From Desulfobacterales bacterium (lineage in GTDB: Bacteria > Desulfobacterota > Desulfobacteria > Desulfobacterales > JALSRD01): a stretch of 61,120 nt of DNA. Of the stretch, positions 1 to 61,120 are shown piece by piece; within the stretch, counting starts at the first letter, position 1; the number at the start of each line of letters is the position of its first letter. Below the pieces are notes generated by a model. That model was not told the DNA's origin and made no database searches. It worked only from the letters and a program-made list of their open reading frames with translations. The translations under genes were made by a program, and so were the position numbers. The stretch lies in the NCBI GenBank assembly GCA_026984935.1, contig JALSRD010000042.1, positions 1 to 61,120 of the forward strand. Direction: 5' to 3'.

Positions 1-147
1 CCCCTGGCTTTTCGCACAGCATTCCAGCAAGCATATAGTTACTCCCTTTCAGGAAACCTGCCTCCCTACGCCCACGGCCATGGAAAACCGGGCGTGGTGG
101 CCTAATGAACGAAAGCCATCCCGGATTTTAACCCCTATATCACGAAC

Positions 148-1170
148 ATGAAAAAAAGGACTTTATTCATGCCAAATGTATCCACGCGAACTTGTTGCAC
201 CATCATTTCTCGTACCGTCATTTCTATTTTTGCCGCCGTCGTGCTGGGCACGGGCATTGCCCCCCTGTCGGCCGCTGAAACACCCAAAACCATCGCCGCC
301 ACCGTCAACGGGACCGCTATCACCCGGCAGGCGCTGAACAGCGAATTCGCCCAGGCCAAACGGCGCAGCACGCAGCAGGGCAAGGTGCTGACCGACGCCC
401 AGGCGAAAACCATGCGGCAAAATATCCTGGAGCGTCTCATCGAGCAGGAGCTGCTCTTTCAGCAAAGCCAGAAGGAAAATATCCGTATCCCGGACAGTGC
501 GGTGGCCGAGCACCTGGCAAAACTCAAAGCGCGCTTTCCATCCACCGATGCTTTCGACAAAGCCTTGAAAGACATGCAGATCAGCGAAGCGGACCTTAAA
601 GCCAAAACACGCCAGGGACTCGCCATTCAGAAACTGATCAAGACCGAGGTTGCCGACAAAATCGTGGTTTCCGACGATCAGGCGCATAAGTTTTATACAT
701 CCCACCCTGAATATTTCAAGCAACCCGAGCAGGTCAAAGCCAGCCATATCCTGATCAAGGTGGACGCCAAGGCCGACAAGCAACAACAGGCGGCGGCAAA
801 AAAGAAAATCGAAGACATCCAGCAGCAGATCAAGCAAGGCGGTGATTTCGGAGCGCTGGCCAAGAAGTATTCCGAGGGGCCCAGCGGCGCACGCGGGGGA
901 GACCTGGGGTTTTTCAGCCGCGGCCAGATGGTCAAGCCCTTCGAGGACGCGGCTTTTGCCCTCAAGCCGGGGCAGGTGAGCAATGTTGTCAAAACGCGCT
1001 TCGGTTATCACCTGATTAAAGTCACGGGAAAGAAAGCCGCCGGCAGCGTGCCTTACAGAGACGTCAAGGCGAAAATCACCAGCTTTTTAAAGCAGCAGGA
1101 GACAAACGCCGGCATACAGAAGTACGTCGAAAAACTGAAGCAAAACGCCCAAATCGAAAAATCCCTGTAA
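148..1170 (+). CDS. Secreted parvulin-type peptidyl-prolyl cis-trans isomerase (SurA/PpiC-like)
   Basis: Protein of 340 residues. The N-terminus is a Lys/Arg stretch followed by a hydrophobic segment ending near LSAA (about residue 43), which reads as a signal peptide, so export to the periplasm is expected. Residues ~50-190 are a helical SurA-N-like chaperone region containing a 'VNG..ITRQ' opening. Residues ~195-290 form a rotamase/parvulin domain with the hallmark 'ASHILIK', 'GGDLGFF' and 'GYHLIKV' segments. A helical tail follows. The family isomerises Xaa-Pro bonds and assists folding of exported and outer-membrane proteins. It stands alone, with a convergent cupin gene downstream. The upstream 147 bases show no gene. 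The family is secure; the client proteins are unknown. Confidence 0.9.
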   Translation: MKKRTLFMPNVSTRTCCTIISRTVISIFAAVVLGTGIAPLSAAETPKTIAATVNGTAITRQALNSEFAQAKRRSTQQGKVLTDAQAKTMRQNILERLIEQELLFQQSQKENIRIPDSAVAEHLAKLKARFPSTDAFDKALKDMQISEADLKAKTRQGLAIQKLIKTEVADKIVVSDDQAHKFYTSHPEYFKQPEQVKASHILIKVDAKADKQQQAAAKKKIEDIQQQIKQGGDFGALAKKYSEGPSGARGGDLGFFSRGQMVKPFEDAAFALKPGQVSNVVKTRFGYHLIKVTGKKAAGSVPYRDVKAKITSFLKQQETNAGIQKYVEKLKQNAQIEKSL

Positions 1171-1272
1171 GGGCCACGGAATGGACAGCATCCACAAAGT
1201 GAACGCCGGATTTCTGTTCGTGTGCAAGGCACATCAACGAACACAAGCTTTACATACTTCGACGTACTGTAA

Positions 1273-1623
1273 CTATATCTGGTGGCCTTCCTTGGGCACG
1301 ATGCAGATGAAACGGAAGGTATCAGCGCCGGCGTTTCGAAACTGGTGCCGGCAGCCGGACGGCACAAAAGCATAGGTGCCGGCGGAAACGGGGGTGTCCT
1401 GGCCGTCCATGTGCAGCACCCCCCTTCCGGCAACGATATAGTTGATATGCGGCCAGTCGTGGGCGTGACTGGGCGTGTACCCGCCGCGTCCCAGTTCGAT
1501 CAGCCGCATGACATGGTCCTGCCAGCCCTGCTCGGGCGAAACCAATACCTTCATGGTAACATTTTTCACCTCCGGGCTTTCCAGGTGATGCCCCTCGGTG
1601 TCCTTTTCGTGGGCGATGATCAT
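1273..1623 (-). CDS. Single-domain cupin protein
   Basis: A 116-residue small beta-barrel protein. Cupin motif 1 is visible as 'GGYTPSHAHDWPH' and motif 2 as the 'AGTYAFVPSGCRHQFRN' segment, giving His ligands for a metal. The start at 1623 was chosen because AGGGAGG precedes that ATG at good spacing; an in-frame start 39 bases further upstream lacks one. Small cupins serve as metal-dependent enzymes or ligand binders, and the substrate cannot be read from sequence. It is convergent with the PPIase gene and divergent from the membrane protein gene at 1861. Confidence 0.8.
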   Translation of the reverse strand: MIIAHEKDTEGHHLESPEVKNVTMKVLVSPEQGWQDHVMRLIELGRGGYTPSHAHDWPHINYIVAGRGVLHMDGQDTPVSAGTYAFVPSGCRHQFRNAGADTFRFICIVPKEGHQI

Positions 1624-1860
1624 GGCTTTAACCTCCCTTTCACGGCAGTTTATCTGCTCCAAAGCATTGCCTTGGCGCTTGCATAAACATGCACCCGGTG
1701 TGCGGACCTGTCAAGGTGTGGCCGCACGCGCACACCTTTTGTTCAGGCAGCCCTTGGGTCTTGATCTTTAGGCCCCGACGTGGCATTCTGCCGGTGTAAC
1801 CTGACGCCCGTATTGCCGCCTGTCTGCGCACAGCCGTGCAGGCAGCCAACAGGAGGGACA

Positions 1861-2235
1861 ATGATGAAATGGATTCTGTACGCCATCAGTCTGCTGTGGA
1901 TTGCCAGCGGGGCCGGTGCTATTCTCTACACCGCGCAATGGCGGAATCTGATGAAGGTTTTATTCGAAAAGACGCGCTACCGGGTGTGGGGCGGCGTGGA
2001 AACCGGCGGTGGATTCCTGCTCCTTTTGGCCGCATCCGCCAGCCGCATCCCCTGGGCGGTGGCTGCTCTGGGAATTGTCGCCATGGCCGAAGGGGTGCTT
2101 TTTTTGCTCAATCCGGGTGATGCCGCCCGGAAACTGACGACCTGGTATGTGGAGGCGCTCTCGGACCAGGCCCACCGTCTCATCGGCATCATTGCGCTGG
2201 TGCTGGGAACGGCGGTGCTCTCCTGGATTCGGTAA
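1861..2235 (+). CDS. Small integral membrane protein of unknown function
   Basis: A 124-residue hydrophobic protein with about four predicted membrane segments: near residues 5-22, 45-62, 65-83 and the C-terminal 20 residues. The start is set by AGGAGG just upstream of ATGATG at 1861; the open frame runs further upstream without a ribosome-binding site. I do not recognise a characterised family. It lies 16 bases before the molybdenum-carrier-like gene, so the two are probably co-transcribed. Confidence 0.75.
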   Translation: MMKWILYAISLLWIASGAGAILYTAQWRNLMKVLFEKTRYRVWGGVETGGGFLLLLAASASRIPWAVAALGIVAMAEGVLFLLNPGDAARKLTTWYVEALSDQAHRLIGIIALVLGTAVLSWIR

Positions 2236-2251
2236 TGGAGGTCTTTGCGCA

Positions 2252-3052
2252 ATGATTCGCAAGATCATCTCCGGCGGCCAGACCGGTGCCGACCAGGGCG
2301 CCCTGGATGCCGCCATCAAGCTGGGGATTTCCCACGGCGGCTGGATTCCCAAGGGGCGCAAAACCGAAGCCGGCAAACTGCCGGAAAGTTACGACATGCA
2401 GGAGATGCGCACGGCCAACTACGCCGCACGTACGGAACGGAACGTCATGGCGTCGGACGGCACCCTGATCCTGTCCCACGGCCAGCTCAAAGGCGGGTCG
2501 GCCCTGACCTGGCGCCTGGCCCACAAACACGCCCAACCCTGCCTGCACGTCGATCTGTCATCCATATCCAAATTCCAGGCGGCGCTGAACATCAGCCGCT
2601 GGCTGACCGAACATCGTATTCAGATACTCAACGTCGCCGGCCCGCGCGCCAGCCAGGACAACCGCATTTACGAAGACACCCGCCAAATCATAGAAAGCGT
2701 CTACCTGCTCAACCTGACCGACACAAAAGGTTTGGACGCACCGCCCGCACCTTCCGGCGATATGCCGGAAAACGTCCAGCAGGCCGTGCAGATCCTGGTT
2801 GACAGGCTCTCTTTCCAAGACCAAATCAAGATCGCCAACCTGTCTGAACGGGAACTTTCCTCTCTGCGGGTGCCCATCGGGGAGTTCGTCAGCAACAGCT
2901 TCGGCCTTTGGTACGGTAATCCGCGCCTGATGACCTCCTGCCGCTTTCTCTCCAAAAACACCCGTCTGAGCCCGGAAGAAGCCGCCGACTTCATCATCCG
3001 CCGGCTGTGGCTGCAGCTGCGCGACACCCACAAAATCCGGGTAATCAAGTAA
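2252..3052 (+). CDS. YpsA-like Rossmann protein, 'putative molybdenum carrier' family
   Basis: A 266-residue cytoplasmic protein. Residues 1-145 match the circularly permuted YpsA/MoCo-carrier type: 'ISGGQTGADQGALDAA' at the N-terminus, a 'GWIPKGRKTE' segment and 'GGSALTWRLA'. This is a nucleotide- or cofactor-binding Rossmann-like fold. Residues ~175-266 are a separate helical region ('GEFVSNSFGLWYGNP', 'SPEEAADFIIRRLW') seen as a stand-alone uncharacterised domain in other bacteria. The ATG at 2252 lies just after the upstream gene with GGAGGT before it. The molybdenum-carrier name comes from distant similarity; real ligand and role are unknown. Confidence 0.75.
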   Translation: MIRKIISGGQTGADQGALDAAIKLGISHGGWIPKGRKTEAGKLPESYDMQEMRTANYAARTERNVMASDGTLILSHGQLKGGSALTWRLAHKHAQPCLHVDLSSISKFQAALNISRWLTEHRIQILNVAGPRASQDNRIYEDTRQIIESVYLLNLTDTKGLDAPPAPSGDMPENVQQAVQILVDRLSFQDQIKIANLSERELSSLRVPIGEFVSNSFGLWYGNPRLMTSCRFLSKNTRLSPEEAADFIIRRLWLQLRDTHKIRVIK

Positions 3053-3118
3053 CCGCGGCAGTGCCCGGGAAACGGTGCAAAAGGCAGGCCCACCGTTTGC
3101 AGAGGCCAACCACCGTGT

Positions 3119-4555
3119 TTACGGCCGGCTGAAACCCGCCAGAATTCTGGCGCTGGCGACTTCCAGGTTATGCCAGGCCTGCCTGAGCGAAACCAGCGCC
3201 AAGGCCAGCCTTGCCTGCGCGGTGATCAGGTTGCGCTGGGCCTCGTTGAGCCGCACCAGCGACGCCTGCCCGGCCTTGTACTCCTTTTCGATAAGATCCC
3301 GATTCTGGTTGACCAGGGCCGTATTGGTGCGCTGCAGCCGCAGTTCGGCCTGGGCGCGCTTCAAATCCGCCAGGGCCTTTTGCACGTCATCCGCCGCTGC
3401 GAGCTTCAGTTCCTGCAGCTTTTTCTGGATTTCCATGGTCCGGCTTTTGGCTTCCCAAACCTTGGCACGTGTCGACCCGCCGGCAAAGAGGTTGTACGAC
3501 AGGTTCAGGGCCACGGTATTGCCGAAATCATCGGCCTCGAAGCGCGCGCTGTTGGTGCGTTGGCCGTCCAGAGACCCCAGCAGGTCCAAACGCGGATAGT
3601 ATTCAGAACCGGCCACTTTTTCATTGGACTGCGCCGCCTGGACGCCGTATTCAGCCTGCAGGATATCAGGCCGGTGCCGGTACGCGTACTGCAAAATGGT
3701 TTCTGCGGCTGGCAGCAGCATCTCCTGCGGCGTTTCCTTCTCCAGCGCCGCCAGCCGGACCCCGGCGGGCAGCCCGGCACCGGAAATCCCCATGAGCGCC
3801 GCCAGGCCGTGCAAGGCCGTTTCGTAGGCCCGTTGCTGCCCGTAACGCAGCGATTTGGAGGCGTTGACCTGGATCTTGAAGTTCAGGATGTCGCTCATTG
3901 AACCGGTTCCGGCTGTATAGCGCGCCTGGGCGTCTTCGACCTGCCGCTGGTTGAAGGCCTCGTCGGCCCTGGCGATGGCGACATTTTCGCGCGCCAGCTG
4001 GGCGCTGAAGTAACTGTCGGCCACGGCCGACAGCAGCAGACGCCGGGCTTCGTTGAGCGCCTGGCGGCTCTGCTGTTCGGCGAAACGCGCGGCGGCATTG
4101 GAAAAACGCCGTGCAAAGCCGTCGAAAACCGTCCAGCTGGCGGCCAGGCTGGCGCTGTAATTGCTCTGGGGATCCTCAAAGCTCGTCAGAAAAAAACCAT
4201 TGCGGCCACCGGCAATCTGGGCCTGATCAAAAATATTGGCCGCAAGGTCGGTACGCGCGCCCGATCCGGTGATATCCAGCCGCGGCCAGTAGGCGGCCTG
4301 CGCCCGGCGCACCCGCGCCCGGGCCTGGGCGACGCGGCTCTGGGCTGCTGCCAGCGTCGGGCTGCCGGCCAGTGCAATGCGCTGGGCCGTTGCCAGCTTC
4401 AGGACCCGGATATGTTTTCCCAGCTCCGCCGCAGTCACTGGCGATTGTACGGGAGACGCCCCCCCGGGCGGCGGCTGCTCCTGCGTCCAAACGCGGTTTG
4501 CCGTTATCCCTAAAACTGCCAACCCCAGCCAGAGTGCGAAAACATGCCGTGCCAT
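3119..4555 (-). CDS. TolC-family outer membrane efflux channel
   Basis: A 478-residue protein with a signal peptide (hydrophobic residues 3-20). Two homologous halves rich in Ala/Gln/Arg coiled coil are typical of the OEP family, e.g. the 'SRVAQARARVRRAQAAYWP' and 'GVQAAQSNEKVAGSEYYPRLDL' segments that start the strand-forming parts. It would form the trimeric outer-membrane duct for the RND pump encoded just upstream in the same direction. About 160 bases separate it from the pump gene, and that gap is largely filled by a palindromic repeat. Transcription from the same operon is likely but not certain. Confidence 0.9.
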   Translation of the reverse strand: MARHVFALWLGLAVLGITANRVWTQEQPPPGGASPVQSPVTAAELGKHIRVLKLATAQRIALAGSPTLAAAQSRVAQARARVRRAQAAYWPRLDITGSGARTDLAANIFDQAQIAGGRNGFFLTSFEDPQSNYSASLAASWTVFDGFARRFSNAAARFAEQQSRQALNEARRLLLSAVADSYFSAQLARENVAIARADEAFNQRQVEDAQARYTAGTGSMSDILNFKIQVNASKSLRYGQQRAYETALHGLAALMGISGAGLPAGVRLAALEKETPQEMLLPAAETILQYAYRHRPDILQAEYGVQAAQSNEKVAGSEYYPRLDLLGSLDGQRTNSARFEADDFGNTVALNLSYNLFAGGSTRAKVWEAKSRTMEIQKKLQELKLAAADDVQKALADLKRAQAELRLQRTNTALVNQNRDLIEKEYKAGQASLVRLNEAQRNLITAQARLALALVSLRQAWHNLEVASARILAGFSRP

Positions 4556-4581
4556 CGCTGCCGTTTCTCCAGAGAATTAAT

Positions 4582-4675
4582 GATTTTGTAAAAAAAGTCC
4601 GGACTTCCCGCTGCGGCAGGCCTTTCACCGAAAAGTCCTGCCATTCGCTCGCAATCGACTTTTTACGGATCTGTC
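4582..4675. repeat. Imperfect palindromic repeat, copy A
   Basis: A ~94-bp element whose ends are inverted: GT-A7-GTCCGG at the left, CGAC-T5-ACGG at the right. It shares three blocks with 42876-42966 in the same order and spacing: the left arm with TTCCCGC after it, a central ACCGAAAAGTC, and a right end CTTTTTACG..TCTGTC. It occupies most of the gap between the RND pump and TolC genes. The transcript could fold into a long hairpin. No coding capacity. Confidence 0.7.
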
Positions 4676-4714
4676 AATTTTTTATGTATGCATCCCGGAG
4701 TCATTTCACCACCA

Positions 4715-7700
4715 TCATGCATCGCCTGTCACACCGGGTCCTGTCCCGGCTGCCGGCCGGTGGTTATATCGCCGACTGGCTGGCTCAACGCCTTCGCGCG
4801 TCGGCGGCCAGAAGCCTTTTTTCAGGCGGTATGCCAGGCAGCGCAGGTCGTTTAAGATGACCAGCAGGCTCGGAATCAGCACCAGGGTCAGCAGGGTGGC
4901 AAAGGCCACGCCGGCGGCAATGGATATGGCCATGGGAATCAGAAATTGGGCCTGCAGGTCCCTTTCCATGATCAGCGGTGCCAGTCCGCCCACGGTGGTG
5001 ATGGTGGTCAGCACGATGGCCCGGAAGCGCCGCGCCCCGCCCTGCCGGATGGCGTCGAAAAAAGGCAGGCCCTCGGCCAGGTTCTCATTGACGCGTTCGA
5101 TGAGCACAATGGCATCGTTGACCACCACGCCGCCCATGGCCACGATCCCGAACACGCTCATCAAAGACAGATCGAACCCCAGCAGCAGGTGTCCGATGAT
5201 GGCGCCGATGACGCCGAAGGGGATCGTAAACATGATCACCAAAGGCTGCACGTAAGAACGGAACATGGTGGCGATAATGATAAAAATTCCCAACAGGGCC
5301 AATGGATAGCCGATGTAGAGGCTGTTGAAAGACTCACGCATTTTCTTCTTTTCCCCCTGCAGGGAAATCGTCAGGTCCGGATAGCGCCGGCGCAGCTGCG
5401 GGAAAAAGTCGGCGTTCAGCTTGGCAAAAATCTCATTGGCGTTGGCGAGGGCGCTGTTGACATCGGCGCTGACGGCCACCCGCCGCATGCCGTCCGTGCG
5501 CGTAATTGTGGCAAAGCCCGGACCGAAAGTAACATCAGCCACTGACATCAGGGGGACTTCACCACCGCCGGGTGTCCGGATCCAGAGTTGTTCGAGATCC
5601 GCGAGCCGGCGGCGTTCTTTGTCGGTATAGCGCACTTTGACGCGGATGTCATCGCGCCCGCGCTGCAGGCGCAGGGCTTCATCGCCAAAGTAGCCGGCGT
5701 GCATCTTGCGCGCCAGGTCCTGCACGGTCAAACCCAGTGTGCGGGCTTCGGGTTTCAGTTTCAGGCGCAGCTCGTTTTTCCCGGGCGAAAAATCGGAACG
5801 GATCTGGTAGACCCCTTCGAACTGCTGCAGTGCCGTTTTCAAATCATCGGAGGCGGCCAGAATCTGGTGCATGTCGTGCCCCTGCAGCCAGACCTCGATG
5901 GGCGCACCCGGCGGTCCGGCCTTGAGGCCTTCGAAAGTCAACGATTTGATGCCGGCAATGGGGCCGACTTCCCTCTCCCAGGCCGCCATGATGTCGTTGG
6001 CATGAATCCCCCTTCTCTCTGAATCCAGCAGAAAGACCTGCACGGCGCCCAGGTTGGGTCCGCTGCGGGGCATCTGCTCCAGGGTCTGGCCCACCAGGGT
6101 CAACCGGTTGACCACCAGCGGATCGCCCGATCGTGTGTGCGTGCGTCCGGCCAGGCGCATGAGTGCCCCCTCCACCTGTCGGACGGCCCGGCGTGTGGCT
6201 TCCGGCGGTGTGCCGTTGGGAAATTCGATGGTGGCGGTGATGACGAACCCGTCCACCTTGGGGAAAACTTCGAACTTGAGAAACCCGCCGCGCACCAGCC
6301 CGACGGTCAGCAGCAAAGTGGCAATGGCTGAAAAAAAGGAGATGTAGCGCCAGTACAGCGCCCGGCGCAGGAAAGGCGCGTAAAGACGGTTGACCACCCA
6401 CTCCAGGCCGTTGGCGGTCATTTCATGAAAACGCTCGCCGGCGCGACGCCAGTTCGGACGTCTCCTTTTCCCGCGGCTGTTTAAATCAGGCAGATGGCTC
6501 AGGTGCGCCGGCAACAGAATCAGGGATTCCACCAGCGAAATCATCAGGCAGGCGATCACCACGGCCGGCAGGATGGCAATGAATTTTCCCATGATGCCGC
6601 CGATGAAGTACAGCGGAATAAAAGCCACCACCGTGGTGGTCACCGCGGCAACCACCGGCATGGCCACTTCACTGGTGCCTTCGACCGCGGCCATGAAAGG
6701 CGGCTGGCCGCGTTTGCGGTGCACGTAGATACTTTCCCCCACCACGATGGCATCATCCACCAGGATGCCCAGCACCATAATCAGGCCGAACAGCGACACC
6801 ATGTTGATGGTGGCCCCCTGCCCCCACACGATGGCCAACGCCCCGGCGATGGAGACGGGCACACCCAGGCCCACCCAGAAGCTCAGCCGCAGGTCCAGGA
6901 AGACCCACAGCAGGGCAAACACCAGAAAAATGCCGATGGCGCCGTTTTTCAGCAGCAGGTTGATGCGCGCCCGCAGCATGTGGGTGCTGTCGTAGAGCAC
7001 CTTGATGGCCACGCCGCCGGGCAGCGCCGCCTGTGTGCGGGCAACGAAGCGGCTGACCGCCCTGGAAATGGCCAGCGAGTCCTCTTCGTGGGTCTTGGAG
7101 ACGATCAGCAGCAGCGCGGGCTTTCCGTTGACCGTGGCCTGCACCGGATCCTCGGTAAACCCGTCCCGGATGGTGGCCAGCCGGTCAAGGGTGATCACCT
7201 CGCCCTGGGGGCCGGCCAGTACCACAATGGAGGCGAACTCCTTGCCGGTGTATTTGCGGCCGATGGTGCGCACACGGATCTCCTCGCCTTCGGTGCGCAG
7301 CGTTCCGCCGGCGAGATTCAGGTTGCTGCGCCGCACGGCAGCGGCCACCTGGGCCAGCGTGAGGCCGTATTCCCGCAAACGTTTATCGGAAAGTTCAATG
7401 GAAATTTCATAATTTCGCGCGCCGAAAACCGAAACCCGCGAGATGGCAGGCAGCGCTTCGATTTTGTCCTTCACCTGTTCGGCCCATTCCTTCAGGCGCC
7501 GCTCCGCCATATCACCCGAAAGTGAAATCACCATCACCGTGTCCCGCAGGATCACCTTTGAAATAACCGGATTTTCGGCATCCACCGGAAAAGTCGAAAT
7601 AGCGTTGACCTTGCTTCGCACCCGCTCGAGCACATCATCGACGTTGTAACCCTTCTTGACTTCGATGACCGCCGTGCCGGCATTTTCCTTTGATCGCGTG

Positions 7701-7945
7701 GTGTACTGCTTGACGCCCTCCATTCCCTCCAGGACATCCTCGATCTTGCGGCTGATGCTCTCCTCCACTTCTTCGGGATCGGCGCCGGGATAGGGCACGC
7801 TGATGGAGATCATGTCCAGTGAAAACTCCGGAAAAGTCTCCCGGATCATGTGGCGGGCAGCCATCAGCCCGCCGAGGAAGATCAGCGCCAAGATGATATT
7901 CGAAAACACCCGATTGCGGGTAAAGGCGGATAAAACGGATTTCAT
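4715..7945 (-). CDS. RND efflux pump, inner-membrane transporter (AcrB/MexB-like)
   Basis: About 1076 residues, normal for the hydrophobe/amphiphile-efflux RND family. Two repeated halves each start with a membrane helix ('NIILALIFLGG', 'YPLALLGIFIIIATMF'), with large periplasmic loops between TM1-TM2 and TM7-TM8. The proton-relay motif 'GILVDDAIVVGE' lies in TM4, with a second-half counterpart 'GGVVVNDAIVLIER'. ATG at 7945 was chosen because it forms a 4-base ATGA overlap with the end of the membrane fusion gene; the open frame continues upstream only as an overlap. It exports small toxic molecules using proton motive force in complex with the neighbouring MFP and TolC proteins. Substrate unknown. 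Confidence 0.93.
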   Translation of the reverse strand: MKSVLSAFTRNRVFSNIILALIFLGGLMAARHMIRETFPEFSLDMISISVPYPGADPEEVEESISRKIEDVLEGMEGVKQYTTRSKENAGTAVIEVKKGYNVDDVLERVRSKVNAISTFPVDAENPVISKVILRDTVMVISLSGDMAERRLKEWAEQVKDKIEALPAISRVSVFGARNYEISIELSDKRLREYGLTLAQVAAAVRRSNLNLAGGTLRTEGEEIRVRTIGRKYTGKEFASIVVLAGPQGEVITLDRLATIRDGFTEDPVQATVNGKPALLLIVSKTHEEDSLAISRAVSRFVARTQAALPGGVAIKVLYDSTHMLRARINLLLKNGAIGIFLVFALLWVFLDLRLSFWVGLGVPVSIAGALAIVWGQGATINMVSLFGLIMVLGILVDDAIVVGESIYVHRKRGQPPFMAAVEGTSEVAMPVVAAVTTTVVAFIPLYFIGGIMGKFIAILPAVVIACLMISLVESLILLPAHLSHLPDLNSRGKRRRPNWRRAGERFHEMTANGLEWVVNRLYAPFLRRALYWRYISFFSAIATLLLTVGLVRGGFLKFEVFPKVDGFVITATIEFPNGTPPEATRRAVRQVEGALMRLAGRTHTRSGDPLVVNRLTLVGQTLEQMPRSGPNLGAVQVFLLDSERRGIHANDIMAAWEREVGPIAGIKSLTFEGLKAGPPGAPIEVWLQGHDMHQILAASDDLKTALQQFEGVYQIRSDFSPGKNELRLKLKPEARTLGLTVQDLARKMHAGYFGDEALRLQRGRDDIRVKVRYTDKERRRLADLEQLWIRTPGGGEVPLMSVADVTFGPGFATITRTDGMRRVAVSADVNSALANANEIFAKLNADFFPQLRRRYPDLTISLQGEKKKMRESFNSLYIGYPLALLGIFIIIATMFRSYVQPLVIMFTIPFGVIGAIIGHLLLGFDLSLMSVFGIVAMGGVVVNDAIVLIERVNENLAEGLPFFDAIRQGGARRFRAIVLTTITTVGGLAPLIMERDLQAQFLIPMAISIAAGVAFATLLTLVLIPSLLVILNDLRCLAYRLKKGFWPPTREGVEPASRRYNHRPAAGTGPGVTGDA

Positions 7946-9294
7946 GAACCTTGCGCCGGTATTTGGGGATGGACGACCTGCAGCAGGCTGTTTTCCAACG
8001 GATTGACCAGGCGCGTGACAATGACCCTGTCGCCGTCCCGCAGGCCTCTGGATATCAGGGCATCGGGCCCCTGAATGCGGGCCACCTCGACCGCTGTCGT
8101 TTTCAGGCGCCCGGAAACGTCCAGGAAAACGGTTTTCTGAAAACTCACGGCCCAGCGCGGTATGCGGTAGACACGGACGAGGGTCTTTCCAGGAATTTCG
8201 ACCCGGCAGAACATGCCGGCCACCAGCGGCAGCGCGCCTTTTTCCCGGTATCGCACGGCATCGGCCTGGATTCGCACGGCCACCGTCAATGTACGCGTTT
8301 GGCGGTCGAATTCCACGACGCGGTCCAAACGCCCCCGCCAGACATGCTCGGACGGGTCCTGGGTCCAGCGGATCCGGCACATCACCGGCACAAGGCGCGC
8401 AAACCAGCCTGACGGTTTCGTAAAGGTGTTTTCATCGAAACGCAGGTAACGCCGGGCGTCACGGCTGTCGATGGGGACCCGGATCTCCAGCACCGAATCG
8501 TCGGCCAGCGTCAACAGGTGCTGCCCGGCGGTCACGTACTGGCCCCGCTCCACAGACTGGGTTTCGACCCGCCCGTTAAAGGGCGCTCTGACCGTACAGC
8601 GCGCCAGATTGTCCGCCGCCAGGGATTGCGCGGCCCGGGCCGCCTTCAGGCTGCTTTCGGCCTCCCGGATCTGCAGGGGGTAAAGCGCCACGGCCTCGGC
8701 CATCTGGTCGGCCCGGTCGCGGGCATTGTTAAAGGCACGCTCGGCCGCATCCACGCCGGAACGCGACCCCACCTTGTCCTTTTCAAAGAGACGCCTGAGC
8801 CGCTTGAACTCGGCCGCCGCCAGGTCGCGGCTGCGGGTGAGCGTTTTCAGGCGCCGGCGATCAATTTCGAGCTGCTTTTCCAGGCGCTTGATCCTGGCCT
8901 GGGCCTGCTGCACGCTGGCCGCCGCCTGGCGGTAGGCCGCCTCGTAGTTGCGGGGATCGATCCTGAAAATCACGCGCCCCTTGGAAATGATTTCACCTTC
9001 GTCCAGGCCGGGGTAGATCTCAACGATACGGCCGGACACTTCCGCGGAGATGGGAACCACATCGACGGCCCGGACATTGCCGTAACCGCTGATCGAAACC
9101 CGTGCATCTTCCGCATGCACGGCAAGCACCCGCACCTGCAGCGCGCGTTCGACGTGTGCGGCTTTGGCCGGCGGTTTTTTAAAGCTTGCCAGCACCAGCA
9201 TGCCGGCGATTCCCGCCAGCAGGACGGCGGCACAGATTCCCACACGCAGCAAAACCTGCGCAGGCGCTCGAACGGGCGGTTCGGTCGATTTCAT
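7942..9294 (-). CDS. RND membrane fusion (periplasmic adaptor) protein, HlyD/AcrA family
   Basis: About 450 residues. A membrane anchor or signal segment lies at residues ~14-35. Barrel-sandwich and lipoyl-like halves follow ('SGRIVEIYPGLDEGEIISKGRVIFRID' and 'CTVRAPFNGRVETQSVERGQYV'), flanking a long alpha-helical hairpin rich in Arg, Gln and Ala. A beta-barrel and membrane-proximal domain finish the protein. The start at 9294 (MKSTEPP) places the hydrophobic segment at the N-terminus; an upstream in-frame ATG would overlap the kinase gene. Its stop overlaps the pump start, so synthesis is coupled. Confidence 0.9.
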   Translation of the reverse strand: MKSTEPPVRAPAQVLLRVGICAAVLLAGIAGMLVLASFKKPPAKAAHVERALQVRVLAVHAEDARVSISGYGNVRAVDVVPISAEVSGRIVEIYPGLDEGEIISKGRVIFRIDPRNYEAAYRQAAASVQQAQARIKRLEKQLEIDRRRLKTLTRSRDLAAAEFKRLRRLFEKDKVGSRSGVDAAERAFNNARDRADQMAEAVALYPLQIREAESSLKAARAAQSLAADNLARCTVRAPFNGRVETQSVERGQYVTAGQHLLTLADDSVLEIRVPIDSRDARRYLRFDENTFTKPSGWFARLVPVMCRIRWTQDPSEHVWRGRLDRVVEFDRQTRTLTVAVRIQADAVRYREKGALPLVAGMFCRVEIPGKTLVRVYRIPRWAVSFQKTVFLDVSGRLKTTAVEVARIQGPDALISRGLRDGDRVIVTRLVNPLENSLLQVVHPQIPAQGS

Positions 9295-9346
9295 GTATGG
9301 CTTCTCCGGCAACCGGGTCCGTGGCGCAAAAAACGGCGGCTGCGGT

Positions 9347-10486
9347 TTATCCTGTCGTTTTGCGTTTTCTGACCGGCACCTCGGCAAAGATTTTGGTGCC
9401 GCGGTTTTGGCGGGACTCGATGGTCAGTTTTCCCTTGAGCAGGCTGACACGCTCCACCATGCCGCCCAACCCCATGCGTCTGGTTTCAGCACTCTTTTGC
9501 AGCTGTTCCTCCACGTCAAAGCCCCTGCCGTTATCCTCGATACGCAGGATAAGGTTGGGGGAAGACGCGATCAACTTCACGGAGACATGCGAGGCGCCGG
9601 CGTGCGTGCGGATGTTATTGAGCGCCTCCTGGACCAAACGGTAGAGGTTGATCTCGATCTCGGTTTCCAGGTTCAGGTTGTCCATCCCGGCCGGCGAAAA
9701 ATCGGCGCGGATGCCGCTCTGGCGGGCAAATTCCTCGCAATACTGGTAGAGAGCCGGCACCAGCCCCAGCTGTTCCATGACCGGCGGACGCAAATCGTAG
9801 GCCAGATCCCGCACGGCGTTGATACAGCGGTGCAGCACGGCGGAAAGCCTGGCCATTTTTTGGCGCACGGCGTCCGGTATGCCGGGCGCATCGTCGAAAA
9901 GCGTCTTGCCGGCGATCAGCAGCGACGAGAGGTCCTGGGCAACGTTGTCGTGCAGATAACGCGAAATTTTCTGGCGTTCGTTTTCCTGGGCCCGGATCAG
10001 CTGTTGGGACAATGTGTGAATGCGATCCTGGATCTGCTGGCGCATGGTGACGTCGGTCAAAAAGCTCAACACCGCCGGGCGTGCGTCCCAATCCACCAGC
10101 ACGCTGTGGTTCTCCAGCCACTTGATACGGCCGTGGCGGTCGATCAGGCGCAGCAGATAGGGTTCCGCAGGTGCCCCGGGGGCAGACCTCTGCACCTGCC
10201 GATCCATGACCTTGCGGCGGTCGTCGGGGTGGATGAACTGTATGAACGGTCGCCGGATCAGAGTCCTTCTGGAGTATCCCGATATCTGCACCGCTTTGGG
10301 GTTTACGTATACAAATCTTCCCTCACGGGTGGCCACAATGGCCTCGTTGGCGTACTCGACGGCCAGGCGGAAATTGGCCTCGTCCGACAAGCGGCTGCGC
10401 CGCAGGCGGTGCAGCTCCTGTCTCAGGTGGGCCAGGCGCTTTTCCAGTTTCCGGTATGCGGGCTTGTCCTTCATAAAAAAAAGCAT
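9347..10486 (-). CDS. PAS sensor histidine kinase, NarX/NreB type (HisKA_3)
   Basis: A 379-residue soluble kinase with no membrane helix. It has an N-terminal coiled coil (residues ~10-35), a PAS domain with PAC (~38-150, including 'GRFVYVNPKAVQISGYSRR'), the HisKA_3 box 'ENERQKISRYLHDNVAQDL' with phospho-acceptor His179, and an HATPase domain ('EALNNIRTHAGA', 'DNGRGF'). This kinase class pairs with LuxR/NarL-type regulators, and one is encoded two genes upstream. The gap to the preceding HD gene is only 12 bases. It probably controls the adjoining efflux genes in response to an intracellular signal read by PAS; the signal is not known. Confidence 0.88.
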   Translation of the reverse strand: MLFFMKDKPAYRKLEKRLAHLRQELHRLRRSRLSDEANFRLAVEYANEAIVATREGRFVYVNPKAVQISGYSRRTLIRRPFIQFIHPDDRRKVMDRQVQRSAPGAPAEPYLLRLIDRHGRIKWLENHSVLVDWDARPAVLSFLTDVTMRQQIQDRIHTLSQQLIRAQENERQKISRYLHDNVAQDLSSLLIAGKTLFDDAPGIPDAVRQKMARLSAVLHRCINAVRDLAYDLRPPVMEQLGLVPALYQYCEEFARQSGIRADFSPAGMDNLNLETEIEINLYRLVQEALNNIRTHAGASHVSVKLIASSPNLILRIEDNGRGFDVEEQLQKSAETRRMGLGGMVERVSLLKGKLTIESRQNRGTKIFAEVPVRKRKTTG

Positions 10487-10498
10487 GCCGCCGGTGGG

Positions 10499-11659
10499 CT
10501 ATCGCGGCAGCACTCCTGCGGCGCCGATGCCTTCAACCCAGAAATCAGGCTCGTTCAGGAAGCTTAAGAAAACCGTGATAAATGCCACGCAGGCCTGAAT
10601 CATCAAGGGTTTGTTCTGATACAGGGCGTCCAGGCGCTGGTTGCGCACCCCACTTTGCAGCGCACCGAAATAATCTGCAAAAAGGCCGTCCAGCTCCTGG
10701 CCGCTGCCCGGCTTGGTGGCCACCGAGCTTTTCCCGCTGTAACAGTACTGCATGGCTTCGAAGATCAGGCGGCGCTGGGCATGCACATCCCGAAAATGGT
10801 ACCCGGCGATATGCAGCAGCGTGCGCTGGGCTTCGTTCAGGCTGGCGTCGGCGACGGCGTTAAACAGCGTCGTCAGGCGTTCATCCTGCTCCTGTGTGCT
10901 GTGCTGCCGGATCATGGAGAGCAGCACAACGTTCTTGAACAGTTGATAGAGCCGCCGGGCGCCATTCATGGAGGATACCGGAGGATGGCTCAGTGCCGGT
11001 GCATACCCGGCATAGTTCTTGACAAACAGGATCTGGAAGATGTTCCGGAAGAAATCCACGCCTTCCATGGGATCCTGGATGTCCACACGCATGTCCAGGG
11101 TATTGTCCAGGCGGTCGGCCAGTTTGATCAGCACCAGGTCGGGCGACACGGCGGCGTTCACCAACAGCCTTTCGATGTACTGGAAATACGACTGGCCGTC
11201 GATACGCGTGAGCGCCGACATGCGCTGCAGCAGTTCCTCCTCGTCCGCCGGGGGCAGACGCTCGAAAAGCGCATCGAAACCCGTTTCCATCTCCCGCCAG
11301 ACGGCCGCGGAAAAATCAGCGGTATGCACATCCTCCAGGATGTCATGGAACAGGACCGTCAGCAGGTTAAGATAATCCGGATGATCCGTCGAACGCGCAA
11401 ACAGAATCGTCGCCCGCAGCGGGTGCAGCACCGCCATGGGACCCAGCCGCCGGCGTTTCTGCTGGTAGGCCATGAACAGATAGTTAAGTGCGTCCATCAA
11501 CGCCAGCTTGCGTGCCCGGTCCTGTTTCTCGTCCGGTGCCAGGGGTTTGCCGGCGGTGATCATGGTAAGCACGTTATGGCGGTTGAGTGAAGCTGCGCTG
11601 AGATTGTAGTTGAGCACCGACGAGAGCTTGAAAAATTCCGTCAGATCGTAGTTGAACAT
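10499..11659 (-). CDS. SpoT-like HD-domain protein, putative small alarmone hydrolase with C-terminal extension
   Basis: A 386-residue protein. Residues ~45-200 carry the (p)ppGpp-hydrolase signature: His79 in 'VLHPLRATI', the HD pair His105/Asp106 with Glu109/Asp110 in 'LFHDILEDV', and 'LIKLADRLDN' containing Asp182. These correspond to the metal and catalytic residues of SpoT/RelSeq and MESH1-type hydrolases. No synthetase, TGS or ACT domain is present. The C-terminal ~180 residues are helical, include a hydrophobic stretch near 'MIQACVAFITVFLSFL', and are unrecognised. It sits between the regulator and kinase genes of a two-component system, an unusual place for such an enzyme. Nucleotide hydrolysis is inferred from motifs only. 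Confidence 0.75.
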   Translation of the reverse strand: MFNYDLTEFFKLSSVLNYNLSAASLNRHNVLTMITAGKPLAPDEKQDRARKLALMDALNYLFMAYQQKRRRLGPMAVLHPLRATILFARSTDHPDYLNLLTVLFHDILEDVHTADFSAAVWREMETGFDALFERLPPADEEELLQRMSALTRIDGQSYFQYIERLLVNAAVSPDLVLIKLADRLDNTLDMRVDIQDPMEGVDFFRNIFQILFVKNYAGYAPALSHPPVSSMNGARRLYQLFKNVVLLSMIRQHSTQEQDERLTTLFNAVADASLNEAQRTLLHIAGYHFRDVHAQRRLIFEAMQYCYSGKSSVATKPGSGQELDGLFADYFGALQSGVRNQRLDALYQNKPLMIQACVAFITVFLSFLNEPDFWVEGIGAAGVLPR

Positions 11660-11730
11660 GCGTATGGTTCCTTAAACCGCGCCGCCGTCCAAACGGGCTG
11701 CGGCGCATATGGCCGTTGTTAAAACGCTCT

Positions 11731-12405
11731 CTATTTCCACAGGTCCAGGTCGATCAACCCCAGTCTGGCCGCATAACGGATCAGCTCGATGGTGCTGTGG
11801 ATATCAAGCTTGGACATGATGCTGGCACGATGGTTTTCCACCGTCTTGGGGCTGATGCCGCATTTTTCCGCGATTTCCCGGACACTCAGGCCCTCTGCCA
11901 GAAGCCGCATGATCTCCTGCTCGCGCGGCGTCAGCGAACCATAACCGCCGTCGATGATGCGGGTCGCTTTGGCGGGCATCTGCATCAGGCGCTTGACCAC
12001 GGCCTGTGAAAGCGAGCTGTCCAAAAAATATTCACCCGCCGAGAGGGTTTCAAGGCCCTGGATGAGCCGGTCGGCAGCCGACTCTTTCACTACGTAACCC
12101 GCCGCACCGGCCTGAAAAGCTTCGGCAATGTAGTCGATCTTGGAGTGCATGCTGACGATCAGGATCCGACTGGCGGGCAGTTTGCGCCGTAGGGTCCGCG
12201 TCAATTGGATACCGCTCTGATCGGGCAGCGAAATATCCACGATCACCAGGTCGGGTGCAAATTTCCTGGCCAGGCGCAACCCCTCGCGCGCACTGCCGGC
12301 TTCGGCAACCACCTTGAACCTGGGGTTGCGCGAAATAATGGTCTTCAGCCCCTCCCGGAACAGGGGGTGGTCTTCGATAATCAGGATGCTCTTGCGACCG
12401 GGCAT
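11731..12405 (-). CDS. NarL/LuxR-family response regulator
   Basis: A 224-residue protein. The receiver domain (residues ~5-120) has acidic pocket 'IIEDHP', phospho-acceptor Asp57 in 'LVIVDISLP', and 'IVSMHS' with a downstream Lys in 'YVVKESA'. The C-terminal LuxR helix-turn-helix (~155-215) has 'LTPREQEIMRLLAEGLSVREIAEKCGISPKTV' character. The start at 12405 (MPGRKS) was chosen so that the receiver begins normally. It is the first gene of the minus-strand run leading to the kinase and efflux pump and is the probable partner of that kinase. Confidence 0.9.
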   Translation of the reverse strand: MPGRKSILIIEDHPLFREGLKTIISRNPRFKVVAEAGSAREGLRLARKFAPDLVIVDISLPDQSGIQLTRTLRRKLPASRILIVSMHSKIDYIAEAFQAGAAGYVVKESAADRLIQGLETLSAGEYFLDSSLSQAVVKRLMQMPAKATRIIDGGYGSLTPREQEIMRLLAEGLSVREIAEKCGISPKTVENHRASIMSKLDIHSTIELIRYAARLGLIDLDLWK

Positions 12406-12471
12406 GGTACACTCTGTTTTTAAGAACGGCGTTAGCACATCTAGGTTGCCAAGCAAAGAATTTCATGGCAT

Positions 12472-12481
12472 ATCAGCTGAT
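12472..12481. promoter_or_regulatory. 10-bp palindrome in a divergent intergenic region
   Basis: ATCAGCTGAT is a perfect dyad in the ~210-base gap between the minus-strand response-regulator gene and the plus-strand cupin/hisHF genes, close to an AT-rich patch (gatataaag). It could be half of an operator for either direction. No supporting second site was found, so this is a weak call. Confidence 0.2.
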
Positions 12482-12618
12482 GATATAAAGATCCCTACTG
12501 GCATGTCAAAACAAAAATACAGACGCCCAACGGCAGATGGCGGGCCGTCGTGCGCCATCTGCAGGCCGGTAACCACCGGACGGCAACCGGTATATGTGAT
12601 GGAATGGAGATGAAAAGC

Positions 12619-12975
12619 ATGATCGTGAGAAACATCAATGACCGCAGCGTCCTGGAAACCACCTATATCGCCCACGGCGGCGCCGTGGCCCAGATGATCT
12701 TAGACAGGCGCATCCTGGAAGAGATCGGATTTCTGGCCATGGCCACCTTGTCTTCCGGGCGGACCATCGAGGCCCATGTGGACTCCATGGAGGAAATCTA
12801 CTTCGTGGTCAGCGGCCACGGACAAATGCGCGTGGATGACGACTCCCGCGACGTCGGGCCCGGTGACGCCGTCTGGATCCCCACGGGTGCCCGTCACAGC
12901 CTCCACAACAGCGGCGACAAGGACTGTGTCATCCTGGTGGTTGCCGCACCGGCAGGCATGGCTGCAGGGAGGTAG
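12619..12975 (+). CDS. Cupin-domain protein upstream of hisHF
   Basis: About 118 residues. The cupin core has 'TIEAHVDSMEEIYFVVSGHGQM' (motif 1 with His and Glu ligands) and 'GPGDAVWIPTGARHSLHN' (motif 2). ATG at 12619 is favoured by GGAG nine bases upstream; ATGs at 12604 and 12610 are also in frame. Its stop lies three bases before the hisHF start, with the hisHF ribosome-binding site inside its last codons, so the two are surely co-expressed. Members of this fold act as isomerases, dioxygenases or binding proteins; the function here is not readable. Confidence 0.8.
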   Translation: MIVRNINDRSVLETTYIAHGGAVAQMILDRRILEEIGFLAMATLSSGRTIEAHVDSMEEIYFVVSGHGQMRVDDDSRDVGPGDAVWIPTGARHSLHNSGDKDCVILVVAAPAGMAAGR

Positions 12976-12978
12976 CCG

Positions 12979-14550
12979 ATGATCACGCTGCTCGATTACG
13001 GTGCCGGAAATGTGCGCAGTGTAATCAACGCACTGCAGGGCCTGGGCGCGTCCGTCAGGGTGGCGGCCAGCGCCGCTGACATCCTGGCGGCCGAAAAGCT
13101 GGTCTTTCCGGGTGTGGGTGCTTTCGGCCATATGATGCAGGTACTGAATGCAAAAAACTATGCCGCCGCGCTGAAAGCCTACCTGGGCGCAAACCGCCCT
13201 TTTCTGGGAATTTGTCTGGGGCTGCAGGCGCTTTTTGAAGGCAGTGAAGAGGCGCCGGAAACCGCGGGGCTGGGTTTCATCACCGGACGGGTGCAACGCT
13301 TTCGTATCGCCGCGGCCGTCCCTCACATAGGCTGGAACGGCATCAACTGCAACCAACCCTCACCCATCTTTGCCGGTCTGGACGGCAATGAAAAATTCTA
13401 CTTCGTGCACGCCTACCACGTCGTCCCCGATGACCCGGACGTCATTTTGACGACGACCGATTACGGCGGCCGGTTCGTCAGCGGCATTCAAAAGGGAAAC
13501 ATCATCGCCACCCAGTTCCACCCGGAGAAAAGTGGCGCCGCCGGCCAGCGCATTTTACAGAATTTTTTGCAGTCCGACACGCCGGCATGCCTGCCGCCGC
13601 AGCGCCCTGCACGCACGCACCTGGCCAAACGCATCATCGCCTGCCTGGACGTACGTGCCAACGACCGCGGTGACCTGGTGGTCACCAAGGGTGACCAGTA
13701 CGACGTCAGGGAGAAGGGAACGGTGCGCAACCTGGGCAAACCGGTGGAACTGGCCCGGCGCTATTACGCCGAGGGCGCCGATGAAATCACCTTCCTGAAT
13801 ATCACCGGCTTCAGGGACTTTCCCCTGGCCGACATGCCCATGCTGGCGGTACTGCGGGAAACATCCAAAAACGTCTTCGTGCCGCTGACCATCGGCGGCG
13901 GCATCCGGGACTACACCGACAAGCGGGGCCGGCGCTACACGGCCCTGGAGGTGGCCGCCGAGTATTTCCGCTCAGGCGCGGACAAGATCTCCATCGGCAG
14001 CGACGCGGTGCGCATTGCCGAAGACGTTCTGCGCACCGGCCGCGCCACCGGTGACAGCGCCATCGAGAGCATCTCGCGGGTTTACGGCAGCCAGGCTGTG
14101 GTCATCTCCATCGACCCCCGCCGGGTGTATGTCAAATCTCCGGCAGATGTCCGCCACGTGGTCCTCAAAACAGACCGCCCGGGCCCTTCCGGCGAGAGCT
14201 ACTGCTGGTACCAGTGCACCGTCAAGGGTGGCCGCGAGGGCCGCGACCTCGATGCGGTCACTTTGGCGCGTACCTGTGAGAAACTGGGCGCCGGAGAAAT
14301 CCTGTTAAACTGCATCGACCGCGACGGCACCGGCGCCGGATTCGACATCGAACTGATCAACGCCGTCAAAAGCGCCGTCTCCATTCCGCTGATCGCCTCT
14401 TCCGGCGCCGGCAGCGTGGAACACTTTTACGAGGTTTTCACGCGCACCGCGGCGGAAGCCGCCCTGGCGGCGGGAATCTTCCACCGCCGTGAAATACCGC
14501 TTACCGAGGTCAAAAAATATTTGCGCGGCCGCGCGGAAATCCGGCCCTGA
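12979..14550 (+). CDS. hisHF: Single-chain imidazole glycerol phosphate synthase (HisH-HisF fusion, eukaryotic HIS7 type)
   Basis: A 523-residue fusion. Residues 1-~205 are the HisH glutaminase: nucleophile Cys in 'GICLGLQALF' and the His/Glu pair in 'ATQFHPEKS'. Residues ~218-523 are the HisF cyclase barrel, with the catalytic Asp in 'KRIIACLDVRAN' and a second in 'VVISIDPRRVYV'. Bacteria normally encode separate hisH and hisF. The cyclase half carries the insertions of the fungal/plant single-chain enzyme ('GDLVVTKGDQYDVREK', 'SGESYCWYQCTVKGGRE'), absent from ordinary bacterial HisF. It converts PRFAR plus glutamine-derived ammonia to IGP and AICAR in histidine synthesis. No other his gene is nearby. 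A strong GGGAGG precedes the ATG. Confidence 0.93.
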   Translation: MITLLDYGAGNVRSVINALQGLGASVRVAASAADILAAEKLVFPGVGAFGHMMQVLNAKNYAAALKAYLGANRPFLGICLGLQALFEGSEEAPETAGLGFITGRVQRFRIAAAVPHIGWNGINCNQPSPIFAGLDGNEKFYFVHAYHVVPDDPDVILTTTDYGGRFVSGIQKGNIIATQFHPEKSGAAGQRILQNFLQSDTPACLPPQRPARTHLAKRIIACLDVRANDRGDLVVTKGDQYDVREKGTVRNLGKPVELARRYYAEGADEITFLNITGFRDFPLADMPMLAVLRETSKNVFVPLTIGGGIRDYTDKRGRRYTALEVAAEYFRSGADKISIGSDAVRIAEDVLRTGRATGDSAIESISRVYGSQAVVISIDPRRVYVKSPADVRHVVLKTDRPGPSGESYCWYQCTVKGGREGRDLDAVTLARTCEKLGAGEILLNCIDRDGTGAGFDIELINAVKSAVSIPLIASSGAGSVEHFYEVFTRTAAEAALAAGIFHRREIPLTEVKKYLRGRAEIRP

Positions 14551-14562
14551 AAGAAGACGCTG

Positions 14563-15324
14563 ATGTTCTCTACCGCCATCGTGATCCCCCCCTGCCGCCG
14601 CATCGCGGATGGCCTGACGACCGCGAACCTCGGAAAGCCGGATTACCGCCGTGCCCTGGCACAGCATGCCGCTTATGTGCAGGCACTCGCGCAATGCGGT
14701 CTTTCCGTCATCCAACTGCCCGGCGACGACAACTATCCGGACTCGACTTTCGTGGAGGACACCGCGCTGGTGACACCCGCCTGCGCCATCATCACACGCC
14801 CGGGAGCGCCCAGCCGCCGCGGTGAGACCGCGGCCGTCAAAACCGCCCTGGGAAAGTTCTATCCCCACGTCGAGGAGGTTACGGCCCCCGGCTGCGTGGA
14901 CGCCGGCGACATCATGATGGCAGGCACCCATTTTTACATCGGCCTGTCGGAGCGCACCAACCGTGAGGGCGCCGGCCAGGTGGCGGCCATTTTGCAAAAA
15001 TACGGCCTGACGGCATCTTTTGTTCCGCTCAAGCAGGTACTGCATCTGAAAAGCGGTCTGGCCTACCTGGAAGACAACCACCTGGTGGCGGCCGGTGAAT
15101 TTTTGCAGCAACCCGAGTTTGCCGCCTTTGACATCCTGGCCGTCGACGACGATGAACGCGATGCGGCCAACTGCCTCTGGGTCAACGGCCGTGTACTGGT
15201 TCCTGCCGGATGCCCACGTTCGAAAAAGCGCATCCAAGACGCCGGCTACGAAACCATAGAAGTCGATGTATCGGAATTTCAGAAACTCGACGGCGGACTG
15301 AGCTGTCTTTCCCTGCGCTTTTGA
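14563..15324 (+). CDS. Dimethylargininase-like amidinohydrolase (DDAH family)
   Basis: A 253-residue protein of the pentein fold. The substrate-binding acidic motif 'DDNYPDSTFVEDTALV' is near residues 55-70, the catalytic His161 lies in 'LHLKSGLAYL', and the nucleophile Cys248 in 'DGGLSCLSLRF' sits at the very C-terminus. The spacing matches Pseudomonas DDAH (His162, Cys249). Asp113 in 'CVDAGDIM' fills the third catalytic acid position. The family hydrolyses N-omega-methylated arginines to citrulline plus methylamines; close relatives act on other guanidines. It begins 12 bases after hisHF, so it is probably in the same transcript. Confidence 0.85.
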   Translation: MFSTAIVIPPCRRIADGLTTANLGKPDYRRALAQHAAYVQALAQCGLSVIQLPGDDNYPDSTFVEDTALVTPACAIITRPGAPSRRGETAAVKTALGKFYPHVEEVTAPGCVDAGDIMMAGTHFYIGLSERTNREGAGQVAAILQKYGLTASFVPLKQVLHLKSGLAYLEDNHLVAAGEFLQQPEFAAFDILAVDDDERDAANCLWVNGRVLVPAGCPRSKKRIQDAGYETIEVDVSEFQKLDGGLSCLSLRF

Positions 15325-15610
15325 CAGGGGCGGCACCCGTCGGGTTGACACTTTTTGTAAAATCCTGCCAATCCACGTCACGGAAATGTCTGACGGAAAA
15401 GTACTGTTTAACGTCATACTACGATATTACAGCAGGTTATAACTTTCACATACATGGCATGATTATTGCTCAAAGACTTGAGCGGAGCCATACCGTCAAT
15501 CCGTGCCGCATGCCGGTGCCTTTATTTCCAGCAAATGGGCGCCGGCGAGCGCTTTTCCGACTGCGCCGCAATGCGGCCGTTGGAAACCTGAGGAAAACCG
15601 TGGCCATTTC

Positions 15611-17266
15611 ATGAACAGCGCACCGAAAAAAAAATTACCGCCGCAGGCCTTCAACAGCCTGGCCTTCGATTTTTCCACGACCCATGCCCTGCGCAAGTCC
15701 ATGAACCGCTACCGCACGCTGTTCGAAAGTGCCGGCGATCCGATTCTGGTCTTCGACTGGCAGGGCCGCATCCTGGATTTCAACCGCATCGCCTGCCGGC
15801 GCCTGGGTTACAGCCGCAAAACATTGGGCAAAAAGAAGCGCAGCGACATCGAGCGGTCCGACCCCACCGAATCCGGCAAAAAGCGCCTGGAGACGCTGCG
15901 CAAAGAGGGATACGTCCTCTACGAAACCATTTACCTCAAGCGCAACGGCGAAACGCTGCCGGTGGAGCTCAACTGCCGGGTCATCGAATACGAATACGAA
16001 CCGGCCATACTGACCATCGCCCGTGACCTTTCCGAACGCATCCGGGCGGAAAAGGAAAAGGCCAAGCTACAGGCCCAGCTGCGCCAGTCCCAGAAAATGG
16101 AGGCCATCGGCGCCCTGGCCGGCGGCATCGCCCACGATTTCAACAACATCCTTACGCCGATCCGCGGACATGCTGAAATTGCGCTGCTCAAACTTCCGCC
16201 GAATCACGAAACCCGCAAGAACATGGAGGGCATCATCCAGGCTGCCGAACGCGCCAGAGGCCTCATCCAGCAGGTACTCTCCTTCAGCCGCCAGGACAGC
16301 CAGGAGAAAAAGCCGCTGCAGGTCCATGCCATCCTGAAAGAAGGGCTGCGCCTGCTGCGGGCCTCTCTGCCGACGACCATCGAGATCCGCCAGAACATCT
16401 CAAAATGCGGCGCCGTTCTGGCCAATGCCACGCAGATTCACCAGATCATCCTGAACCTGTGCACCAACGCCAAGCACGCCATGCGCCGGACCGGCGGCGT
16501 ACTGGAAGTCTGCCTGAACGAAATCCTGATCAAACCCGGCGAGCCCACGCCTTACCCGAACATGCAGCCTGGCTCCTATGTCAAACTGACGGTCAGCGAC
16601 ACCGGTCACGGCATGCCCCCGGACGTTCAGGAAAGAATTTTCGAGCCTTATTTTACCACCAAAAAGGAAGGCGAAGGGACCGGCATGGGTCTTTCCGTGG
16701 TCCACGGCATCGTCAAGAACCACAACGGCGAAATCAAAGTCTACAGTGAACCCGGCAAGGGCACCACGTTTACAATTTTCCTGCCGCGTATCCATGCCCA
16801 TGCAAAGCAGGCGTCGGCCTCGGTTGTGGACAGCATCCCCAAAGGCAGCGGCAACATTCTGCTCATAGACGACGAAGCCAAAATCGTCGAGGTAATCTCC
16901 CAGATGCTGGACTACCTGGGTTACCGCGTCACGGCACTTACCGACAGTGGTGCCGCGCTGAAGGATTTCCGCAGCCACCCCGACCGTTATGACCTGGTCA
17001 TCACGGACATGACCATGCCCCATATGACCGGCGATGTACTGGCCCGCAAGCTGCTGGCCATGCGGCCGAATCTCCCCATCCTGCTGTGCACCGGCTACAG
17101 CCGTTCCATTAGCCGGGAAAAGGCTCAGCTGATGGGCATCCGCGACTTTATCATGAAACCGCCGACCATCAGCGAACTGGCGCGCGCCATTTACCGCGCG
17201 CTTCAAGAAAACCCCTCCGGCGCGGACCATGGAGCCTGCAGTGCGCCGCCGGGCTGGCAGGGATAA
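15611..17266 (+). CDS. PAS hybrid histidine kinase with receiver domain
   Basis: About 551 residues, soluble. Order: short basic N-terminus, PAS/PAC (~35-150, 'AGDPILVFDWQGRILDFNR'), HisKA with His175 in 'LAGGIAHDFNNIL', HATPase (N box 'LNLCTNAKHAM', G boxes 'DTGHGM' and 'GTGMGLSVVHGI'), then a receiver domain (~415-540) with Asp466 in 'LVITDMTMP'. The ATG at 15611 opens the recognisable protein; frame continues upstream without a clear ribosome-binding site. It is an orphan, with no adjacent output regulator, so it likely passes phosphate through a separate phosphotransfer protein. Whether it regulates the downstream nuo operon is unknown. Confidence 0.88.
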   Translation: MNSAPKKKLPPQAFNSLAFDFSTTHALRKSMNRYRTLFESAGDPILVFDWQGRILDFNRIACRRLGYSRKTLGKKKRSDIERSDPTESGKKRLETLRKEGYVLYETIYLKRNGETLPVELNCRVIEYEYEPAILTIARDLSERIRAEKEKAKLQAQLRQSQKMEAIGALAGGIAHDFNNILTPIRGHAEIALLKLPPNHETRKNMEGIIQAAERARGLIQQVLSFSRQDSQEKKPLQVHAILKEGLRLLRASLPTTIEIRQNISKCGAVLANATQIHQIILNLCTNAKHAMRRTGGVLEVCLNEILIKPGEPTPYPNMQPGSYVKLTVSDTGHGMPPDVQERIFEPYFTTKKEGEGTGMGLSVVHGIVKNHNGEIKVYSEPGKGTTFTIFLPRIHAHAKQASASVVDSIPKGSGNILLIDDEAKIVEVISQMLDYLGYRVTALTDSGAALKDFRSHPDRYDLVITDMTMPHMTGDVLARKLLAMRPNLPILLCTGYSRSISREKAQLMGIRDFIMKPPTISELARAIYRALQENPSGADHGACSAPPGWQG

Positions 17267-17328
17267 AACAGCACCTGTCCGCCAATCACTTCCTGCCGTG
17301 AAATGATGCACGGTCTGCAATCCCGGCC

Positions 17329-17358
17329 TTGACATCGGCATCGCTCCCAAAGTATGAA
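17329..17358 (+). promoter_or_regulatory. Candidate sigma-70-type promoter for the nuo operon
   Basis: TTGACA (17329-17334), an 18-base spacer and TATGAA (17353-17358) lie in the 259-base gap before nuoA. The predicted start leaves a ~160-base leader. The -35 is a perfect consensus, the -10 matches 4 of 6. Nothing else in the gap looks coding. Confidence 0.45.
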
Positions 17359-17525
17359 TGTGACGCAAAAAGTTTTCAGAAAAACCGTGTCATGCATAAT
17401 TAAGAGAGTTTGTTGGAGTTTTGCCGGGCCCGCGGATCATGATGCATGCAGCCATGCCGCCGGCAGTGCCGGGCACAGGTACAGCCGGCCTTGAGAAACC
17501 GGCGCCCTGACCAAGAAAAAAGCCG

Positions 17526-17939
17526 ATGCAACCCACTGACGTGCATACGCTGCTGCTTTCCCCCTGGGAACCGGGGGTATTCAGCCTCATCGTCTATTCC
17601 GTAATCGTGCTGCTGCTCGTGGCCGCACTGATTTTTCTGTGCGCCTGGCTGGGTGAAAAACATGCCGGCAGCGAAAAGCTCAGGGCATATGAAAGCGGCA
17701 TTATCCCCACCGGGGAGGCGCGCTTGCGATATCCGGTGCCCTTTTACATGGTGGCCATCTTCTTTCTGCTCTTCGACGTGGAGGGGGCCTATATCTTTTC
17801 CTGGGCGGTGGCGTGCCGGGATCTGGGCTGGGCCGGCTGGCTGCAAATCACCTTTTTTATCATCGTCCTGCTCTACGGACTGGTTTTCATCTGGAAAAAA
17901 GGAGGACTTGCGTGGGGGCCGATGCTGAAAAGAAAATAG
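17526..17939 (+). CDS. nuoA: NADH-quinone oxidoreductase subunit A
   Basis: A 137-residue membrane protein with three helices (about residues 20-40, 75-95, 103-122). The conserved loop '[35 protein letters not shown]' type region contains the Glu/Asp pair typical of NuoA/ND3. It sits at the junction of the peripheral and membrane arms near the quinone cavity. First gene of the complex I operon; its last 28 bases overlap nuoBCD. Confidence 0.95.
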
Positions 17940-20293
17940 CACCTTTCAGCAAAGCGCTCGATCCTTTGATCAACTGGGCCCGCGCGTACAGCCTGTGGCC
18001 CATGTTTTTCGGCCTGTCGTGCTGCTTTGTGGAAGAGGCGACGGCTTTTACGCCGCGCTACGATATCGCGCGCTTCGGTGCCGAAGTGCTGCGGCCATCG
18101 CCACGTCAGGCCGACCTGCTGATCATCTCCGGAACGGTGTTCAAAAAAATCGCCCCGGTGGTGCTGCGCCTTTACGAACAGATGGCGGAACCCAGATGGG
18201 TCATTTCCATGGGCTCCTGTTCGAACACCGGCGGCATGTACGATGTGTACAGCGTGGTACAGGGAGTCAACCAGATCCTGCCGGTGGACGTTTACATTCC
18301 CGGGTGCCCGCCACGGCCCGAGGCCGTGCTGCAGGGGCTCACCATCCTGCAGAATAAAATCGGCAGCGAACGGCCCAGCGGCCGCATTTTCCACCTGGGG
18401 CACGGCAGCCAGGGGACCGAGAAACCAGTCCTGGTGGACGGCCGGAGCAAGTCCCGCGATCCGCGCGGTCCCGGCATGCAGGCTGCGGCCATCCGCGGCA
18501 CCTCGGTATGCCCGCCGCATTTTGCCGACAACCGCGCGGACCTCATGTGGACGCCGCCGGCGGCCGTCGCCGAACCAAGTGCGCTGGAAAAAGACCTGGC
18601 CGGCCGCCTGCACAGACGCTTCGGTGACGCGCTGCGGCAGATTCCGGACAGTGCGGACATGCTCACGTTCGAAACTTCCCGGCGTCACATCAAGCAGATC
18701 CTGCGCCACTTGAAAACCGAATCGGCTCCCCTTTTCCGGCGGCTGGACGACCTGACGGCCATCGATGAGTCAGCACGCCGCAAACGCCGTAACGCAACCG
18801 ACTACACCCTGGTTTACAGCCTTTTGTCGTTCGACCCGCCCTGCCGGCTGCGCCTCAAGGTGCCCCTTGAAGGCAGAAATCCGGCCACGGACAGCATCTG
18901 CGATATCTGGCCGGCGGCCAACTGGTATGAACGCGAGGTCTTCGATATGTTCGGGGTCTCCTTCGACGGACACCCCGACCTGCGCCGCATCCTCATGCCC
19001 GGCGACTGGCAGGGCCATCCGCTGCGCAAGGACTACCCCGGCCGGGCCACCGACATGCCGCCTTATACCACGGACGACGCCCGTCAAAAGCAGCCGCTGG
19101 ACGCCGGCCGGCTCATCAAGGGCGACACCGATGCCGAGCTGCTGCTCAACGTCGGTCCCCATCACGTCAGCACCCACGGCCTGATCCGTTTTGTCCTGGC
19201 ACTCAAGGGGGAAGAGATCTCGCGCATGGAGATGGAAATCGGCTACCACCACCGGGGGGCCGAAAAAATCGGCGAACGCCAGAGCTGGCATCAGTTTATC
19301 CCCTACACGGACCGCGTGGACTACCTGGCCGGGGCGGCCAACAACCTGCCCTACGTCCTGGCCGTCGAAAAGCTGGCCGGTGTCCAGGTCCCGCCGCGCG
19401 CCCAGGTGATCCGCGTGATGCTCAGCGAACTCTTCCGTTTGAGCAACCACCTGGTCTACTTCGGCACGTTTGCCCACGACGTGGGCGCCATGGCGCCGAC
19501 CTTTTATACCTTCCGCGAACGGGAAATGATCCTGGACATCGTGGAGCTGATTACCGGTGGGCGGCTGCACCCTTCCTGGTTTCGCATCGGCGGTGTGGCC
19601 GCCGACCTGCCCGAAGGCTGGCTGCCGGCCGTCCAGGATTTCGTAAAAATTTTTGAAAAGTGCCTGAAAGACTATGAGTCTCTGATCACGCGCAATGCGA
19701 TTTTCGAGGCCCGCACCCGCGGCATCGGAAAAATCAGCCTAGACGACGCCATGGACTGGGGCGTCAGCGGACCCAACCTGCGCGCCTGCGGGCTGGCCTG
19801 GGATTTGCGCAAAGCCTTTCCCTACTCCGGATACGAGAACTTCGATTTCGAAATCCCCACGGCCGAAGGCGGCGACTGCTACGCACGCTACCGGATCCGC
19901 GTGGAAGAGATGCGCCAGAGCCTCAGAATCATCGCCCAGGCCGCGGCCAATATGCCGTCCGGACGCTACAAGACGGACGACTACCGTTACAGCATACCCA
20001 GCCGCGGGGACATGCTGCGCGATATCGAGAGCCTGATCCACCACTTTGTAAACGTGACCCGGGGGCCCAAGATCCCCGCCGGCGAGGCCCATGCGGCCTG
20101 TGAAATCCCGCGCGGCGAGCAGGGCTACTACGTGGTCAGCGACGGCCTGGGCTGCGCCTACCGCATGCGCATCCGGTCGCCGGGTTTTGCCAACGTGCAG
20201 GTGCTGCCCATGATGGCCACAGGCTGGTCGATCTCGGACCTGATCGCCATCATCGGTTCCGTGGACTATATTTTACCGGACATCGATCGCTGA
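17912..20293 (+). CDS. nuoBCD: NADH-quinone oxidoreductase fused subunits B, C and D
   Basis: A 793-residue single chain. Residues 1-~155 are NuoB, with cluster N2 cysteines in 'GLSCCFVEE', '[12 protein letters not shown]' and 'PGCPPRPEA'. Residues ~225-390 are NuoC, with the signature '[25 protein letters not shown]' region. Residues ~405-793 are NuoD, with 'GPHHVSTHG' and '[10 protein letters not shown]' forming part of the quinone pocket. A ~70-residue linker joins B to C. GTG at 17912 is chosen because GGAGG lies six bases upstream, inside nuoA. The fusion ties together the electron-exit end of the peripheral arm. Similar NuoBCD fusions are, from memory, annotated in some Desulfobacterota, while NuoCD alone is common. 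Confidence 0.95.
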
Positions 20294-20298
20294 ATCCC

Positions 20299-20772
20299 AT
20301 GCTGCCAAAAACCCGGAAAAAAGCACTGCAAAAGGAAATCGCCGCCGCCGAACATGCGCGTGAACTGGTGGTGGACGTGCTAATGGCCCTGCAGGCACAC
20401 TACGGCCACGTGACGGATGAAGCCGTTTTCGAGGCCGCCGACCTGCTGGGCATGACGCCCATGGAAATCGAAGAGGTGGCGACTTTTTACACCTTCATCT
20501 ACCGCCGGCCGGTGGGGAAATACGTCATCCACGTCTGCGACAGCGTGATCTGCTGGATGGAAAGCGAACGGCCGCTGCTGGAGGTGCTTTGCGAAAAACT
20601 GGGCATCGCGCCCGGCGAAACCACCGCCGACGGCCTGTTCACGCTGCTGCCGGTGTGCTGCATCGGCTACTGCGACCGCGCACCGGCCATGCTGATCAAC
20701 AGGAAAGCCTACGGCCCTCTTACCGAAAATAAAATCGACCGGATTCTTACCGGACTGAGACAGGAGGGCTGA
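20299..20772 (+). CDS. nuoE: NADH-quinone oxidoreductase subunit E
   Basis: A 157-residue thioredoxin-like ferredoxin. The N1a [2Fe-2S] ligands are in 'HVCDSVICW' (C-x4-C) and 'LLPVCCIGYCDRAP' (C-x3-C). The N-terminal helical bundle 'LLGMTPMEIEEVATFYTF' is typical of NuoE and HoxE/HydC relatives. Part of the NADH-oxidising module with NuoF and NuoG. Starts five bases after nuoBCD without a recognisable ribosome-binding site, suggesting coupling by reinitiation. Confidence 0.95.
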   Translation: MLPKTRKKALQKEIAAAEHARELVVDVLMALQAHYGHVTDEAVFEAADLLGMTPMEIEEVATFYTFIYRRPVGKYVIHVCDSVICWMESERPLLEVLCEKLGIAPGETTADGLFTLLPVCCIGYCDRAPAMLINRKAYGPLTENKIDRILTGLRQEG

Positions 20773-20775
20773 GCG

Positions 20776-22050
20776 TTGTATCCACAGGTGCTTTTTCAAA
20801 ACCGCCAACCTGACCGCACTGCCACGATCAAAACCTACCGTGCCGGCGGCGGCTACCGTGCGCTTGCCGACGTGCTGCAGCAAAATGCCGCCGCCAGGGT
20901 GCGCCAGGTGCTTCTGGACGCAGCGCTGCTGGGCCGCGGCGGAGCAGCCTTTCCTGCCGGCGTCAAGCTCTCCACGGTGGCGGAAGACGCGCCTTACCCG
21001 CGATACGTGGTCTGCAACGCCGACGAAATGGAGCCGGGCACCTTCAAGGACCGCGTGCTGATCTTCGCCGATCCGCACCAGCTCATCGAGGGGCTCATCC
21101 TGGCCGGCTTCGCGGTGCACGCCGAAACGGGCATCATCTTCATCCGTCCGGAATACGAGGGCGCCGCCGCCATTCTGGAAAGGGAGGTAAGGGTCGCCGA
21201 AAAAGCCGGCTATCTGGGGAAAGACATCCTGGGCAGCGGGTTTGACTATCGCATCGTGGTGCACCGCAGCGGCGGCCGTTATATCTGCGGCGAGGTAACC
21301 GCCCAGATCAACGCCCTGCAGGGCAAACGCCCCAATCCCCTGCAGCCGCCGCCATACCCCACCGAAAAGGGACTCTGGCAAAAGCCCACCGTGCTGCAGA
21401 ACGTCGAGACCCTGTGCTGCATGCCGCACATCGTCGCCAAGGGCGCCGACTGGTTTAAAAACCTGTCTCTGACCCCCAGCGGTGCCGGCACCAAGATTTT
21501 TGGAATAAGCGGCCGTGTCCAGCAGCCGGGCTGCTACGAACTGCCCATGGGCGTGCCCTTGAGCGAAATCATCGAGGATCACGCCGGCGGCATGATACCG
21601 GGATCCGAGTTCAAGGCCTGCCTGCCCGGCGGGGCTTCCACCGGGTTTCTGCCCGCCCGGCATTACCACATCCCCATGGATTTCGAAGCACTGAAAAAAG
21701 CCGGCAACCGCCTGGGGACCGGGGCCATCATGGTTTTCGACCACAAGACCTGCCTGGTGGGTGTGACGCTGAACCTGATGGAATTTTTCGCGCGCGAATC
21801 CTGCGGCTGGTGCACCCCCTGCCGTGAAGGGTTGCCTTTTATCCGGGAGCTGCTGTACGAGATCGAATCGGGCCGCGGAAAACCCGAATACGTTCCCATG
21901 TTGCAGGAAATGAGCCGGCACCTGTGGCACGCATACTGCGCCTTCGCCCCGGGTGCGGCGGCGCCTTTGGCAAGCCTGCTGGATGAGTTTGAAGACGAGA
22001 TACAAGATCATATCAAACGCAAAGCGTGTCCGTTCAGTGCGTTAACATAA
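20776..22050 (+). CDS. nuoF: NADH-quinone oxidoreductase subunit F (NADH/FMN/4Fe-4S)
   Basis: A 424-residue NADH-binding subunit. The FMN/NADH region has 'LLGRGGAAFPAGVK', 'CNADEMEPGTFKDR' and 'RSGGRYICGE'. Cluster N3 cysteines are in 'ESCGWCTPCREG' with the fourth in 'HAYCAFAPGAA'. TTG at 20776 is the start that follows GGAGG at eight bases; no ATG fits better. It accepts hydride from NADH and passes electrons to N3. The protein resembles the electron-input subunit of bifurcating enzymes too, but the full nuo context makes the complex I assignment firm. Confidence 0.95.
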   Translation: MYPQVLFQNRQPDRTATIKTYRAGGGYRALADVLQQNAAARVRQVLLDAALLGRGGAAFPAGVKLSTVAEDAPYPRYVVCNADEMEPGTFKDRVLIFADPHQLIEGLILAGFAVHAETGIIFIRPEYEGAAAILEREVRVAEKAGYLGKDILGSGFDYRIVVHRSGGRYICGEVTAQINALQGKRPNPLQPPPYPTEKGLWQKPTVLQNVETLCCMPHIVAKGADWFKNLSLTPSGAGTKIFGISGRVQQPGCYELPMGVPLSEIIEDHAGGMIPGSEFKACLPGGASTGFLPARHYHIPMDFEALKKAGNRLGTGAIMVFDHKTCLVGVTLNLMEFFARESCGWCTPCREGLPFIRELLYEIESGRGKPEYVPMLQEMSRHLWHAYCAFAPGAAAPLASLLDEFEDEIQDHIKRKACPFSALT

Positions 22051-22149
22051 ACATGCTCATCTTTTGGTTAAACACACGAGGCCTGCGGCCGACAAAACGC
22101 TGAGATCCTGAAATACGGTTTTGCAGACAGAAGAGAAGACCCAAAACCC

Positions 22150-24612
22150 GTGCTTAAACTGACCATCGACAATCAGCCCGTTGCAGTGCCCGCCGGCACC
22201 AAGGTCATTGCGGCGGCCGAGAAGCTGGGGATCATGATCCCGCGCTTTTGCTATCACCCGGCTTTAGGATCGGTGGGCGCCTGCCGGGTGTGCGCCGTCA
22301 GCGTGCTGAAGGGGCCGCGCACCGGCATCCAGATGAGCTGCATGCTCGACGTCGAAGACGGCATGGTCGTGGCCACCGGCGATCCAGCGGCCGTTGCCTT
22401 CCGCCGCCAGGTGATCGAGTGGCTGATGGCCAACCATCCCCATGACTGCCCGGTCTGCGACGAAGGCGGCCACTGCCTGCTGCAGGATCTGACGGTCTCC
22501 GGCGGCCACGGCCGGCGCCGTTTCCCCGGCAAAAAGCGCACCCACCGTGACCAGCAGCTGGGACCGCTGATCCAGCATGAGATGAACCGCTGCATCCAGT
22601 GCTACCGCTGCGTGCGCTTTTACCGCGAATTCGCCGGCTATCCCGATCTGGGCGTGACGGGAATTGCCGCGCGGGTCTATTTCGGCCGCTTTCGCGAGGG
22701 CACGCTGGAGAGCCCCTTTGCCGGCAACCTCATCGACATCTGTCCCACGGGCGTCTTTACGGACAAGCCGTCGCGGTATAAGGGCCGCCGCTGGGATTTT
22801 CAGCGCAGCCCTTCGATCTGCATTCACTGCTCGCTGGGATGCCACACGACCGTTTCGGCGCGCTACCGCGAGATCGTGCGCATCGAGGCGCGCTTCAGCC
22901 CGACGGTCAACGGGCATTTCATCTGCGACCGCGGCCGCTACGGGTTCGCCTATGCCAACGCCCCCGAGCGGCCGCGGCAGGGCCGCATCGACGGTGAAAC
23001 CCAACCGGTGTCAACGGCCCTCGACGCCGCCCTCGAGCGCCTGACAACGGTCAGCCGGACACACGGTCCCGATGCCGTGGCGTGCATCGGATCGGCGCGC
23101 AGCAGCCTCGAAACCCTGGGCGCTTTAAAGCGCCTGTGCGAACGCCGCAGCTGGCGGGGCCCTTTTCTCTGGCCGGATGCACAGACCGCCCGGGCCGTAC
23201 AGACCGCCGCCGCGTGCCTGGCGCCGGAACTGCGCCTCTCGATGAAAGAACTGGAAGACGCTGATTTCATCCTGGTCGTGGGCGCCGACCCCGTCAACGA
23301 AGCGCCCATGCTGGCGCTGGCACTGCGCCAGGCACAGCGTCAAGGCGCGACCATCGCCGTCTGTGACCCCCGGCCGGTCGCTCTCCCGTTTGCATTCGAG
23401 CACCTGGCGCTGGCACCGCCGTTCCTTGCCGACGCCATACGAATCTTTGCCCGCGCCGCAGCCGGACCGCCGCAGGCCGGGGTGCGGGCGTCGGGCGGCG
23501 ACGCCCACCCCCCGGACCCGAACATGCCACCGGCCGTCCAAGCGCGCCTGGCGGCAATGGGAGCAACAGCGCGCACCTGCCGCCGGCCGGTGATCGTGTG
23601 CGGCACACAGATCGTCAATTCCCGCACGGTCGCCCGGGCGGCGGACACGGCCCGCATGCTCAAAAGCGCGGACAAGCCCGCCGGGCTGTTTTTTGTGCTG
23701 CCCGGCGCCAACGCTTTCGCTGCGGCCCTGCTTTCCGACGAAAATGGCGCTTTCAACACGCTGCAGGCCGGCATCGCCGACGGCCATGTCAAAGCCGTGC
23801 TGGCCGTCGAAAGCGATTTGCCGGCAGCCGGCGAAGGTTTGGCCCCTGCGCTGAAGTCCCTGGACCTGCTGGTGGTCTGCGATTACCTGAACACGGCTGC
23901 CGCACGCGCTGCAGACATTCTGGTCCCTACCCGCAGCGTGTTCGAAGAAGGCGGCATTTTCATCAACCAGACCGGCTGCGCCCAGCGGGCGGCTCCGGTG
24001 CACGTCGGTGGCACACCCGTTGCGCAAACCGGCGGCGGCGACCACCCCCCGCGCACTTTCGAGCGCAGCATTCCGGGGGCCGAAGCCCTTTCCGCTGTAC
24101 AGGCGCTTGACCGGCTGGCGGGAACTGAAACAGCGGACCCGCCGGCGGCCCTGGCCGATCTGCACCCCGTGCTGGCGCCTTTCGCCAGCCGGAAATGGCC
24201 TGACGAAGGGCAACTGCTCGACCTTTCGTCAGAAGCCGCACCATCTGCAGATTGGCCGCCAGAGGAACCGCCGGCGGCCGGAAAAACCTTCGAACTGGTC
24301 GTCCGCGAACGCACCTTCGGCAGCGAAGCGCTCTCCCAGCGCGCCGACTGCCTGCGGCCCCTTGAAAAGGCGCCCCGAATTCTGGTACACAGCGATGACG
24401 CCGCCCGCCTGGGCATCGCTGCCGGCGACCGGGTGGCGCTGACCTGCGCCGGCGGCGTGATCGAAGGGACCGCGGACGTGCGCAACACCGTGGCGGCCGG
24501 TGTCGTCATCGTCGACAGGCACCGCGAACTCAACTGGCCGGCGGCCGGTGCCGGTTGGGTGCGCATCGAGGCCAAACAGATCCACAAGATTGAAAAAGAG
24601 CGGGAGCGCTGA
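22150..24612 (+). CDS. nuoG: NADH-quinone oxidoreductase subunit G
   Basis: An 820-residue iron-sulfur subunit starting at GTG. The N-terminal [2Fe-2S] domain has C-x10-C-x2-C ('FCYHPALGSVGACRVC') and a fourth Cys in 'MSCMLDV'. Next come the His-ligated N5 motif 'HPHDCPVCDEGGHC', the N4 set 'CIQCYRC' plus 'DICPTG', and a fourth group 'CIHCSLGC' plus 'FICDRGR', which corresponds to the optional N7 cluster. The remainder is a molybdopterin-oxidoreductase-like domain without cofactor function in this family. It is preceded by a 99-base gap, the longest inside the operon, holding no gene. Confidence 0.94.
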   Translation: MLKLTIDNQPVAVPAGTKVIAAAEKLGIMIPRFCYHPALGSVGACRVCAVSVLKGPRTGIQMSCMLDVEDGMVVATGDPAAVAFRRQVIEWLMANHPHDCPVCDEGGHCLLQDLTVSGGHGRRRFPGKKRTHRDQQLGPLIQHEMNRCIQCYRCVRFYREFAGYPDLGVTGIAARVYFGRFREGTLESPFAGNLIDICPTGVFTDKPSRYKGRRWDFQRSPSICIHCSLGCHTTVSARYREIVRIEARFSPTVNGHFICDRGRYGFAYANAPERPRQGRIDGETQPVSTALDAALERLTTVSRTHGPDAVACIGSARSSLETLGALKRLCERRSWRGPFLWPDAQTARAVQTAAACLAPELRLSMKELEDADFILVVGADPVNEAPMLALALRQAQRQGATIAVCDPRPVALPFAFEHLALAPPFLADAIRIFARAAAGPPQAGVRASGGDAHPPDPNMPPAVQARLAAMGATARTCRRPVIVCGTQIVNSRTVARAADTARMLKSADKPAGLFFVLPGANAFAAALLSDENGAFNTLQAGIADGHVKAVLAVESDLPAAGEGLAPALKSLDLLVVCDYLNTAAARAADILVPTRSVFEEGGIFINQTGCAQRAAPVHVGGTPVAQTGGGDHPPRTFERSIPGAEALSAVQALDRLAGTETADPPAALADLHPVLAPFASRKWPDEGQLLDLSSEAAPSADWPPEEPPAAGKTFELVVRERTFGSEALSQRADCLRPLEKAPRILVHSDDAARLGIAAGDRVALTCAGGVIEGTADVRNTVAAGVVIVDRHRELNWPAAGAGWVRIEAKQIHKIEKERER

Positions 24613-25598
24613 TGATAAACTGGATCGCCGGATTCATCGTGCTGCTCATCAAGTCGGGGTTGGTGCTGGGCATCCTGCTGCTGCTGGCCTCTTACCTGGT
24701 CTGGGTGGAGCGCAAGCTGCTGGCCCGGCTGCAGGTGCGCCTGGGACCCAACCGGGCGGGAAAATTCGGGCTGCTGCAGCCCATCGCGGATGCCATCAAG
24801 CTGCTCACCAAGGAGGACATCGTCCCGGCCGCCGCCGACCGTCCGATCTTTCTGCTGGCACCGGCCGTGGTGGCGCTCACCGCCCTTTTGATGTTCGCCG
24901 TCGTACCCGTGGGGCGCGATCTGGTGCTGTTCGGGCGGTCCATTCCGATGGTCATCTCGGACATCAACGTGGCGCTCTTGATGGTGTTTGCGCTCTCTTC
25001 GCTGGGCGTCTACGGCGTGGCCCTGGGCGGCTGGGCTTCCAACTCCAAGTTCGCCCTGATCGGCGGCATCCGCGGTGCGGCCCAGATGGTCAGCTACGAG
25101 CTGCCCCTGGGGCTCTCACTGGTGCCGGTGGTCATGCTGGCGCATTCGTTTTCTCTGGTGGACATCGTCAATGCCCAGGCCGCATACCCTTTTATTCTGG
25201 TGCAGCCGCTGGCCTTCGCCATCTTCGTCATCAGCGCCATGGCCGAGAGCAAGCGCATTCCGTTCGACCTGCCCGAAGCCGAAAACGAGCTGGGCGCCGG
25301 TTTTCACACCGAGTACAGCGGCATGCGCTTCGGGCTGTTTTTCCTGGGCGAGTACGTCCACGTACAGGTGCTGGGCGCACTGGTGTCCGTCTTTTTTCTG
25401 GGCGGCTGGCGCGGCCCCTGGCTGCCGGGCCCTGCGTGGCTGTTTGTCAAGATCACCATCGTGGCCCTGATCATGATCTGGGTGCGCGGCACGCTGCCGC
25501 GGCTGCGCTACGACCAGTTGATGGCCATGTGCTGGAAAGTGCTGGTGCCGGCGGCACTGGTCAACATCGTTATTACGGGATTCGTCATCCTGATCTGA
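24612..25598 (+). CDS. nuoH: NADH-quinone oxidoreductase subunit H
   Basis: A 328-residue protein with about eight membrane helices. Conserved loops include 'VWVERKLLARLQVRLGPNRAG', 'EDIVPAAADR' and 'IPFDLPEAENELGAGFHTEYSGM', which line the quinone entry chamber. The start overlaps the nuoG stop by one base (TGATG). Confidence 0.96.
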   Translation: MINWIAGFIVLLIKSGLVLGILLLLASYLVWVERKLLARLQVRLGPNRAGKFGLLQPIADAIKLLTKEDIVPAAADRPIFLLAPAVVALTALLMFAVVPVGRDLVLFGRSIPMVISDINVALLMVFALSSLGVYGVALGGWASNSKFALIGGIRGAAQMVSYELPLGLSLVPVVMLAHSFSLVDIVNAQAAYPFILVQPLAFAIFVISAMAESKRIPFDLPEAENELGAGFHTEYSGMRFGLFFLGEYVHVQVLGALVSVFFLGGWRGPWLPGPAWLFVKITIVALIMIWVRGTLPRLRYDQLMAMCWKVLVPAALVNIVITGFVILI

Positions 25599-25618
25599 CG
25601 GCGGCGCCAGGGGGGAAA

Positions 25619-26203
25619 ATGCCATCTGAAAACCGAAAAAACCGGACGAAACCCGCGCAAAGCTCCGAGGTTTCGCTGGCCGAAACCCTGAAGGCCTTTG
25701 GCTGCGGCTTTGCCACCACGGCCAAACACCTTTTGCGAAAACCGATTACCGAACAGTACCCGGAGGAGAAACGCCAACTGCCGCCGCGCTCGCGGGCGCG
25801 CATCGTGTTGACACGTGACCCGGAAGGCGATGAGCGCTGCGTGGCCTGCTACCTGTGCTCGGCGGTATGCCCGGTCAGCTGCATCTCCATGCAGTCGGCC
25901 CAGCGTGAAGACGGCCGCCGCTACGCCGTCTGGTTCCGCATCAACTTCGGCCGCTGCATATACTGCGGCCTGTGTGAAGAGGCCTGCCCGACGTCGGCCA
26001 TCCAACTGACGCCGGATTTTGAAAACTGCCGCCGGGACATCCTGACCCTGGTGTTTGAAAAGCAGGACCTGCTGGTGGACCACGGCGGCAAGGACCGCGA
26101 ATACAATTTTTACCGCCACGCCGGCATCGCCACCGACGGCGCCGGCAAGGGGGCGCATTTCGATGAGGACCAACCGGTGGATCCGACCACCAATCTGCCC
26201 TGA
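25619..26203 (+). CDS. nuoI: NADH-quinone oxidoreductase subunit I (two 4Fe-4S clusters)
   Basis: A 194-residue ferredoxin-like subunit. Two full [4Fe-4S] motifs, 'CVACYLCSAVCP' and 'CIYCGLCEEACP', hold N6a and N6b. ATG at 25619 follows a run of G (AGGGGGG). The same frame is open far upstream through nuoH, which is only a shadow of that gene. It relays electrons between NuoG and NuoB. Confidence 0.94.
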   Translation: MPSENRKNRTKPAQSSEVSLAETLKAFGCGFATTAKHLLRKPITEQYPEEKRQLPPRSRARIVLTRDPEGDERCVACYLCSAVCPVSCISMQSAQREDGRRYAVWFRINFGRCIYCGLCEEACPTSAIQLTPDFENCRRDILTLVFEKQDLLVDHGGKDREYNFYRHAGIATDGAGKGAHFDEDQPVDPTTNLP

Positions 26204-26275
26204 CAGGGGCAAACAACGCCTGTCCGAAAGGATACCAACGGATGCCGCCCGCCGGTGTTCCGTCGGCAGACAACG

Positions 26276-26806
26276 ATGACGATTTACGCGCTTTTATTTT
26301 ACCTGCTTGCCGCCGTGATCCTGGTGTCGACGGCCATTGCCGTAACGCGCCGGAACCTGGTGCACGCCGCCATTTTCCTGGTGGCCTCCTTCTTTGCCAG
26401 CGCCCTGCTCTTTTACCTGCTGGGTGCGCCGCTGCTGGCCATGCTGGAGATCATCGTGTACGTGGGCGCCATCATGGTGCTGTTTCTGTTCGTCATCATG
26501 ATGCTCAAAGAAAAACCCGCGTCAAACCGGCCGGCCGCACGCGGGCGGAAGCTGTGGACCGCCACCTTGGGTCTGATTTACCTGCTGGCCGTGATCCTGC
26601 TGGTCTTTGCAACGGGGCCCCGCGGCCAAACGCCGCTTACGCCGGCCGTGGCTTCGCCGGCGGCTTTCGGCCGCTACCTCTTTCAGGGGCACTGGCTGGG
26701 CATCGAAATCGCATCCTTGCTGCTGCTCATCGCACTGATCGGCGTGCTGCACCTGGGCCATACCGCCGCCCGTCGAACCGCCGCCGGGATCGAGGAGGAG
26801 AAATGA
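26276..26806 (+). CDS. nuoJ: NADH-quinone oxidoreductase subunit J
   Basis: A 176-residue membrane protein with five predicted helices; 'LLAMLEIIVYVGAIMVLFLFVIMML' is the characteristic third-helix region with its pi-bulge neighbourhood. ATG at 26276 is preferred over GTG at 26255, since only the former gives a typical N-terminus. Its stop overlaps the nuoK start (ATGA). Confidence 0.93.
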   Translation: MTIYALLFYLLAAVILVSTAIAVTRRNLVHAAIFLVASFFASALLFYLLGAPLLAMLEIIVYVGAIMVLFLFVIMMLKEKPASNRPAARGRKLWTATLGLIYLLAVILLVFATGPRGQTPLTPAVASPAAFGRYLFQGHWLGIEIASLLLLIALIGVLHLGHTAARRTAAGIEEEK

Positions 26807-27120
26807 TTGTGCCATACAGCCACGTACTGCTGCTTTCGGCGCTGTTGTTTGTGGTCGGCATGCTGTGCGCCGTCGGCCGGCGCAACCTGATCATGATCCT
26901 GCTGGGCCTGGAGGTCATGCTCAACGCCGGTGCCATCGCCTTCGTGGGCGCGGCCCTGCGCTGGCAACAGATCGAGGGCCAGACCGTGGTGATCTTCGTA
27001 CTGGCAATAGCCGCGGCCGAAGTCTCCATCGGCCTGGCGCTGATCGTCTGGGCCTACCGCCGCACGGAATCCCTGGACCCGGAACGGCTGCAAGACCTCG
27101 ATACCGCGGAGCCGCTATGA
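26803..27120 (+). CDS. nuoK: NADH-quinone oxidoreductase subunit K
   Basis: A 105-residue three-helix antiporter-like subunit. Conserved Glu residues are in 'GLEVMLNA' and 'AAAEVSIGLAL', which carry protons in the family. GAGGAGGAG precedes the ATG. Overlaps both neighbours by four bases. Confidence 0.95.
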   Translation: MIVPYSHVLLLSALLFVVGMLCAVGRRNLIMILLGLEVMLNAGAIAFVGAALRWQQIEGQTVVIFVLAIAAAEVSIGLALIVWAYRRTESLDPERLQDLDTAEPL

Positions 27121-29036
27121 CCATACCCGTGCCTCCGGATACACTGACGCTGACCGCCGCCCTGCTGGCCGTGCTGCTGCCCCTGCTGTCCTTCGGGATG
27201 ATCATGCTGGTTTTCCGGCACCGCCGGCGCCTGTGCGCCCGAATCTCCATCGGCGCCGTCAGCGTCTCGCTGCTGTGCGCCCTGTTCCTGCTCATCGACC
27301 ACTGGCATCTGAATACACCCATCCGGCATACGGCGACATGGATGGTTTCCGGACGGATCACTGTCAGCGTCGGTTTCCTGCTGGACCCCATCAGCCTGCT
27401 GATGCTGACCATCGTGGCGGCTATCAGCTTTTTAGTGCAGGTCTACTCGCTGGGCTACATGGCCCACGATCCCGGCTTTTCCCGTTATTACGGTTTCATG
27501 TCGCTGTTCGCCTGGGCCATGCTGTGCCTGGTCATTTCGCCCAACCTGCTGCAGCTGTATATTTTCTGGGAGCTGGTGGGGCTCTCCTCCTACTTGCTGA
27601 TCGGTTTCTGGTACCAAAAATTTTCCGCCAGCACCGCCGGCAAAAAGGCTTTCGTCATGACCCGTCTGGGCGACGTGGCCTTTTTTCTGGGGCTTTTGCT
27701 GGTGCTGTTCAACCTGGGCAACCTGGACATCCTGGAGATGAACGCCGGCCGGATGCCGCTGAACATACCACCGGCCACGATCACCCTTGCGGCCGTGCTG
27801 ATTTTCGGCGGAATCATCGGCAAGAGCGCCCAGTTTCCGCTGCTCACCTGGCTGCCGGACGCCATGGAAGGCCCCACGCCGGTCAGCGCCTTGCTGCACT
27901 CGGCCACCATGGTCGCGGCCGGTGTTTTCCTGTTCGGGCGCCTCTTTCCCTTTTTCAGCCAATCGTCGGGTGCCATGACCTTTTTCCTGTTCACCGGCAC
28001 GACCAGCATGCTGCTGGCGGCCACCATGGCCATGGTCAGCCGGGACATCAAACAGGTCTGGGCCTATTCGACCATCAGCCAGCTGGGTTTCATGATCATG
28101 GGGCTTTCCGCCGGCGGATACGCCGCCGGCATCTTTCATTTGACCACGCATGCCGGGTTCAAGGCCCTGCTTTTCCTTTGCTCGGGTGTTTTTATCCATA
28201 TTTTCGAAACCAACGACATGTTTGCCATCGGACGTGCCGGTGGCCGCAGGCTGAAAGTCCCCATGGCTTGCATGGCCATCGCCGCCGCCGCCCTGGCCGG
28301 CCTCCCGCCCTTTTCCGGGTTCTTCAGCAAAGAGGCCATCATGGGTCAGCTGGCGCAAATGGCCAACCCGCTGTGGCTGGCCGCCGGCCTGCTGGGCGCC
28401 TTTCTGACGGCCTACTATGCCTTTCGCCTGATCTTTGTCATCCTGTTCCCGCGCCGCGACGATACCGACCGGCCGCCGCAAAACGCCCACGCTGCCCACG
28501 CAGGCAACGACGGCCACCGGCGCGCCTACCGGCAGATGGCCGTCCCTTTGATCGTGCTGGCCACGGTTACGCTGGTGCTCGGCTGGGGGCAGGCGGGCCT
28601 GGAGGCTTTTCTGATGCGCACGGCGGCAAGCGTCGTGCACACCGCCGAAGCGCACCCCGCCGCTTGGCTGCCTTACACGGCCCTGGGCCTGGCGCTTGCC
28701 GGAATCCTGCTGGCCTGGGTGGAATTCGGCCGGCGGCGGGCGGCACAGATCGGTTTTGTGGAGCGCATGCCCCGCGTACACAGGCTCTTTGCCGAGCGCT
28801 GGTACCTGGACCATTTTTACCGCAGATTCCTGGAACGCATCATTTACGGCGGCATCTCGGCGCTGTGCACACGCAACGACCGCCGGGTGATCGACGGCGG
28901 CCTGGATGCGCTGGGCCGCAGCACGGTGGCCGCCAGCCGACGCCTGTCGCTGCTGCACGATGCCGCCCTGCAGGCCAGAATGATGCTCATATTCGTTGTG
29001 ATGGCGCTGCTTTCACTGTACTTCCTGTTCGCGTAG
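27117..29036 (+). CDS. nuoL: NADH-quinone oxidoreductase subunit L
   Basis: A 639-residue Mrp-antiporter-like subunit with ~16 helices. Typical segments are 'LLQLYIFWELVGLSSYLLIGFW' (conserved TM5 Glu), 'LLTWLPDAMEGPTPVSALLHSATMV' and 'FSGFFSKEAIM'. The C-terminal part includes the lateral helix region. Start overlaps the nuoK stop. Confidence 0.95.
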   Translation: MTIPVPPDTLTLTAALLAVLLPLLSFGMIMLVFRHRRRLCARISIGAVSVSLLCALFLLIDHWHLNTPIRHTATWMVSGRITVSVGFLLDPISLLMLTIVAAISFLVQVYSLGYMAHDPGFSRYYGFMSLFAWAMLCLVISPNLLQLYIFWELVGLSSYLLIGFWYQKFSASTAGKKAFVMTRLGDVAFFLGLLLVLFNLGNLDILEMNAGRMPLNIPPATITLAAVLIFGGIIGKSAQFPLLTWLPDAMEGPTPVSALLHSATMVAAGVFLFGRLFPFFSQSSGAMTFFLFTGTTSMLLAATMAMVSRDIKQVWAYSTISQLGFMIMGLSAGGYAAGIFHLTTHAGFKALLFLCSGVFIHIFETNDMFAIGRAGGRRLKVPMACMAIAAAALAGLPPFSGFFSKEAIMGQLAQMANPLWLAAGLLGAFLTAYYAFRLIFVILFPRRDDTDRPPQNAHAAHAGNDGHRRAYRQMAVPLIVLATVTLVLGWGQAGLEAFLMRTAASVVHTAEAHPAAWLPYTALGLALAGILLAWVEFGRRRAAQIGFVERMPRVHRLFAERWYLDHFYRRFLERIIYGGISALCTRNDRRVIDGGLDALGRSTVAASRRLSLLHDAALQARMMLIFVVMALLSLYFLFA

Positions 29037-29049
29037 AGGTTTGTCTTTT

Positions 29050-30531
29050 ATGCCCATTGCCTATGCCGGTTTTCCTTTCCTTTCGGCCATTTTGCTGAGC
29101 TGCGTGATCGGCCTTGTCACCATCCTCTTTATGCCCGCCGCACAGCACCGCCGGATCAAGATGGTCAGCGCGGTGTGCTCGGGAATTACGCTGGTCATCA
29201 GCATTTATCTTTTTCTGGCTTACGATAAAAGCGCCGGTGGGCTGCAGTTTGCCGAGCGCATCGCCTGGGTGCCGTCGCTGGGCATCAGCTATTTCAACGC
29301 CGCCGACGGGTTCAGTCTGCCCATGCTGCTGCTGACGGGCATTGTCTTTTTCACCGCCGTTTTGACCATGTGGGAACTGGAAACGCGCGTCAAGGAATTT
29401 TTCGCACTGGTCTTTCTGCTGGTAGCCGGCGTGTTCGGGCTTTTCATGGCCCAGGATCTCTTTTTCCTGTTCGTCTGGTTCGACGTTTCGCTGTTTCCCA
29501 TGTACCTGCTGATCGCCGTCTGGGGCAGCACACGCAAGGAATACGCGGCCATGAAGCTGACCCTCTACCTGCTGGCCGGCAGTGCCCTGATTTTGCCGGG
29601 CATCATCTATCTGGTGGTCAAATCGGGCCTTTCCACCTTCGACATGCTGGCCCTCATGCAGCCGGGCACCTTCACGCCCTTTCAGCAGAAGCTGGCCTTT
29701 TTGCTTTTCTTCATCGGTTTCGGCATCCTGGCCGGTGTCTGGCCCCTGCACACCTGGTCGCCGGTGGGCCACGTGGCCGCGCCCACCGCCGTGAGCATGA
29801 TCCATGCCGGCGTGCTGATGAAAATCGGCGCTTTCGGTATCCTGCGCGTGGGCATCTACCTCTGCCCGCTGGGCTGGCAGTACTGGGCGCCGCTGATGGC
29901 CCTGCTGGCCACGGTGGGCATCGTCTACGGCGTCTTCGTGGGGCTCGCACAGACCGATCTGAAGTACGTCATCGGCTACTCCAGCGTATCGCACATGGGC
30001 ATCGTCGGCCTGGGGCTCTCCACGCTCACCATAGACGGCCTCAACGGAGCGGTTTTCCAGATGTTCGCCCATGGCGTCATGACCGCGCTCTTCTTTTCCT
30101 CGGTGGGCTACATTTACGACCGCACCCACACCAAAGCCATCGCCGAGCTGGGGGGCCTGAGCCACAGCATGCCCCGTGCGGCAAGCTTCATGATCCTGGC
30201 CGCGCTGGCAGGCATCGGCGTGCCCTGCCTGGCCAGCTTCTGGGCCGAGCTCATGGTTTTTATCGCGGCATTTAAAGTCTATCCGCTTTACGGTACGCTG
30301 GCCGTCTGCGCACTGGTGGTCAGCGCCCTGTTCATGCTGCGGGTGGTGCAGCGCACCTGCTACGGTCCGCCGCGGTCCCGCTATGCCCAGCTGCCGGATG
30401 TGTCCTTTAAGCTGGGAATTCCGCGCATCATCCTGGCGACCGTGATCATTACTTTCGGATTTTTTCCCTCCCTGATGTACACCATGATTCAAACGGCGTC
30501 CCTGCCGCTGATGGGAGGGCTGCCATGGTAG
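29050..30531 (+). CDS. nuoM: NADH-quinone oxidoreductase subunit M
   Basis: A 493-residue antiporter-like subunit with ~14 helices. Family markers: 'FFLFVWFDVSLFPMYLLIAVWG', where an Asp replaces the usual Glu in TM5; 'WPLHTWSPVGHVAAPTAVSM'; and 'YSSVSHMGIVGLG'. ATG at 29050 has AGAGGT nine bases upstream; TTG at 29041 is a less likely alternative. Confidence 0.94.
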   Translation: MPIAYAGFPFLSAILLSCVIGLVTILFMPAAQHRRIKMVSAVCSGITLVISIYLFLAYDKSAGGLQFAERIAWVPSLGISYFNAADGFSLPMLLLTGIVFFTAVLTMWELETRVKEFFALVFLLVAGVFGLFMAQDLFFLFVWFDVSLFPMYLLIAVWGSTRKEYAAMKLTLYLLAGSALILPGIIYLVVKSGLSTFDMLALMQPGTFTPFQQKLAFLLFFIGFGILAGVWPLHTWSPVGHVAAPTAVSMIHAGVLMKIGAFGILRVGIYLCPLGWQYWAPLMALLATVGIVYGVFVGLAQTDLKYVIGYSSVSHMGIVGLGLSTLTIDGLNGAVFQMFAHGVMTALFFSSVGYIYDRTHTKAIAELGGLSHSMPRAASFMILAALAGIGVPCLASFWAELMVFIAAFKVYPLYGTLAVCALVVSALFMLRVVQRTCYGPPRSRYAQLPDVSFKLGIPRIILATVIITFGFFPSLMYTMIQTASLPLMGGLPW

Positions 30532-31943
30532 GCTGGACGGCTTTCGGCCCCGAGCTTTACACCTGCTTCGTGCTGGGTGGTGTTTTTCTGGTGTTCAGTC
30601 TGCTGCCGGCCAATCCGCGGCGGGACTACGTGACCGCCATGGCGCTGGCGGCCGTGGGTCTGGGCATCAGCATCGCCGGCTTGCACCTGACGGGCGATCT
30701 TTTCGCAGACACTTACCATGTGGACCTGTTCTCCCAGATCTTCAAGATTATGCTCGCACTGGGCCTTTTGCTGGCGATCTATCTGTGTGAACATTTGCGC
30801 GGTATCGCCCCCAGGCGGCATGCGGAAACTTACCTGCTGCTGACCGTCTGCACGCTGGCGATGATGATGATGGTTTCGGCGGTCAATCTGCTGACGCTTT
30901 ACGTGGCGCTGGAGCTTTCCAGCTACTCACTGTACGTGCTGGTCTCATTCCGTCAGCCGCGGACAGGGGGCGTACGGACCGCCGTGCGTTATTTCCTGAT
31001 CGGCGCTTCGGCGTCGGCAGTGATGCTCTTCGGGCTGGCCCTGCTCTATGGATCCTGTGGCACCCTCGATGCGGCAACCCTGATGACGCTGCTGCCGGCG
31101 GCCATGGGCCGGCCGGAGGTGATCACCGGCCTGACCCTGACGCTGGGCGGCATCTTTTTCAAGCTGGCGCTTTTCCCGTTTCATTTCTGGGCACCGGACG
31201 TTTACGAAGGTGCCGCCAATCCCGTCGCCGCCTATATTGCCACGGCATCCAAGGTGGCGGCCATCGCCGTTCTGATCCGCCTCGTGGCGCTGGGCGGCCA
31301 GAACGTTCTCCTGGCCCGGGCGCTGGCGGTGATTGCCGTCATCACCATGACCGCGGGCAATTTGACGGCCATCGTGCAGCAAGATTTGAAACGCATGCTG
31401 GCCTACTCGAGTATCGCCCAGGGCGGCTACGTGCTCATCGGCATCCTGAGCATGACGCCGGCCGGCTATGCCAGCACGACCTTTTACGCCCTGGTCGTCC
31501 TTTTGCTCAAATTCAGCTGTTTCTTCGTGCTGGTCAAAGTCGCCGCAGGCGGCCGCAACGTGGCCATCGACGATCTGGCCGGGCTGCATAGCAGCAGCCC
31601 CATTCTGGCGCTGCTCCTGATGATGGCGCTTTTTGCCCTGGCGGGCATCCCGCCGACCATCGGATTCACCGGCAAGCTGCTGCTCTTTACGGCCGCCGTG
31701 CAGCGGGGCTATTTCGTGCTGGTGCTGATTGCCATGTTCAATGTGGTCATCTCGCTGTACTACTATCTGCGGGTTATCCACGCCGCCTACCTGCGAAAGC
31801 CGCCACGAGCACTTCCCGCGCTGAACCTCGCCCTGCGCGACCGCCTGCTGGCCGGCGTGCTGGTGACCTTCACGGTGGCGGCCGGCATCTTCCCCGCGCC
31901 CCTGATCGCACTGGCCGAGGCCGCCGTGCGCGTGCTGGGCTGA
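30525..31943 (+). CDS. nuoN: NADH-quinone oxidoreductase subunit N
   Basis: A 472-residue antiporter-like subunit with ~14 helices, including 'LLTLYVALELSSYSLYVLVSF', 'FPFHFWAPDVYEGAANPVAAYI' and 'AYSSIAQGGYVLIG'. The start lies inside the end of nuoM with GGAGGG ahead. It closes the operon, which encodes all 14 core subunits in the order A-BCD-E-F-G-H-I-J-K-L-M-N. Confidence 0.95.
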   Translation: MVGWTAFGPELYTCFVLGGVFLVFSLLPANPRRDYVTAMALAAVGLGISIAGLHLTGDLFADTYHVDLFSQIFKIMLALGLLLAIYLCEHLRGIAPRRHAETYLLLTVCTLAMMMMVSAVNLLTLYVALELSSYSLYVLVSFRQPRTGGVRTAVRYFLIGASASAVMLFGLALLYGSCGTLDAATLMTLLPAAMGRPEVITGLTLTLGGIFFKLALFPFHFWAPDVYEGAANPVAAYIATASKVAAIAVLIRLVALGGQNVLLARALAVIAVITMTAGNLTAIVQQDLKRMLAYSSIAQGGYVLIGILSMTPAGYASTTFYALVVLLLKFSCFFVLVKVAAGGRNVAIDDLAGLHSSSPILALLLMMALFALAGIPPTIGFTGKLLLFTAAVQRGYFVLVLIAMFNVVISLYYYLRVIHAAYLRKPPRALPALNLALRDRLLAGVLVTFTVAAGIFPAPLIALAEAAVRVLG

Positions 31944-32131
31944 GCCGGGTACAATCATCCGCGGTCACTTGCCGCATAACAAGGGCGGCGGCAACGGATA
32001 TGACGGATTTGGCAACGGCAGCGAGCGGATTAAAGTGATTCAGGGGGATATGACAAGCTTGTTATTTGATTCAAACTAGATACGCCATGCGCATGTGCTT
32101 TAAAAGCAGCGCAATGCCAAAAGGAGGGCTT

Positions 32132-32746
32132 ATGGATTTCAAGCATCACCTGGAAAGGGCCTGGCACCTGACGCTGGACAACATCGTGCCGCTGATTCTC
32201 ACGACCCTGGTCATGGTGGCTGTCAGCATCGTAACCCTGGGCATTCTCAGCATGGTGGCACTGGCGGGCTACACGCGGTCAGTCCTGCTGATGATCCGCA
32301 CCGGAAGGGAACCCCAGCCGAAAGATGTCTTTTCGGAAATGCGCCTTTTTTTGCCGCTTCTGGGCTTCAGCCTTGCCGTGGCCATTGTCCTGGCCATCGG
32401 TTTTGCGCTGCTGGTGCTGCCGGGTTTCATCTTCGGTCTCGCCATCGCCTGGGCATGCCTGTACATGCTGCCGCTGATGGTCGACAAGCGCTACGGCGTA
32501 ATCGAAGCCGTCAGGACAAGCTTTGAAATTGTACGCCGGAAAGACGATCTGAAAGACCACATCGTACTGGTGATTCTGTTGATGGCCGTCTCGGCCGTCG
32601 GCAGCTCGGTGTTCATCGGCTGGCTGTTCACCCAGCCCTTCGCCATGATCCTGCTGCTTTCGGTCTATGAAGAAAAAATTGCCGGCGCACCGGTCGCCTC
32701 GCCGGCCGGCCCGCCGCCGGCGCCATCTGACGCCGGGTCCGAATGA
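32132..32746 (+). CDS. Polytopic membrane protein of unknown function
   Basis: A 204-residue protein starting at the ATG after AAAGGAGG. About four to five membrane segments: 'IVPLILTTLVMVAVSIVTLG', 'LGFSLAVAIVLAIGFALLVL', 'IFGLAIAWACLYML' and 'IVLVILLMAVSAVGSSVF'. It has amphipathic loops and a Pro/Ala-rich tail. It looks like the broad class of DUF975-type membrane proteins, but I cannot place it firmly. It ends in a convergent arrangement with the MBL-fold gene, with a strong hairpin between them. Confidence 0.75.
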   Translation: MDFKHHLERAWHLTLDNIVPLILTTLVMVAVSIVTLGILSMVALAGYTRSVLLMIRTGREPQPKDVFSEMRLFLPLLGFSLAVAIVLAIGFALLVLPGFIFGLAIAWACLYMLPLMVDKRYGVIEAVRTSFEIVRRKDDLKDHIVLVILLMAVSAVGSSVFIGWLFTQPFAMILLLSVYEEKIAGAPVASPAGPPPAPSDAGSE

Positions 32747-32781
32747 CCCCAGGTGCTGCTCCGATTTCAAGGTACGATCAT

Positions 32782-32806
32782 GAGGGGGGCGTTTCACGCC
32801 CCCCTC
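32782..32806. terminator. Perfect 11-bp hairpin between convergent genes
   Basis: GAGGGGGGCGT, loop TTC, then ACGCCCCCCTC: a perfect, very GC-rich stem with a three-base loop. It lies between the membrane protein stop (32746) and the MBL-fold stop (32855). No T-run on either strand, so it may act as a bidirectional transcript-end stabiliser or Rho-assisted terminator. Confidence 0.6.
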
Positions 32807-32854
32807 GCCTGAAACCGGATCTGGCCCGCCCGATCTTTCTTCCCCGCCGGTCCG

Positions 32855-33691
32855 CTATGCCTCCAGAACAGCCCCCACACTGCCGAAAAAAAACCTTTCG
32901 CCGAGGCTGGCGTGTAACCGTGACGCCTTGACCAGCCCGGTACAGTGGGATACGCCGATGCGTTCAATGGCATAGCGGTCGATGACTTTCAGGGTTTCAT
33001 CGAACTGCGCCTCGCTGGAAAAACCCAGGTGGGTCCCGCCGATGACCGCGAAAATACGGTCCCGACCCAGCTTTTCGATGGCGTAATTGAGGATATTGAT
33101 CATGCCGGCATGGGCACAACCCAGCACCACGATCAGCCCCTTGTCCGAGTCAATGATCATGGACAAGTCGTCGTTCAGCGGATCCGGGTGGATCTCGCAT
33201 CCGTCCGCCTGGATGCGCGTCATGTTGCCATCACCCTTTTCAAAAGTCGATTTGCGCGGAATCTCGCCCGTCAGGTAAACGCCGCGGCCGACCTCAACCA
33301 GATCCGTCCCCAGCTGGAACCTGGCGCCCAGAGACTCCAGGTAGCTGCGGTTATAGGGAATGCCGATGGACCGCGTCACCCCGTCTTTGGTCCAGACCCG
33401 CTCGCCAAACATTTCCGGGTGCCCGTAAACATCAACGGGTCCCCTGAGCTTCAGTACAGCCGGCAGGCCACCGGTATGATCGTAATGCCCGTGGCTGATC
33501 ATGATGGCCTGGATGGCGCGCAGGTCCTTTTTCAGGGCCAGTGCATTGGGCACAACGGCAAATCCCTGACCGGTATCAAACAGGTACCGGCCGGAATCGG
33601 TTTCCACAAAACAGGCAAACCCATGCTCTCCGATAACATCGAAAGGTATGCCCACCGAGTTCTCGCACAAAATGGTCAGCTGCACTTTCAT
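32855..33691 (-). CDS. MBL-fold metallo-hydrolase
   Basis: A 278-residue protein with the metallo-beta-lactamase metal motif 'SHGHYDHTGG' (His67, His69, Asp71, His72), then 'LGCAHAG' and 'SHCTG' supplying later ligands. The overall pattern, with an opening 'LCENSVG' and 'HTGG', resembles the subgroup annotated as methanopterin/RFAP-synthase-like hydrolases. The substrate is unknown. Divergent from the CoA-lyase gene at 33975. Confidence 0.82.
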   Translation of the reverse strand: MKVQLTILCENSVGIPFDVIGEHGFACFVETDSGRYLFDTGQGFAVVPNALALKKDLRAIQAIMISHGHYDHTGGLPAVLKLRGPVDVYGHPEMFGERVWTKDGVTRSIGIPYNRSYLESLGARFQLGTDLVEVGRGVYLTGEIPRKSTFEKGDGNMTRIQADGCEIHPDPLNDDLSMIIDSDKGLIVVLGCAHAGMINILNYAIEKLGRDRIFAVIGGTHLGFSSEAQFDETLKVIDRYAIERIGVSHCTGLVKASRLHASLGERFFFGSVGAVLEA

Positions 33692-33802
33692 AAAAATCCT
33701 CCCTAGTTTCCGCCCGACAGTTTAAAGCCTCTATTTGCCGCCTGTCTTTTACAACTGCATCCCAGCAGGAATCAAGGGCCATCTGCAGGACGGGCAAATT
33801 TC

Positions 33803-33835
33803 TTGACAACCCCGGTCCCGTCATTTACGAATGAC
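33803..33835 (+). promoter_or_regulatory. Candidate promoter with overlapping inverted repeat
   Basis: TTGACA (33803-33808), 17 bases, then TACGAA as a poor -10. An inverted repeat GTCATT-TACG-AATGAC (33820-33835) covers the -10 and looks like a small operator. It sits ~140 bases before the CoA-lyase gene in the 283-base divergent gap. Confidence 0.35.
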
Positions 33836-33974
33836 ATCTTGGTGAAGATTTTCGCAGCGCCGCAGAAAGGCTATGGGAAAAGAAGCCGCCGAACCCTGCG
33901 GGCTTGTTGGCCGGGCTGCAGCGCTTCGCAAACTTTATTTCCGGGCCTTGCGACCCATACCTGAGGAAACGGCA

Positions 33975-34892
33975 ATGACTCGACCCCGACGCTCGATCCT
34001 GTCCGTTCCCGGACACCGCAGCAGGATGCACCAAAAGGCCAGCCGCAGCACGGCCGATGTGGTCATGCTGGACCTGGAAGACAGTGTTCCCCTGGCATCC
34101 AAGGCAGACGCCCGCCGGGCCGTCATCGAATCGTTGAGGAACCTGGAATGGCGGGGCAAGATATGCACCGTGCGGATAAACGGCGTTGACACGGCTTTCG
34201 GTTTCCGGGACCTGCTGGATGTGGTGCTGCAGGCCGGCCAGGCACTGCACGCCGTCGTGCTGCCCAAAGTGGATCATCCGGGGGATATCCACTTTGCCAG
34301 TCGCCTGCTGGACGGAATCGAAATGGAACGTCGCCTGCATGCACCCATCGGCATCGAGGCCTCCATCGAATCAGCGGCGGGAATGCAGGCCATCGCAGAG
34401 ATCGCCGACGCCAGCAGGCGTGTCGAAAGCCTGGTGTTCGGCATTGCCGACTACTCGGCATCCATCGGCGCACGTCTGGTGTCCCTCTCCGGCCATGGAG
34501 AAAATGAAACCGCAATCTATCCCGGCCATCGCTGGAATTTTGCGCTGAGCCGCCTGGTGATGACGGCCAAAGCCCGGGGCCTAGCAGCCATCGACGCTCC
34601 TTACGGAAACTTCAAGGATCCGGAAGGCCTCAGACATGCGGCCGCCATCGCCTGCGCGCTGGGATGTGACGGCAAATGGGCCATCCACCCCGACCAAACC
34701 GATACCATCAACGCCGTGTTTTCACCGTCGCCGGAGGAGATCGCCCGCGCACGCCGCATCCTGGATGCCTATGAAAGCGCGGAAAAAGCCGGACTGGGAG
34801 CGGCGGCCATCGACGGCCGCATGATCGACAACGCCACCGTGCGCCTGGCCCGCCGGTTGTGGGAACAGGCTCAATCCCTCGGGCTGGCTTGA
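33975..34892 (+). CDS. HpcH/HpaI-family CoA-ester lyase (CitE/malyl-CoA lyase-like)
   Basis: A 305-residue TIM barrel. Motifs: 'RRSILSVPGHR' at the N-terminus, 'VVMLDLEDSVPLASKADAR', 'CTVRINGVDT', 'GIEASIESAAGM' carrying the metal-binding Glu, and 'GKWAIHPDQ' near the end. These define the citrate-lyase-beta/malyl-CoA lyase group, which cleaves or forms C-C bonds of 3-hydroxyacyl-CoA esters with Mg2+. GAGGA precedes the ATG at 33975; the frame is open upstream without support. No CitD/CitF genes adjoin, so citrate lyase is unlikely. Exact substrate unknown. Confidence 0.85.
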   Translation: MTRPRRSILSVPGHRSRMHQKASRSTADVVMLDLEDSVPLASKADARRAVIESLRNLEWRGKICTVRINGVDTAFGFRDLLDVVLQAGQALHAVVLPKVDHPGDIHFASRLLDGIEMERRLHAPIGIEASIESAAGMQAIAEIADASRRVESLVFGIADYSASIGARLVSLSGHGENETAIYPGHRWNFALSRLVMTAKARGLAAIDAPYGNFKDPEGLRHAAAIACALGCDGKWAIHPDQTDTINAVFSPSPEEIARARRILDAYESAEKAGLGAAAIDGRMIDNATVRLARRLWEQAQSLGLA

Positions 34893-35038
34893 AAACACCC
34901 TGTTGCCGACGTCTTGTCCGTATTGGACGTATCATCTCAAAAACCTCCGGCAGCGGGTTGCCAAAGCGCGTCAAGCGGATTTCGGTGAAGCGACATGGTG
35001 CATCCGGGGAGAAAAGCCAGCGGGTCGGTCGGCGTTAA

Positions 35039-35085
35039 GAATTTCAAGCTGTTTGAGGAGCGCAGCGACAACGTTCTTGAAATTC
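35039..35085. repeat. Inverted repeat GAATTTCAAG ... CTTGAAATTC
   Basis: Perfect 10-bp arms (35039-35048 and 35076-35085) enclose a 27-base G/A-rich loop that contains GAGGAGCGCAGCGAC. It lies in a non-coding gap. The form is that of dispersed palindromic intergenic repeats, but only one copy is visible here. Confidence 0.5.
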
Positions 35086-35127
35086 AGACGGACGACCGGA
35101 TGACGCCGAAGGATGGACCCGCGAGCG

Positions 35128-35167
35128 AAGCCGAAACGCGCTTGGCGCGGCTTTACCGGAATTTTTT
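35128..35167 (+). terminator. Possible intrinsic terminator
   Basis: Bipartite hairpin: AAGCC (35128-35132) pairs with GGCTT (35149-35153), with an inner GCGC/GCGC stem, followed after eight bases by TTTTTT (35162-35167). The T-run is rather far from the stem. It would end transcripts coming from the CoA-lyase gene. Confidence 0.35.
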
Positions 35168-35448
35168 GATAATACAGGATGGCTTCAAAAAGGGGGAGCT
35201 TCACCTTCAACAAATATTGTTAATGGAAAACTGCTTGATGTTAAAATGTTCAATATCGGCCCGAGATACAGAGTTGGGCAGGCACCGCGAGCGATACCCT
35301 GCGGGCTCACGCGCCTCCCCTACATCTGTCTCTCGGAAATGTACCAGAACTTACTATTGGATGCTGGACATTTTTCCACAATAATCACTCTGTGCACTAT
35401 CCACCTGTTGCAAACGGCTCCCTACCGGACCCAAAAGGAAAGCAGCAC

Positions 35449-38400
35449 ATGCGCATGGCAATCCGTGTAATAGTCGCTCTTTTGCTCGGTACAATCTCCA
35501 CCGGCAGCTTGCAGGCCGCCACCGATGTGCCGGCCATCCATGTGCAGGTCGAGACTTTCAGCCTGCAAAACGGCATGCAGTTTCTGGTGGTGGAACGGCA
35601 TGCCAGCCCGCAGGTCGCCTGCCGGCTGGCCATCCGTGCCGGATCGGCCCTGGAAAGCGCTGGCAGCACCGGCATTGCCCACATGCTGGAGCACATGATG
35701 TTCAAGGGTACCAAGAATTTCGGCACCCTCGATTATCGCCGGGACCAGGTGTTGCAGCAAAAGATCGAGGCGGCCTACCAGGTGATCCTGGACGAAGAGA
35801 ACAAACGCCGCCCGGACCGACGCCTGATCAAAGCCAAGCGCGCTGAAATGGCCGACCTGCGCCGCCAGGTGCAGACGATTTACGTGCCGCAGGCCTTTTC
35901 ATCGCAGCTGGGCAAAAACGGTGCCGTGGGCATCAACGCCTTCACCACCAAGGACCAGACCCAGTACGTGGCCTCGGTGCCCTCAGACATGCTCGAACAG
36001 TGGTTTTCGATCATCAGCGAACAGATTTTCGAACCCTCCTGGCGCGAGTTTTACGTCGAGCGCGAGGTGGTTCAGCGCGAGTGGGCTTTTCGCTACGTGA
36101 ACAACCCTGCCGGCGCCGCCTGGCTGGATTTGAACGCCACGGCCTACAGCGCCCATCCCTACCACAACCCGACCATCGGCTGGCCGGCGGACATGGCGCA
36201 CTTCAGCGCCACCGATGCGCGCGGCTTTCACCATACCCACTACAACCCGTCCAACGCCGTGTGCGTGCTGGTGGGCGACATCCGCTTTCAGGAAGTCCGC
36301 AAGCTGGCACGGATCTATTTCGCCCGCTACCCCGCCGGCCGGCGGGCACCGGAACGTGTTACGGCCGAACCGCGGCAACAGGGGCCGCGCCGGCAGATCC
36401 ACTACTTGAAAGGTGCCCGCACACCCCTGGTGCGTATCGCCTACCACGGTGCGCCCATGGGCAGCGATGACTTCTATGCCCTCGACGTGCTGACCATGCT
36501 GCTGGACAGCGGCCGCAGTGCCCGTCTTGCCCAGCATATCGTTGAAAAGGGCCTGGCTGCGCGGGCCTGGGCGGCCAATCCCGACAACCGCTACAGCGGA
36601 CTGTTCATCCTGGGCGGCACGCCCATCGGGCATGCCGCCCAGAAGTCCGCTGCCGGCGGTTCGAAAAGGCAAAAGACGGCCTCCTCACTCGAAGCCTGCC
36701 GCAAGCTGGCTGATATGCTGACGGCGGAAATCAACCGGCTGCGGACCGAAACCGTGTCGGCGGCGGAACTCGCGCGCATCAAGAAGCTCAACCGGCGCGA
36801 CTTCCTGGACCGGCTGCGCAGCAACGAATCGCTGGCCTCCACCCTGGCCACGCTGGAAGTACAGATCGGCTGGCGCTACCTGGAAGGCTACCTCGAACGT
36901 ATCCGGAAAGTCACCGCGCAGCAGGTGCGCCAGGCCGCCATCAAATACCTGACGCCAGAGAACCAGACCCGTGTTTACGTCATCCCCGGTGGCACCCGTG
37001 CGTCAGCACCGCATCCCTATGCCGAGGTCCGCAACCTTGGTTCAGCGGCTGCCGCGCGCTTAAAGCCGCCGGCATCCTTTGCCAACCATTCCATCTATCC
37101 AACGCCCGAAGGATGGCGACATCCCCTGTCATTCGTGCGCCGGCCGAAGAAGGTTGTCTACCCGGCGGCACGCACCTGGCAGAACGCCGGCGCCAGGGTA
37201 TTCTACCTGCCGGACCGCGAACTGCCGCTGGTCGACCTGACACTGCTGATCAGGGCCGGCCGCGTCGATGTGCCGGCAGCCAAGGCCGGTCTGGCCGCCC
37301 TGCTCAACCGGTGCCTGATCCGCGGCGGTACGCGTAGCCACGGACCAAAGGAATTCGCCCTGTTGCTGGACCAAAACGCCATCCGGTTGTCGCTGGATGT
37401 GCGCCGGGAAGAAACGGAGCTGAAACTATCCGTCTTGAAAGACGACTGGCGCAAGGGGCTTGCGCTGCTCGCGGAACTGATCCGCCAGCCGGCCTTCGAT
37501 CCCGACGTGCTGGCGGTTGCACGCCGGCAGGAAATCACGGCGCTGCAGCGCCAGGGAGGCAACGCGCAGACCGTCGCCCACCGCGAACTGATGATCTGGC
37601 ATTTCAAGGGACATCTTTACGGCCGCGACCCGCTGGCCGCATTAAAGACGCTGCCAGACCTGACACGCACGGATCTGATGCACTTCGTGCACACCTATTT
37701 TGTGGCTGCCAACATGGTGGCAGCCGTTGCCGGGGATATCAACCAGCAGGCGGTGCGCCGGGGACTGGAGGCCTTTTTCGCACAGCTTCCCAACGGGCCG
37801 GCGCCGGTGCGCAACCTGCCGCTGCCGCCGGCAACACCGCCGGTCATGACCCTCATCGACAAGCCCGGCCAGGTACAGTCCCAGGTCTTTCTGGCCCTTC
37901 CCGGCATCCGGCGCACCCAGCCCGGATACTGGCAGAACAGGTTGCTCATGGACATCTTCGGCGGCAGCGACTCCCTGTTGTACAAACGCCTGCGCGACGA
38001 CCTGGGCCTGGTGTATTCCACCTGGTTCACCCAGACCTACCGCTGGCAAGCCGGCCTGCTGATCGGGTATATCGGCTGCCGCGCGGACCAAACGGCTGAG
38101 GCCATCGCTCAGACGCTGGCCATCATGCGGGATCTGCGCCGCCATGTACCCCGAACGCTGTTTGCCCAAAAGCGCCTGGATGCGCTGAACAGTTTCGTCT
38201 TCAACGTCGACACGCCGCTGGACCTGACGGAAACCTACGGCCGCTATTTTCTGCGCAAGGAGCCGCTGGACACCCTGGAGCGGATCCAGGATGCTTTTCT
38301 GCACGCCACCGTGCCGGACTTGCAAAAACTGGCTCACAAGCTGCTCGACCCGCACCGAGTGCAAGTTTTTATCGTAACCGACAGACAGACGCCCGTATCT

Positions 38401-38490
38401 GCAAAAAGCGGCGCCACTACCGTGGAAGACGCCCTGAAAACCCTGGCCCGCCGGCTGCAGCTGCCCTTCCGGGAAGCGGTGTTGCGATAA
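35449..38490 (+). CDS. M16-family zinc metallopeptidase, two M16 lobes in one chain
   Basis: About 1013 residues with an N-terminal signal peptide (hydrophobic 8-22, then LQAA). The first lobe has the inverted zinc site 'HMLEH' (His78, Glu81, His82) and a distal Glu in 'YVEREVVQREW' near residue 204, so it should be catalytic. The second lobe (from ~residue 560) has the same fold outline, but the equivalent segment reads 'ALLNRCLIRGG', with no HxxEH, so it is a non-catalytic partner. This is the pitrilysin/insulinase-like arrangement, here exported. It would degrade peptides in the periplasm. ATG at 35449 follows AGGA; the frame is open further upstream. Confidence 0.9.
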   Translation: MRMAIRVIVALLLGTISTGSLQAATDVPAIHVQVETFSLQNGMQFLVVERHASPQVACRLAIRAGSALESAGSTGIAHMLEHMMFKGTKNFGTLDYRRDQVLQQKIEAAYQVILDEENKRRPDRRLIKAKRAEMADLRRQVQTIYVPQAFSSQLGKNGAVGINAFTTKDQTQYVASVPSDMLEQWFSIISEQIFEPSWREFYVEREVVQREWAFRYVNNPAGAAWLDLNATAYSAHPYHNPTIGWPADMAHFSATDARGFHHTHYNPSNAVCVLVGDIRFQEVRKLARIYFARYPAGRRAPERVTAEPRQQGPRRQIHYLKGARTPLVRIAYHGAPMGSDDFYALDVLTMLLDSGRSARLAQHIVEKGLAARAWAANPDNRYSGLFILGGTPIGHAAQKSAAGGSKRQKTASSLEACRKLADMLTAEINRLRTETVSAAELARIKKLNRRDFLDRLRSNESLASTLATLEVQIGWRYLEGYLERIRKVTAQQVRQAAIKYLTPENQTRVYVIPGGTRASAPHPYAEVRNLGSAAAARLKPPASFANHSIYPTPEGWRHPLSFVRRPKKVVYPAARTWQNAGARVFYLPDRELPLVDLTLLIRAGRVDVPAAKAGLAALLNRCLIRGGTRSHGPKEFALLLDQNAIRLSLDVRREETELKLSVLKDDWRKGLALLAELIRQPAFDPDVLAVARRQEITALQRQGGNAQTVAHRELMIWHFKGHLYGRDPLAALKTLPDLTRTDLMHFVHTYFVAANMVAAVAGDINQQAVRRGLEAFFAQLPNGPAPVRNLPLPPATPPVMTLIDKPGQVQSQVFLALPGIRRTQPGYWQNRLLMDIFGGSDSLLYKRLRDDLGLVYSTWFTQTYRWQAGLLIGYIGCRADQTAEAIAQTLAIMRDLRRHVPRTLFAQKRLDALNSFVFNVDTPLDLTETYGRYFLRKEPLDTLERIQDAFLHATVPDLQKLAHKLLDPHRVQVFIVTDRQTPVSAKSGATTVEDALKTLARRLQLPFREAVLR

Positions 38491-38543
38491 AGCCGCTGCA
38501 GGGGCGGAATTTGCAATCGAACCTTCAGCAACGGGGCTACACC

Positions 38544-40004
38544 ATGATACGCAATTGGATCATCGCCTTGTACGCGGCACTGCTCATGACCCTGCTGCCG
38601 GCAGTCAGCGCCGCCGGATTGACCCTGATCACCGAGGAAAATCCGCCCGTCAATTTCACGCAAAACGGCAAACTCACCGGGTTTTCGACCCAAATCGTGC
38701 GGGAAATTTTAAAGCGTCTGGGCCGCAGCGATCCCATCCAGGTGCTGCCCTGGGCACGCGGCTACCAGATGCTGCAGCAAAAACCGGATGTGGTGCTCTT
38801 TTCCACCATCCGCAGCAAGGAGCGGGAGCACCTGTTTAAATGGGCGGGCCCCCTGTGCATCGAGCACTGGGGGTTTTACGCGCGCAGGGATTCCGCCCTG
38901 CGCATCCGATCGCTTGAAGATGCCAAACGCGTGCGTGCCATTGCAACCTACCGCGATGACGCCAAGGAGCAGTTTCTCAAAGCCCACGGCTTCACCAACC
39001 TGGACAGCTCCAATTCACCTTTCAGCAACCTGAAAAAGCTTATGTCCGGACGGGTGGACCTGTGGCTGGACCGCAACATGGGCATGCCCCAGATCGCACG
39101 CCAGGTGGGTGTCGATCCCGGAGACCTGAAGCTCGTTTTTGCCGTCACCAGCGCCGACCTTTACATCGCCTTTTCCAAAGCCATGCCGCCGTCCGTGGTG
39201 GCGGCCTGGCAGCGGACGCTGGACCGGATCAAAGCCGACGGCACTTTCACCCGAATCGCCGCCCACTGGCTGCCGGCGGACAGCATCCCCCCCGATGTCC
39301 ACCCGCCTGCTCCGCCGCTGGCCATTTACACCGAGAATTCTCCGCCCGGAAACTTTCTCGAAAATGGCGTACTAAAAGGATTTGCCGTGGACATCGTGCG
39401 GGAAATCCAGCGCCGCCTGAACCACTCGGGTGTCATCTTCGTCGTTCCCTGGGCACGGGGATACCACCTGGCCCTGACCCGGCCCAACACGGCCCTTTTC
39501 TCGACCACGCGCCTGCCCCAGCGCGAAAAACATTTCAAATGGGTCGGGCCGCTCTACCGGCAGCAATGGAAATTTTACGGCCGGCGCGGCCATGCGCCGG
39601 TTGTCGACTCCATCGAAGCCGCCAAGAAGGTCAAACGCATCGGCACCTACCGCAACGATGCCAAAGAACAGTTCCTGCAGGGCCTTGGATTCGGCAACCT
39701 GGTGCGGGCCAACAAAAACATCAGCAATGTAAGGCACCTGATGGACGGCCGGATCGATCTGTGGGCCAGTTCGGATTTCAATGCCTCTTTCATTGCGCGC
39801 CAGGCCGGTGTGGATCCGCAGCAGATAGAGCCGGTCTATGACTTTCGCAAGGTCGAAAACTACATCGCTTTCTCCCTCCAGACGCCCGATGACCTGGTAT
39901 CCGCCTGGCAGCAGGCGCTGGACCAGGTCAAGGCCGACGGCACCTGCGCCCGGATCGCCGCCAAATGGGATCTGGCGACAAAGAAAGACAATCCATGCCG
40001 ATGA
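38544..40004 (+). CDS. Periplasmic protein with two tandem solute-binding (SBP_bac_3) domains
   Basis: About 486 residues with a signal peptide ending near AVSAA. Residues ~25-255 and ~265-480 are two copies of the same type-3 solute-binding fold. Shared landmarks appear in both: 'PPVNFTQNG.LTGF'/'PPGNFLENG.LKGF', 'PWARGY', 'FSTIR'/'FSTTR', 'FKWAGPL'/'FKWVGPL', and 'TYRDDAKEQFL'/'TYRNDAKEQFL'. No permease or ATPase gene adjoins. Instead the stop overlaps the start of a membrane histidine kinase (ATGA), so a sensory role as an exported ligand-binding subunit is likelier than transport. An upstream TTG at 38511 is a less likely start. Confidence 0.85.
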   Translation: MIRNWIIALYAALLMTLLPAVSAAGLTLITEENPPVNFTQNGKLTGFSTQIVREILKRLGRSDPIQVLPWARGYQMLQQKPDVVLFSTIRSKEREHLFKWAGPLCIEHWGFYARRDSALRIRSLEDAKRVRAIATYRDDAKEQFLKAHGFTNLDSSNSPFSNLKKLMSGRVDLWLDRNMGMPQIARQVGVDPGDLKLVFAVTSADLYIAFSKAMPPSVVAAWQRTLDRIKADGTFTRIAAHWLPADSIPPDVHPPAPPLAIYTENSPPGNFLENGVLKGFAVDIVREIQRRLNHSGVIFVVPWARGYHLALTRPNTALFSTTRLPQREKHFKWVGPLYRQQWKFYGRRGHAPVVDSIEAAKKVKRIGTYRNDAKEQFLQGLGFGNLVRANKNISNVRHLMDGRIDLWASSDFNASFIARQAGVDPQQIEPVYDFRKVENYIAFSLQTPDDLVSAWQQALDQVKADGTCARIAAKWDLATKKDNPCR

Positions 40005-42247
40005 AAACCGGACGCCGCGAACGCCCGCCGTGGCGTTCGATTTCGCGCAACCTGACGCTGAGCCTGCTTTCGATCCTCATCCTGGTCGAAGGTGCGCTGC
40101 TGCTGGTGGTCTACCATAGCCAGTCGCTGGCCATGCTGCGCCAGGTCCAGGTGCGGGCGGACGACTACATCACCAACCTGGGACAGGTGCTGGCCGTACC
40201 CATCTGGGACTTCGACGATGAACAGATCGCCAGGATCGGATCCGGGTTCGCTAAATACGCGCTGGTGGAAAGCATCCGCATCGATGACGCCAGCGGGAAG
40301 ACCCTGTTTGCCGCTCATAAACAGCGGCCCCACGGCAAGATGATCCGCCGCAGCGTCATCATCCGGCACAAAGACCAGATCGTCGGCCGGGCCACGCTGG
40401 AGGTTTCACTGGCGGATTATGCAAAGGATTTGATCTGGCTGCGAAACGTGCTGGCGCTCATTCTGGCCGGTTCTTTTGCAGTCATCCTGATTACCACCGG
40501 TATCCTGCTGCGTGTTTTCATGCGCAAGCCGCTGGCCATCTTGCAAAAACGCATGGACCGTATCGCCAGGGGTGATTTCAGCCAGCCGGTCGATCCTGTC
40601 AGCTATCGTGAATTGGCCGGTATCGCCGGACGCTTTGGCGAAATGGCGCGCAAGATCCAGGCCCGCGAGAACAGTCTGCAGCAGATCAATGCCAAACTAG
40701 GTGCCGAAATCTCCCAGCGCAAACAGGTGGAAAGTGCGCTGCGCCAAAGCGAAGCCCGCTACCGTGCCTTTTTCGAAGAAGACCTCTCCGGCGCCTACAT
40801 TTCCAGGGCCGACGGCACGCTGGTGGCCTGCAACCCGGCTTTTGCGACGATCTTCGGCTTTTCGTCAACGCAGGCAGCCATGCGCATCAACCTGGCAACG
40901 CTTTATCCGCATGCCGCCGACCGGCAGCGCTTCATTGCCCGGCTGAAGGCCGAGAAAAAGCTCGAGCGCTACGAATCCACCATGGTGGGCGCCAATGGCG
41001 ATCCCATCCACATCGTGGAAAACGCGGTGGGGGTTTTTGATAAGCAGGGCAACTTGACGGAGATCAAGGGATACCTTATCGACGTCACCGGCCAGAAGAA
41101 CCTGGAAATGCAGCTTCAGCAGGCTACCAAGATGGAGGCGGTCGGCACGCTGGCCGGTGGTATCGCGCACGATTTCAATAACCTGTTGATGGGCATCGAA
41201 GGGAACATCTCGTTGATGCTGCATGACCTGCCGGCCGGCCACGCTTTTGAGGAACGCCTGCGGCAAATCGAAAAAAACGTGCACAGCGGCGCCAAGCTGA
41301 CATCGCAGCTTCTCGGCTACGCGCGCAAAGGCCGCTACCAGATCAAGCTCATCGACATCAACCGGGTGATTCGGGAGACATCGCAGACTTTTGCCCGGGC
41401 CCGCAAAGAGATCCAGGTGCACCACGACCTGGCCGAAGACCTGCTGGCCATCGAGGCCGATCCGGGCCAAATCGAGCAGGTGCTGCTCAACCTGTTTGTC
41501 AATGCCGCCGACGCCATGCCGACCGGCGGCGACCTGTTTATCGCCACCCGCAACGTCACCGCCGATGACATCCGCGACCGCGTGCCCGCTTCCCGGCCGG
41601 GGCGTTATGTGCTGCTTGAAGTCCGGGATACCGGTATGGGGATGGACCGCAAAACGCGCCAGCGAATTTTCGACCCTTTCTTTACCACCAAGAGCATGGG
41701 CCGTGGCACCGGGCTTGGACTGGCCTCGGTGTACGGCATCGTCAAGGGCCACGACGGACAAATCGAAGTCATCTCGGAAAAGGGCCGGGGGGCCACTTTT
41801 ATCATCTACCTGCCGGCCAGTTCGAAACCGCTTCAGGAAGAAAAAACACCCTCGGGCAAACTGATCAAGGGATCCGAAACCATTTTGCTCATCGATGACG
41901 AGGAAGTGGTCCTGAACGTGGCCTCCAAGATGCTGCAGAGCCTGGGCTACACCGTGCTTTCCGCGGGGGGCGGCCGGGAAGGCGTGTCTCTCTTCCGCCG
42001 GCAGCAAGACATCGTCGACATGGTGATTCTCGATATGATCATGCCTGAGATGAGCGGCAGCGAAGCTTTCGACGCCCTGAAGCGTATCGATCCGACTGTC
42101 AAAGTCCTGCTCTCTTCCGGCTACAGCATTGACGGGCAGGCCGCCCGTATAATGGAACGTGGCTGCAACGGGTTCATTCAAAAGCCGTTCAACCTGGCCA
42201 CCTTGTCTCAAAAAATCCGCACGATCCTGGATCCGCCTTTTCCGTAA
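40001..42247 (+). CDS. Membrane hybrid histidine kinase (HAMP-PAS-HisKA-HATPase-REC)
   Basis: About 748 residues. A membrane helix at ~20-40 and another near 150-170 bound a ~110-residue periplasmic sensor ('VWDFDD'-like 'VPIWDFDDEQIARIG'). HAMP (~170-225), coiled coil, PAS/PAC (~240-355), HisKA with His390 in 'LAGGIAHDFNNLL', HATPase ('VLLNLFVNAADAM', 'DTGMGM', 'GTGLGLASVYGI') and a receiver domain with Asp in 'MVILDMIMP' follow. ATG at 40001 overlaps the stop of the binding-protein gene; ATG at 39995 is an alternative. The pair probably forms one signalling unit. Confidence 0.88.
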   Translation: MKTGRRERPPWRSISRNLTLSLLSILILVEGALLLVVYHSQSLAMLRQVQVRADDYITNLGQVLAVPIWDFDDEQIARIGSGFAKYALVESIRIDDASGKTLFAAHKQRPHGKMIRRSVIIRHKDQIVGRATLEVSLADYAKDLIWLRNVLALILAGSFAVILITTGILLRVFMRKPLAILQKRMDRIARGDFSQPVDPVSYRELAGIAGRFGEMARKIQARENSLQQINAKLGAEISQRKQVESALRQSEARYRAFFEEDLSGAYISRADGTLVACNPAFATIFGFSSTQAAMRINLATLYPHAADRQRFIARLKAEKKLERYESTMVGANGDPIHIVENAVGVFDKQGNLTEIKGYLIDVTGQKNLEMQLQQATKMEAVGTLAGGIAHDFNNLLMGIEGNISLMLHDLPAGHAFEERLRQIEKNVHSGAKLTSQLLGYARKGRYQIKLIDINRVIRETSQTFARARKEIQVHHDLAEDLLAIEADPGQIEQVLLNLFVNAADAMPTGGDLFIATRNVTADDIRDRVPASRPGRYVLLEVRDTGMGMDRKTRQRIFDPFFTTKSMGRGTGLGLASVYGIVKGHDGQIEVISEKGRGATFIIYLPASSKPLQEEKTPSGKLIKGSETILLIDDEEVVLNVASKMLQSLGYTVLSAGGGREGVSLFRRQQDIVDMVILDMIMPEMSGSEAFDALKRIDPTVKVLLSSGYSIDGQAARIMERGCNGFIQKPFNLATLSQKIRTILDPPFP

Positions 42248-42498
42248 TTTGGCACGCTTGCTGACATTTTTTGTGCACCTCAAAAAACCGCACACCGTAA
42301 AGTTCTTATAACCCACCTGATTTCCATCCAATTTCTGAAAGAAAAAAACCGGCACGCCAATTGCTATGACTATGGGTGGCCACAAGGCGGCGGCCTGTAC
42401 GATGCAAACTCTGGCAGTCGACGGACACCAGGAATGTTGATTCAGATGCCCGTCACTTGGCTGATTTACAAAAAAATTCTTTGACAGGAGTTGTTCAT

Positions 42499-42726
42499 AT
42501 GCAGCATGTCCAGCGACAAACCGCCTTCATGACTAAAAAATGCCCCGACTGTATGACCAGCATGCCGGCTGCCGCCCGGCGTTGCCCAACGTGCAAAAAG
42601 CGTCTCGGCGAGATCGACAAACTCGGTTTTGCCAAAAAACCGGTGGACTGGTTCGCCTATGCTTCCACCCTGATCTGGGTTCAGGGGCTGTGCCTGTTTA
42701 TCTGGTGGGCTTTCTTCAAGGCCTGA
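42499..42726 (+). CDS. Small zinc-ribbon protein with C-terminal membrane helix
   Basis: A 75-residue protein. 'CPDCMTSMPAAARRCPTCKKR' style paired CxxC knuckles form a zinc ribbon; residues ~52-72 ('LIWVQGLCLFIWWAFF') are a membrane helix. ATG at 42499 has AGGAG eight bases ahead. Function unknown; such proteins are common as short tail-anchored ribbons. Confidence 0.75.
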   Translation: MQHVQRQTAFMTKKCPDCMTSMPAAARRCPTCKKRLGEIDKLGFAKKPVDWFAYASTLIWVQGLCLFIWWAFFKA

Positions 42727-42806
42727 TCCGGGAAAAAGAAACGCCGGCAGAAATACGGATCCAGGTTTCCAGGTGGCTGCCAAAGACCGGCCCGAGGCCG
42801 GAAAAG

Positions 42807-42830
42807 CGTGCCGGCCGGCATGTTTTTTTT
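42807..42830 (+). terminator. Intrinsic terminator after the zinc-ribbon gene
   Basis: Stem CGTGCC (42807-42812) / GGCATG (42817-42822) with one G-U pair and loop GGCC, directly followed by eight T (42823-42830). Confidence 0.6.
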
Positions 42831-42875
42831 CCTGCCATGCAGCGGGCTGCAGCATACAGAGAATCCCCCGGCGAT

Positions 42876-42966
42876 GATTTCGTAAAAAGTCCGGATTTTC
42901 CGCATACAGCGCTTCTTACCGAAAAGTCTTGAAACCCGCCCGAAACCGGCTTTTTACGCTTCTGTC
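42876..42966. repeat. Imperfect palindromic repeat, copy B
   Basis: A ~91-bp element with inverted ends GTAAAAAGTCCGG (from 42882) and CCGGCTTTTTAC (42946-42957). Same blocks in the same order as 4582-4675, including the central ACCGAAAAGTC and the terminal TTCTGTC, but with diverged loop sequence. Located ~165 bases before the first gene of the hdr cluster. Confidence 0.7.
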
Positions 42967-43017
42967 GCCATCGCCATTTAGCAAGAAAAAGCACCTCTTC
43001 CGCTATTCTCCCGATTG

Positions 43018-43046
43018 TTGACACCAAGTGGTATATGTGTTACCTG
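43018..43046 (+). promoter_or_regulatory. Weak promoter candidate for the hdr cluster
   Basis: TTGACA at 43018-43023 with TACCTG at 43041-43046 (17-base spacer). The -35 is perfect, the -10 poor. Position, ~90 bases before the first small gene, is suitable. Confidence 0.3.
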
Positions 43047-43132
43047 TATTAAGCAAGCGCCGAATGCTGCCTGAAGCATCGGCGCAAGGCCGCAGGTGGT
43101 CTTTACCGAATCCCGCTTTCCGGGAGGTAACC

Positions 43133-43315
43133 ATGGGAAAACAGCCGCAACCCAAAAACGGCATCACAGCACTGCTGAAAAGAGGGCGCCGGACTTTTCG
43201 CGTACCTGAAAACCTGGCGTACTACTCCGAAGAAGACCTCAAAATCGCCGAAAAAAAATTCCTGAGCCTATGCGTTATCGGTGGAAAATGCCATCACCGC
43301 AGCCGGTCCGTGTAA
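43133..43315 (+). CDS. 60-residue unknown protein preceding hdrC
   Basis: Short basic protein beginning at an ATG with an excellent GGGAGGT site seven bases ahead. Residues 10-35 are rich in Arg/Lys ('LLKRGRRTFRVPENLAYYS'), then a helix ('EEDLKIAEKKFLSLC') and a tail 'CVIGGKCHH' with two Cys and two His that could bind a metal. Not recognised. It lies 78 bases before the GTG of hdrC and in the same direction, so it may be a small accessory of the Hdr complex. It could also be a leader peptide. Confidence 0.55.
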   Translation: MGKQPQPKNGITALLKRGRRTFRVPENLAYYSEEDLKIAEKKFLSLCVIGGKCHHRSRSV

Positions 43316-43393
43316 CCGCCCGCGGCACAAAGGTTCCGGCAAAACCGCGATCCGCCGGGCCATCCCGACGGCCGGTGCGAGAGGAGATTTGCC

Positions 43394-44029
43394 GTGGCAG
43401 ACACGCAGCCTAGCGGCCCGAATCCGGCTGTTGCAGACCAGTTTGCCGGACGGCGCCTGATCGAAAGGGGCCACAGCCGCTTTCTGGAGCACACCCAAAA
43501 CGCAACCGGGATCGATATCGGTGCCTGCTACCAGTGCGAACGCTGCACCAATGCCTGTCCGGTGGCCCGGTACATGGACATCAAGCCCCACCAGGTGATC
43601 CGCTACACCCAGCTGGGCTGGCGTGAAGCGCTGATGCATTCCACCACCATCTGGGTGTGCCTGTCCTGCGAAATGTGCACCACGTACTGCCCCAACGCCG
43701 TCGATGTCGCCGGGCTCATCAACCACCTGCGCAACACGGCCGCGCGCCTGCCCATACGCCCCGCGGAAAAAGAGTTGGCCCAGTTTCATCAAATCTTTCT
43801 GGAAGAGCTGCGGCGTTTCGGCCGCGTCAACGAACTCTGGCTGATGGCGACGTTCAATCGCCGGCCGGCCATCCTGAAAAAAAAGCTGAAAGACGGATCG
43901 CTCAAGGAAGATCTATCGCTGGGTTTTAACCTCTGGCGCCGAGGCCGTCTCAAACTGCTGCCGCACCGCTCCAGAGGCATCGGCGAAATCCGGAAGCTGT
44001 ACCGTCACAGGCGCGGAGAATCCGACTGA
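43394..44029 (+). CDS. hdrC: Heterodisulfide reductase-like subunit C (two 4Fe-4S)
   Basis: A 211-residue soluble protein. Two [4Fe-4S] motifs near residues 45 and 88, 'CYQCERCTNACP' and 'CLSCEMCTTYCP', separated by the typical helical linker. GTG at 43394 has GAGGAG seven bases upstream. HdrC relays electrons from the flavoprotein HdrA to HdrB. Its stop overlaps the hdrB start. No membrane helices, so it belongs to the cytoplasmic HdrABC type rather than HdrDE or DsrMK. Confidence 0.9.
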   Translation: MADTQPSGPNPAVADQFAGRRLIERGHSRFLEHTQNATGIDIGACYQCERCTNACPVARYMDIKPHQVIRYTQLGWREALMHSTTIWVCLSCEMCTTYCPNAVDVAGLINHLRNTAARLPIRPAEKELAQFHQIFLEELRRFGRVNELWLMATFNRRPAILKKKLKDGSLKEDLSLGFNLWRRGRLKLLPHRSRGIGEIRKLYRHRRGESD

Positions 44030-44868
44030 TGGCCCTTTCGTTTTATCCGGGATGTTCGCTGGAAGGCATGGCCAACGATTACGCACGTTCCATCACCGCT
44101 GTGTTCGAAGATCTGGGCATCGACCTGGTCGAAATCGACGACTGGTCCTGTTGCGGCTCCACGGCGGCCCACAGCCTTGACGAAACCATGTCCGTGGCAC
44201 TGCCGGCACGCAATCTGGCCGCCGCCGGAGAGATGGGCCTGGATATCGTCTCACCCTGCGCCATGTGCTTCAACCGCCTGCGATACGCCCAGCTGATGCT
44301 GAAACGCAGGTCCTTCGACATCCCCTGGCAGGTGGATACGGACTTTGCGGTGCATGATATGACCCGCTTTCTGGCCGCACCGGACATGCTGGCGCAGATC
44401 CGAAAGCGCGTGGTGCGGCCGCTGGCGAATCTTAAAACGGTCTGTTACTACGGCTGCCAGATGGTCAGGCCGCCGAGCATCACGGGCTACACGGACTTCG
44501 AAAACCCCCAGACACTGGATGCCATCATGGACGCCGTCGGAGCCCAGGTCAAAGACTGGTCCTACAAGTCGACCTGCTGCGGAGCCAGCATCGGTATCGG
44601 CCGCCGCGAAATCCGGGACACCCTGACCAACCGCATCCTGGACAAGGCCGCACATACCGGCGCCGAGGCCATCGTCGTGTCCTGCCCGCTGTGCCAGGCC
44701 AACCTGGACACCGTCCCGCGCCGGCCCGGAGCCGGCCGCCTGCCGGTTTTCTACTTTACCGAACTGATGCGCCTGGCCTTCCGGCCGGCGGCCGAGGCCG
44801 GCTGGTTTCGCGCGCATCTTACCAACCCGCTGCCGCTGCTGAACACCAAGGGGCTCGTGGCGGCTTAA
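44029..44868 (+). CDS. hdrB: Heterodisulfide reductase-like subunit B (double CCG domain)
   Basis: A 279-residue protein with two complete CCG (cysteine-rich) domains: 'SCCGSTAAH' with 'SPCAMC', and 'YYGC' with 'STCCGASIG' and 'SCPLCQ'. In HdrB these hold the non-cubane [4Fe-4S] clusters that cleave a disulfide. In this type of organism the substrate need not be CoM-S-S-CoB. It is coupled to hdrC by a TGATG junction and lies 17 bases before hdrA. Confidence 0.92.
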   Translation: MALSFYPGCSLEGMANDYARSITAVFEDLGIDLVEIDDWSCCGSTAAHSLDETMSVALPARNLAAAGEMGLDIVSPCAMCFNRLRYAQLMLKRRSFDIPWQVDTDFAVHDMTRFLAAPDMLAQIRKRVVRPLANLKTVCYYGCQMVRPPSITGYTDFENPQTLDAIMDAVGAQVKDWSYKSTCCGASIGIGRREIRDTLTNRILDKAAHTGAEAIVVSCPLCQANLDTVPRRPGAGRLPVFYFTELMRLAFRPAAEAGWFRAHLTNPLPLLNTKGLVAA

Positions 44869-44885
44869 AGCGGCACACAGCTAAG

Positions 44886-47681
44886 ATGAAGAATACAGCG
44901 CATCCGCACATCTCGGGCAAGGCCCTGGTCGTGGGCGGCGGTATCGGCGGCATCCAGTGCGCGCTGGACCTGGCCGACACCGGGTTTTACGTCTACCTTT
45001 TGGAAAAATCCGCCAGCGTGGGCGGCACCATGGCGAGGCTGGACAAGACCTTCCCGACCAACGACTGCTCCACCTGCATGATTTCGCCCAAGCTGGTCCA
45101 GGTGGCGCGCCATCGGAACATCGAGATCCTGACCCTGAGCCGGCTGGCCGCGCTAAGCGGCAAGCCCGGCAATTTCCGTGCACAAATCGAAAAGCAGCCC
45201 CGCTACGTCGACCATGAAAAGTGCATCGCCTGCGGCGCCTGCGCCCAAAAATGCCCCCAGAAAGTGCCCGACCCCTTCAACGGCGGACTTTCCATGCGCA
45301 AGGCGGCCTACCTGACCTTCCCCCAGGCGGTACCCCTCAAGTACGCCATCGATGCCCAGAACTGTCTCTATTTGACCCGCGGGAAATGCGGTCTGTGCCG
45401 CAAGATATGCCCCACCCGCGCCATCGCCTACGACCAGCAGCCGGAGACGCTGGAGCTGACCGTGGGCGCTGTGGTGCTGTGCACGGGATTTGAACTGGCC
45501 CTCACACGGCAAAACGGCGAGTACGGCTATGACCGCTACCGCAATGTCGTCAGCTCGCTGCAGTACGAGCGCATGCTGTCGGCCACCGGGCCTTACGGCG
45601 GCCACGTGCGCCGGCCATCGGACGGCCGCACGCCGCGCAGGGTGGCCTGGATCCAGTGCGTCCTGTCCCGCGACCCGTCGCGCAACCGCCCGTTTTGCTC
45701 GGCCGTCTGCTGCATGCACGCGGCCAAGCAGGCCGTTTTAACCCGCCAGCACGATCCCGACAGCCAGGCCACGATATACTTCATGGATGTGCGCGCCCAT
45801 GGCAAGGGCTTTGACGACTACATCGAACGCGCACGCGCACACTACGGCGTGCACTACAAGCGTTCCATGATCTCCCAGGTTTACCTCGAACCGGATTCGG
45901 AAGACCTGATCATCGAAACCTTCGACCACCACCTGAACCGCAAGGTGGAGGAAACCTACGACCTGGTGGTGCTTTCATCGGGGTTCAAGCCTTCAGAGGC
46001 CTTCGGCGACCTGGCGAAGCGTCTGGAAATCGACACAAACCCCTATGGGTTTGCGCTCACCGACTTCCAACACCCAGTACACACCTCCCGGCCAGGGGTC
46101 TTCGTATGCGGCGCCACCGAAACCCCCAAGGACATTCCCGAGACCGTCATCCAGGCGGGAGCGGCCGCGGCCGAAGCCGCCGCCCTGGTGCATCCTGCAC
46201 GGCACCGGGATGTCACCAGCGAAACGACCCCGCCGGAGCGGGCGCTGGACGCCGAACCGCGCATCGGGGTGTTCGTCTGCCATTGCGGCAGCAACATCGC
46301 AGGCGTCGTCGACATCGAAAAAACCGTGGCTTACGCCAAAACGCTGCCCCACGTGGCCTACGCCGACCATTTCCTCTTTTCCTGCTCCAACGATACGCTG
46401 CAGAAAATGGAAGCTCTGATCCGCGATAAGCGCTTGAACCGCATCGTTGTGGCCGCCTGTTCACCGCGCACCCACGAACCGCTGTTTCAAAGCGTGCTGC
46501 AGAAAGCAGGCGTAAATCCCTACCTTTTCGAACTGGCCAGCATCCGGGACCAGTGTTCCTGGGTCCACAGCGACGATCCGGCCAAGGCCACAGCCAAATC
46601 CATGGACCTGATCCGTGCCAGCACGGCGCGCGCCGCGCGCCTGGAAGCGCTCAGCGACCATACTTACAGCGTTACCAAAACAGGTCTGGTCATCGGCGCC
46701 GGCATCGCCGGCATGACCGCCGCCCTGGCACTGGCGGACCAGGGATTTGCGGTGCACCTGGTGGAAAAAGAAGGTTCCCTGGGAGGTTTCGCCAACAACC
46801 TGACCGGCACCCTGGAAGGCAACTCGCCGGCCGCTCTGGTGCATGCGCTCGCCGAACGGATCAAGACCCACCGCAACGTTTACCTGCACCTCGGAAGCCA
46901 ACTGGTCGCCCACCGGGGCCACATGGGCGCATTCGAAGGCGCCATCCGGACGACTTCCGGAGAAGAGGCCATCCAGTACGGCGCCGTGGTGGTCGCCACC
47001 GGCGGCAGCGCCTACACCCCGACCGAATACCTCTACGGCCGGGACGAACGTGTCGTCACCCAGGTGGAACTCTCCCGGCGCCTGCAGACCGATCCCGGCT
47101 GGGCCCGCGGGCTGCGCCAGGTGGTCATGATCCAGTGCGTGGGCTCGCGCAACGAAGCGTTTCCCTTCTGCAGCCGGGTCTGCTGTTCGGCGGCGGTGAA
47201 AAATGCTCTGCTTTTAAAGGAGCTCGATCCCGGGATAAATCTCGTGGTGCTGTACCGCGACGTACGCACCTTCGCCTTCAAGGAGCTCTACTATTTGAAG
47301 GCCCGGCGCCGGGGCGTGCTCTTCTTCCGCTACATTCCCCAAGCGCCGCCGGAGGTCCACCGCGAAAACGGCACGCTGGTCGTCGACTTCACCGACCGCA
47401 GTTCGCATCAGGATTTTGGTATTCAGCCCGACCTGCTGGTTTTGAGCGCCGGCATCCGTCCCAACGCGGGTACCGCGCAAATTGCCGACCTGCTCAAACT
47501 GCCGACCACCGAAGAGGGGTTTTTCCTGGAAGCGCACGTCAAGCTGCGGCCGGTGGAAATGGCCACGGCCGGCATCTTCATCGCCGGTCTGGCCCACAGC
47601 CCGAGATTCATCGAGGAAACGCTCACCATGGCCAGAGCGCCGCCCAGCAGGCCGCCAAGATCCTGTGCCGCGGGCAGATGA
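44886..47681 (+). CDS. hdrA: Heterodisulfide reductase-like subunit A (FAD, 4Fe-4S), frame interrupted near the 3' end
   Basis: 931 residues as read. An FAD-binding 'VVGGGIGGIQ' lies near residue 15, then 'NDCSTCMISPKL', a [4Fe-4S] insert 'CIACGACAQKCP' with 'CGLCRKICP' (~113-180), a central 'CHCGSNIAG' region (~465), and a second flavin/nucleotide domain 'VIGAGIAGMTAA' (~602). This duplicated form occurs in HdrA linked to electron bifurcation. After 'FIEETLTMAR' the frame goes astray (APPSRPPRS...) and stops at 47681. One base added in the GCGCCGCCC run near 47640 would continue as 'AAQQAAKIL' into the ferredoxin domain encoded next. ATG at 44886 opens the recognisable protein. Confidence 0.88.
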   Translation: MKNTAHPHISGKALVVGGGIGGIQCALDLADTGFYVYLLEKSASVGGTMARLDKTFPTNDCSTCMISPKLVQVARHRNIEILTLSRLAALSGKPGNFRAQIEKQPRYVDHEKCIACGACAQKCPQKVPDPFNGGLSMRKAAYLTFPQAVPLKYAIDAQNCLYLTRGKCGLCRKICPTRAIAYDQQPETLELTVGAVVLCTGFELALTRQNGEYGYDRYRNVVSSLQYERMLSATGPYGGHVRRPSDGRTPRRVAWIQCVLSRDPSRNRPFCSAVCCMHAAKQAVLTRQHDPDSQATIYFMDVRAHGKGFDDYIERARAHYGVHYKRSMISQVYLEPDSEDLIIETFDHHLNRKVEETYDLVVLSSGFKPSEAFGDLAKRLEIDTNPYGFALTDFQHPVHTSRPGVFVCGATETPKDIPETVIQAGAAAAEAAALVHPARHRDVTSETTPPERALDAEPRIGVFVCHCGSNIAGVVDIEKTVAYAKTLPHVAYADHFLFSCSNDTLQKMEALIRDKRLNRIVVAACSPRTHEPLFQSVLQKAGVNPYLFELASIRDQCSWVHSDDPAKATAKSMDLIRASTARAARLEALSDHTYSVTKTGLVIGAGIAGMTAALALADQGFAVHLVEKEGSLGGFANNLTGTLEGNSPAALVHALAERIKTHRNVYLHLGSQLVAHRGHMGAFEGAIRTTSGEEAIQYGAVVVATGGSAYTPTEYLYGRDERVVTQVELSRRLQTDPGWARGLRQVVMIQCVGSRNEAFPFCSRVCCSAAVKNALLLKELDPGINLVVLYRDVRTFAFKELYYLKARRRGVLFFRYIPQAPPEVHRENGTLVVDFTDRSSHQDFGIQPDLLVLSAGIRPNAGTAQIADLLKLPTTEEGFFLEAHVKLRPVEMATAGIFIAGLAHSPRFIEETLTMARAPPSRPPRSCAAGR

Positions 47682-47923
47682 CCACATCGGCGGCCGTGGC
47701 CGAAGTTGATGTGCAAAAATGCACGGCCTGCCTGGTGTGCGTGCGGGTCTGCCCCTTCGGCGCACCGTACATCGGCGACGAAGGGGTCTCCTGCATCCCG
47801 CCGTCCGCCTGTATGGGCTGCGGCATCTGCACTGCCGAGTGCCCGGCCGGCGCCATCACCCTGAAGCACAGCACCGACGACCAGATCACGGCAAAAATTG
47901 ACGCCCTGCTGGAAAATCCCTGA
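47678..47923 (+). CDS. Two-cluster ferredoxin domain, displaced C-terminus of HdrA
   Basis: 81 residues if started at the ATG at 47678, which overlaps the hdrA TGA (ATGA). It has 'CTACLVCVRVCP' and 'CMGCGICTAECP', then 'TDDQITAKIDALLENP', the usual ending of HdrA proteins that carry a C-terminal dicluster ferredoxin. The same frame is open upstream and matches the HdrA C-terminal helix ('QQAAKILCRGQM'), so the piece is the natural end of HdrA shifted by one base. Either a sequencing or assembly deletion, a real mutation, or a split gene translated by coupling. The evidence cannot separate these. Confidence 0.7.
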   Translation: MTTSAAVAEVDVQKCTACLVCVRVCPFGAPYIGDEGVSCIPPSACMGCGICTAECPAGAITLKHSTDDQITAKIDALLENP

Positions 47924-48049
47924 CGCCCGGCAGAAGAAGACCGGCAGCTTTTGCCACAAGACCGGAGGGGCCCTTCATGGTGTGTGCTCCGGGAGTTTTT
48001 TGCGGGCGGCATGGCGCGTTCGGGGAGAAGGTGACCGCTCAGCCGGTTT

Positions 48050-49111
48050 TCATACGAAAACCAGGCGCAGTGAACCCTCGCCGGGGACCACGCGGCCGAT
48101 ACGGCACGCCGCCGACACGCCGGCCTGCTGCAAAGCCGCTGCCAAGGAATCCGCCTGCTCCGGCGGCAGGGATACCAGCAGGCCGCCGCTGGTCTGGGGG
48201 TCGAACACGATCTGGCGGTGCCAGTCGGGCACGCTGGTGTCAAACCGCGTCGCCGCCGCTGTCAGTTCGCGGTTATAGGCGTTGACCCCGGTGTTCATGC
48301 CCTTTTCGTACATTTCCAGGGCCTCGGCCATCACGGGCAGCCGGTCGATTCGTATTTCCAGGCAGACACCGGAGGCCGAAGCCATCTCGTAGCCGTGCCC
48401 GGCCAGGCCGAAACCGGTGACATCGGTGGCGGCATGGATCTCGTAGCCGGCCATGATCTCGGCAGCCTTCCGGTTGAGTGCCGTCAGGGTTTCGATGCAG
48501 GCGGCCATGGCCGCCGGCGATACCCACTTTTTGAGATTGGCGTTGAAAAGCACCCCGCTGCCCAGCGGTTTGGTCAAAACCAGCGCGTCGTCCACCCGCG
48601 CACCGGCGTTGCGCCAGATCTTCCGCGGATGGACCACACCGGTGACCGCCAGGCCGAACTTGGGCTCGTCGTCCTCCACGGTATGTCCGCCGGCCAGCAC
48701 CGCACCGGCCGCGCCGATCCTTTCCAGGGCACCGGCCACGATCTGCTGCAGCACCTGCGGGTCGAGCTTGTCCGGCGGGAAACAGATCAGGTTCAGGCAC
48801 ATCACGGGTTTGGCGCCCATGGCGTAGATATCGCTCAGGGAATTGGCCGCCGCGATCTGGCCGAACACGTATCCGTCATCCACCGGCGGAGTGATGAAGT
48901 CCGCGGTGCTCACCATGGCGATCTCCGGCGTCAGGCGGTAGATGCCGGCGTCATCGCTGGTGTCGAAACCGACCAGCAGATTGGGATCCTTCTCCCTGGG
49001 CAGATTTTTCAGAAGCGCTCCCAGCCCGACCGGGCTGACCTTGGCCGCTCAGCCGCAGGTTTTGGAGAGGCCCGTCAAGGTTGCCTTCCTGAAGATTTTC
49101 AGCGGAGCCAT
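48050..49111 (-). CDS. selD: Selenophosphate synthetase, itself a selenoprotein (in-frame UGA = Sec21)
   Basis: Read through one UGA, the frame gives 353 residues, the normal SelD length (E. coli 347). ATG at 49111 has GGAGG upstream. The N-terminus reads LSKTCG-Sec-AAKVSP, aligning Sec21 (codon 49049-49051) with catalytic Cys17 of E. coli SelD. It continues through 'VGFDTSDDAGIY', 'ADFITPPVDD', 'NSLSDIYAMGAKPV', 'GGHTVEDDEPKFG' and 'DVTGFGLAGH', all SelD signatures. A standard gene caller would start at 48916 and miss the active site. It makes selenophosphate from selenide and ATP for Sec-tRNA. Convergent with the hdr cluster. Confidence 0.93.
49022..49037 (-). promoter_or_regulatory. SECIS-like hairpin within selD
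   Basis: Starting 11 bases after the UGA, CAGCCC-GGTC-GGGCTG forms a perfect six-base-pair stem with loop GGUC, so the loop opens with G 18 bases past the UGA. This matches the general bacterial SECIS plan: short stem-loop 3' of the UGA with G at the loop start, bound by SelB. Confidence 0.7.
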
Positions 49112-49553
49112 AATTCTTTAAACCTCCTGTTGGTGCGGCGAAAAGCGGGAGATGCACCGGCTGCTGCCGGTTTTCGTCTGCCGCAACGCGTATCGCTTTG
49201 CAGACTGCCGCCGGCGGAAAATCAACGGCGCGCCGGCACGCGGGGACCACAATATAAAGCCGCCGGCCACCCTTGGCAAGCACTGTCTGGATTTTCACCC
49301 GGATTTGTGCTCCCGCCGGCCCCTGAACCTTTGTGCGGCTCGTTTCCCGGCAACCGGTGCGGCCGGGGCCAATCCCGCGACATGTGGCATTTGACATCCT
49401 CAGCCAAATTTAGCATACTTGCACCATGGGTGGCGTACCGCCGAAAGCGGCCGCATGTGCGCTGCTCATCGGAAAAGCGCTGCACCGGAATCAAAAAGAC
49501 GCGTCCAACGCTGCGTCCAATTCACGCCCCCTTCCCATGGGAGAAAACTGTTA
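49112..49553. other. Divergent intergenic region, 442 bases
   Basis: Lies between selD (minus) and the DUF255 gene (plus). No gene-like frame with a ribosome-binding site. A good plus-strand promoter is at 49391-49419. I see no obvious minus-strand promoter for selD. Confidence 0.6.
49391..49419 (+). promoter_or_regulatory. Sigma-70-type promoter for the DUF255 gene
   Basis: TTGACA (49391-49396), 17-base spacer, CATACT (49414-49419, 4 of 6). The leader would be ~130 bases. Confidence 0.5.
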
Positions 49554-51818
49554 ATGCGTTCCTGTCCGGTCATCACGGCGGTTGTGCTTTTCGCGGCCGT
49601 TTTCTACGGACCACTGCCGACGGCAGCCGGCGGCCCGGCCGGCGATGCCACCATCGCCGCCTTTGTCGCCGCACAGCGGGCCCTGGGCAAAACGCCCAAT
49701 CATTTGATCCATGAGAGCAGCCCCTACCTGCTGCTGCACGCCTTCAACCCGGTCAACTGGTACCCTTGGGGGGACGCCGCCTTTGAAAAGGCCCGCCGCG
49801 AGGACAAGCCCATTTTTTTGTCCATCGGCTACATGACCTGCCACTGGTGTCACGTCATGGCACGCGAATCCTTCAGTGACCCGCAGATCGCCGCGCTGCT
49901 GAACCGCTGCTTCGTCAGCATCAAGGTCGACCGTGAAGAGCGCCCGGATATCGACCGTATCTACATGGCCGCCACCCAGGCGCTGACCGGCAGCGGCGGC
50001 TGGCCCATGACGGTTTTCCTGACACCCGAGCGCCGGCCCTTTTATGCCGGCACCTATTTTCCGCCGCGGGCGCGCGACAACCTGCCCGGACTGGCCGACG
50101 TGCTGCGGGCCGTACACGGCAGCTGGATGGACAACCGCGGCAGAATTACGGCTTCAGCCAAAAAAATCACGGCCCTGCTGAAACGTGAGAACCAGTTTGC
50201 CGCCCGCAGCGCCGTGCCGGCGCAAACATTGCTGGCCAAGGCCTACCGCCAGTTCGCGGCACACTACGACCGGCAGTATGCCGGCTTCGGGCACTCGGCC
50301 AAGTTTCCCCGGCCGGTGGTCTTCAACTTCCTCCTGCGCTGGTACGCCCGCGACGGGCAGAAGGATGCGTTGGACATGACCCTGGCCACACTGCGGCGCA
50401 TGGCCGCCGGCGGCCTTCACGACGTCATCGGCGGCGGTTTCCACCGCTATGCCGTGGACCGCAGGTGGCGCGTACCGCACTTCGAAAAGATGCTCTACGA
50501 CCAGGCCCAACTGGCTGTCTCTTACCTGGAAGCCTACCAGATCAGTTCCGATGCATTTTTCGCCCGCATTGCAAGGGGTATCTTCGCATACGTGCTGCGT
50601 GACCTGACCGGCCCCGGCGGCGAATTCTACTCGGCCCAGGACGCCGACAGCCCCCTGCCCGATGATCCCCGCCGGGAAGGCGAAGGCGCCTACTACCTGT
50701 GGACCTATGGGGAAATCGAAAAAGCCCTGGGGAAACACGATGCCGCCATCTTCGGTTTCCGTTTCGGTATTCGCCGCAAAGGCAACGCGCCGGCGGATCC
50801 CGAAGGTGCATTCAAGGGCCAAAACATCCTCTACCAGGCCCGCTCGATCACCCGGACCGCCGACCGTTTCGGTATTGCGCCGCAAACGGTTCGCAGGATC
50901 ATCAAACACGGCCGGCAAAAGCTCTCTGCACTGCGCGCCAAAAGGCCGCCGCCACGGCTGGACGACAAGGCCCTTGCGGGCGAAAACGGTCTGATGATTT
51001 CAGCGCTGGCCCGTGGCTTTCAGGTCCTGGACGAACCCCGCTACCTGCATGCCGCCACACGCGCCGCCAGCTTTATCCTGGACAACCTGTACGACCGCTC
51101 CAGCGGTCGCCTGCTGCGCCGCTACCGCCGGGGAAAGGGCGGCATCGATGGACATCTGGAGGACTACGCCTTTTTGGTGCAGGGCCTGCTGGACCTGTAT
51201 GAAAGCACCTTCGATACTGCCTGGCTCAAGCGTGCCGGCAAGCTGACCGAGCACCTGATCGCGCACTTCTGGGACCCTGGCGGCGGGTTTTTCGAAACCG
51301 CCGGCACCGACACTGCACTGCTCATGCGCATGAAAGCCGACTACGACGGCCCGGAACCCAGCGGCAACTCCGTGGCGGCCCTGAACCTGCTGCGCCTGGC
51401 CCAGATGATCGGCCGTGGGAAATGGCGCGACCGGGCAGCCAAAATCCTGTCCGTATTCGGCCCGCACCTGCAGCAGTATCCGGCGGCCATGCCGCAGATG
51501 CTGGTGGCACTCGACGTTTACCGCAGCCGGCCGCGGCAGATCGTCGTGGCGGGCAGACCCGATGACCCCCGCACGCACCGCATGCTGCGATTCATCTACG
51601 CGCGCTTCGTGCCCGACAGGACCCTGCTTCTGGCAGACGGCGGTGCCGCCCAGCGGCAGCTGGCCGCGAACCTGCCCTTCGTGGCCGCCCTGCACATGAT
51701 CGGCGGCCGGCCCACCGCCTACGTGTGCCGCAACCACGTCTGCCGGCTGCCGACGTCCGACCTGAAGGTGCTGGCCAGGTTGTTGACCATTCCAACACGA
51801 AAAGGATCCGGAACATGA
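49554..51818 (+). CDS. DUF255 thioredoxin-fold / six-hairpin glycosidase-like protein (YyaL/SSP411 family)
   Basis: About 754 residues, with an N-terminal hydrophobic segment (residues 5-25) suggesting export, unusual since most relatives are cytoplasmic. Residues ~45-200 are the thioredoxin-like DUF255 domain with the hallmark 'NPVNWYPWG', '[15 protein letters not shown]', '[10 protein letters not shown]' and '[13 protein letters not shown]'. The rest is an alpha/alpha-barrel region ('[17 protein letters not shown]', '[13 protein letters not shown]', '[15 protein letters not shown]'). The biochemical role is unknown. The stop overlaps the next start (ATGA). Confidence 0.88.
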
Positions 51819-52321
51819 CCGCAAAACCTCCGCTCACCCGCCGCCAGGCCGTGGCAACGCTCAAGCGCTACGGCATCGAAGGACGCGATGTGTACCTGAT
51901 CGACATCATTCCGCTCATCGAAATGATCTGGGCGGACGGCAAAGTCCAGGAGGGTGAAATTGCCGTGCTAAAAGACTTCCTGCAAAAACACGTGGCCCGC
52001 ATCAACGCCATGGCCGGGTATCCGCTGCTTGACATGGCGCAGGCGCAGCGTTTTGCCGCAAGCTTCCTCAAGCGGCGTCCGGATGCCGCCCTTTTGCACG
52101 CCCTGCGCGAACTGGTGGCGCCGGTACGACTGGCTGCCGCGGACGAACGCCTGAGGGAAAATGTCAAAGAGAGCCTGCTGGCGGCCTGCCTGGATATCGC
52201 GGCATCTTCGGTGACTGTGTATCCTTACGGCCTGCACGAGCGTTTCGATACCCAAGAAAAGCGCTGCTTCTTTGAGATTCTGGACGAATTCGAAAACTAC
52301 CAGCCGCCACCAGGGGATTGA
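51815..52321 (+). CDS. TerB-like helical protein
   Basis: A 168-residue protein. Residues ~20-60 ('[26 protein letters not shown]') show the acidic helix pair of the TerB/DUF533-type fold, where 'ADGK...E' is the usual signature. The remainder is helical without motifs. Coupled to the DUF255 gene by a 4-base overlap. TerB proteins bind metal and are linked to stress and membrane processes; the role here is unknown. Confidence 0.65.
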
Positions 52322-52352
52322 ACCCGATGCATCCCGGCCTTCCGCTTTCGAC

Positions 52353-53762
52353 ATGAAAATCGCCTTTATGCACTACCACCTGAAGCCGGGCGGCGTGGCC
52401 ACGGTGCTGCACCAGCAGCTGCAGGCCGTCAGCAACAGCTGCCGGTGCCTGGTGCTCACCGGCCAAGCCCCGGCGTCGGCCATGCCGGCCGATGTGTGCG
52501 TGGTGCCGGGCCTGGGCTACGACCGCCGGCACCGTCTTGCGCAGCCGAAGAAAACGGCGCACGCCGTGAGGGACGCCATCTTATCCCGCTGGCCTGGCGG
52601 CTGTGACGTGCTGCACGTACACAACCCCCTGCTGGCCAAGAACAGCCATTTACTGGATATTTTGCAGCATCTGCAGCGAGAAGGCCTGCGCCTGTTTCTG
52701 CAGATCCACGATTTTGCCGAAGATGGCCGGCCGCGGGTTTACTTCCGCCGGGAGTACCCTGCAGACTGCCACTACGGGGTGATCAACGCCCGCGATTACC
52801 GGTTATTGCGGGACTGCGGACTGCGTACCGACGGGCTGCACCTGCTGCCCAATGCCGTAACACCGCCGGCCGCAGGCATGCCCGGCGCCCCCGTGCGGCC
52901 GCACGGCCTGCTGTATCCGGTACGCGCCATCCGCCGCAAAAACATCGGCGAAGCCATTTTGCTGAGCCTTTTTTTCGCCCCACCGCAGCCGCTGCGCATC
53001 ACACTGCCACCCAACAGCCCGGCGGATATGCCCGCCTACGAAAGATGGAAAGCACTGGCCGCGCAAGAGGGGCTCGATGTGCACTTCGAAGCCGGCCTTT
53101 CCCGAAATTTCGCCGGCCTGATGCGCAGCGCCGGGCTGGTTTTGACCACCAGCATCACCGAAGGCTTTGGTTTCTGCTTCATGGAACCCTGGCTCTACGA
53201 AAAGCCGCTGTGGGGGCGCATGCTGCCGGACATCTGCCGGGATTTTACCGGGAAAGGCGTCCGCCTGGATCACCTTTACACGAACCTGTGGGTACCCGCC
53301 GGCTGGATCCCCCCGGATGAATTTTTCGACCGCTGGCGCAAAGCCGCGACAGAAGCCGCGCAGGCCTTCGGCCGGCGTCTGACGGAAGATGCCCTGAAAG
53401 AGGCTTTTGCGGCCCTCACGGCCCGCAATCGTGTTGATTTCGGCATGCTGGATGAAACCCTGCAACGCCGGGTCGTGCGCAAGCTCCTGCAGCAAAGTCG
53501 GCACCTGGATGTCCTGAGGCGGCTGAACCCGTTTCTGCAGCATACCGAGCGCCTGCCCTGCAGCCCTGAAGTCATCGCCCACAATGCGCATATCATCCGC
53601 AAAAACTACAATCTGCAGGTTTACGGCCACAGGCTGCTGGCCATCTACCGCCAGGTCTGCAGCCGGGCGGTGCGCCAGCGCATCGACAAGGCGAAGCTGC
53701 TGGACTTTTTCTTCGACCTGCGGCAGCTCAGCCTGCTGAAGTGGGGCCGCGATGAAGCCTAG
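52353..53762 (+). CDS. GT-B fold glycosyltransferase (GT4-like)
   Basis: A 469-residue soluble protein. N-terminal 'MHYHLKPGGVATVLHQQ' is the Gly-rich loop of GT-B retaining enzymes. 'DVLHVHNPLLAKNSHLL' and a C-terminal 'SITEGFGFCFMEPW' with the E-x7-E motif support GT4. The last ~110 residues form an extra helical domain. The donor and acceptor are unknown. Starts 31 bases after the TerB-like gene without a strong ribosome-binding site; ends inside the HAD gene. Position near a glucosyl-3-phosphoglycerate synthase suggests sugar-solute metabolism. Confidence 0.78.
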   Translation: MKIAFMHYHLKPGGVATVLHQQLQAVSNSCRCLVLTGQAPASAMPADVCVVPGLGYDRRHRLAQPKKTAHAVRDAILSRWPGGCDVLHVHNPLLAKNSHLLDILQHLQREGLRLFLQIHDFAEDGRPRVYFRREYPADCHYGVINARDYRLLRDCGLRTDGLHLLPNAVTPPAAGMPGAPVRPHGLLYPVRAIRRKNIGEAILLSLFFAPPQPLRITLPPNSPADMPAYERWKALAAQEGLDVHFEAGLSRNFAGLMRSAGLVLTTSITEGFGFCFMEPWLYEKPLWGRMLPDICRDFTGKGVRLDHLYTNLWVPAGWIPPDEFFDRWRKAATEAAQAFGRRLTEDALKEAFAALTARNRVDFGMLDETLQRRVVRKLLQQSRHLDVLRRLNPFLQHTERLPCSPEVIAHNAHIIRKNYNLQVYGHRLLAIYRQVCSRAVRQRIDKAKLLDFFFDLRQLSLLKWGRDEA

Positions 53763-54600
53763 CGCATGCATCGCAAACCACACCCATCCTATGGTGCCCC
53801 TGCCAACGGATCTCCAGGCCGGCGGCCAACCGCCGCAGCAGGTCAGAAGTATTTTGTTCGACATCTACGGCACCCTCTTTATCAGTGCATCCGGCGAAAT
53901 CGGAACGGCTGCGGGGCCATCCGGCAAACAGCATGCGGCGCTGGCGAAGCTGCTGGAAAAGTTCGGCATCCCGGAAAGCCCGTCTGGTTTACGACAGCGG
54001 CTCGAAGAAGCCATCCGGCAGGAGCACCGCCGGCTCCGGCGCCGGGGCGTGGATTTTCCGGAAGTGCGCATCGAACACATCTGGATGGAACTGCTGAAAC
54101 TTCGGGACCTGATGGCGGCCAAGCGTTTCGCATTCCAGTTCGAATGTATTGTCAACCCCACCTATCCCATGCCGCACCTGTCCCGCCTGCTGGCCGCCTG
54201 CCGGACGGCAAAAGTACCCATGGGCCTGATCTCCAACGCGCAGTTCTACACGCCTTGCCTGTTTCACCGGCATCTGGGCGCGCGCCTGGCCGACCTGGGG
54301 TTCGATCCGCACCTGACTTTTTTCTCCCACCGCCGGGGCGTGGCCAAACCCTCGCTAACGCTGTTTGCGCTGGCGGCCCAACGGCTGCAGCAGCAGGGCA
54401 TCGCGGCCTGCAACACACTTTACGTCGGCAACGACATGCTAAACGATGTGTATCCGGCCGCACAGACCGGTTTCATGACCGCCCTGTTCGCCGGTGACCG
54501 GCGCTCGTTGCGCCTGCGACACGAAAACCCACTGTGCCATGGACTTTCGCCGGACCTGGTGATCACGGATCTCGGCCAGCTGATCGCCCACCTGCCCTGA
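53752..54600 (+). CDS. HAD-superfamily hydrolase
   Basis: A 282-residue protein. HAD motif I is 'LFDIYGTLF' (nucleophile Asp then the second Asp replaced by Tyr), motif II 'GLISNAQF', motif III Lys in 'GVAKPSLTLF', motif IV 'YVGNDMLNDV'. The acid/base Asp two residues after the nucleophile is not conserved (D-I-Y), which occurs in some HAD subfamilies but weakens a phosphatase assignment. It overlaps the glycosyltransferase gene by 11 bases. It could act as a phosphatase in the same pathway; unproven. Confidence 0.75.
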   Translation: MKPSACIANHTHPMVPLPTDLQAGGQPPQQVRSILFDIYGTLFISASGEIGTAAGPSGKQHAALAKLLEKFGIPESPSGLRQRLEEAIRQEHRRLRRRGVDFPEVRIEHIWMELLKLRDLMAAKRFAFQFECIVNPTYPMPHLSRLLAACRTAKVPMGLISNAQFYTPCLFHRHLGARLADLGFDPHLTFFSHRRGVAKPSLTLFALAAQRLQQQGIAACNTLYVGNDMLNDVYPAAQTGFMTALFAGDRRSLRLRHENPLCHGLSPDLVITDLGQLIAHLP

Positions 54601-54780
54601 AATCCCGGATGGCCGGCACCTGGCGCCGCCGACCGCATTTTTTTGTTTGACCGCGGGCCCGTGTATCCCGTATCATAAGCCCCGACAGATTCCCCCGGCG
54701 CCTCAGCGGTGCCCGACCGTTGCGTTCGAAATTGCCGGCGGTCAGCGCCACCCCGGGGACAGACAACGATTGGAGCCAAC

Positions 54781-55938
54781 ATGGATTTGAAGCCGCCGGA
54801 CCTGCCGGACATTGCCAGGCGCATTGCGGATATTCGTGAGGTCATCATCGCCAATATCGTGCTCCTGGGGCAGGTGCCGGCGCCGACCTTTCACGAATCG
54901 CGGAAGGCGGCTGCATTCTGCGAACGACTGAACGAATCCCAGATCGACGAGTGTACCACTGACGGCTACAACAACCCCATCGGCATCATCCGCGGCAGCG
55001 CCCCCTCCAAACCGCCGATCTTTCTGGTCGCCCACCTGGATACCTTTTTCGACAAGGAGATCATCTACAACTTTACGGTGGGCAAGACCTATATCGAAGG
55101 GCCCGGCCTGCTGGACAACTCCGTGGGTGTCGGTGTGCTGGCCTCCATGCCCCAGATCCTGCGATTCCTGGATTTGCGCTTCGAATCCGACATCGTACTG
55201 GCCGGCGTTATCCAGTCTCTAGGACACGGAAACCTGCGCGGCATCCGGCACCTGCTGAAAACATGGGTGACGCCCATCCGCGGCGCCATCAGCATCGAAG
55301 GCGTCGAACTCGGACGTCTCAACTACTTTTCAGACGGCATGATCCGCTGTGAAATCCAGTGCAGTGTCAACCCGGCAACCGGGTTTACCGAAAAGCATCA
55401 GCCCAACGCCATCCTGGTGCTCAATGAGATGATCAACCAGATCATGGAACTGGGGGTTCCCCAGCGGCCGCGCTCGCAGATCATCATCGGCAAGATATCC
55501 GGCGGCATAACCCACGGCCGCATGGCGCACCACGCCAGCCTGGGGATGGAGATTCACAGCGATGCCATGAGGGTGGTCAAGTCGCTTTACCAGAAAATTA
55601 AGGATATCGTCGACGGTTTCAACCAGGAGTACGACGTCAACCTGAAGCTGAAGATTATCAGCAACCTGCACGCCGCGCGCCTGAAATTCAACCATCCCCT
55701 GGTGAAAAGTGCGGTGGAGGTGATGCAGCAGCTCAAATTGAAACCGGTCAGCGAAGCCAGCGAATCCGAGCTTTCGATCCTGCTGGCGCGCGGTATTCCC
55801 TCCGTGACCCTGGGAATCACTCACGGCGAAAACAAGTACGAGGAAAATGCGCGTGTTAAGATCCAACCCATGTTTAAAGGCATCGCCCAGATCCTGGGTG
55901 TCATGGCGGCCATAGACAGGGGAGTCTGCGATGGATAA
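54781..55938 (+). CDS. M20-peptidase-like protein with lost catalytic glutamates
   Basis: A 385-residue protein. The M20 fold is visible: 'FLVAHLDTFFD' (metal His/Asp), 'GPGLLDNSVGVGVL' (bridging Asp), 'GAISIEGVELGR', and 'TLGITHGENKYEENARV' near the end. Where M20 enzymes have the catalytic Glu-Glu pair before G.G.LRG, this protein reads 'VIQSLGHGNLRGIR', so both glutamates are gone. Hydrolase activity is doubtful. GGAG precedes the ATG at 54781. The last eight bases overlap the glucosyl-phosphoglycerate synthase gene, so the two proteins are made together. Confidence 0.75.
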   Translation: MDLKPPDLPDIARRIADIREVIIANIVLLGQVPAPTFHESRKAAAFCERLNESQIDECTTDGYNNPIGIIRGSAPSKPPIFLVAHLDTFFDKEIIYNFTVGKTYIEGPGLLDNSVGVGVLASMPQILRFLDLRFESDIVLAGVIQSLGHGNLRGIRHLLKTWVTPIRGAISIEGVELGRLNYFSDGMIRCEIQCSVNPATGFTEKHQPNAILVLNEMINQIMELGVPQRPRSQIIIGKISGGITHGRMAHHASLGMEIHSDAMRVVKSLYQKIKDIVDGFNQEYDVNLKLKIISNLHAARLKFNHPLVKSAVEVMQQLKLKPVSEASESELSILLARGIPSVTLGITHGENKYEENARVKIQPMFKGIAQILGVMAAIDRGVCDG

Positions 55939-56905
55939 CAGCTGGCTGCAGAAAAACACCTTTTACCATTCCCAGTTCAGCAACCTGGAACATCTGGTGC
56001 TTGAGAAGCGCCGTAAGGGACTATCCATTTCCCTTTGCCTGCCCACGCTCAACGAAGAAAAAACCATCGCCAAAGAAATCATCATCATGAAGTCGGAGCT
56101 GATGACGCGCTTCCCGCTGCTGGACGAGATCATCGTGGTGGACTCCGGCTCCACCGACCGCACCCTGGAAATCGCCGCCGAGTACGGCGCCGACGTCTAC
56201 ACGGCCTCCGATATTCTACCCGATCTGAAAGACTTCAAAGGCAAGGGTGAAAACCTCTGGAAGGCGCTTTACGTAACCCGCGGCGATATCATCGTCTACC
56301 TGGATGCCGACATCAAGAATGTGCACCACCGCTTCGTTTATGCCCTGGTGGCCCCCCTGTTGCTCTACGACCATATCCGGTACAGCAAGGCCTTTTACGA
56401 CCGGCCCATTTCAGTCGGGGACCAGAGGCTGCGGCCCACCGGCGGCGGACGTGTAACCGAACTGGTCATCCGACCGCTTTTCTCACTGTTCTTCCCGGAG
56501 CTCACGCAGATCATCCAGCCCCTTTCGGGAGAGTATGCCGGCTTCAGAAGCGTATTCGAGAAAATCCCCTTTCCCATCGGCTACGGCATCGAAACCAGCA
56601 TGATTCTGGACATCAGTGCCAAATGGGGTCTAGACGCCATTGCCCAGGTGGATCTGGACCGGCGCATCCACCGCAACCAGAGCACCAAGGCGCTGGGAAA
56701 GATGGCCTTTGTCATCATGCAGACCTTTTTGAAGCGTCTGGTGACGCGTGGCCAGATCACCCTGCAGGATGAACTCTTCAACGAAATGATCCAGTACAGC
56801 CTGAAAGACAACGAATATTGCCCGGAGATCCATCAGATCGGGGGCCACGAGCGCCCTCCCATGATCGAAATACCCGCCTACCGCAAGAAATTTCAACGCT
56901 CTTAA
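55931..56905 (+). CDS. gpgS: Glucosyl-3-phosphoglycerate synthase (GT2/GT81 family)
   Basis: A 324-residue GT-A enzyme. The N-terminal 'LCLPTLNEEKTI', 'IIVVDSGSTDRT', 'GKGENLWKALYVTRGDIIVYLDADI' (DxD metal site near residue 125), 'RPTGGGRVTELVIRPL', 'QPLSGEYAGFRSVFEKIPFPIGYGIE' and 'GLDAIAQVDL' segments match GpgS. It transfers glucose from a nucleotide sugar to 3-phosphoglycerate; a phosphatase then gives glucosylglycerate, a compatible solute. The nearby HAD protein is a candidate phosphatase but lacks a usual residue. Followed by a terminator-like hairpin. Confidence 0.87.
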   Translation: MDNSWLQKNTFYHSQFSNLEHLVLEKRRKGLSISLCLPTLNEEKTIAKEIIIMKSELMTRFPLLDEIIVVDSGSTDRTLEIAAEYGADVYTASDILPDLKDFKGKGENLWKALYVTRGDIIVYLDADIKNVHHRFVYALVAPLLLYDHIRYSKAFYDRPISVGDQRLRPTGGGRVTELVIRPLFSLFFPELTQIIQPLSGEYAGFRSVFEKIPFPIGYGIETSMILDISAKWGLDAIAQVDLDRRIHRNQSTKALGKMAFVIMQTFLKRLVTRGQITLQDELFNEMIQYSLKDNEYCPEIHQIGGHERPPMIEIPAYRKKFQRS

Positions 56906-56923
56906 GGCCCTGCGCCCACCGGA

Positions 56924-56975
56924 GGGAAAAGCCGAAGCGCCCTGGGGTTCACCCCCGGCCGCCAGGCTTTTTCCC
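56924..56975 (+). terminator. Terminator-like hairpin after gpgS
   Basis: GGGAAAAGCC (56924-56933) pairs with GGCTTTTTCCC (56965-56975) with one bulge; an inner GGGG-TTCA-CCCC stem lies between. Ends in a T-run that belongs to the stem, so efficiency is uncertain. Confidence 0.45.
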
Positions 56976-57081
56976 TATCAAAATAAGCCCTTCACCCTAT
57001 GGACAACCGCGGCAGGCTGTCTTATTGTAGAAGTGCATAAGTACGCCTTGCGAGAACCCAGTGTATGCATAAGGAGGTGAA

Positions 57082-57660
57082 ATGGATACGCGACTTTATT
57101 CCCCGAATGAATGGCCGGCCGTTTCCTTTCCCTATGACATCCCGCAGGATGTGGTGCGGCTTCGCGGCCGCCGGTCTCCGTTGCGCGGCAGGGTGGAAAC
57201 GCCTGCGCCGGCAGCTGCGCGCATGGAACGCCGCAGCATGCCCCGCTATGCGCTAAACTGCACAGCCGTTGCCCTGGTTGGATCCGACGCCGAAAAATTC
57301 CGCAATATCTGCAAAATGAGCCTGGCGGAAATCGCCTGCGCCGTATTTAAATCCAACCCGGTCAGCATCGGTGAAATCACCGACATCAACATGCAGGGCA
57401 TGGCTTTTCAGTACATTGAAAGGCCTGAGCGGCCGGATGATTTTACCCACCTGGATATTCTGGTGGCGGAAAACGACTTTTACTTAAAGGACCTGCAGGT
57501 TAAGGTTATCTCCGATGTTGCCGTCCCCGAAGACATACGCCTGGGGTCCTTTAAAACACGGCGCACAGGGGTCCGGTTCATCGATCTGGACGCCGACCAA
57601 AAATCTGCGCTGCACACCTTTATCCGCAATTTCACCAGCCGGGTGCCGCTCACCCACTAG
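57082..57660 (+). CDS. PilZ-domain protein (c-di-GMP binding)
   Basis: A 192-residue protein. The PilZ signature lies at residues ~52-58 ('ERRSMPRY', the RxxxR-type site) and ~95-102 ('DINMQGMAF', the D/NxSxxG-type site with Met in place of Ser). The first 50 residues are unrelated, Pro/Arg-rich and probably disordered. AAGGAGGT precedes the ATG. The protein probably binds c-di-GMP, although the altered second motif lowers certainty. Confidence 0.7.
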   Translation: MDTRLYSPNEWPAVSFPYDIPQDVVRLRGRRSPLRGRVETPAPAAARMERRSMPRYALNCTAVALVGSDAEKFRNICKMSLAEIACAVFKSNPVSIGEITDINMQGMAFQYIERPERPDDFTHLDILVAENDFYLKDLQVKVISDVAVPEDIRLGSFKTRRTGVRFIDLDADQKSALHTFIRNFTSRVPLTH

Positions 57661-57723
57661 CGGTATTCCGGCTGTCACGGATCTTTCACCGGTTTTTCGG
57701 GTGGCAAAAGGGTTGATGGGCTG

Positions 57724-58173
57724 ATGTACAAACGTATTCTCGTACCGCTGGACGGATCCAAGCGCGCAGAGCGGATTCTGCCGCATGTCAAAGCCATTGC
57801 GCAGGCAAACGCTGCCAAGGTCGTTTTGCTCCAGGTCATCAATCCGTTCGTGCCGGTGATTGATCCGCATGCCTTTATGCAGGAACGCAGCCGTGAGGAG
57901 CTGGAACGTATTATCCGGGAAGCGGAGAGCTACCTTGAAACGCTGCGCAACGATTTCGCCGCGGCATCCATCGACGCCGAGTTCCTGGTTGCCCAGGGAC
58001 CGGTGGCCGAATCCATCATCAGTACCGCCCAGAATATGGATGTGGACATGATCGCCATGGCCAGTCATGGCCGCAGCGGGCTGTCGCGGGTATTTTACGG
58101 CAGCGTGGCAGCCGCCGTGCTGCAGCGCATCGACCGGCCGCTGCTGTTGATCCGCGCCCGCGACAAAGGCTGA
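57724..58173 (+). CDS. Universal stress protein (UspA family)
   Basis: A 149-residue single USP domain. N-terminal 'RILVPLDGSKRAERILP' and the ATP-binding motif 'ASHGRSGLSRVFYGSVAAAVL' (G-x2-G-x9-G-S/T). An ATP-binding, dimeric stress protein. The start lies 63 bases after the PilZ gene. Confidence 0.92.
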   Translation: MYKRILVPLDGSKRAERILPHVKAIAQANAAKVVLLQVINPFVPVIDPHAFMQERSREELERIIREAESYLETLRNDFAAASIDAEFLVAQGPVAESIISTAQNMDVDMIAMASHGRSGLSRVFYGSVAAAVLQRIDRPLLLIRARDKG

Positions 58174-58246
58174 CATGCGCGGCCCTGCTGTGGCCCGCGG
58201 CACCCAGGCGCAACCGGACCTGTCAAAACCAAACCCACCTGCGGGG

Positions 58247-58274
58247 TTGACTTCACCCCACCAATTCCTATGTT
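58247..58274 (+). promoter_or_regulatory. Candidate promoter for the SDR gene
   Basis: TTGACT (58247-58252), 16-base spacer, TATGTT (58269-58274). Leader of ~85 bases to the SDR start. Confidence 0.4.
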
Positions 58275-58366
58275 AGCTGCAGAGTCCGCCGAAACGTGCC
58301 CTCGCCGTGCATGCCTTGCCGGCCGGCAACGCCGCGTGCGCCGAACTTTAAAAGGAGAGAACCGAC

Positions 58367-59176
58367 ATGTCGAAGCAACCGGTGGTCATCGTAACCGGCG
58401 CCTCCCGCGGACTGGGAAAGGCCGTATCTCTGTGGCTGGCGGCGGCCGGTGTGCGCTTGGTCCTGACCGCACGTTCGCATGACGAACTGGAAAAAACACA
58501 GCAGGCAGCGGCTGCCGCCGGTGCCCAAACGCACATTCAAAGCGGCGACATCGCCGACCCGCAGCACTGCCGCAGAACGGCCGAGGCGGCGCTTGCAACT
58601 TTCAACCGCATCGACGGCCTGGTCAACAATGCCGGCACCTTCGAGCCGCTTGCAACGGTAGCCGCCGCACCGGTTGACGCATGGAAGCACTCCCTGGCCG
58701 TCAACCTGCTGGGCCCTTTCTACCTGACGAGATACTGCCTGCCGGCGCTGCGGCGTTCTGCCGGCCGGATCGTCAACGTCAGCAGCGGAGCTGCGACGCA
58801 CGTGATCGCCGGCGCCAGCGCTTACTGCGCCGCCAAGGCGGCGTTGAACCAATTCACACGCGTGCTGGCCGCCGAGGAGCAGGACATCACGGCAGTGGCC
58901 GTGCGCCCCGGTGTGGTGGATACCCGCATGCAGGAATTCATTCGCAGAAGGGGTCCGCGTGTCATGCCGCGCGAACAGGCGGATTTTTACCTCGACCTCA
59001 AAGCTTCCGGAAGGCTGGAACCGCCGCAGGTTCCGGGACGATCCGTCGCCTGGCTGGTGTTGAAAGCCCCCCATGACTGGAGCGGAGCCTTCATGAACTA
59101 CGACGATGCGCGAATCGCCGCATCGTCACTGGCCATGTTCGGCGACGCAACACAACCCGCTCCGGATAACGGCTGA
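58367..59176 (+). CDS. Short-chain dehydrogenase/reductase
   Basis: A 269-residue classical SDR. Cofactor motif 'VTGASRGLG' (TGxxxGxG), 'NNAG' at ~residue 88, catalytic Ser in 'IVNVSSGAA', and 'YCAAK' (Tyr-x3-Lys). The basic Arg in 'VLTARSHDEL' suggests NADP(H). AAAGGAGA precedes the ATG. Substrate unknown. Confidence 0.9.
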   Translation: MSKQPVVIVTGASRGLGKAVSLWLAAAGVRLVLTARSHDELEKTQQAAAAAGAQTHIQSGDIADPQHCRRTAEAALATFNRIDGLVNNAGTFEPLATVAAAPVDAWKHSLAVNLLGPFYLTRYCLPALRRSAGRIVNVSSGAATHVIAGASAYCAAKAALNQFTRVLAAEEQDITAVAVRPGVVDTRMQEFIRRRGPRVMPREQADFYLDLKASGRLEPPQVPGRSVAWLVLKAPHDWSGAFMNYDDARIAASSLAMFGDATQPAPDNG

Positions 59177-59183
59177 TTTCCCC

Positions 59184-60074
59184 ATGTACAGCACCTCGCT
59201 TTTACGCCATACTCCCGCCTTCGTCCGTCATGCCGCCAAAATGCTGAATACGCGCCAGGGCCTGCAGCAGCAAATTCTGGGTGCCCCCCCGGCTGAAGCC
59301 GGACTTTCCGCCGTACTGCTGCCAATCGCCGAGTCGTCAACAGTCAACGGGGCCGGCAAAGGCCCCTGCCTGCTCTTCAACAAGCGTTCGGTGCACATCC
59401 GCCAGGCAGGGGATCTCTGTTTCCCGGGCGGCAGCGTCTCCTGCCCCACAGACCGGCTTTTGGCAAAGGTGCTGGCGCTGCCCCTCTTGCCCCTGGCACG
59501 TTGGCACGTTTGGTCCCGGCTGCGCCGGAAAGACCCGGCTGCGGCCCGGCGCATCGCCATTGGTGTTGCCACCGGGTTGCGGGAGAGTTTTGAGGAGATG
59601 CGCCTGAATCCGTTCGGTGTCAGGGTCATCGCCGCCCTGCCGCTGGAAAAGCTGATCATGTTCCGACGCAGCATTTTCCCGGTTGCCGTCTGGATTTCGC
59701 ACCAGCGTCGCTTCTTTCCCAACAGTGAAGTGGAAAAAATTATCTGCGTCCCCCTGGCGCGCTTATTGAATCCGCAGCATTATCTGCGCTACCGGGTGCG
59801 CTATGCCCACCTGCCGGCGGAAAAACGCGCGCGCCGCACCGAAGATTTTCCCTGCTTTCGTCTGCAGACGGGAGACGGCAGCGAGCTGCTGTGGGGTGCC
59901 ACCTACCGCATCACCATGGCATTTCTCAAGGCCGTGCTCGGTTTCGAACCACCACCGCCGGCATCCCGACCGGTGGTCATCCGCAGTCTCGACAGGGCAT
60001 ATCTGACAGGCCCCCGGCCGCAGCTTGCGCAAAAAAAAAACATCCCGTCCCCTCCGCAGGGGCGGCACTTATAG
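59184..60074 (+). CDS. NUDIX hydrolase, CoA-pyrophosphatase-like, with split Nudix box
   Basis: A 296-residue protein. 'SVHIRQAGDLCFPGGSVS' resembles the start of the CoA-diphosphatase Nudix region, and 'GLRESFEEMRLNPFGV' is the RE-x2-EE core. The segment between them is extended by ~50 residues containing a hydrophobic stretch, and the usual Gly after EE-x is Arg. Metal-binding glutamates are intact, so activity is plausible. Starts 7 bases after the SDR stop; likely co-transcribed. Confidence 0.75.
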   Translation: MYSTSLLRHTPAFVRHAAKMLNTRQGLQQQILGAPPAEAGLSAVLLPIAESSTVNGAGKGPCLLFNKRSVHIRQAGDLCFPGGSVSCPTDRLLAKVLALPLLPLARWHVWSRLRRKDPAAARRIAIGVATGLRESFEEMRLNPFGVRVIAALPLEKLIMFRRSIFPVAVWISHQRRFFPNSEVEKIICVPLARLLNPQHYLRYRVRYAHLPAEKRARRTEDFPCFRLQTGDGSELLWGATYRITMAFLKAVLGFEPPPPASRPVVIRSLDRAYLTGPRPQLAQKKNIPSPPQGRHL

Positions 60075-60163
60075 ATGAGCGTTGCCCGGCAATGTTCCGT
60101 CTGCCGTGAGATTTCTGATTCTGCAGTTTTAGCGTGCGATATATCCCCGGGGAAACCGACCGC

Positions 60164-60790
60164 TCAGTCCGTAGACAATGCCTGCTGCAGCTCTTCCGGA
60201 TCGAATGCTTCGATGGCCTTGCCCTTCTCGACAACGGACACGATGTGGTCGTAGGCGTTCGCATGGGCCGCCAGGGCGGCCTCAAAGCGTCGACAGACTG
60301 GATCGTCCGCACCCAGTCGCGCGTTCAGTTCATCCCGGATGGCTTTCCCTTTTTCGAAGTAATGCCGGATCTTCGACAGGAGCTGTTTGCGGTTTTCATG
60401 ACGCTGGCGCTCTCTTAAAATAATCGGCAGCAGGCGTTGCACGGAATACTCGATCAGTGCATCGCGCGGGGCATCGTAATCCCTGGCCACTTGTTCCAGT
60501 GAAAGCAGCGATTTCCGGCTGATGACGAAGGTCTTCTGGATGCGCTTGAGCCGCTTCAACTCGATCCGTTGTGCCTGCCGGGCAATGGCTGCCAGTGCAT
60601 CGATGTCTTCCGACAGGTGGTCGAACAGTGATTTCTGCTTGATGCCCAGTTGCGTCGCCACGACGGTAATGGCGTCGATGCATCCGGCGGTCAATTTAAA
60701 AGTCGCCCGCACGGATTGTTTACCCCGCAAGTCGGCATCCACGCGCTGGGCCAAGCTGGCACCCTTTTCTTGTGTTACTTTTTTCGGCAT
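60164..60790 (-). CDS. Unknown helical protein with two ribbon-helix-helix-like segments
   Basis: A 208-residue, basic, mostly helical protein. Residues ~27-60 ('VRATFKLTAGCIDAITVVAT') and ~87-120 ('KTFVISRKSLLSLEQVARDY') each look like a beta strand followed by two helices, as in ribbon-helix-helix DNA-binding proteins, so it may be a double-RHH protein. The C-terminal half is coiled-coil-like. GAGGA precedes the ATG. I do not recognise a family. It is divergent from the Hsp20-like gene. Confidence 0.65.
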   Translation of the reverse strand: MPKKVTQEKGASLAQRVDADLRGKQSVRATFKLTAGCIDAITVVATQLGIKQKSLFDHLSEDIDALAAIARQAQRIELKRLKRIQKTFVISRKSLLSLEQVARDYDAPRDALIEYSVQRLLPIILRERQRHENRKQLLSKIRHYFEKGKAIRDELNARLGADDPVCRRFEAALAAHANAYDHIVSVVEKGKAIEAFDPEELQQALSTD

Positions 60791-60936
60791 AGGATCCTCT
60801 ATGTCATATCCATCTGAATTTGTGTAAACTTACAACTGCCGATTTTACTTAAAGTGACGGTTCACGTGGCGACGCATCCTCATTACTAATATATATATTT
60901 AATTATAATAATGCAACAAATATTTTGTATTTCTTC

Positions 60937-60964
60937 TTGACATAATCTCATTTGTTTTTATCTT
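60937..60964 (+). promoter_or_regulatory. Candidate promoter for the Hsp20-like gene
   Basis: TTGACA (60937-60942), 16 bases, TATCTT (60959-60964), in a strikingly AT-rich patch (60889-60960) of the 268-base divergent gap. No heat-shock sigma-32 box is evident. Confidence 0.4.
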
Positions 60965-61058
60965 TTCGTCATAAAACAAAGGATGCGGTCGCCAGCGCAA
61001 CCCATGCCGGCAGTATCGGGAAAAACAAACTTTTTCAGACTTAAGGGAGGTGCCAGCG

Positions 61059-61120
61059 ATGTTATACGGAAGGATCTACGGATTGCCCAGATGGAGAGTG
61101 AAGAGTCCCTTTGAAGATCT
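61059..61120 (+). CDS. N-terminus of an Hsp20/alpha-crystallin-like protein (cut by the window end)
   Basis: Twenty codons are visible, MLYGRIYG followed by LPRWRVKSPFED, with AGGGAGG eight bases before the ATG. The opening 'RIYG..R...SPFED' resembles N-termini of bacterial small heat-shock proteins, where this leads into '...RMRREMD'. The alpha-crystallin domain is outside the window, so this is a tentative call. Confidence 0.5.
   Translation, partial: MLYGRIYGLPRWRVKSPFED

Follow-up and report, generated by a model that had tools for sequence, protein, structure and literature searches.

A selenocysteine-encoding selD gene with a predicted bacterial SECIS hairpin in a Desulfobacterales genome

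SelD proteins (selenide, water dikinase) that carry selenocysteine (Sec) at the catalytic position are well described (PMC4561486, PMC13188914): 19% of the SelD genes in reference prokaryote genomes are reported to encode Sec, always at the same position, and bacterial SECIS (bSECIS) elements are reported within such genes (PMC4561486). The limits given for a bSECIS place its loop 16–37 nt after the UGA, with a loop of 3–9 nt, a stem of 4–16 bp and a G in the first two loop positions (PMC13188914). Among organisms rich in selenoproteins, Syntrophobacter fumaroxidans is reported to have 31, including SelD, FdhA, FrhD and HdrA (PMC1794560), and Desulfobacterium autotrophicum at least 31, of which FdhA, MvhD and HdrA are named (PMC2702500). 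The window (the whole 61,120-nt stretch of Desulfobacterales DNA analyzed here) carries a selD gene that shows no essential difference from the Sec-containing SelD (SPS2-type) of many bacteria, with the same single UGA site and a predicted bSECIS just downstream. From sequence analysis we judge it, with a probability of about 0.97, to be a standard Sec-containing bacterial selD gene; this assignment is correct but ordinary, the arrangement being well known in this bacterial group. The features on which the argument draws are as follows.

48050..49111, minus strand: selD, selenide, water dikinase, 353 residues with predicted Sec at residue 21 (read-through translation; TIGR00476; alignment with solved SelD structures)
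48917..49111, minus strand: N-terminal 65 codons missed by ordinary ORF calling (ORF call plus read-through; kept in relatives)
49049..49051, minus strand: in-frame UGA, predicted selenocysteine codon 21 (TGA in 60/62 relatives, TGT in 2/62; aligned with cysteine 17 of 3u0o_A)
49022..49037, minus strand: predicted bacterial SECIS hairpin, CAGCCC-GGUC-GGGCUG (fold, synonymous recodings, codon conservation; loop starts 17 nt after the UGA)
49123..49128, minus strand: AGGAGG, likely ribosome-binding site (11 nt ahead of the extended start codon; function suggested by its sequence)

Read on the minus strand, 49111..48050 is a single frame with one internal TGA (49051..49049, appearing as TCA on the plus strand at 49049-49051) and a terminal TGA (48052..48050). 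A mechanical ORF search starts selD at ATG 48916 and returns 288 residues, losing the 65 encoded by the 195 nt (65 codons) immediately upstream (48917-49111); the start of the gene is cut off in ordinary gene finding because the internal stop codon is, on our reading, decoded as selenocysteine. An earlier note on this DNA had proposed that translation through this TGA restores the missing 65 residues and places Sec at the equivalent of the catalytic Cys17 (TCG-Sec-AAK), and both proposals held. Read from the extended start (ATG at 49111..49109), the gene encodes a full-length SelD that exceeds the profile cut-offs for family membership, scoring 368.5 bits against TIGR00476 (selD; cut-off 125, match beginning at residue 12) and 327.2 bits against NF002098 (cut-off 299). 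Alignment with chain 3u0o_A, which we take to be E. coli SelD, covers residues 11–351 and sets residue 21 on cysteine 17 and Lys24 on lysine 20, giving the N-terminal Cys or Sec followed by a conserved Lys that marks the SelD catalytic site; the two proteins belong to the same family, with Cys at this site in 3u0o and predicted Sec in the window SelD. The extension thus corrects a gene model truncated by ordinary ORF calling. The AGGAGG usually stands 5–9 nt before the start codon, so that the 11 nt at selD is somewhat far.

The internal TGA is conserved among relatives. Of 63 loci returned by the genome_contigs scan, 62 span the site (L080 is cut short), and 60 of these have TGA and two (L059, L070) TGT, so the in-frame UGA lies where homologues have Cys or Sec; one of the six scan patterns carried Cys at the Sec site, and therefore any bias would favor Cys. 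Addition of 29 loci from related genomes brought the total to 92, with TGA in 89 and TGT in two of the 91 that span the site (duplicates between the two collections, which may overlap, were not removed). All 57 loci with at least 58% identity to the window SelD have TGA, and the surroundings of the codon are conserved too. A second survey covered 146 genomes (the organism's own plus relatives; rows counted by eye) and reports TGA counts, not positions, which were checked for the fetched loci alone. A SelD match was obtained from 139 genomes: 129 have a listed match that spans the site and contains an internal TGA, and the remaining 10 gave only weak or partial matches not reaching it. By eye, no site-spanning match listed for the 146 genomes lacked an internal TGA; an additional TAG occurs in one listed match (G106), and two TGAs in another (G078).

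Decoding of UGA as Sec had been predicted to need SelA, SelB and tRNA-Sec, with absence of selC or selB named as grounds for rejecting the proposal; all three genes are present in the genome (3.89 Mb in 112 contigs, 99.45% complete by tool estimate). A single tRNA-Sec exceeds the gathering score (76.1 bits, contig C41; called by ARAGORN as tRNA-SeC with anticodon tca), SelB is found on contig C67 (387.2 bits, cut-off 242.25) and SelA on contig C108 (613.6 bits, cut-off 267.9). These contigs all differ from that of the window (C42), within which ARAGORN found no tRNA.

The hairpin downstream of the UGA is a predicted bacterial SECIS under synonymous constraint. Its 25-nt core folds at -11.9 kcal/mol (z -2.62 relative to shuffles), and the window hairpin surpasses all 200 of its synonymous recodings in strength (z -2.91); longer stretches from the UGA region did not exceed dinucleotide shuffles in stability (60 nt, z 0.32; 41 nt, z -0.64), and an Rfam search of the whole window gave no family at or above its gathering score. 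Across 58 sequences (57 relatives plus the window, their hairpin stretches comprising 45 distinct sequences), the mean z against synonymous recodings is -1.89, with 57% of the 58 below p 0.05. Codons 27, 28 and 29 (49025-49033) have the three lowest synonymous entropies of the 142 testable positions (those with one amino acid in at least 90% of the 58 aligned genes, that of the window among them); each of these codons is four-fold degenerate, and CCG is used in 56/58, GTC in 54/58 and GGG in 53/58 genes, a synonymous conservation as expected for a bacterial SECIS element. In 58/58 sequences a 20-nt stretch takes as its minimum-energy fold a hairpin that covers these codons, with the loop GGTC in 54, GGTG in two and TGTA and AGTT in one each (the middle GT is forced because the valine is invariant). 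Pairings vary slightly across the set and include paired C-G to T-A changes (e.g. AGTCC/GGACT). At a distance of 17 nt, with a 4-nt GGUC loop and a stem of 6–7 bp, the selD hairpin falls within the published bSECIS limits.

These data bear on other explanations of the internal TGA. It might stand for a TGC or TGT misread in sequencing or assembly, the gene then encoding an ordinary Cys-SelD (the TGC case had been raised in the earlier note); a frame break in the neighboring hdrA (about 47632) could signal some errors in this contig, and two relatives do have TGT. However, a TGA-for-TGC error is excluded because TGA occupies the same codon in nearly all relatives and in every one of the 57 close loci, and both the synonymous constraint just downstream and the complete Sec machinery likewise count against an error, which we regard as extremely improbable. 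Next to no weight falls on a selD that is truly truncated, translated from 48916 with the upstream part a decayed remnant: ORF calling does yield a 288-residue frame from that ATG, but a product without residues 1–65 would miss the catalytic site, and the upstream frame retains SelD sequence, relatives matching from residues 1–11 onward at 60–70% identity.

The occurrence of UGA inside several genes would also suit a variant code, in which UGA specifies an ordinary amino acid genome-wide. Yet selD and seven of the 10 window ORFs inspected end in TGA, and therefore UGA is not simply reassigned; the internal TGAs inspected occupy redox positions that are conserved in known selenoprotein families, and SelB, SelA and tRNA-Sec are all encoded, leaving a variant code highly implausible. 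We thus retain the reading of a Sec-containing SelD. The elements observed directly (the frame, the UGA and its conservation, the constrained hairpin, selA/selB/selC and other TGA-containing genes) can be set into the known pathway, from which SelB binding to the selD hairpin, Sec insertion and catalysis would be expected. Ribosomes would start at ATG 49111 and arrive at the UGA of codon 21 without stopping, SelB, bound to the GGUC-loop hairpin a short way downstream, delivering Sec-tRNA-Sec to this codon. The Sec side chain, in the N-terminal loop, would then take part in converting selenide and ATP to selenophosphate, which SelA would use for more Sec-tRNA-Sec.

The expectation that other selenoprotein genes should exist was also borne out, with TGA at a conserved site in each family found. 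The one FdhA match above cut-off has a single TGA (in DHCARL-U-HSSTVAGL); seven of 10 FlpD/MvhD matches have one each, located within G-U-H..[DE]CHY in four of them and within C.[YW]-U-GY.AADLAG in the other three; six HdrA matches have TGA in TNDC[AS][MI]-U-[IV][IL]SPK; and one [NiFeSe]-hydrogenase large subunit has it near its end (YDP-U-ISCATH). No match to SelW-like proteins (PF10262) was obtained in the genome. Including SelD, at least 16 TGA-containing genes in five families were found for the six families sought. The organism is thereby marked as a Sec user, most of its TGA-containing selenoprotein genes belonging to Hdr/Mvh electron transfer. This set agrees with published Deltaproteobacteria selenoproteomes (PMC1794560, PMC2702500, PMC4561486): SelD, FdhA, several FrhD/MvhD and HdrA are likewise selenoproteins in S. 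fumaroxidans (PMC1794560), and FdhA, MvhD and HdrA are so in D. autotrophicum (PMC2702500), although both organisms have more selenoproteins than the 16 counted here, where only six families were sought. In the seven FlpD/MvhD loci (L087-L093, on G000 contigs C70, C107, C56, C67, C100 and C36), the TGA falls at codon 9 or 60 of the matched domain, never at both. Scanning the window by composition for read-through TGAs did not discriminate (selD came 37th of the 40 rows listed); by eye, the stronger rows seem to reflect shadow frames or the termini of neighboring genes, and we claim no other selenoprotein in the window.

The less familiar points are modest ones and concern the number of TGA-containing SelD genes per genome and the position of the hairpin by lineage. 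Two or more long TGA-containing SelD matches were counted by eye, among the matches listed, in 14 of the 146 genomes (G002, G003, G011, G015, G026, G034, G044, G058, G069, G071, G089, G126, G131 and G145); a limited keyword search of the literature found no publication describing a genome with two Sec-SelD genes. In one genome (G002, contig C63), two TGA-containing SelD genes lie 1.8 kb apart (165662-166705 and 168483-169493), with 62% and 43% identity to that of the window. SelD genes of the window's lineage share a GGUC hairpin at 17 nt that the more distant SelD lineages compared do not; in these the best hairpin lies about 20 or 32 nt from the UGA (examples L122-L124 and L055). Against synonymous recodings, the close group (n=58) has signal only in the proximal stretch (mean z -1.89 versus +0.60 distal), whereas the distant group (n=32 of 34, two TGT loci being left out) has it in both (proximal -2.06, distal -2.07).

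In a tree of 90 of the 92 SelD proteins (those below 280 residues dropped), the close group forms one clade with support 0.89, which is weak evidence because membership of that group had itself been set by identity to the window (at least 58%); the distant set is not one clade under midpoint rooting. Hairpin position seems to differ between SelD lineages, in a picture that the proximal signal of the distant group makes less than clean. Tentatively, and at slightly under even odds, Desulfobacterales may hold at least two old Sec-SelD lineages, sometimes co-resident, with the SECIS at about 17, 20 and 32 nt from the same UGA, such that the signal would have moved while the Sec site stayed fixed. 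Relatives with two Sec-SelD genes might help to ask why a cell keeps two selenophosphate synthetases that need their own product.

The neighbors of selD in the window have features of their own. In hdrA (44877-47923), the frame breaks near 47632: the final residues ahead of the stop at 47681 are no longer in frame, and a different frame carries the ferredoxin-like C-terminal part on to 47923; the HdrA paralogues of the genome (L131-L134, L136) have both parts in one frame, and the break is either an assembly error or a real split. At about residue 67, the window HdrA (44877-47681) has Cys (TNDCSTC), versus TGA (TNDC[AS][MI]U) in six paralogous matches of the same genome, so Cys and predicted Sec forms of HdrA stand side by side in one genome. 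The divergent neighbor on the plus strand (49551-51818) encodes a DUF255/Thioredox_DsbH protein with a CHWCH motif (PF03190, 250.7 bits).
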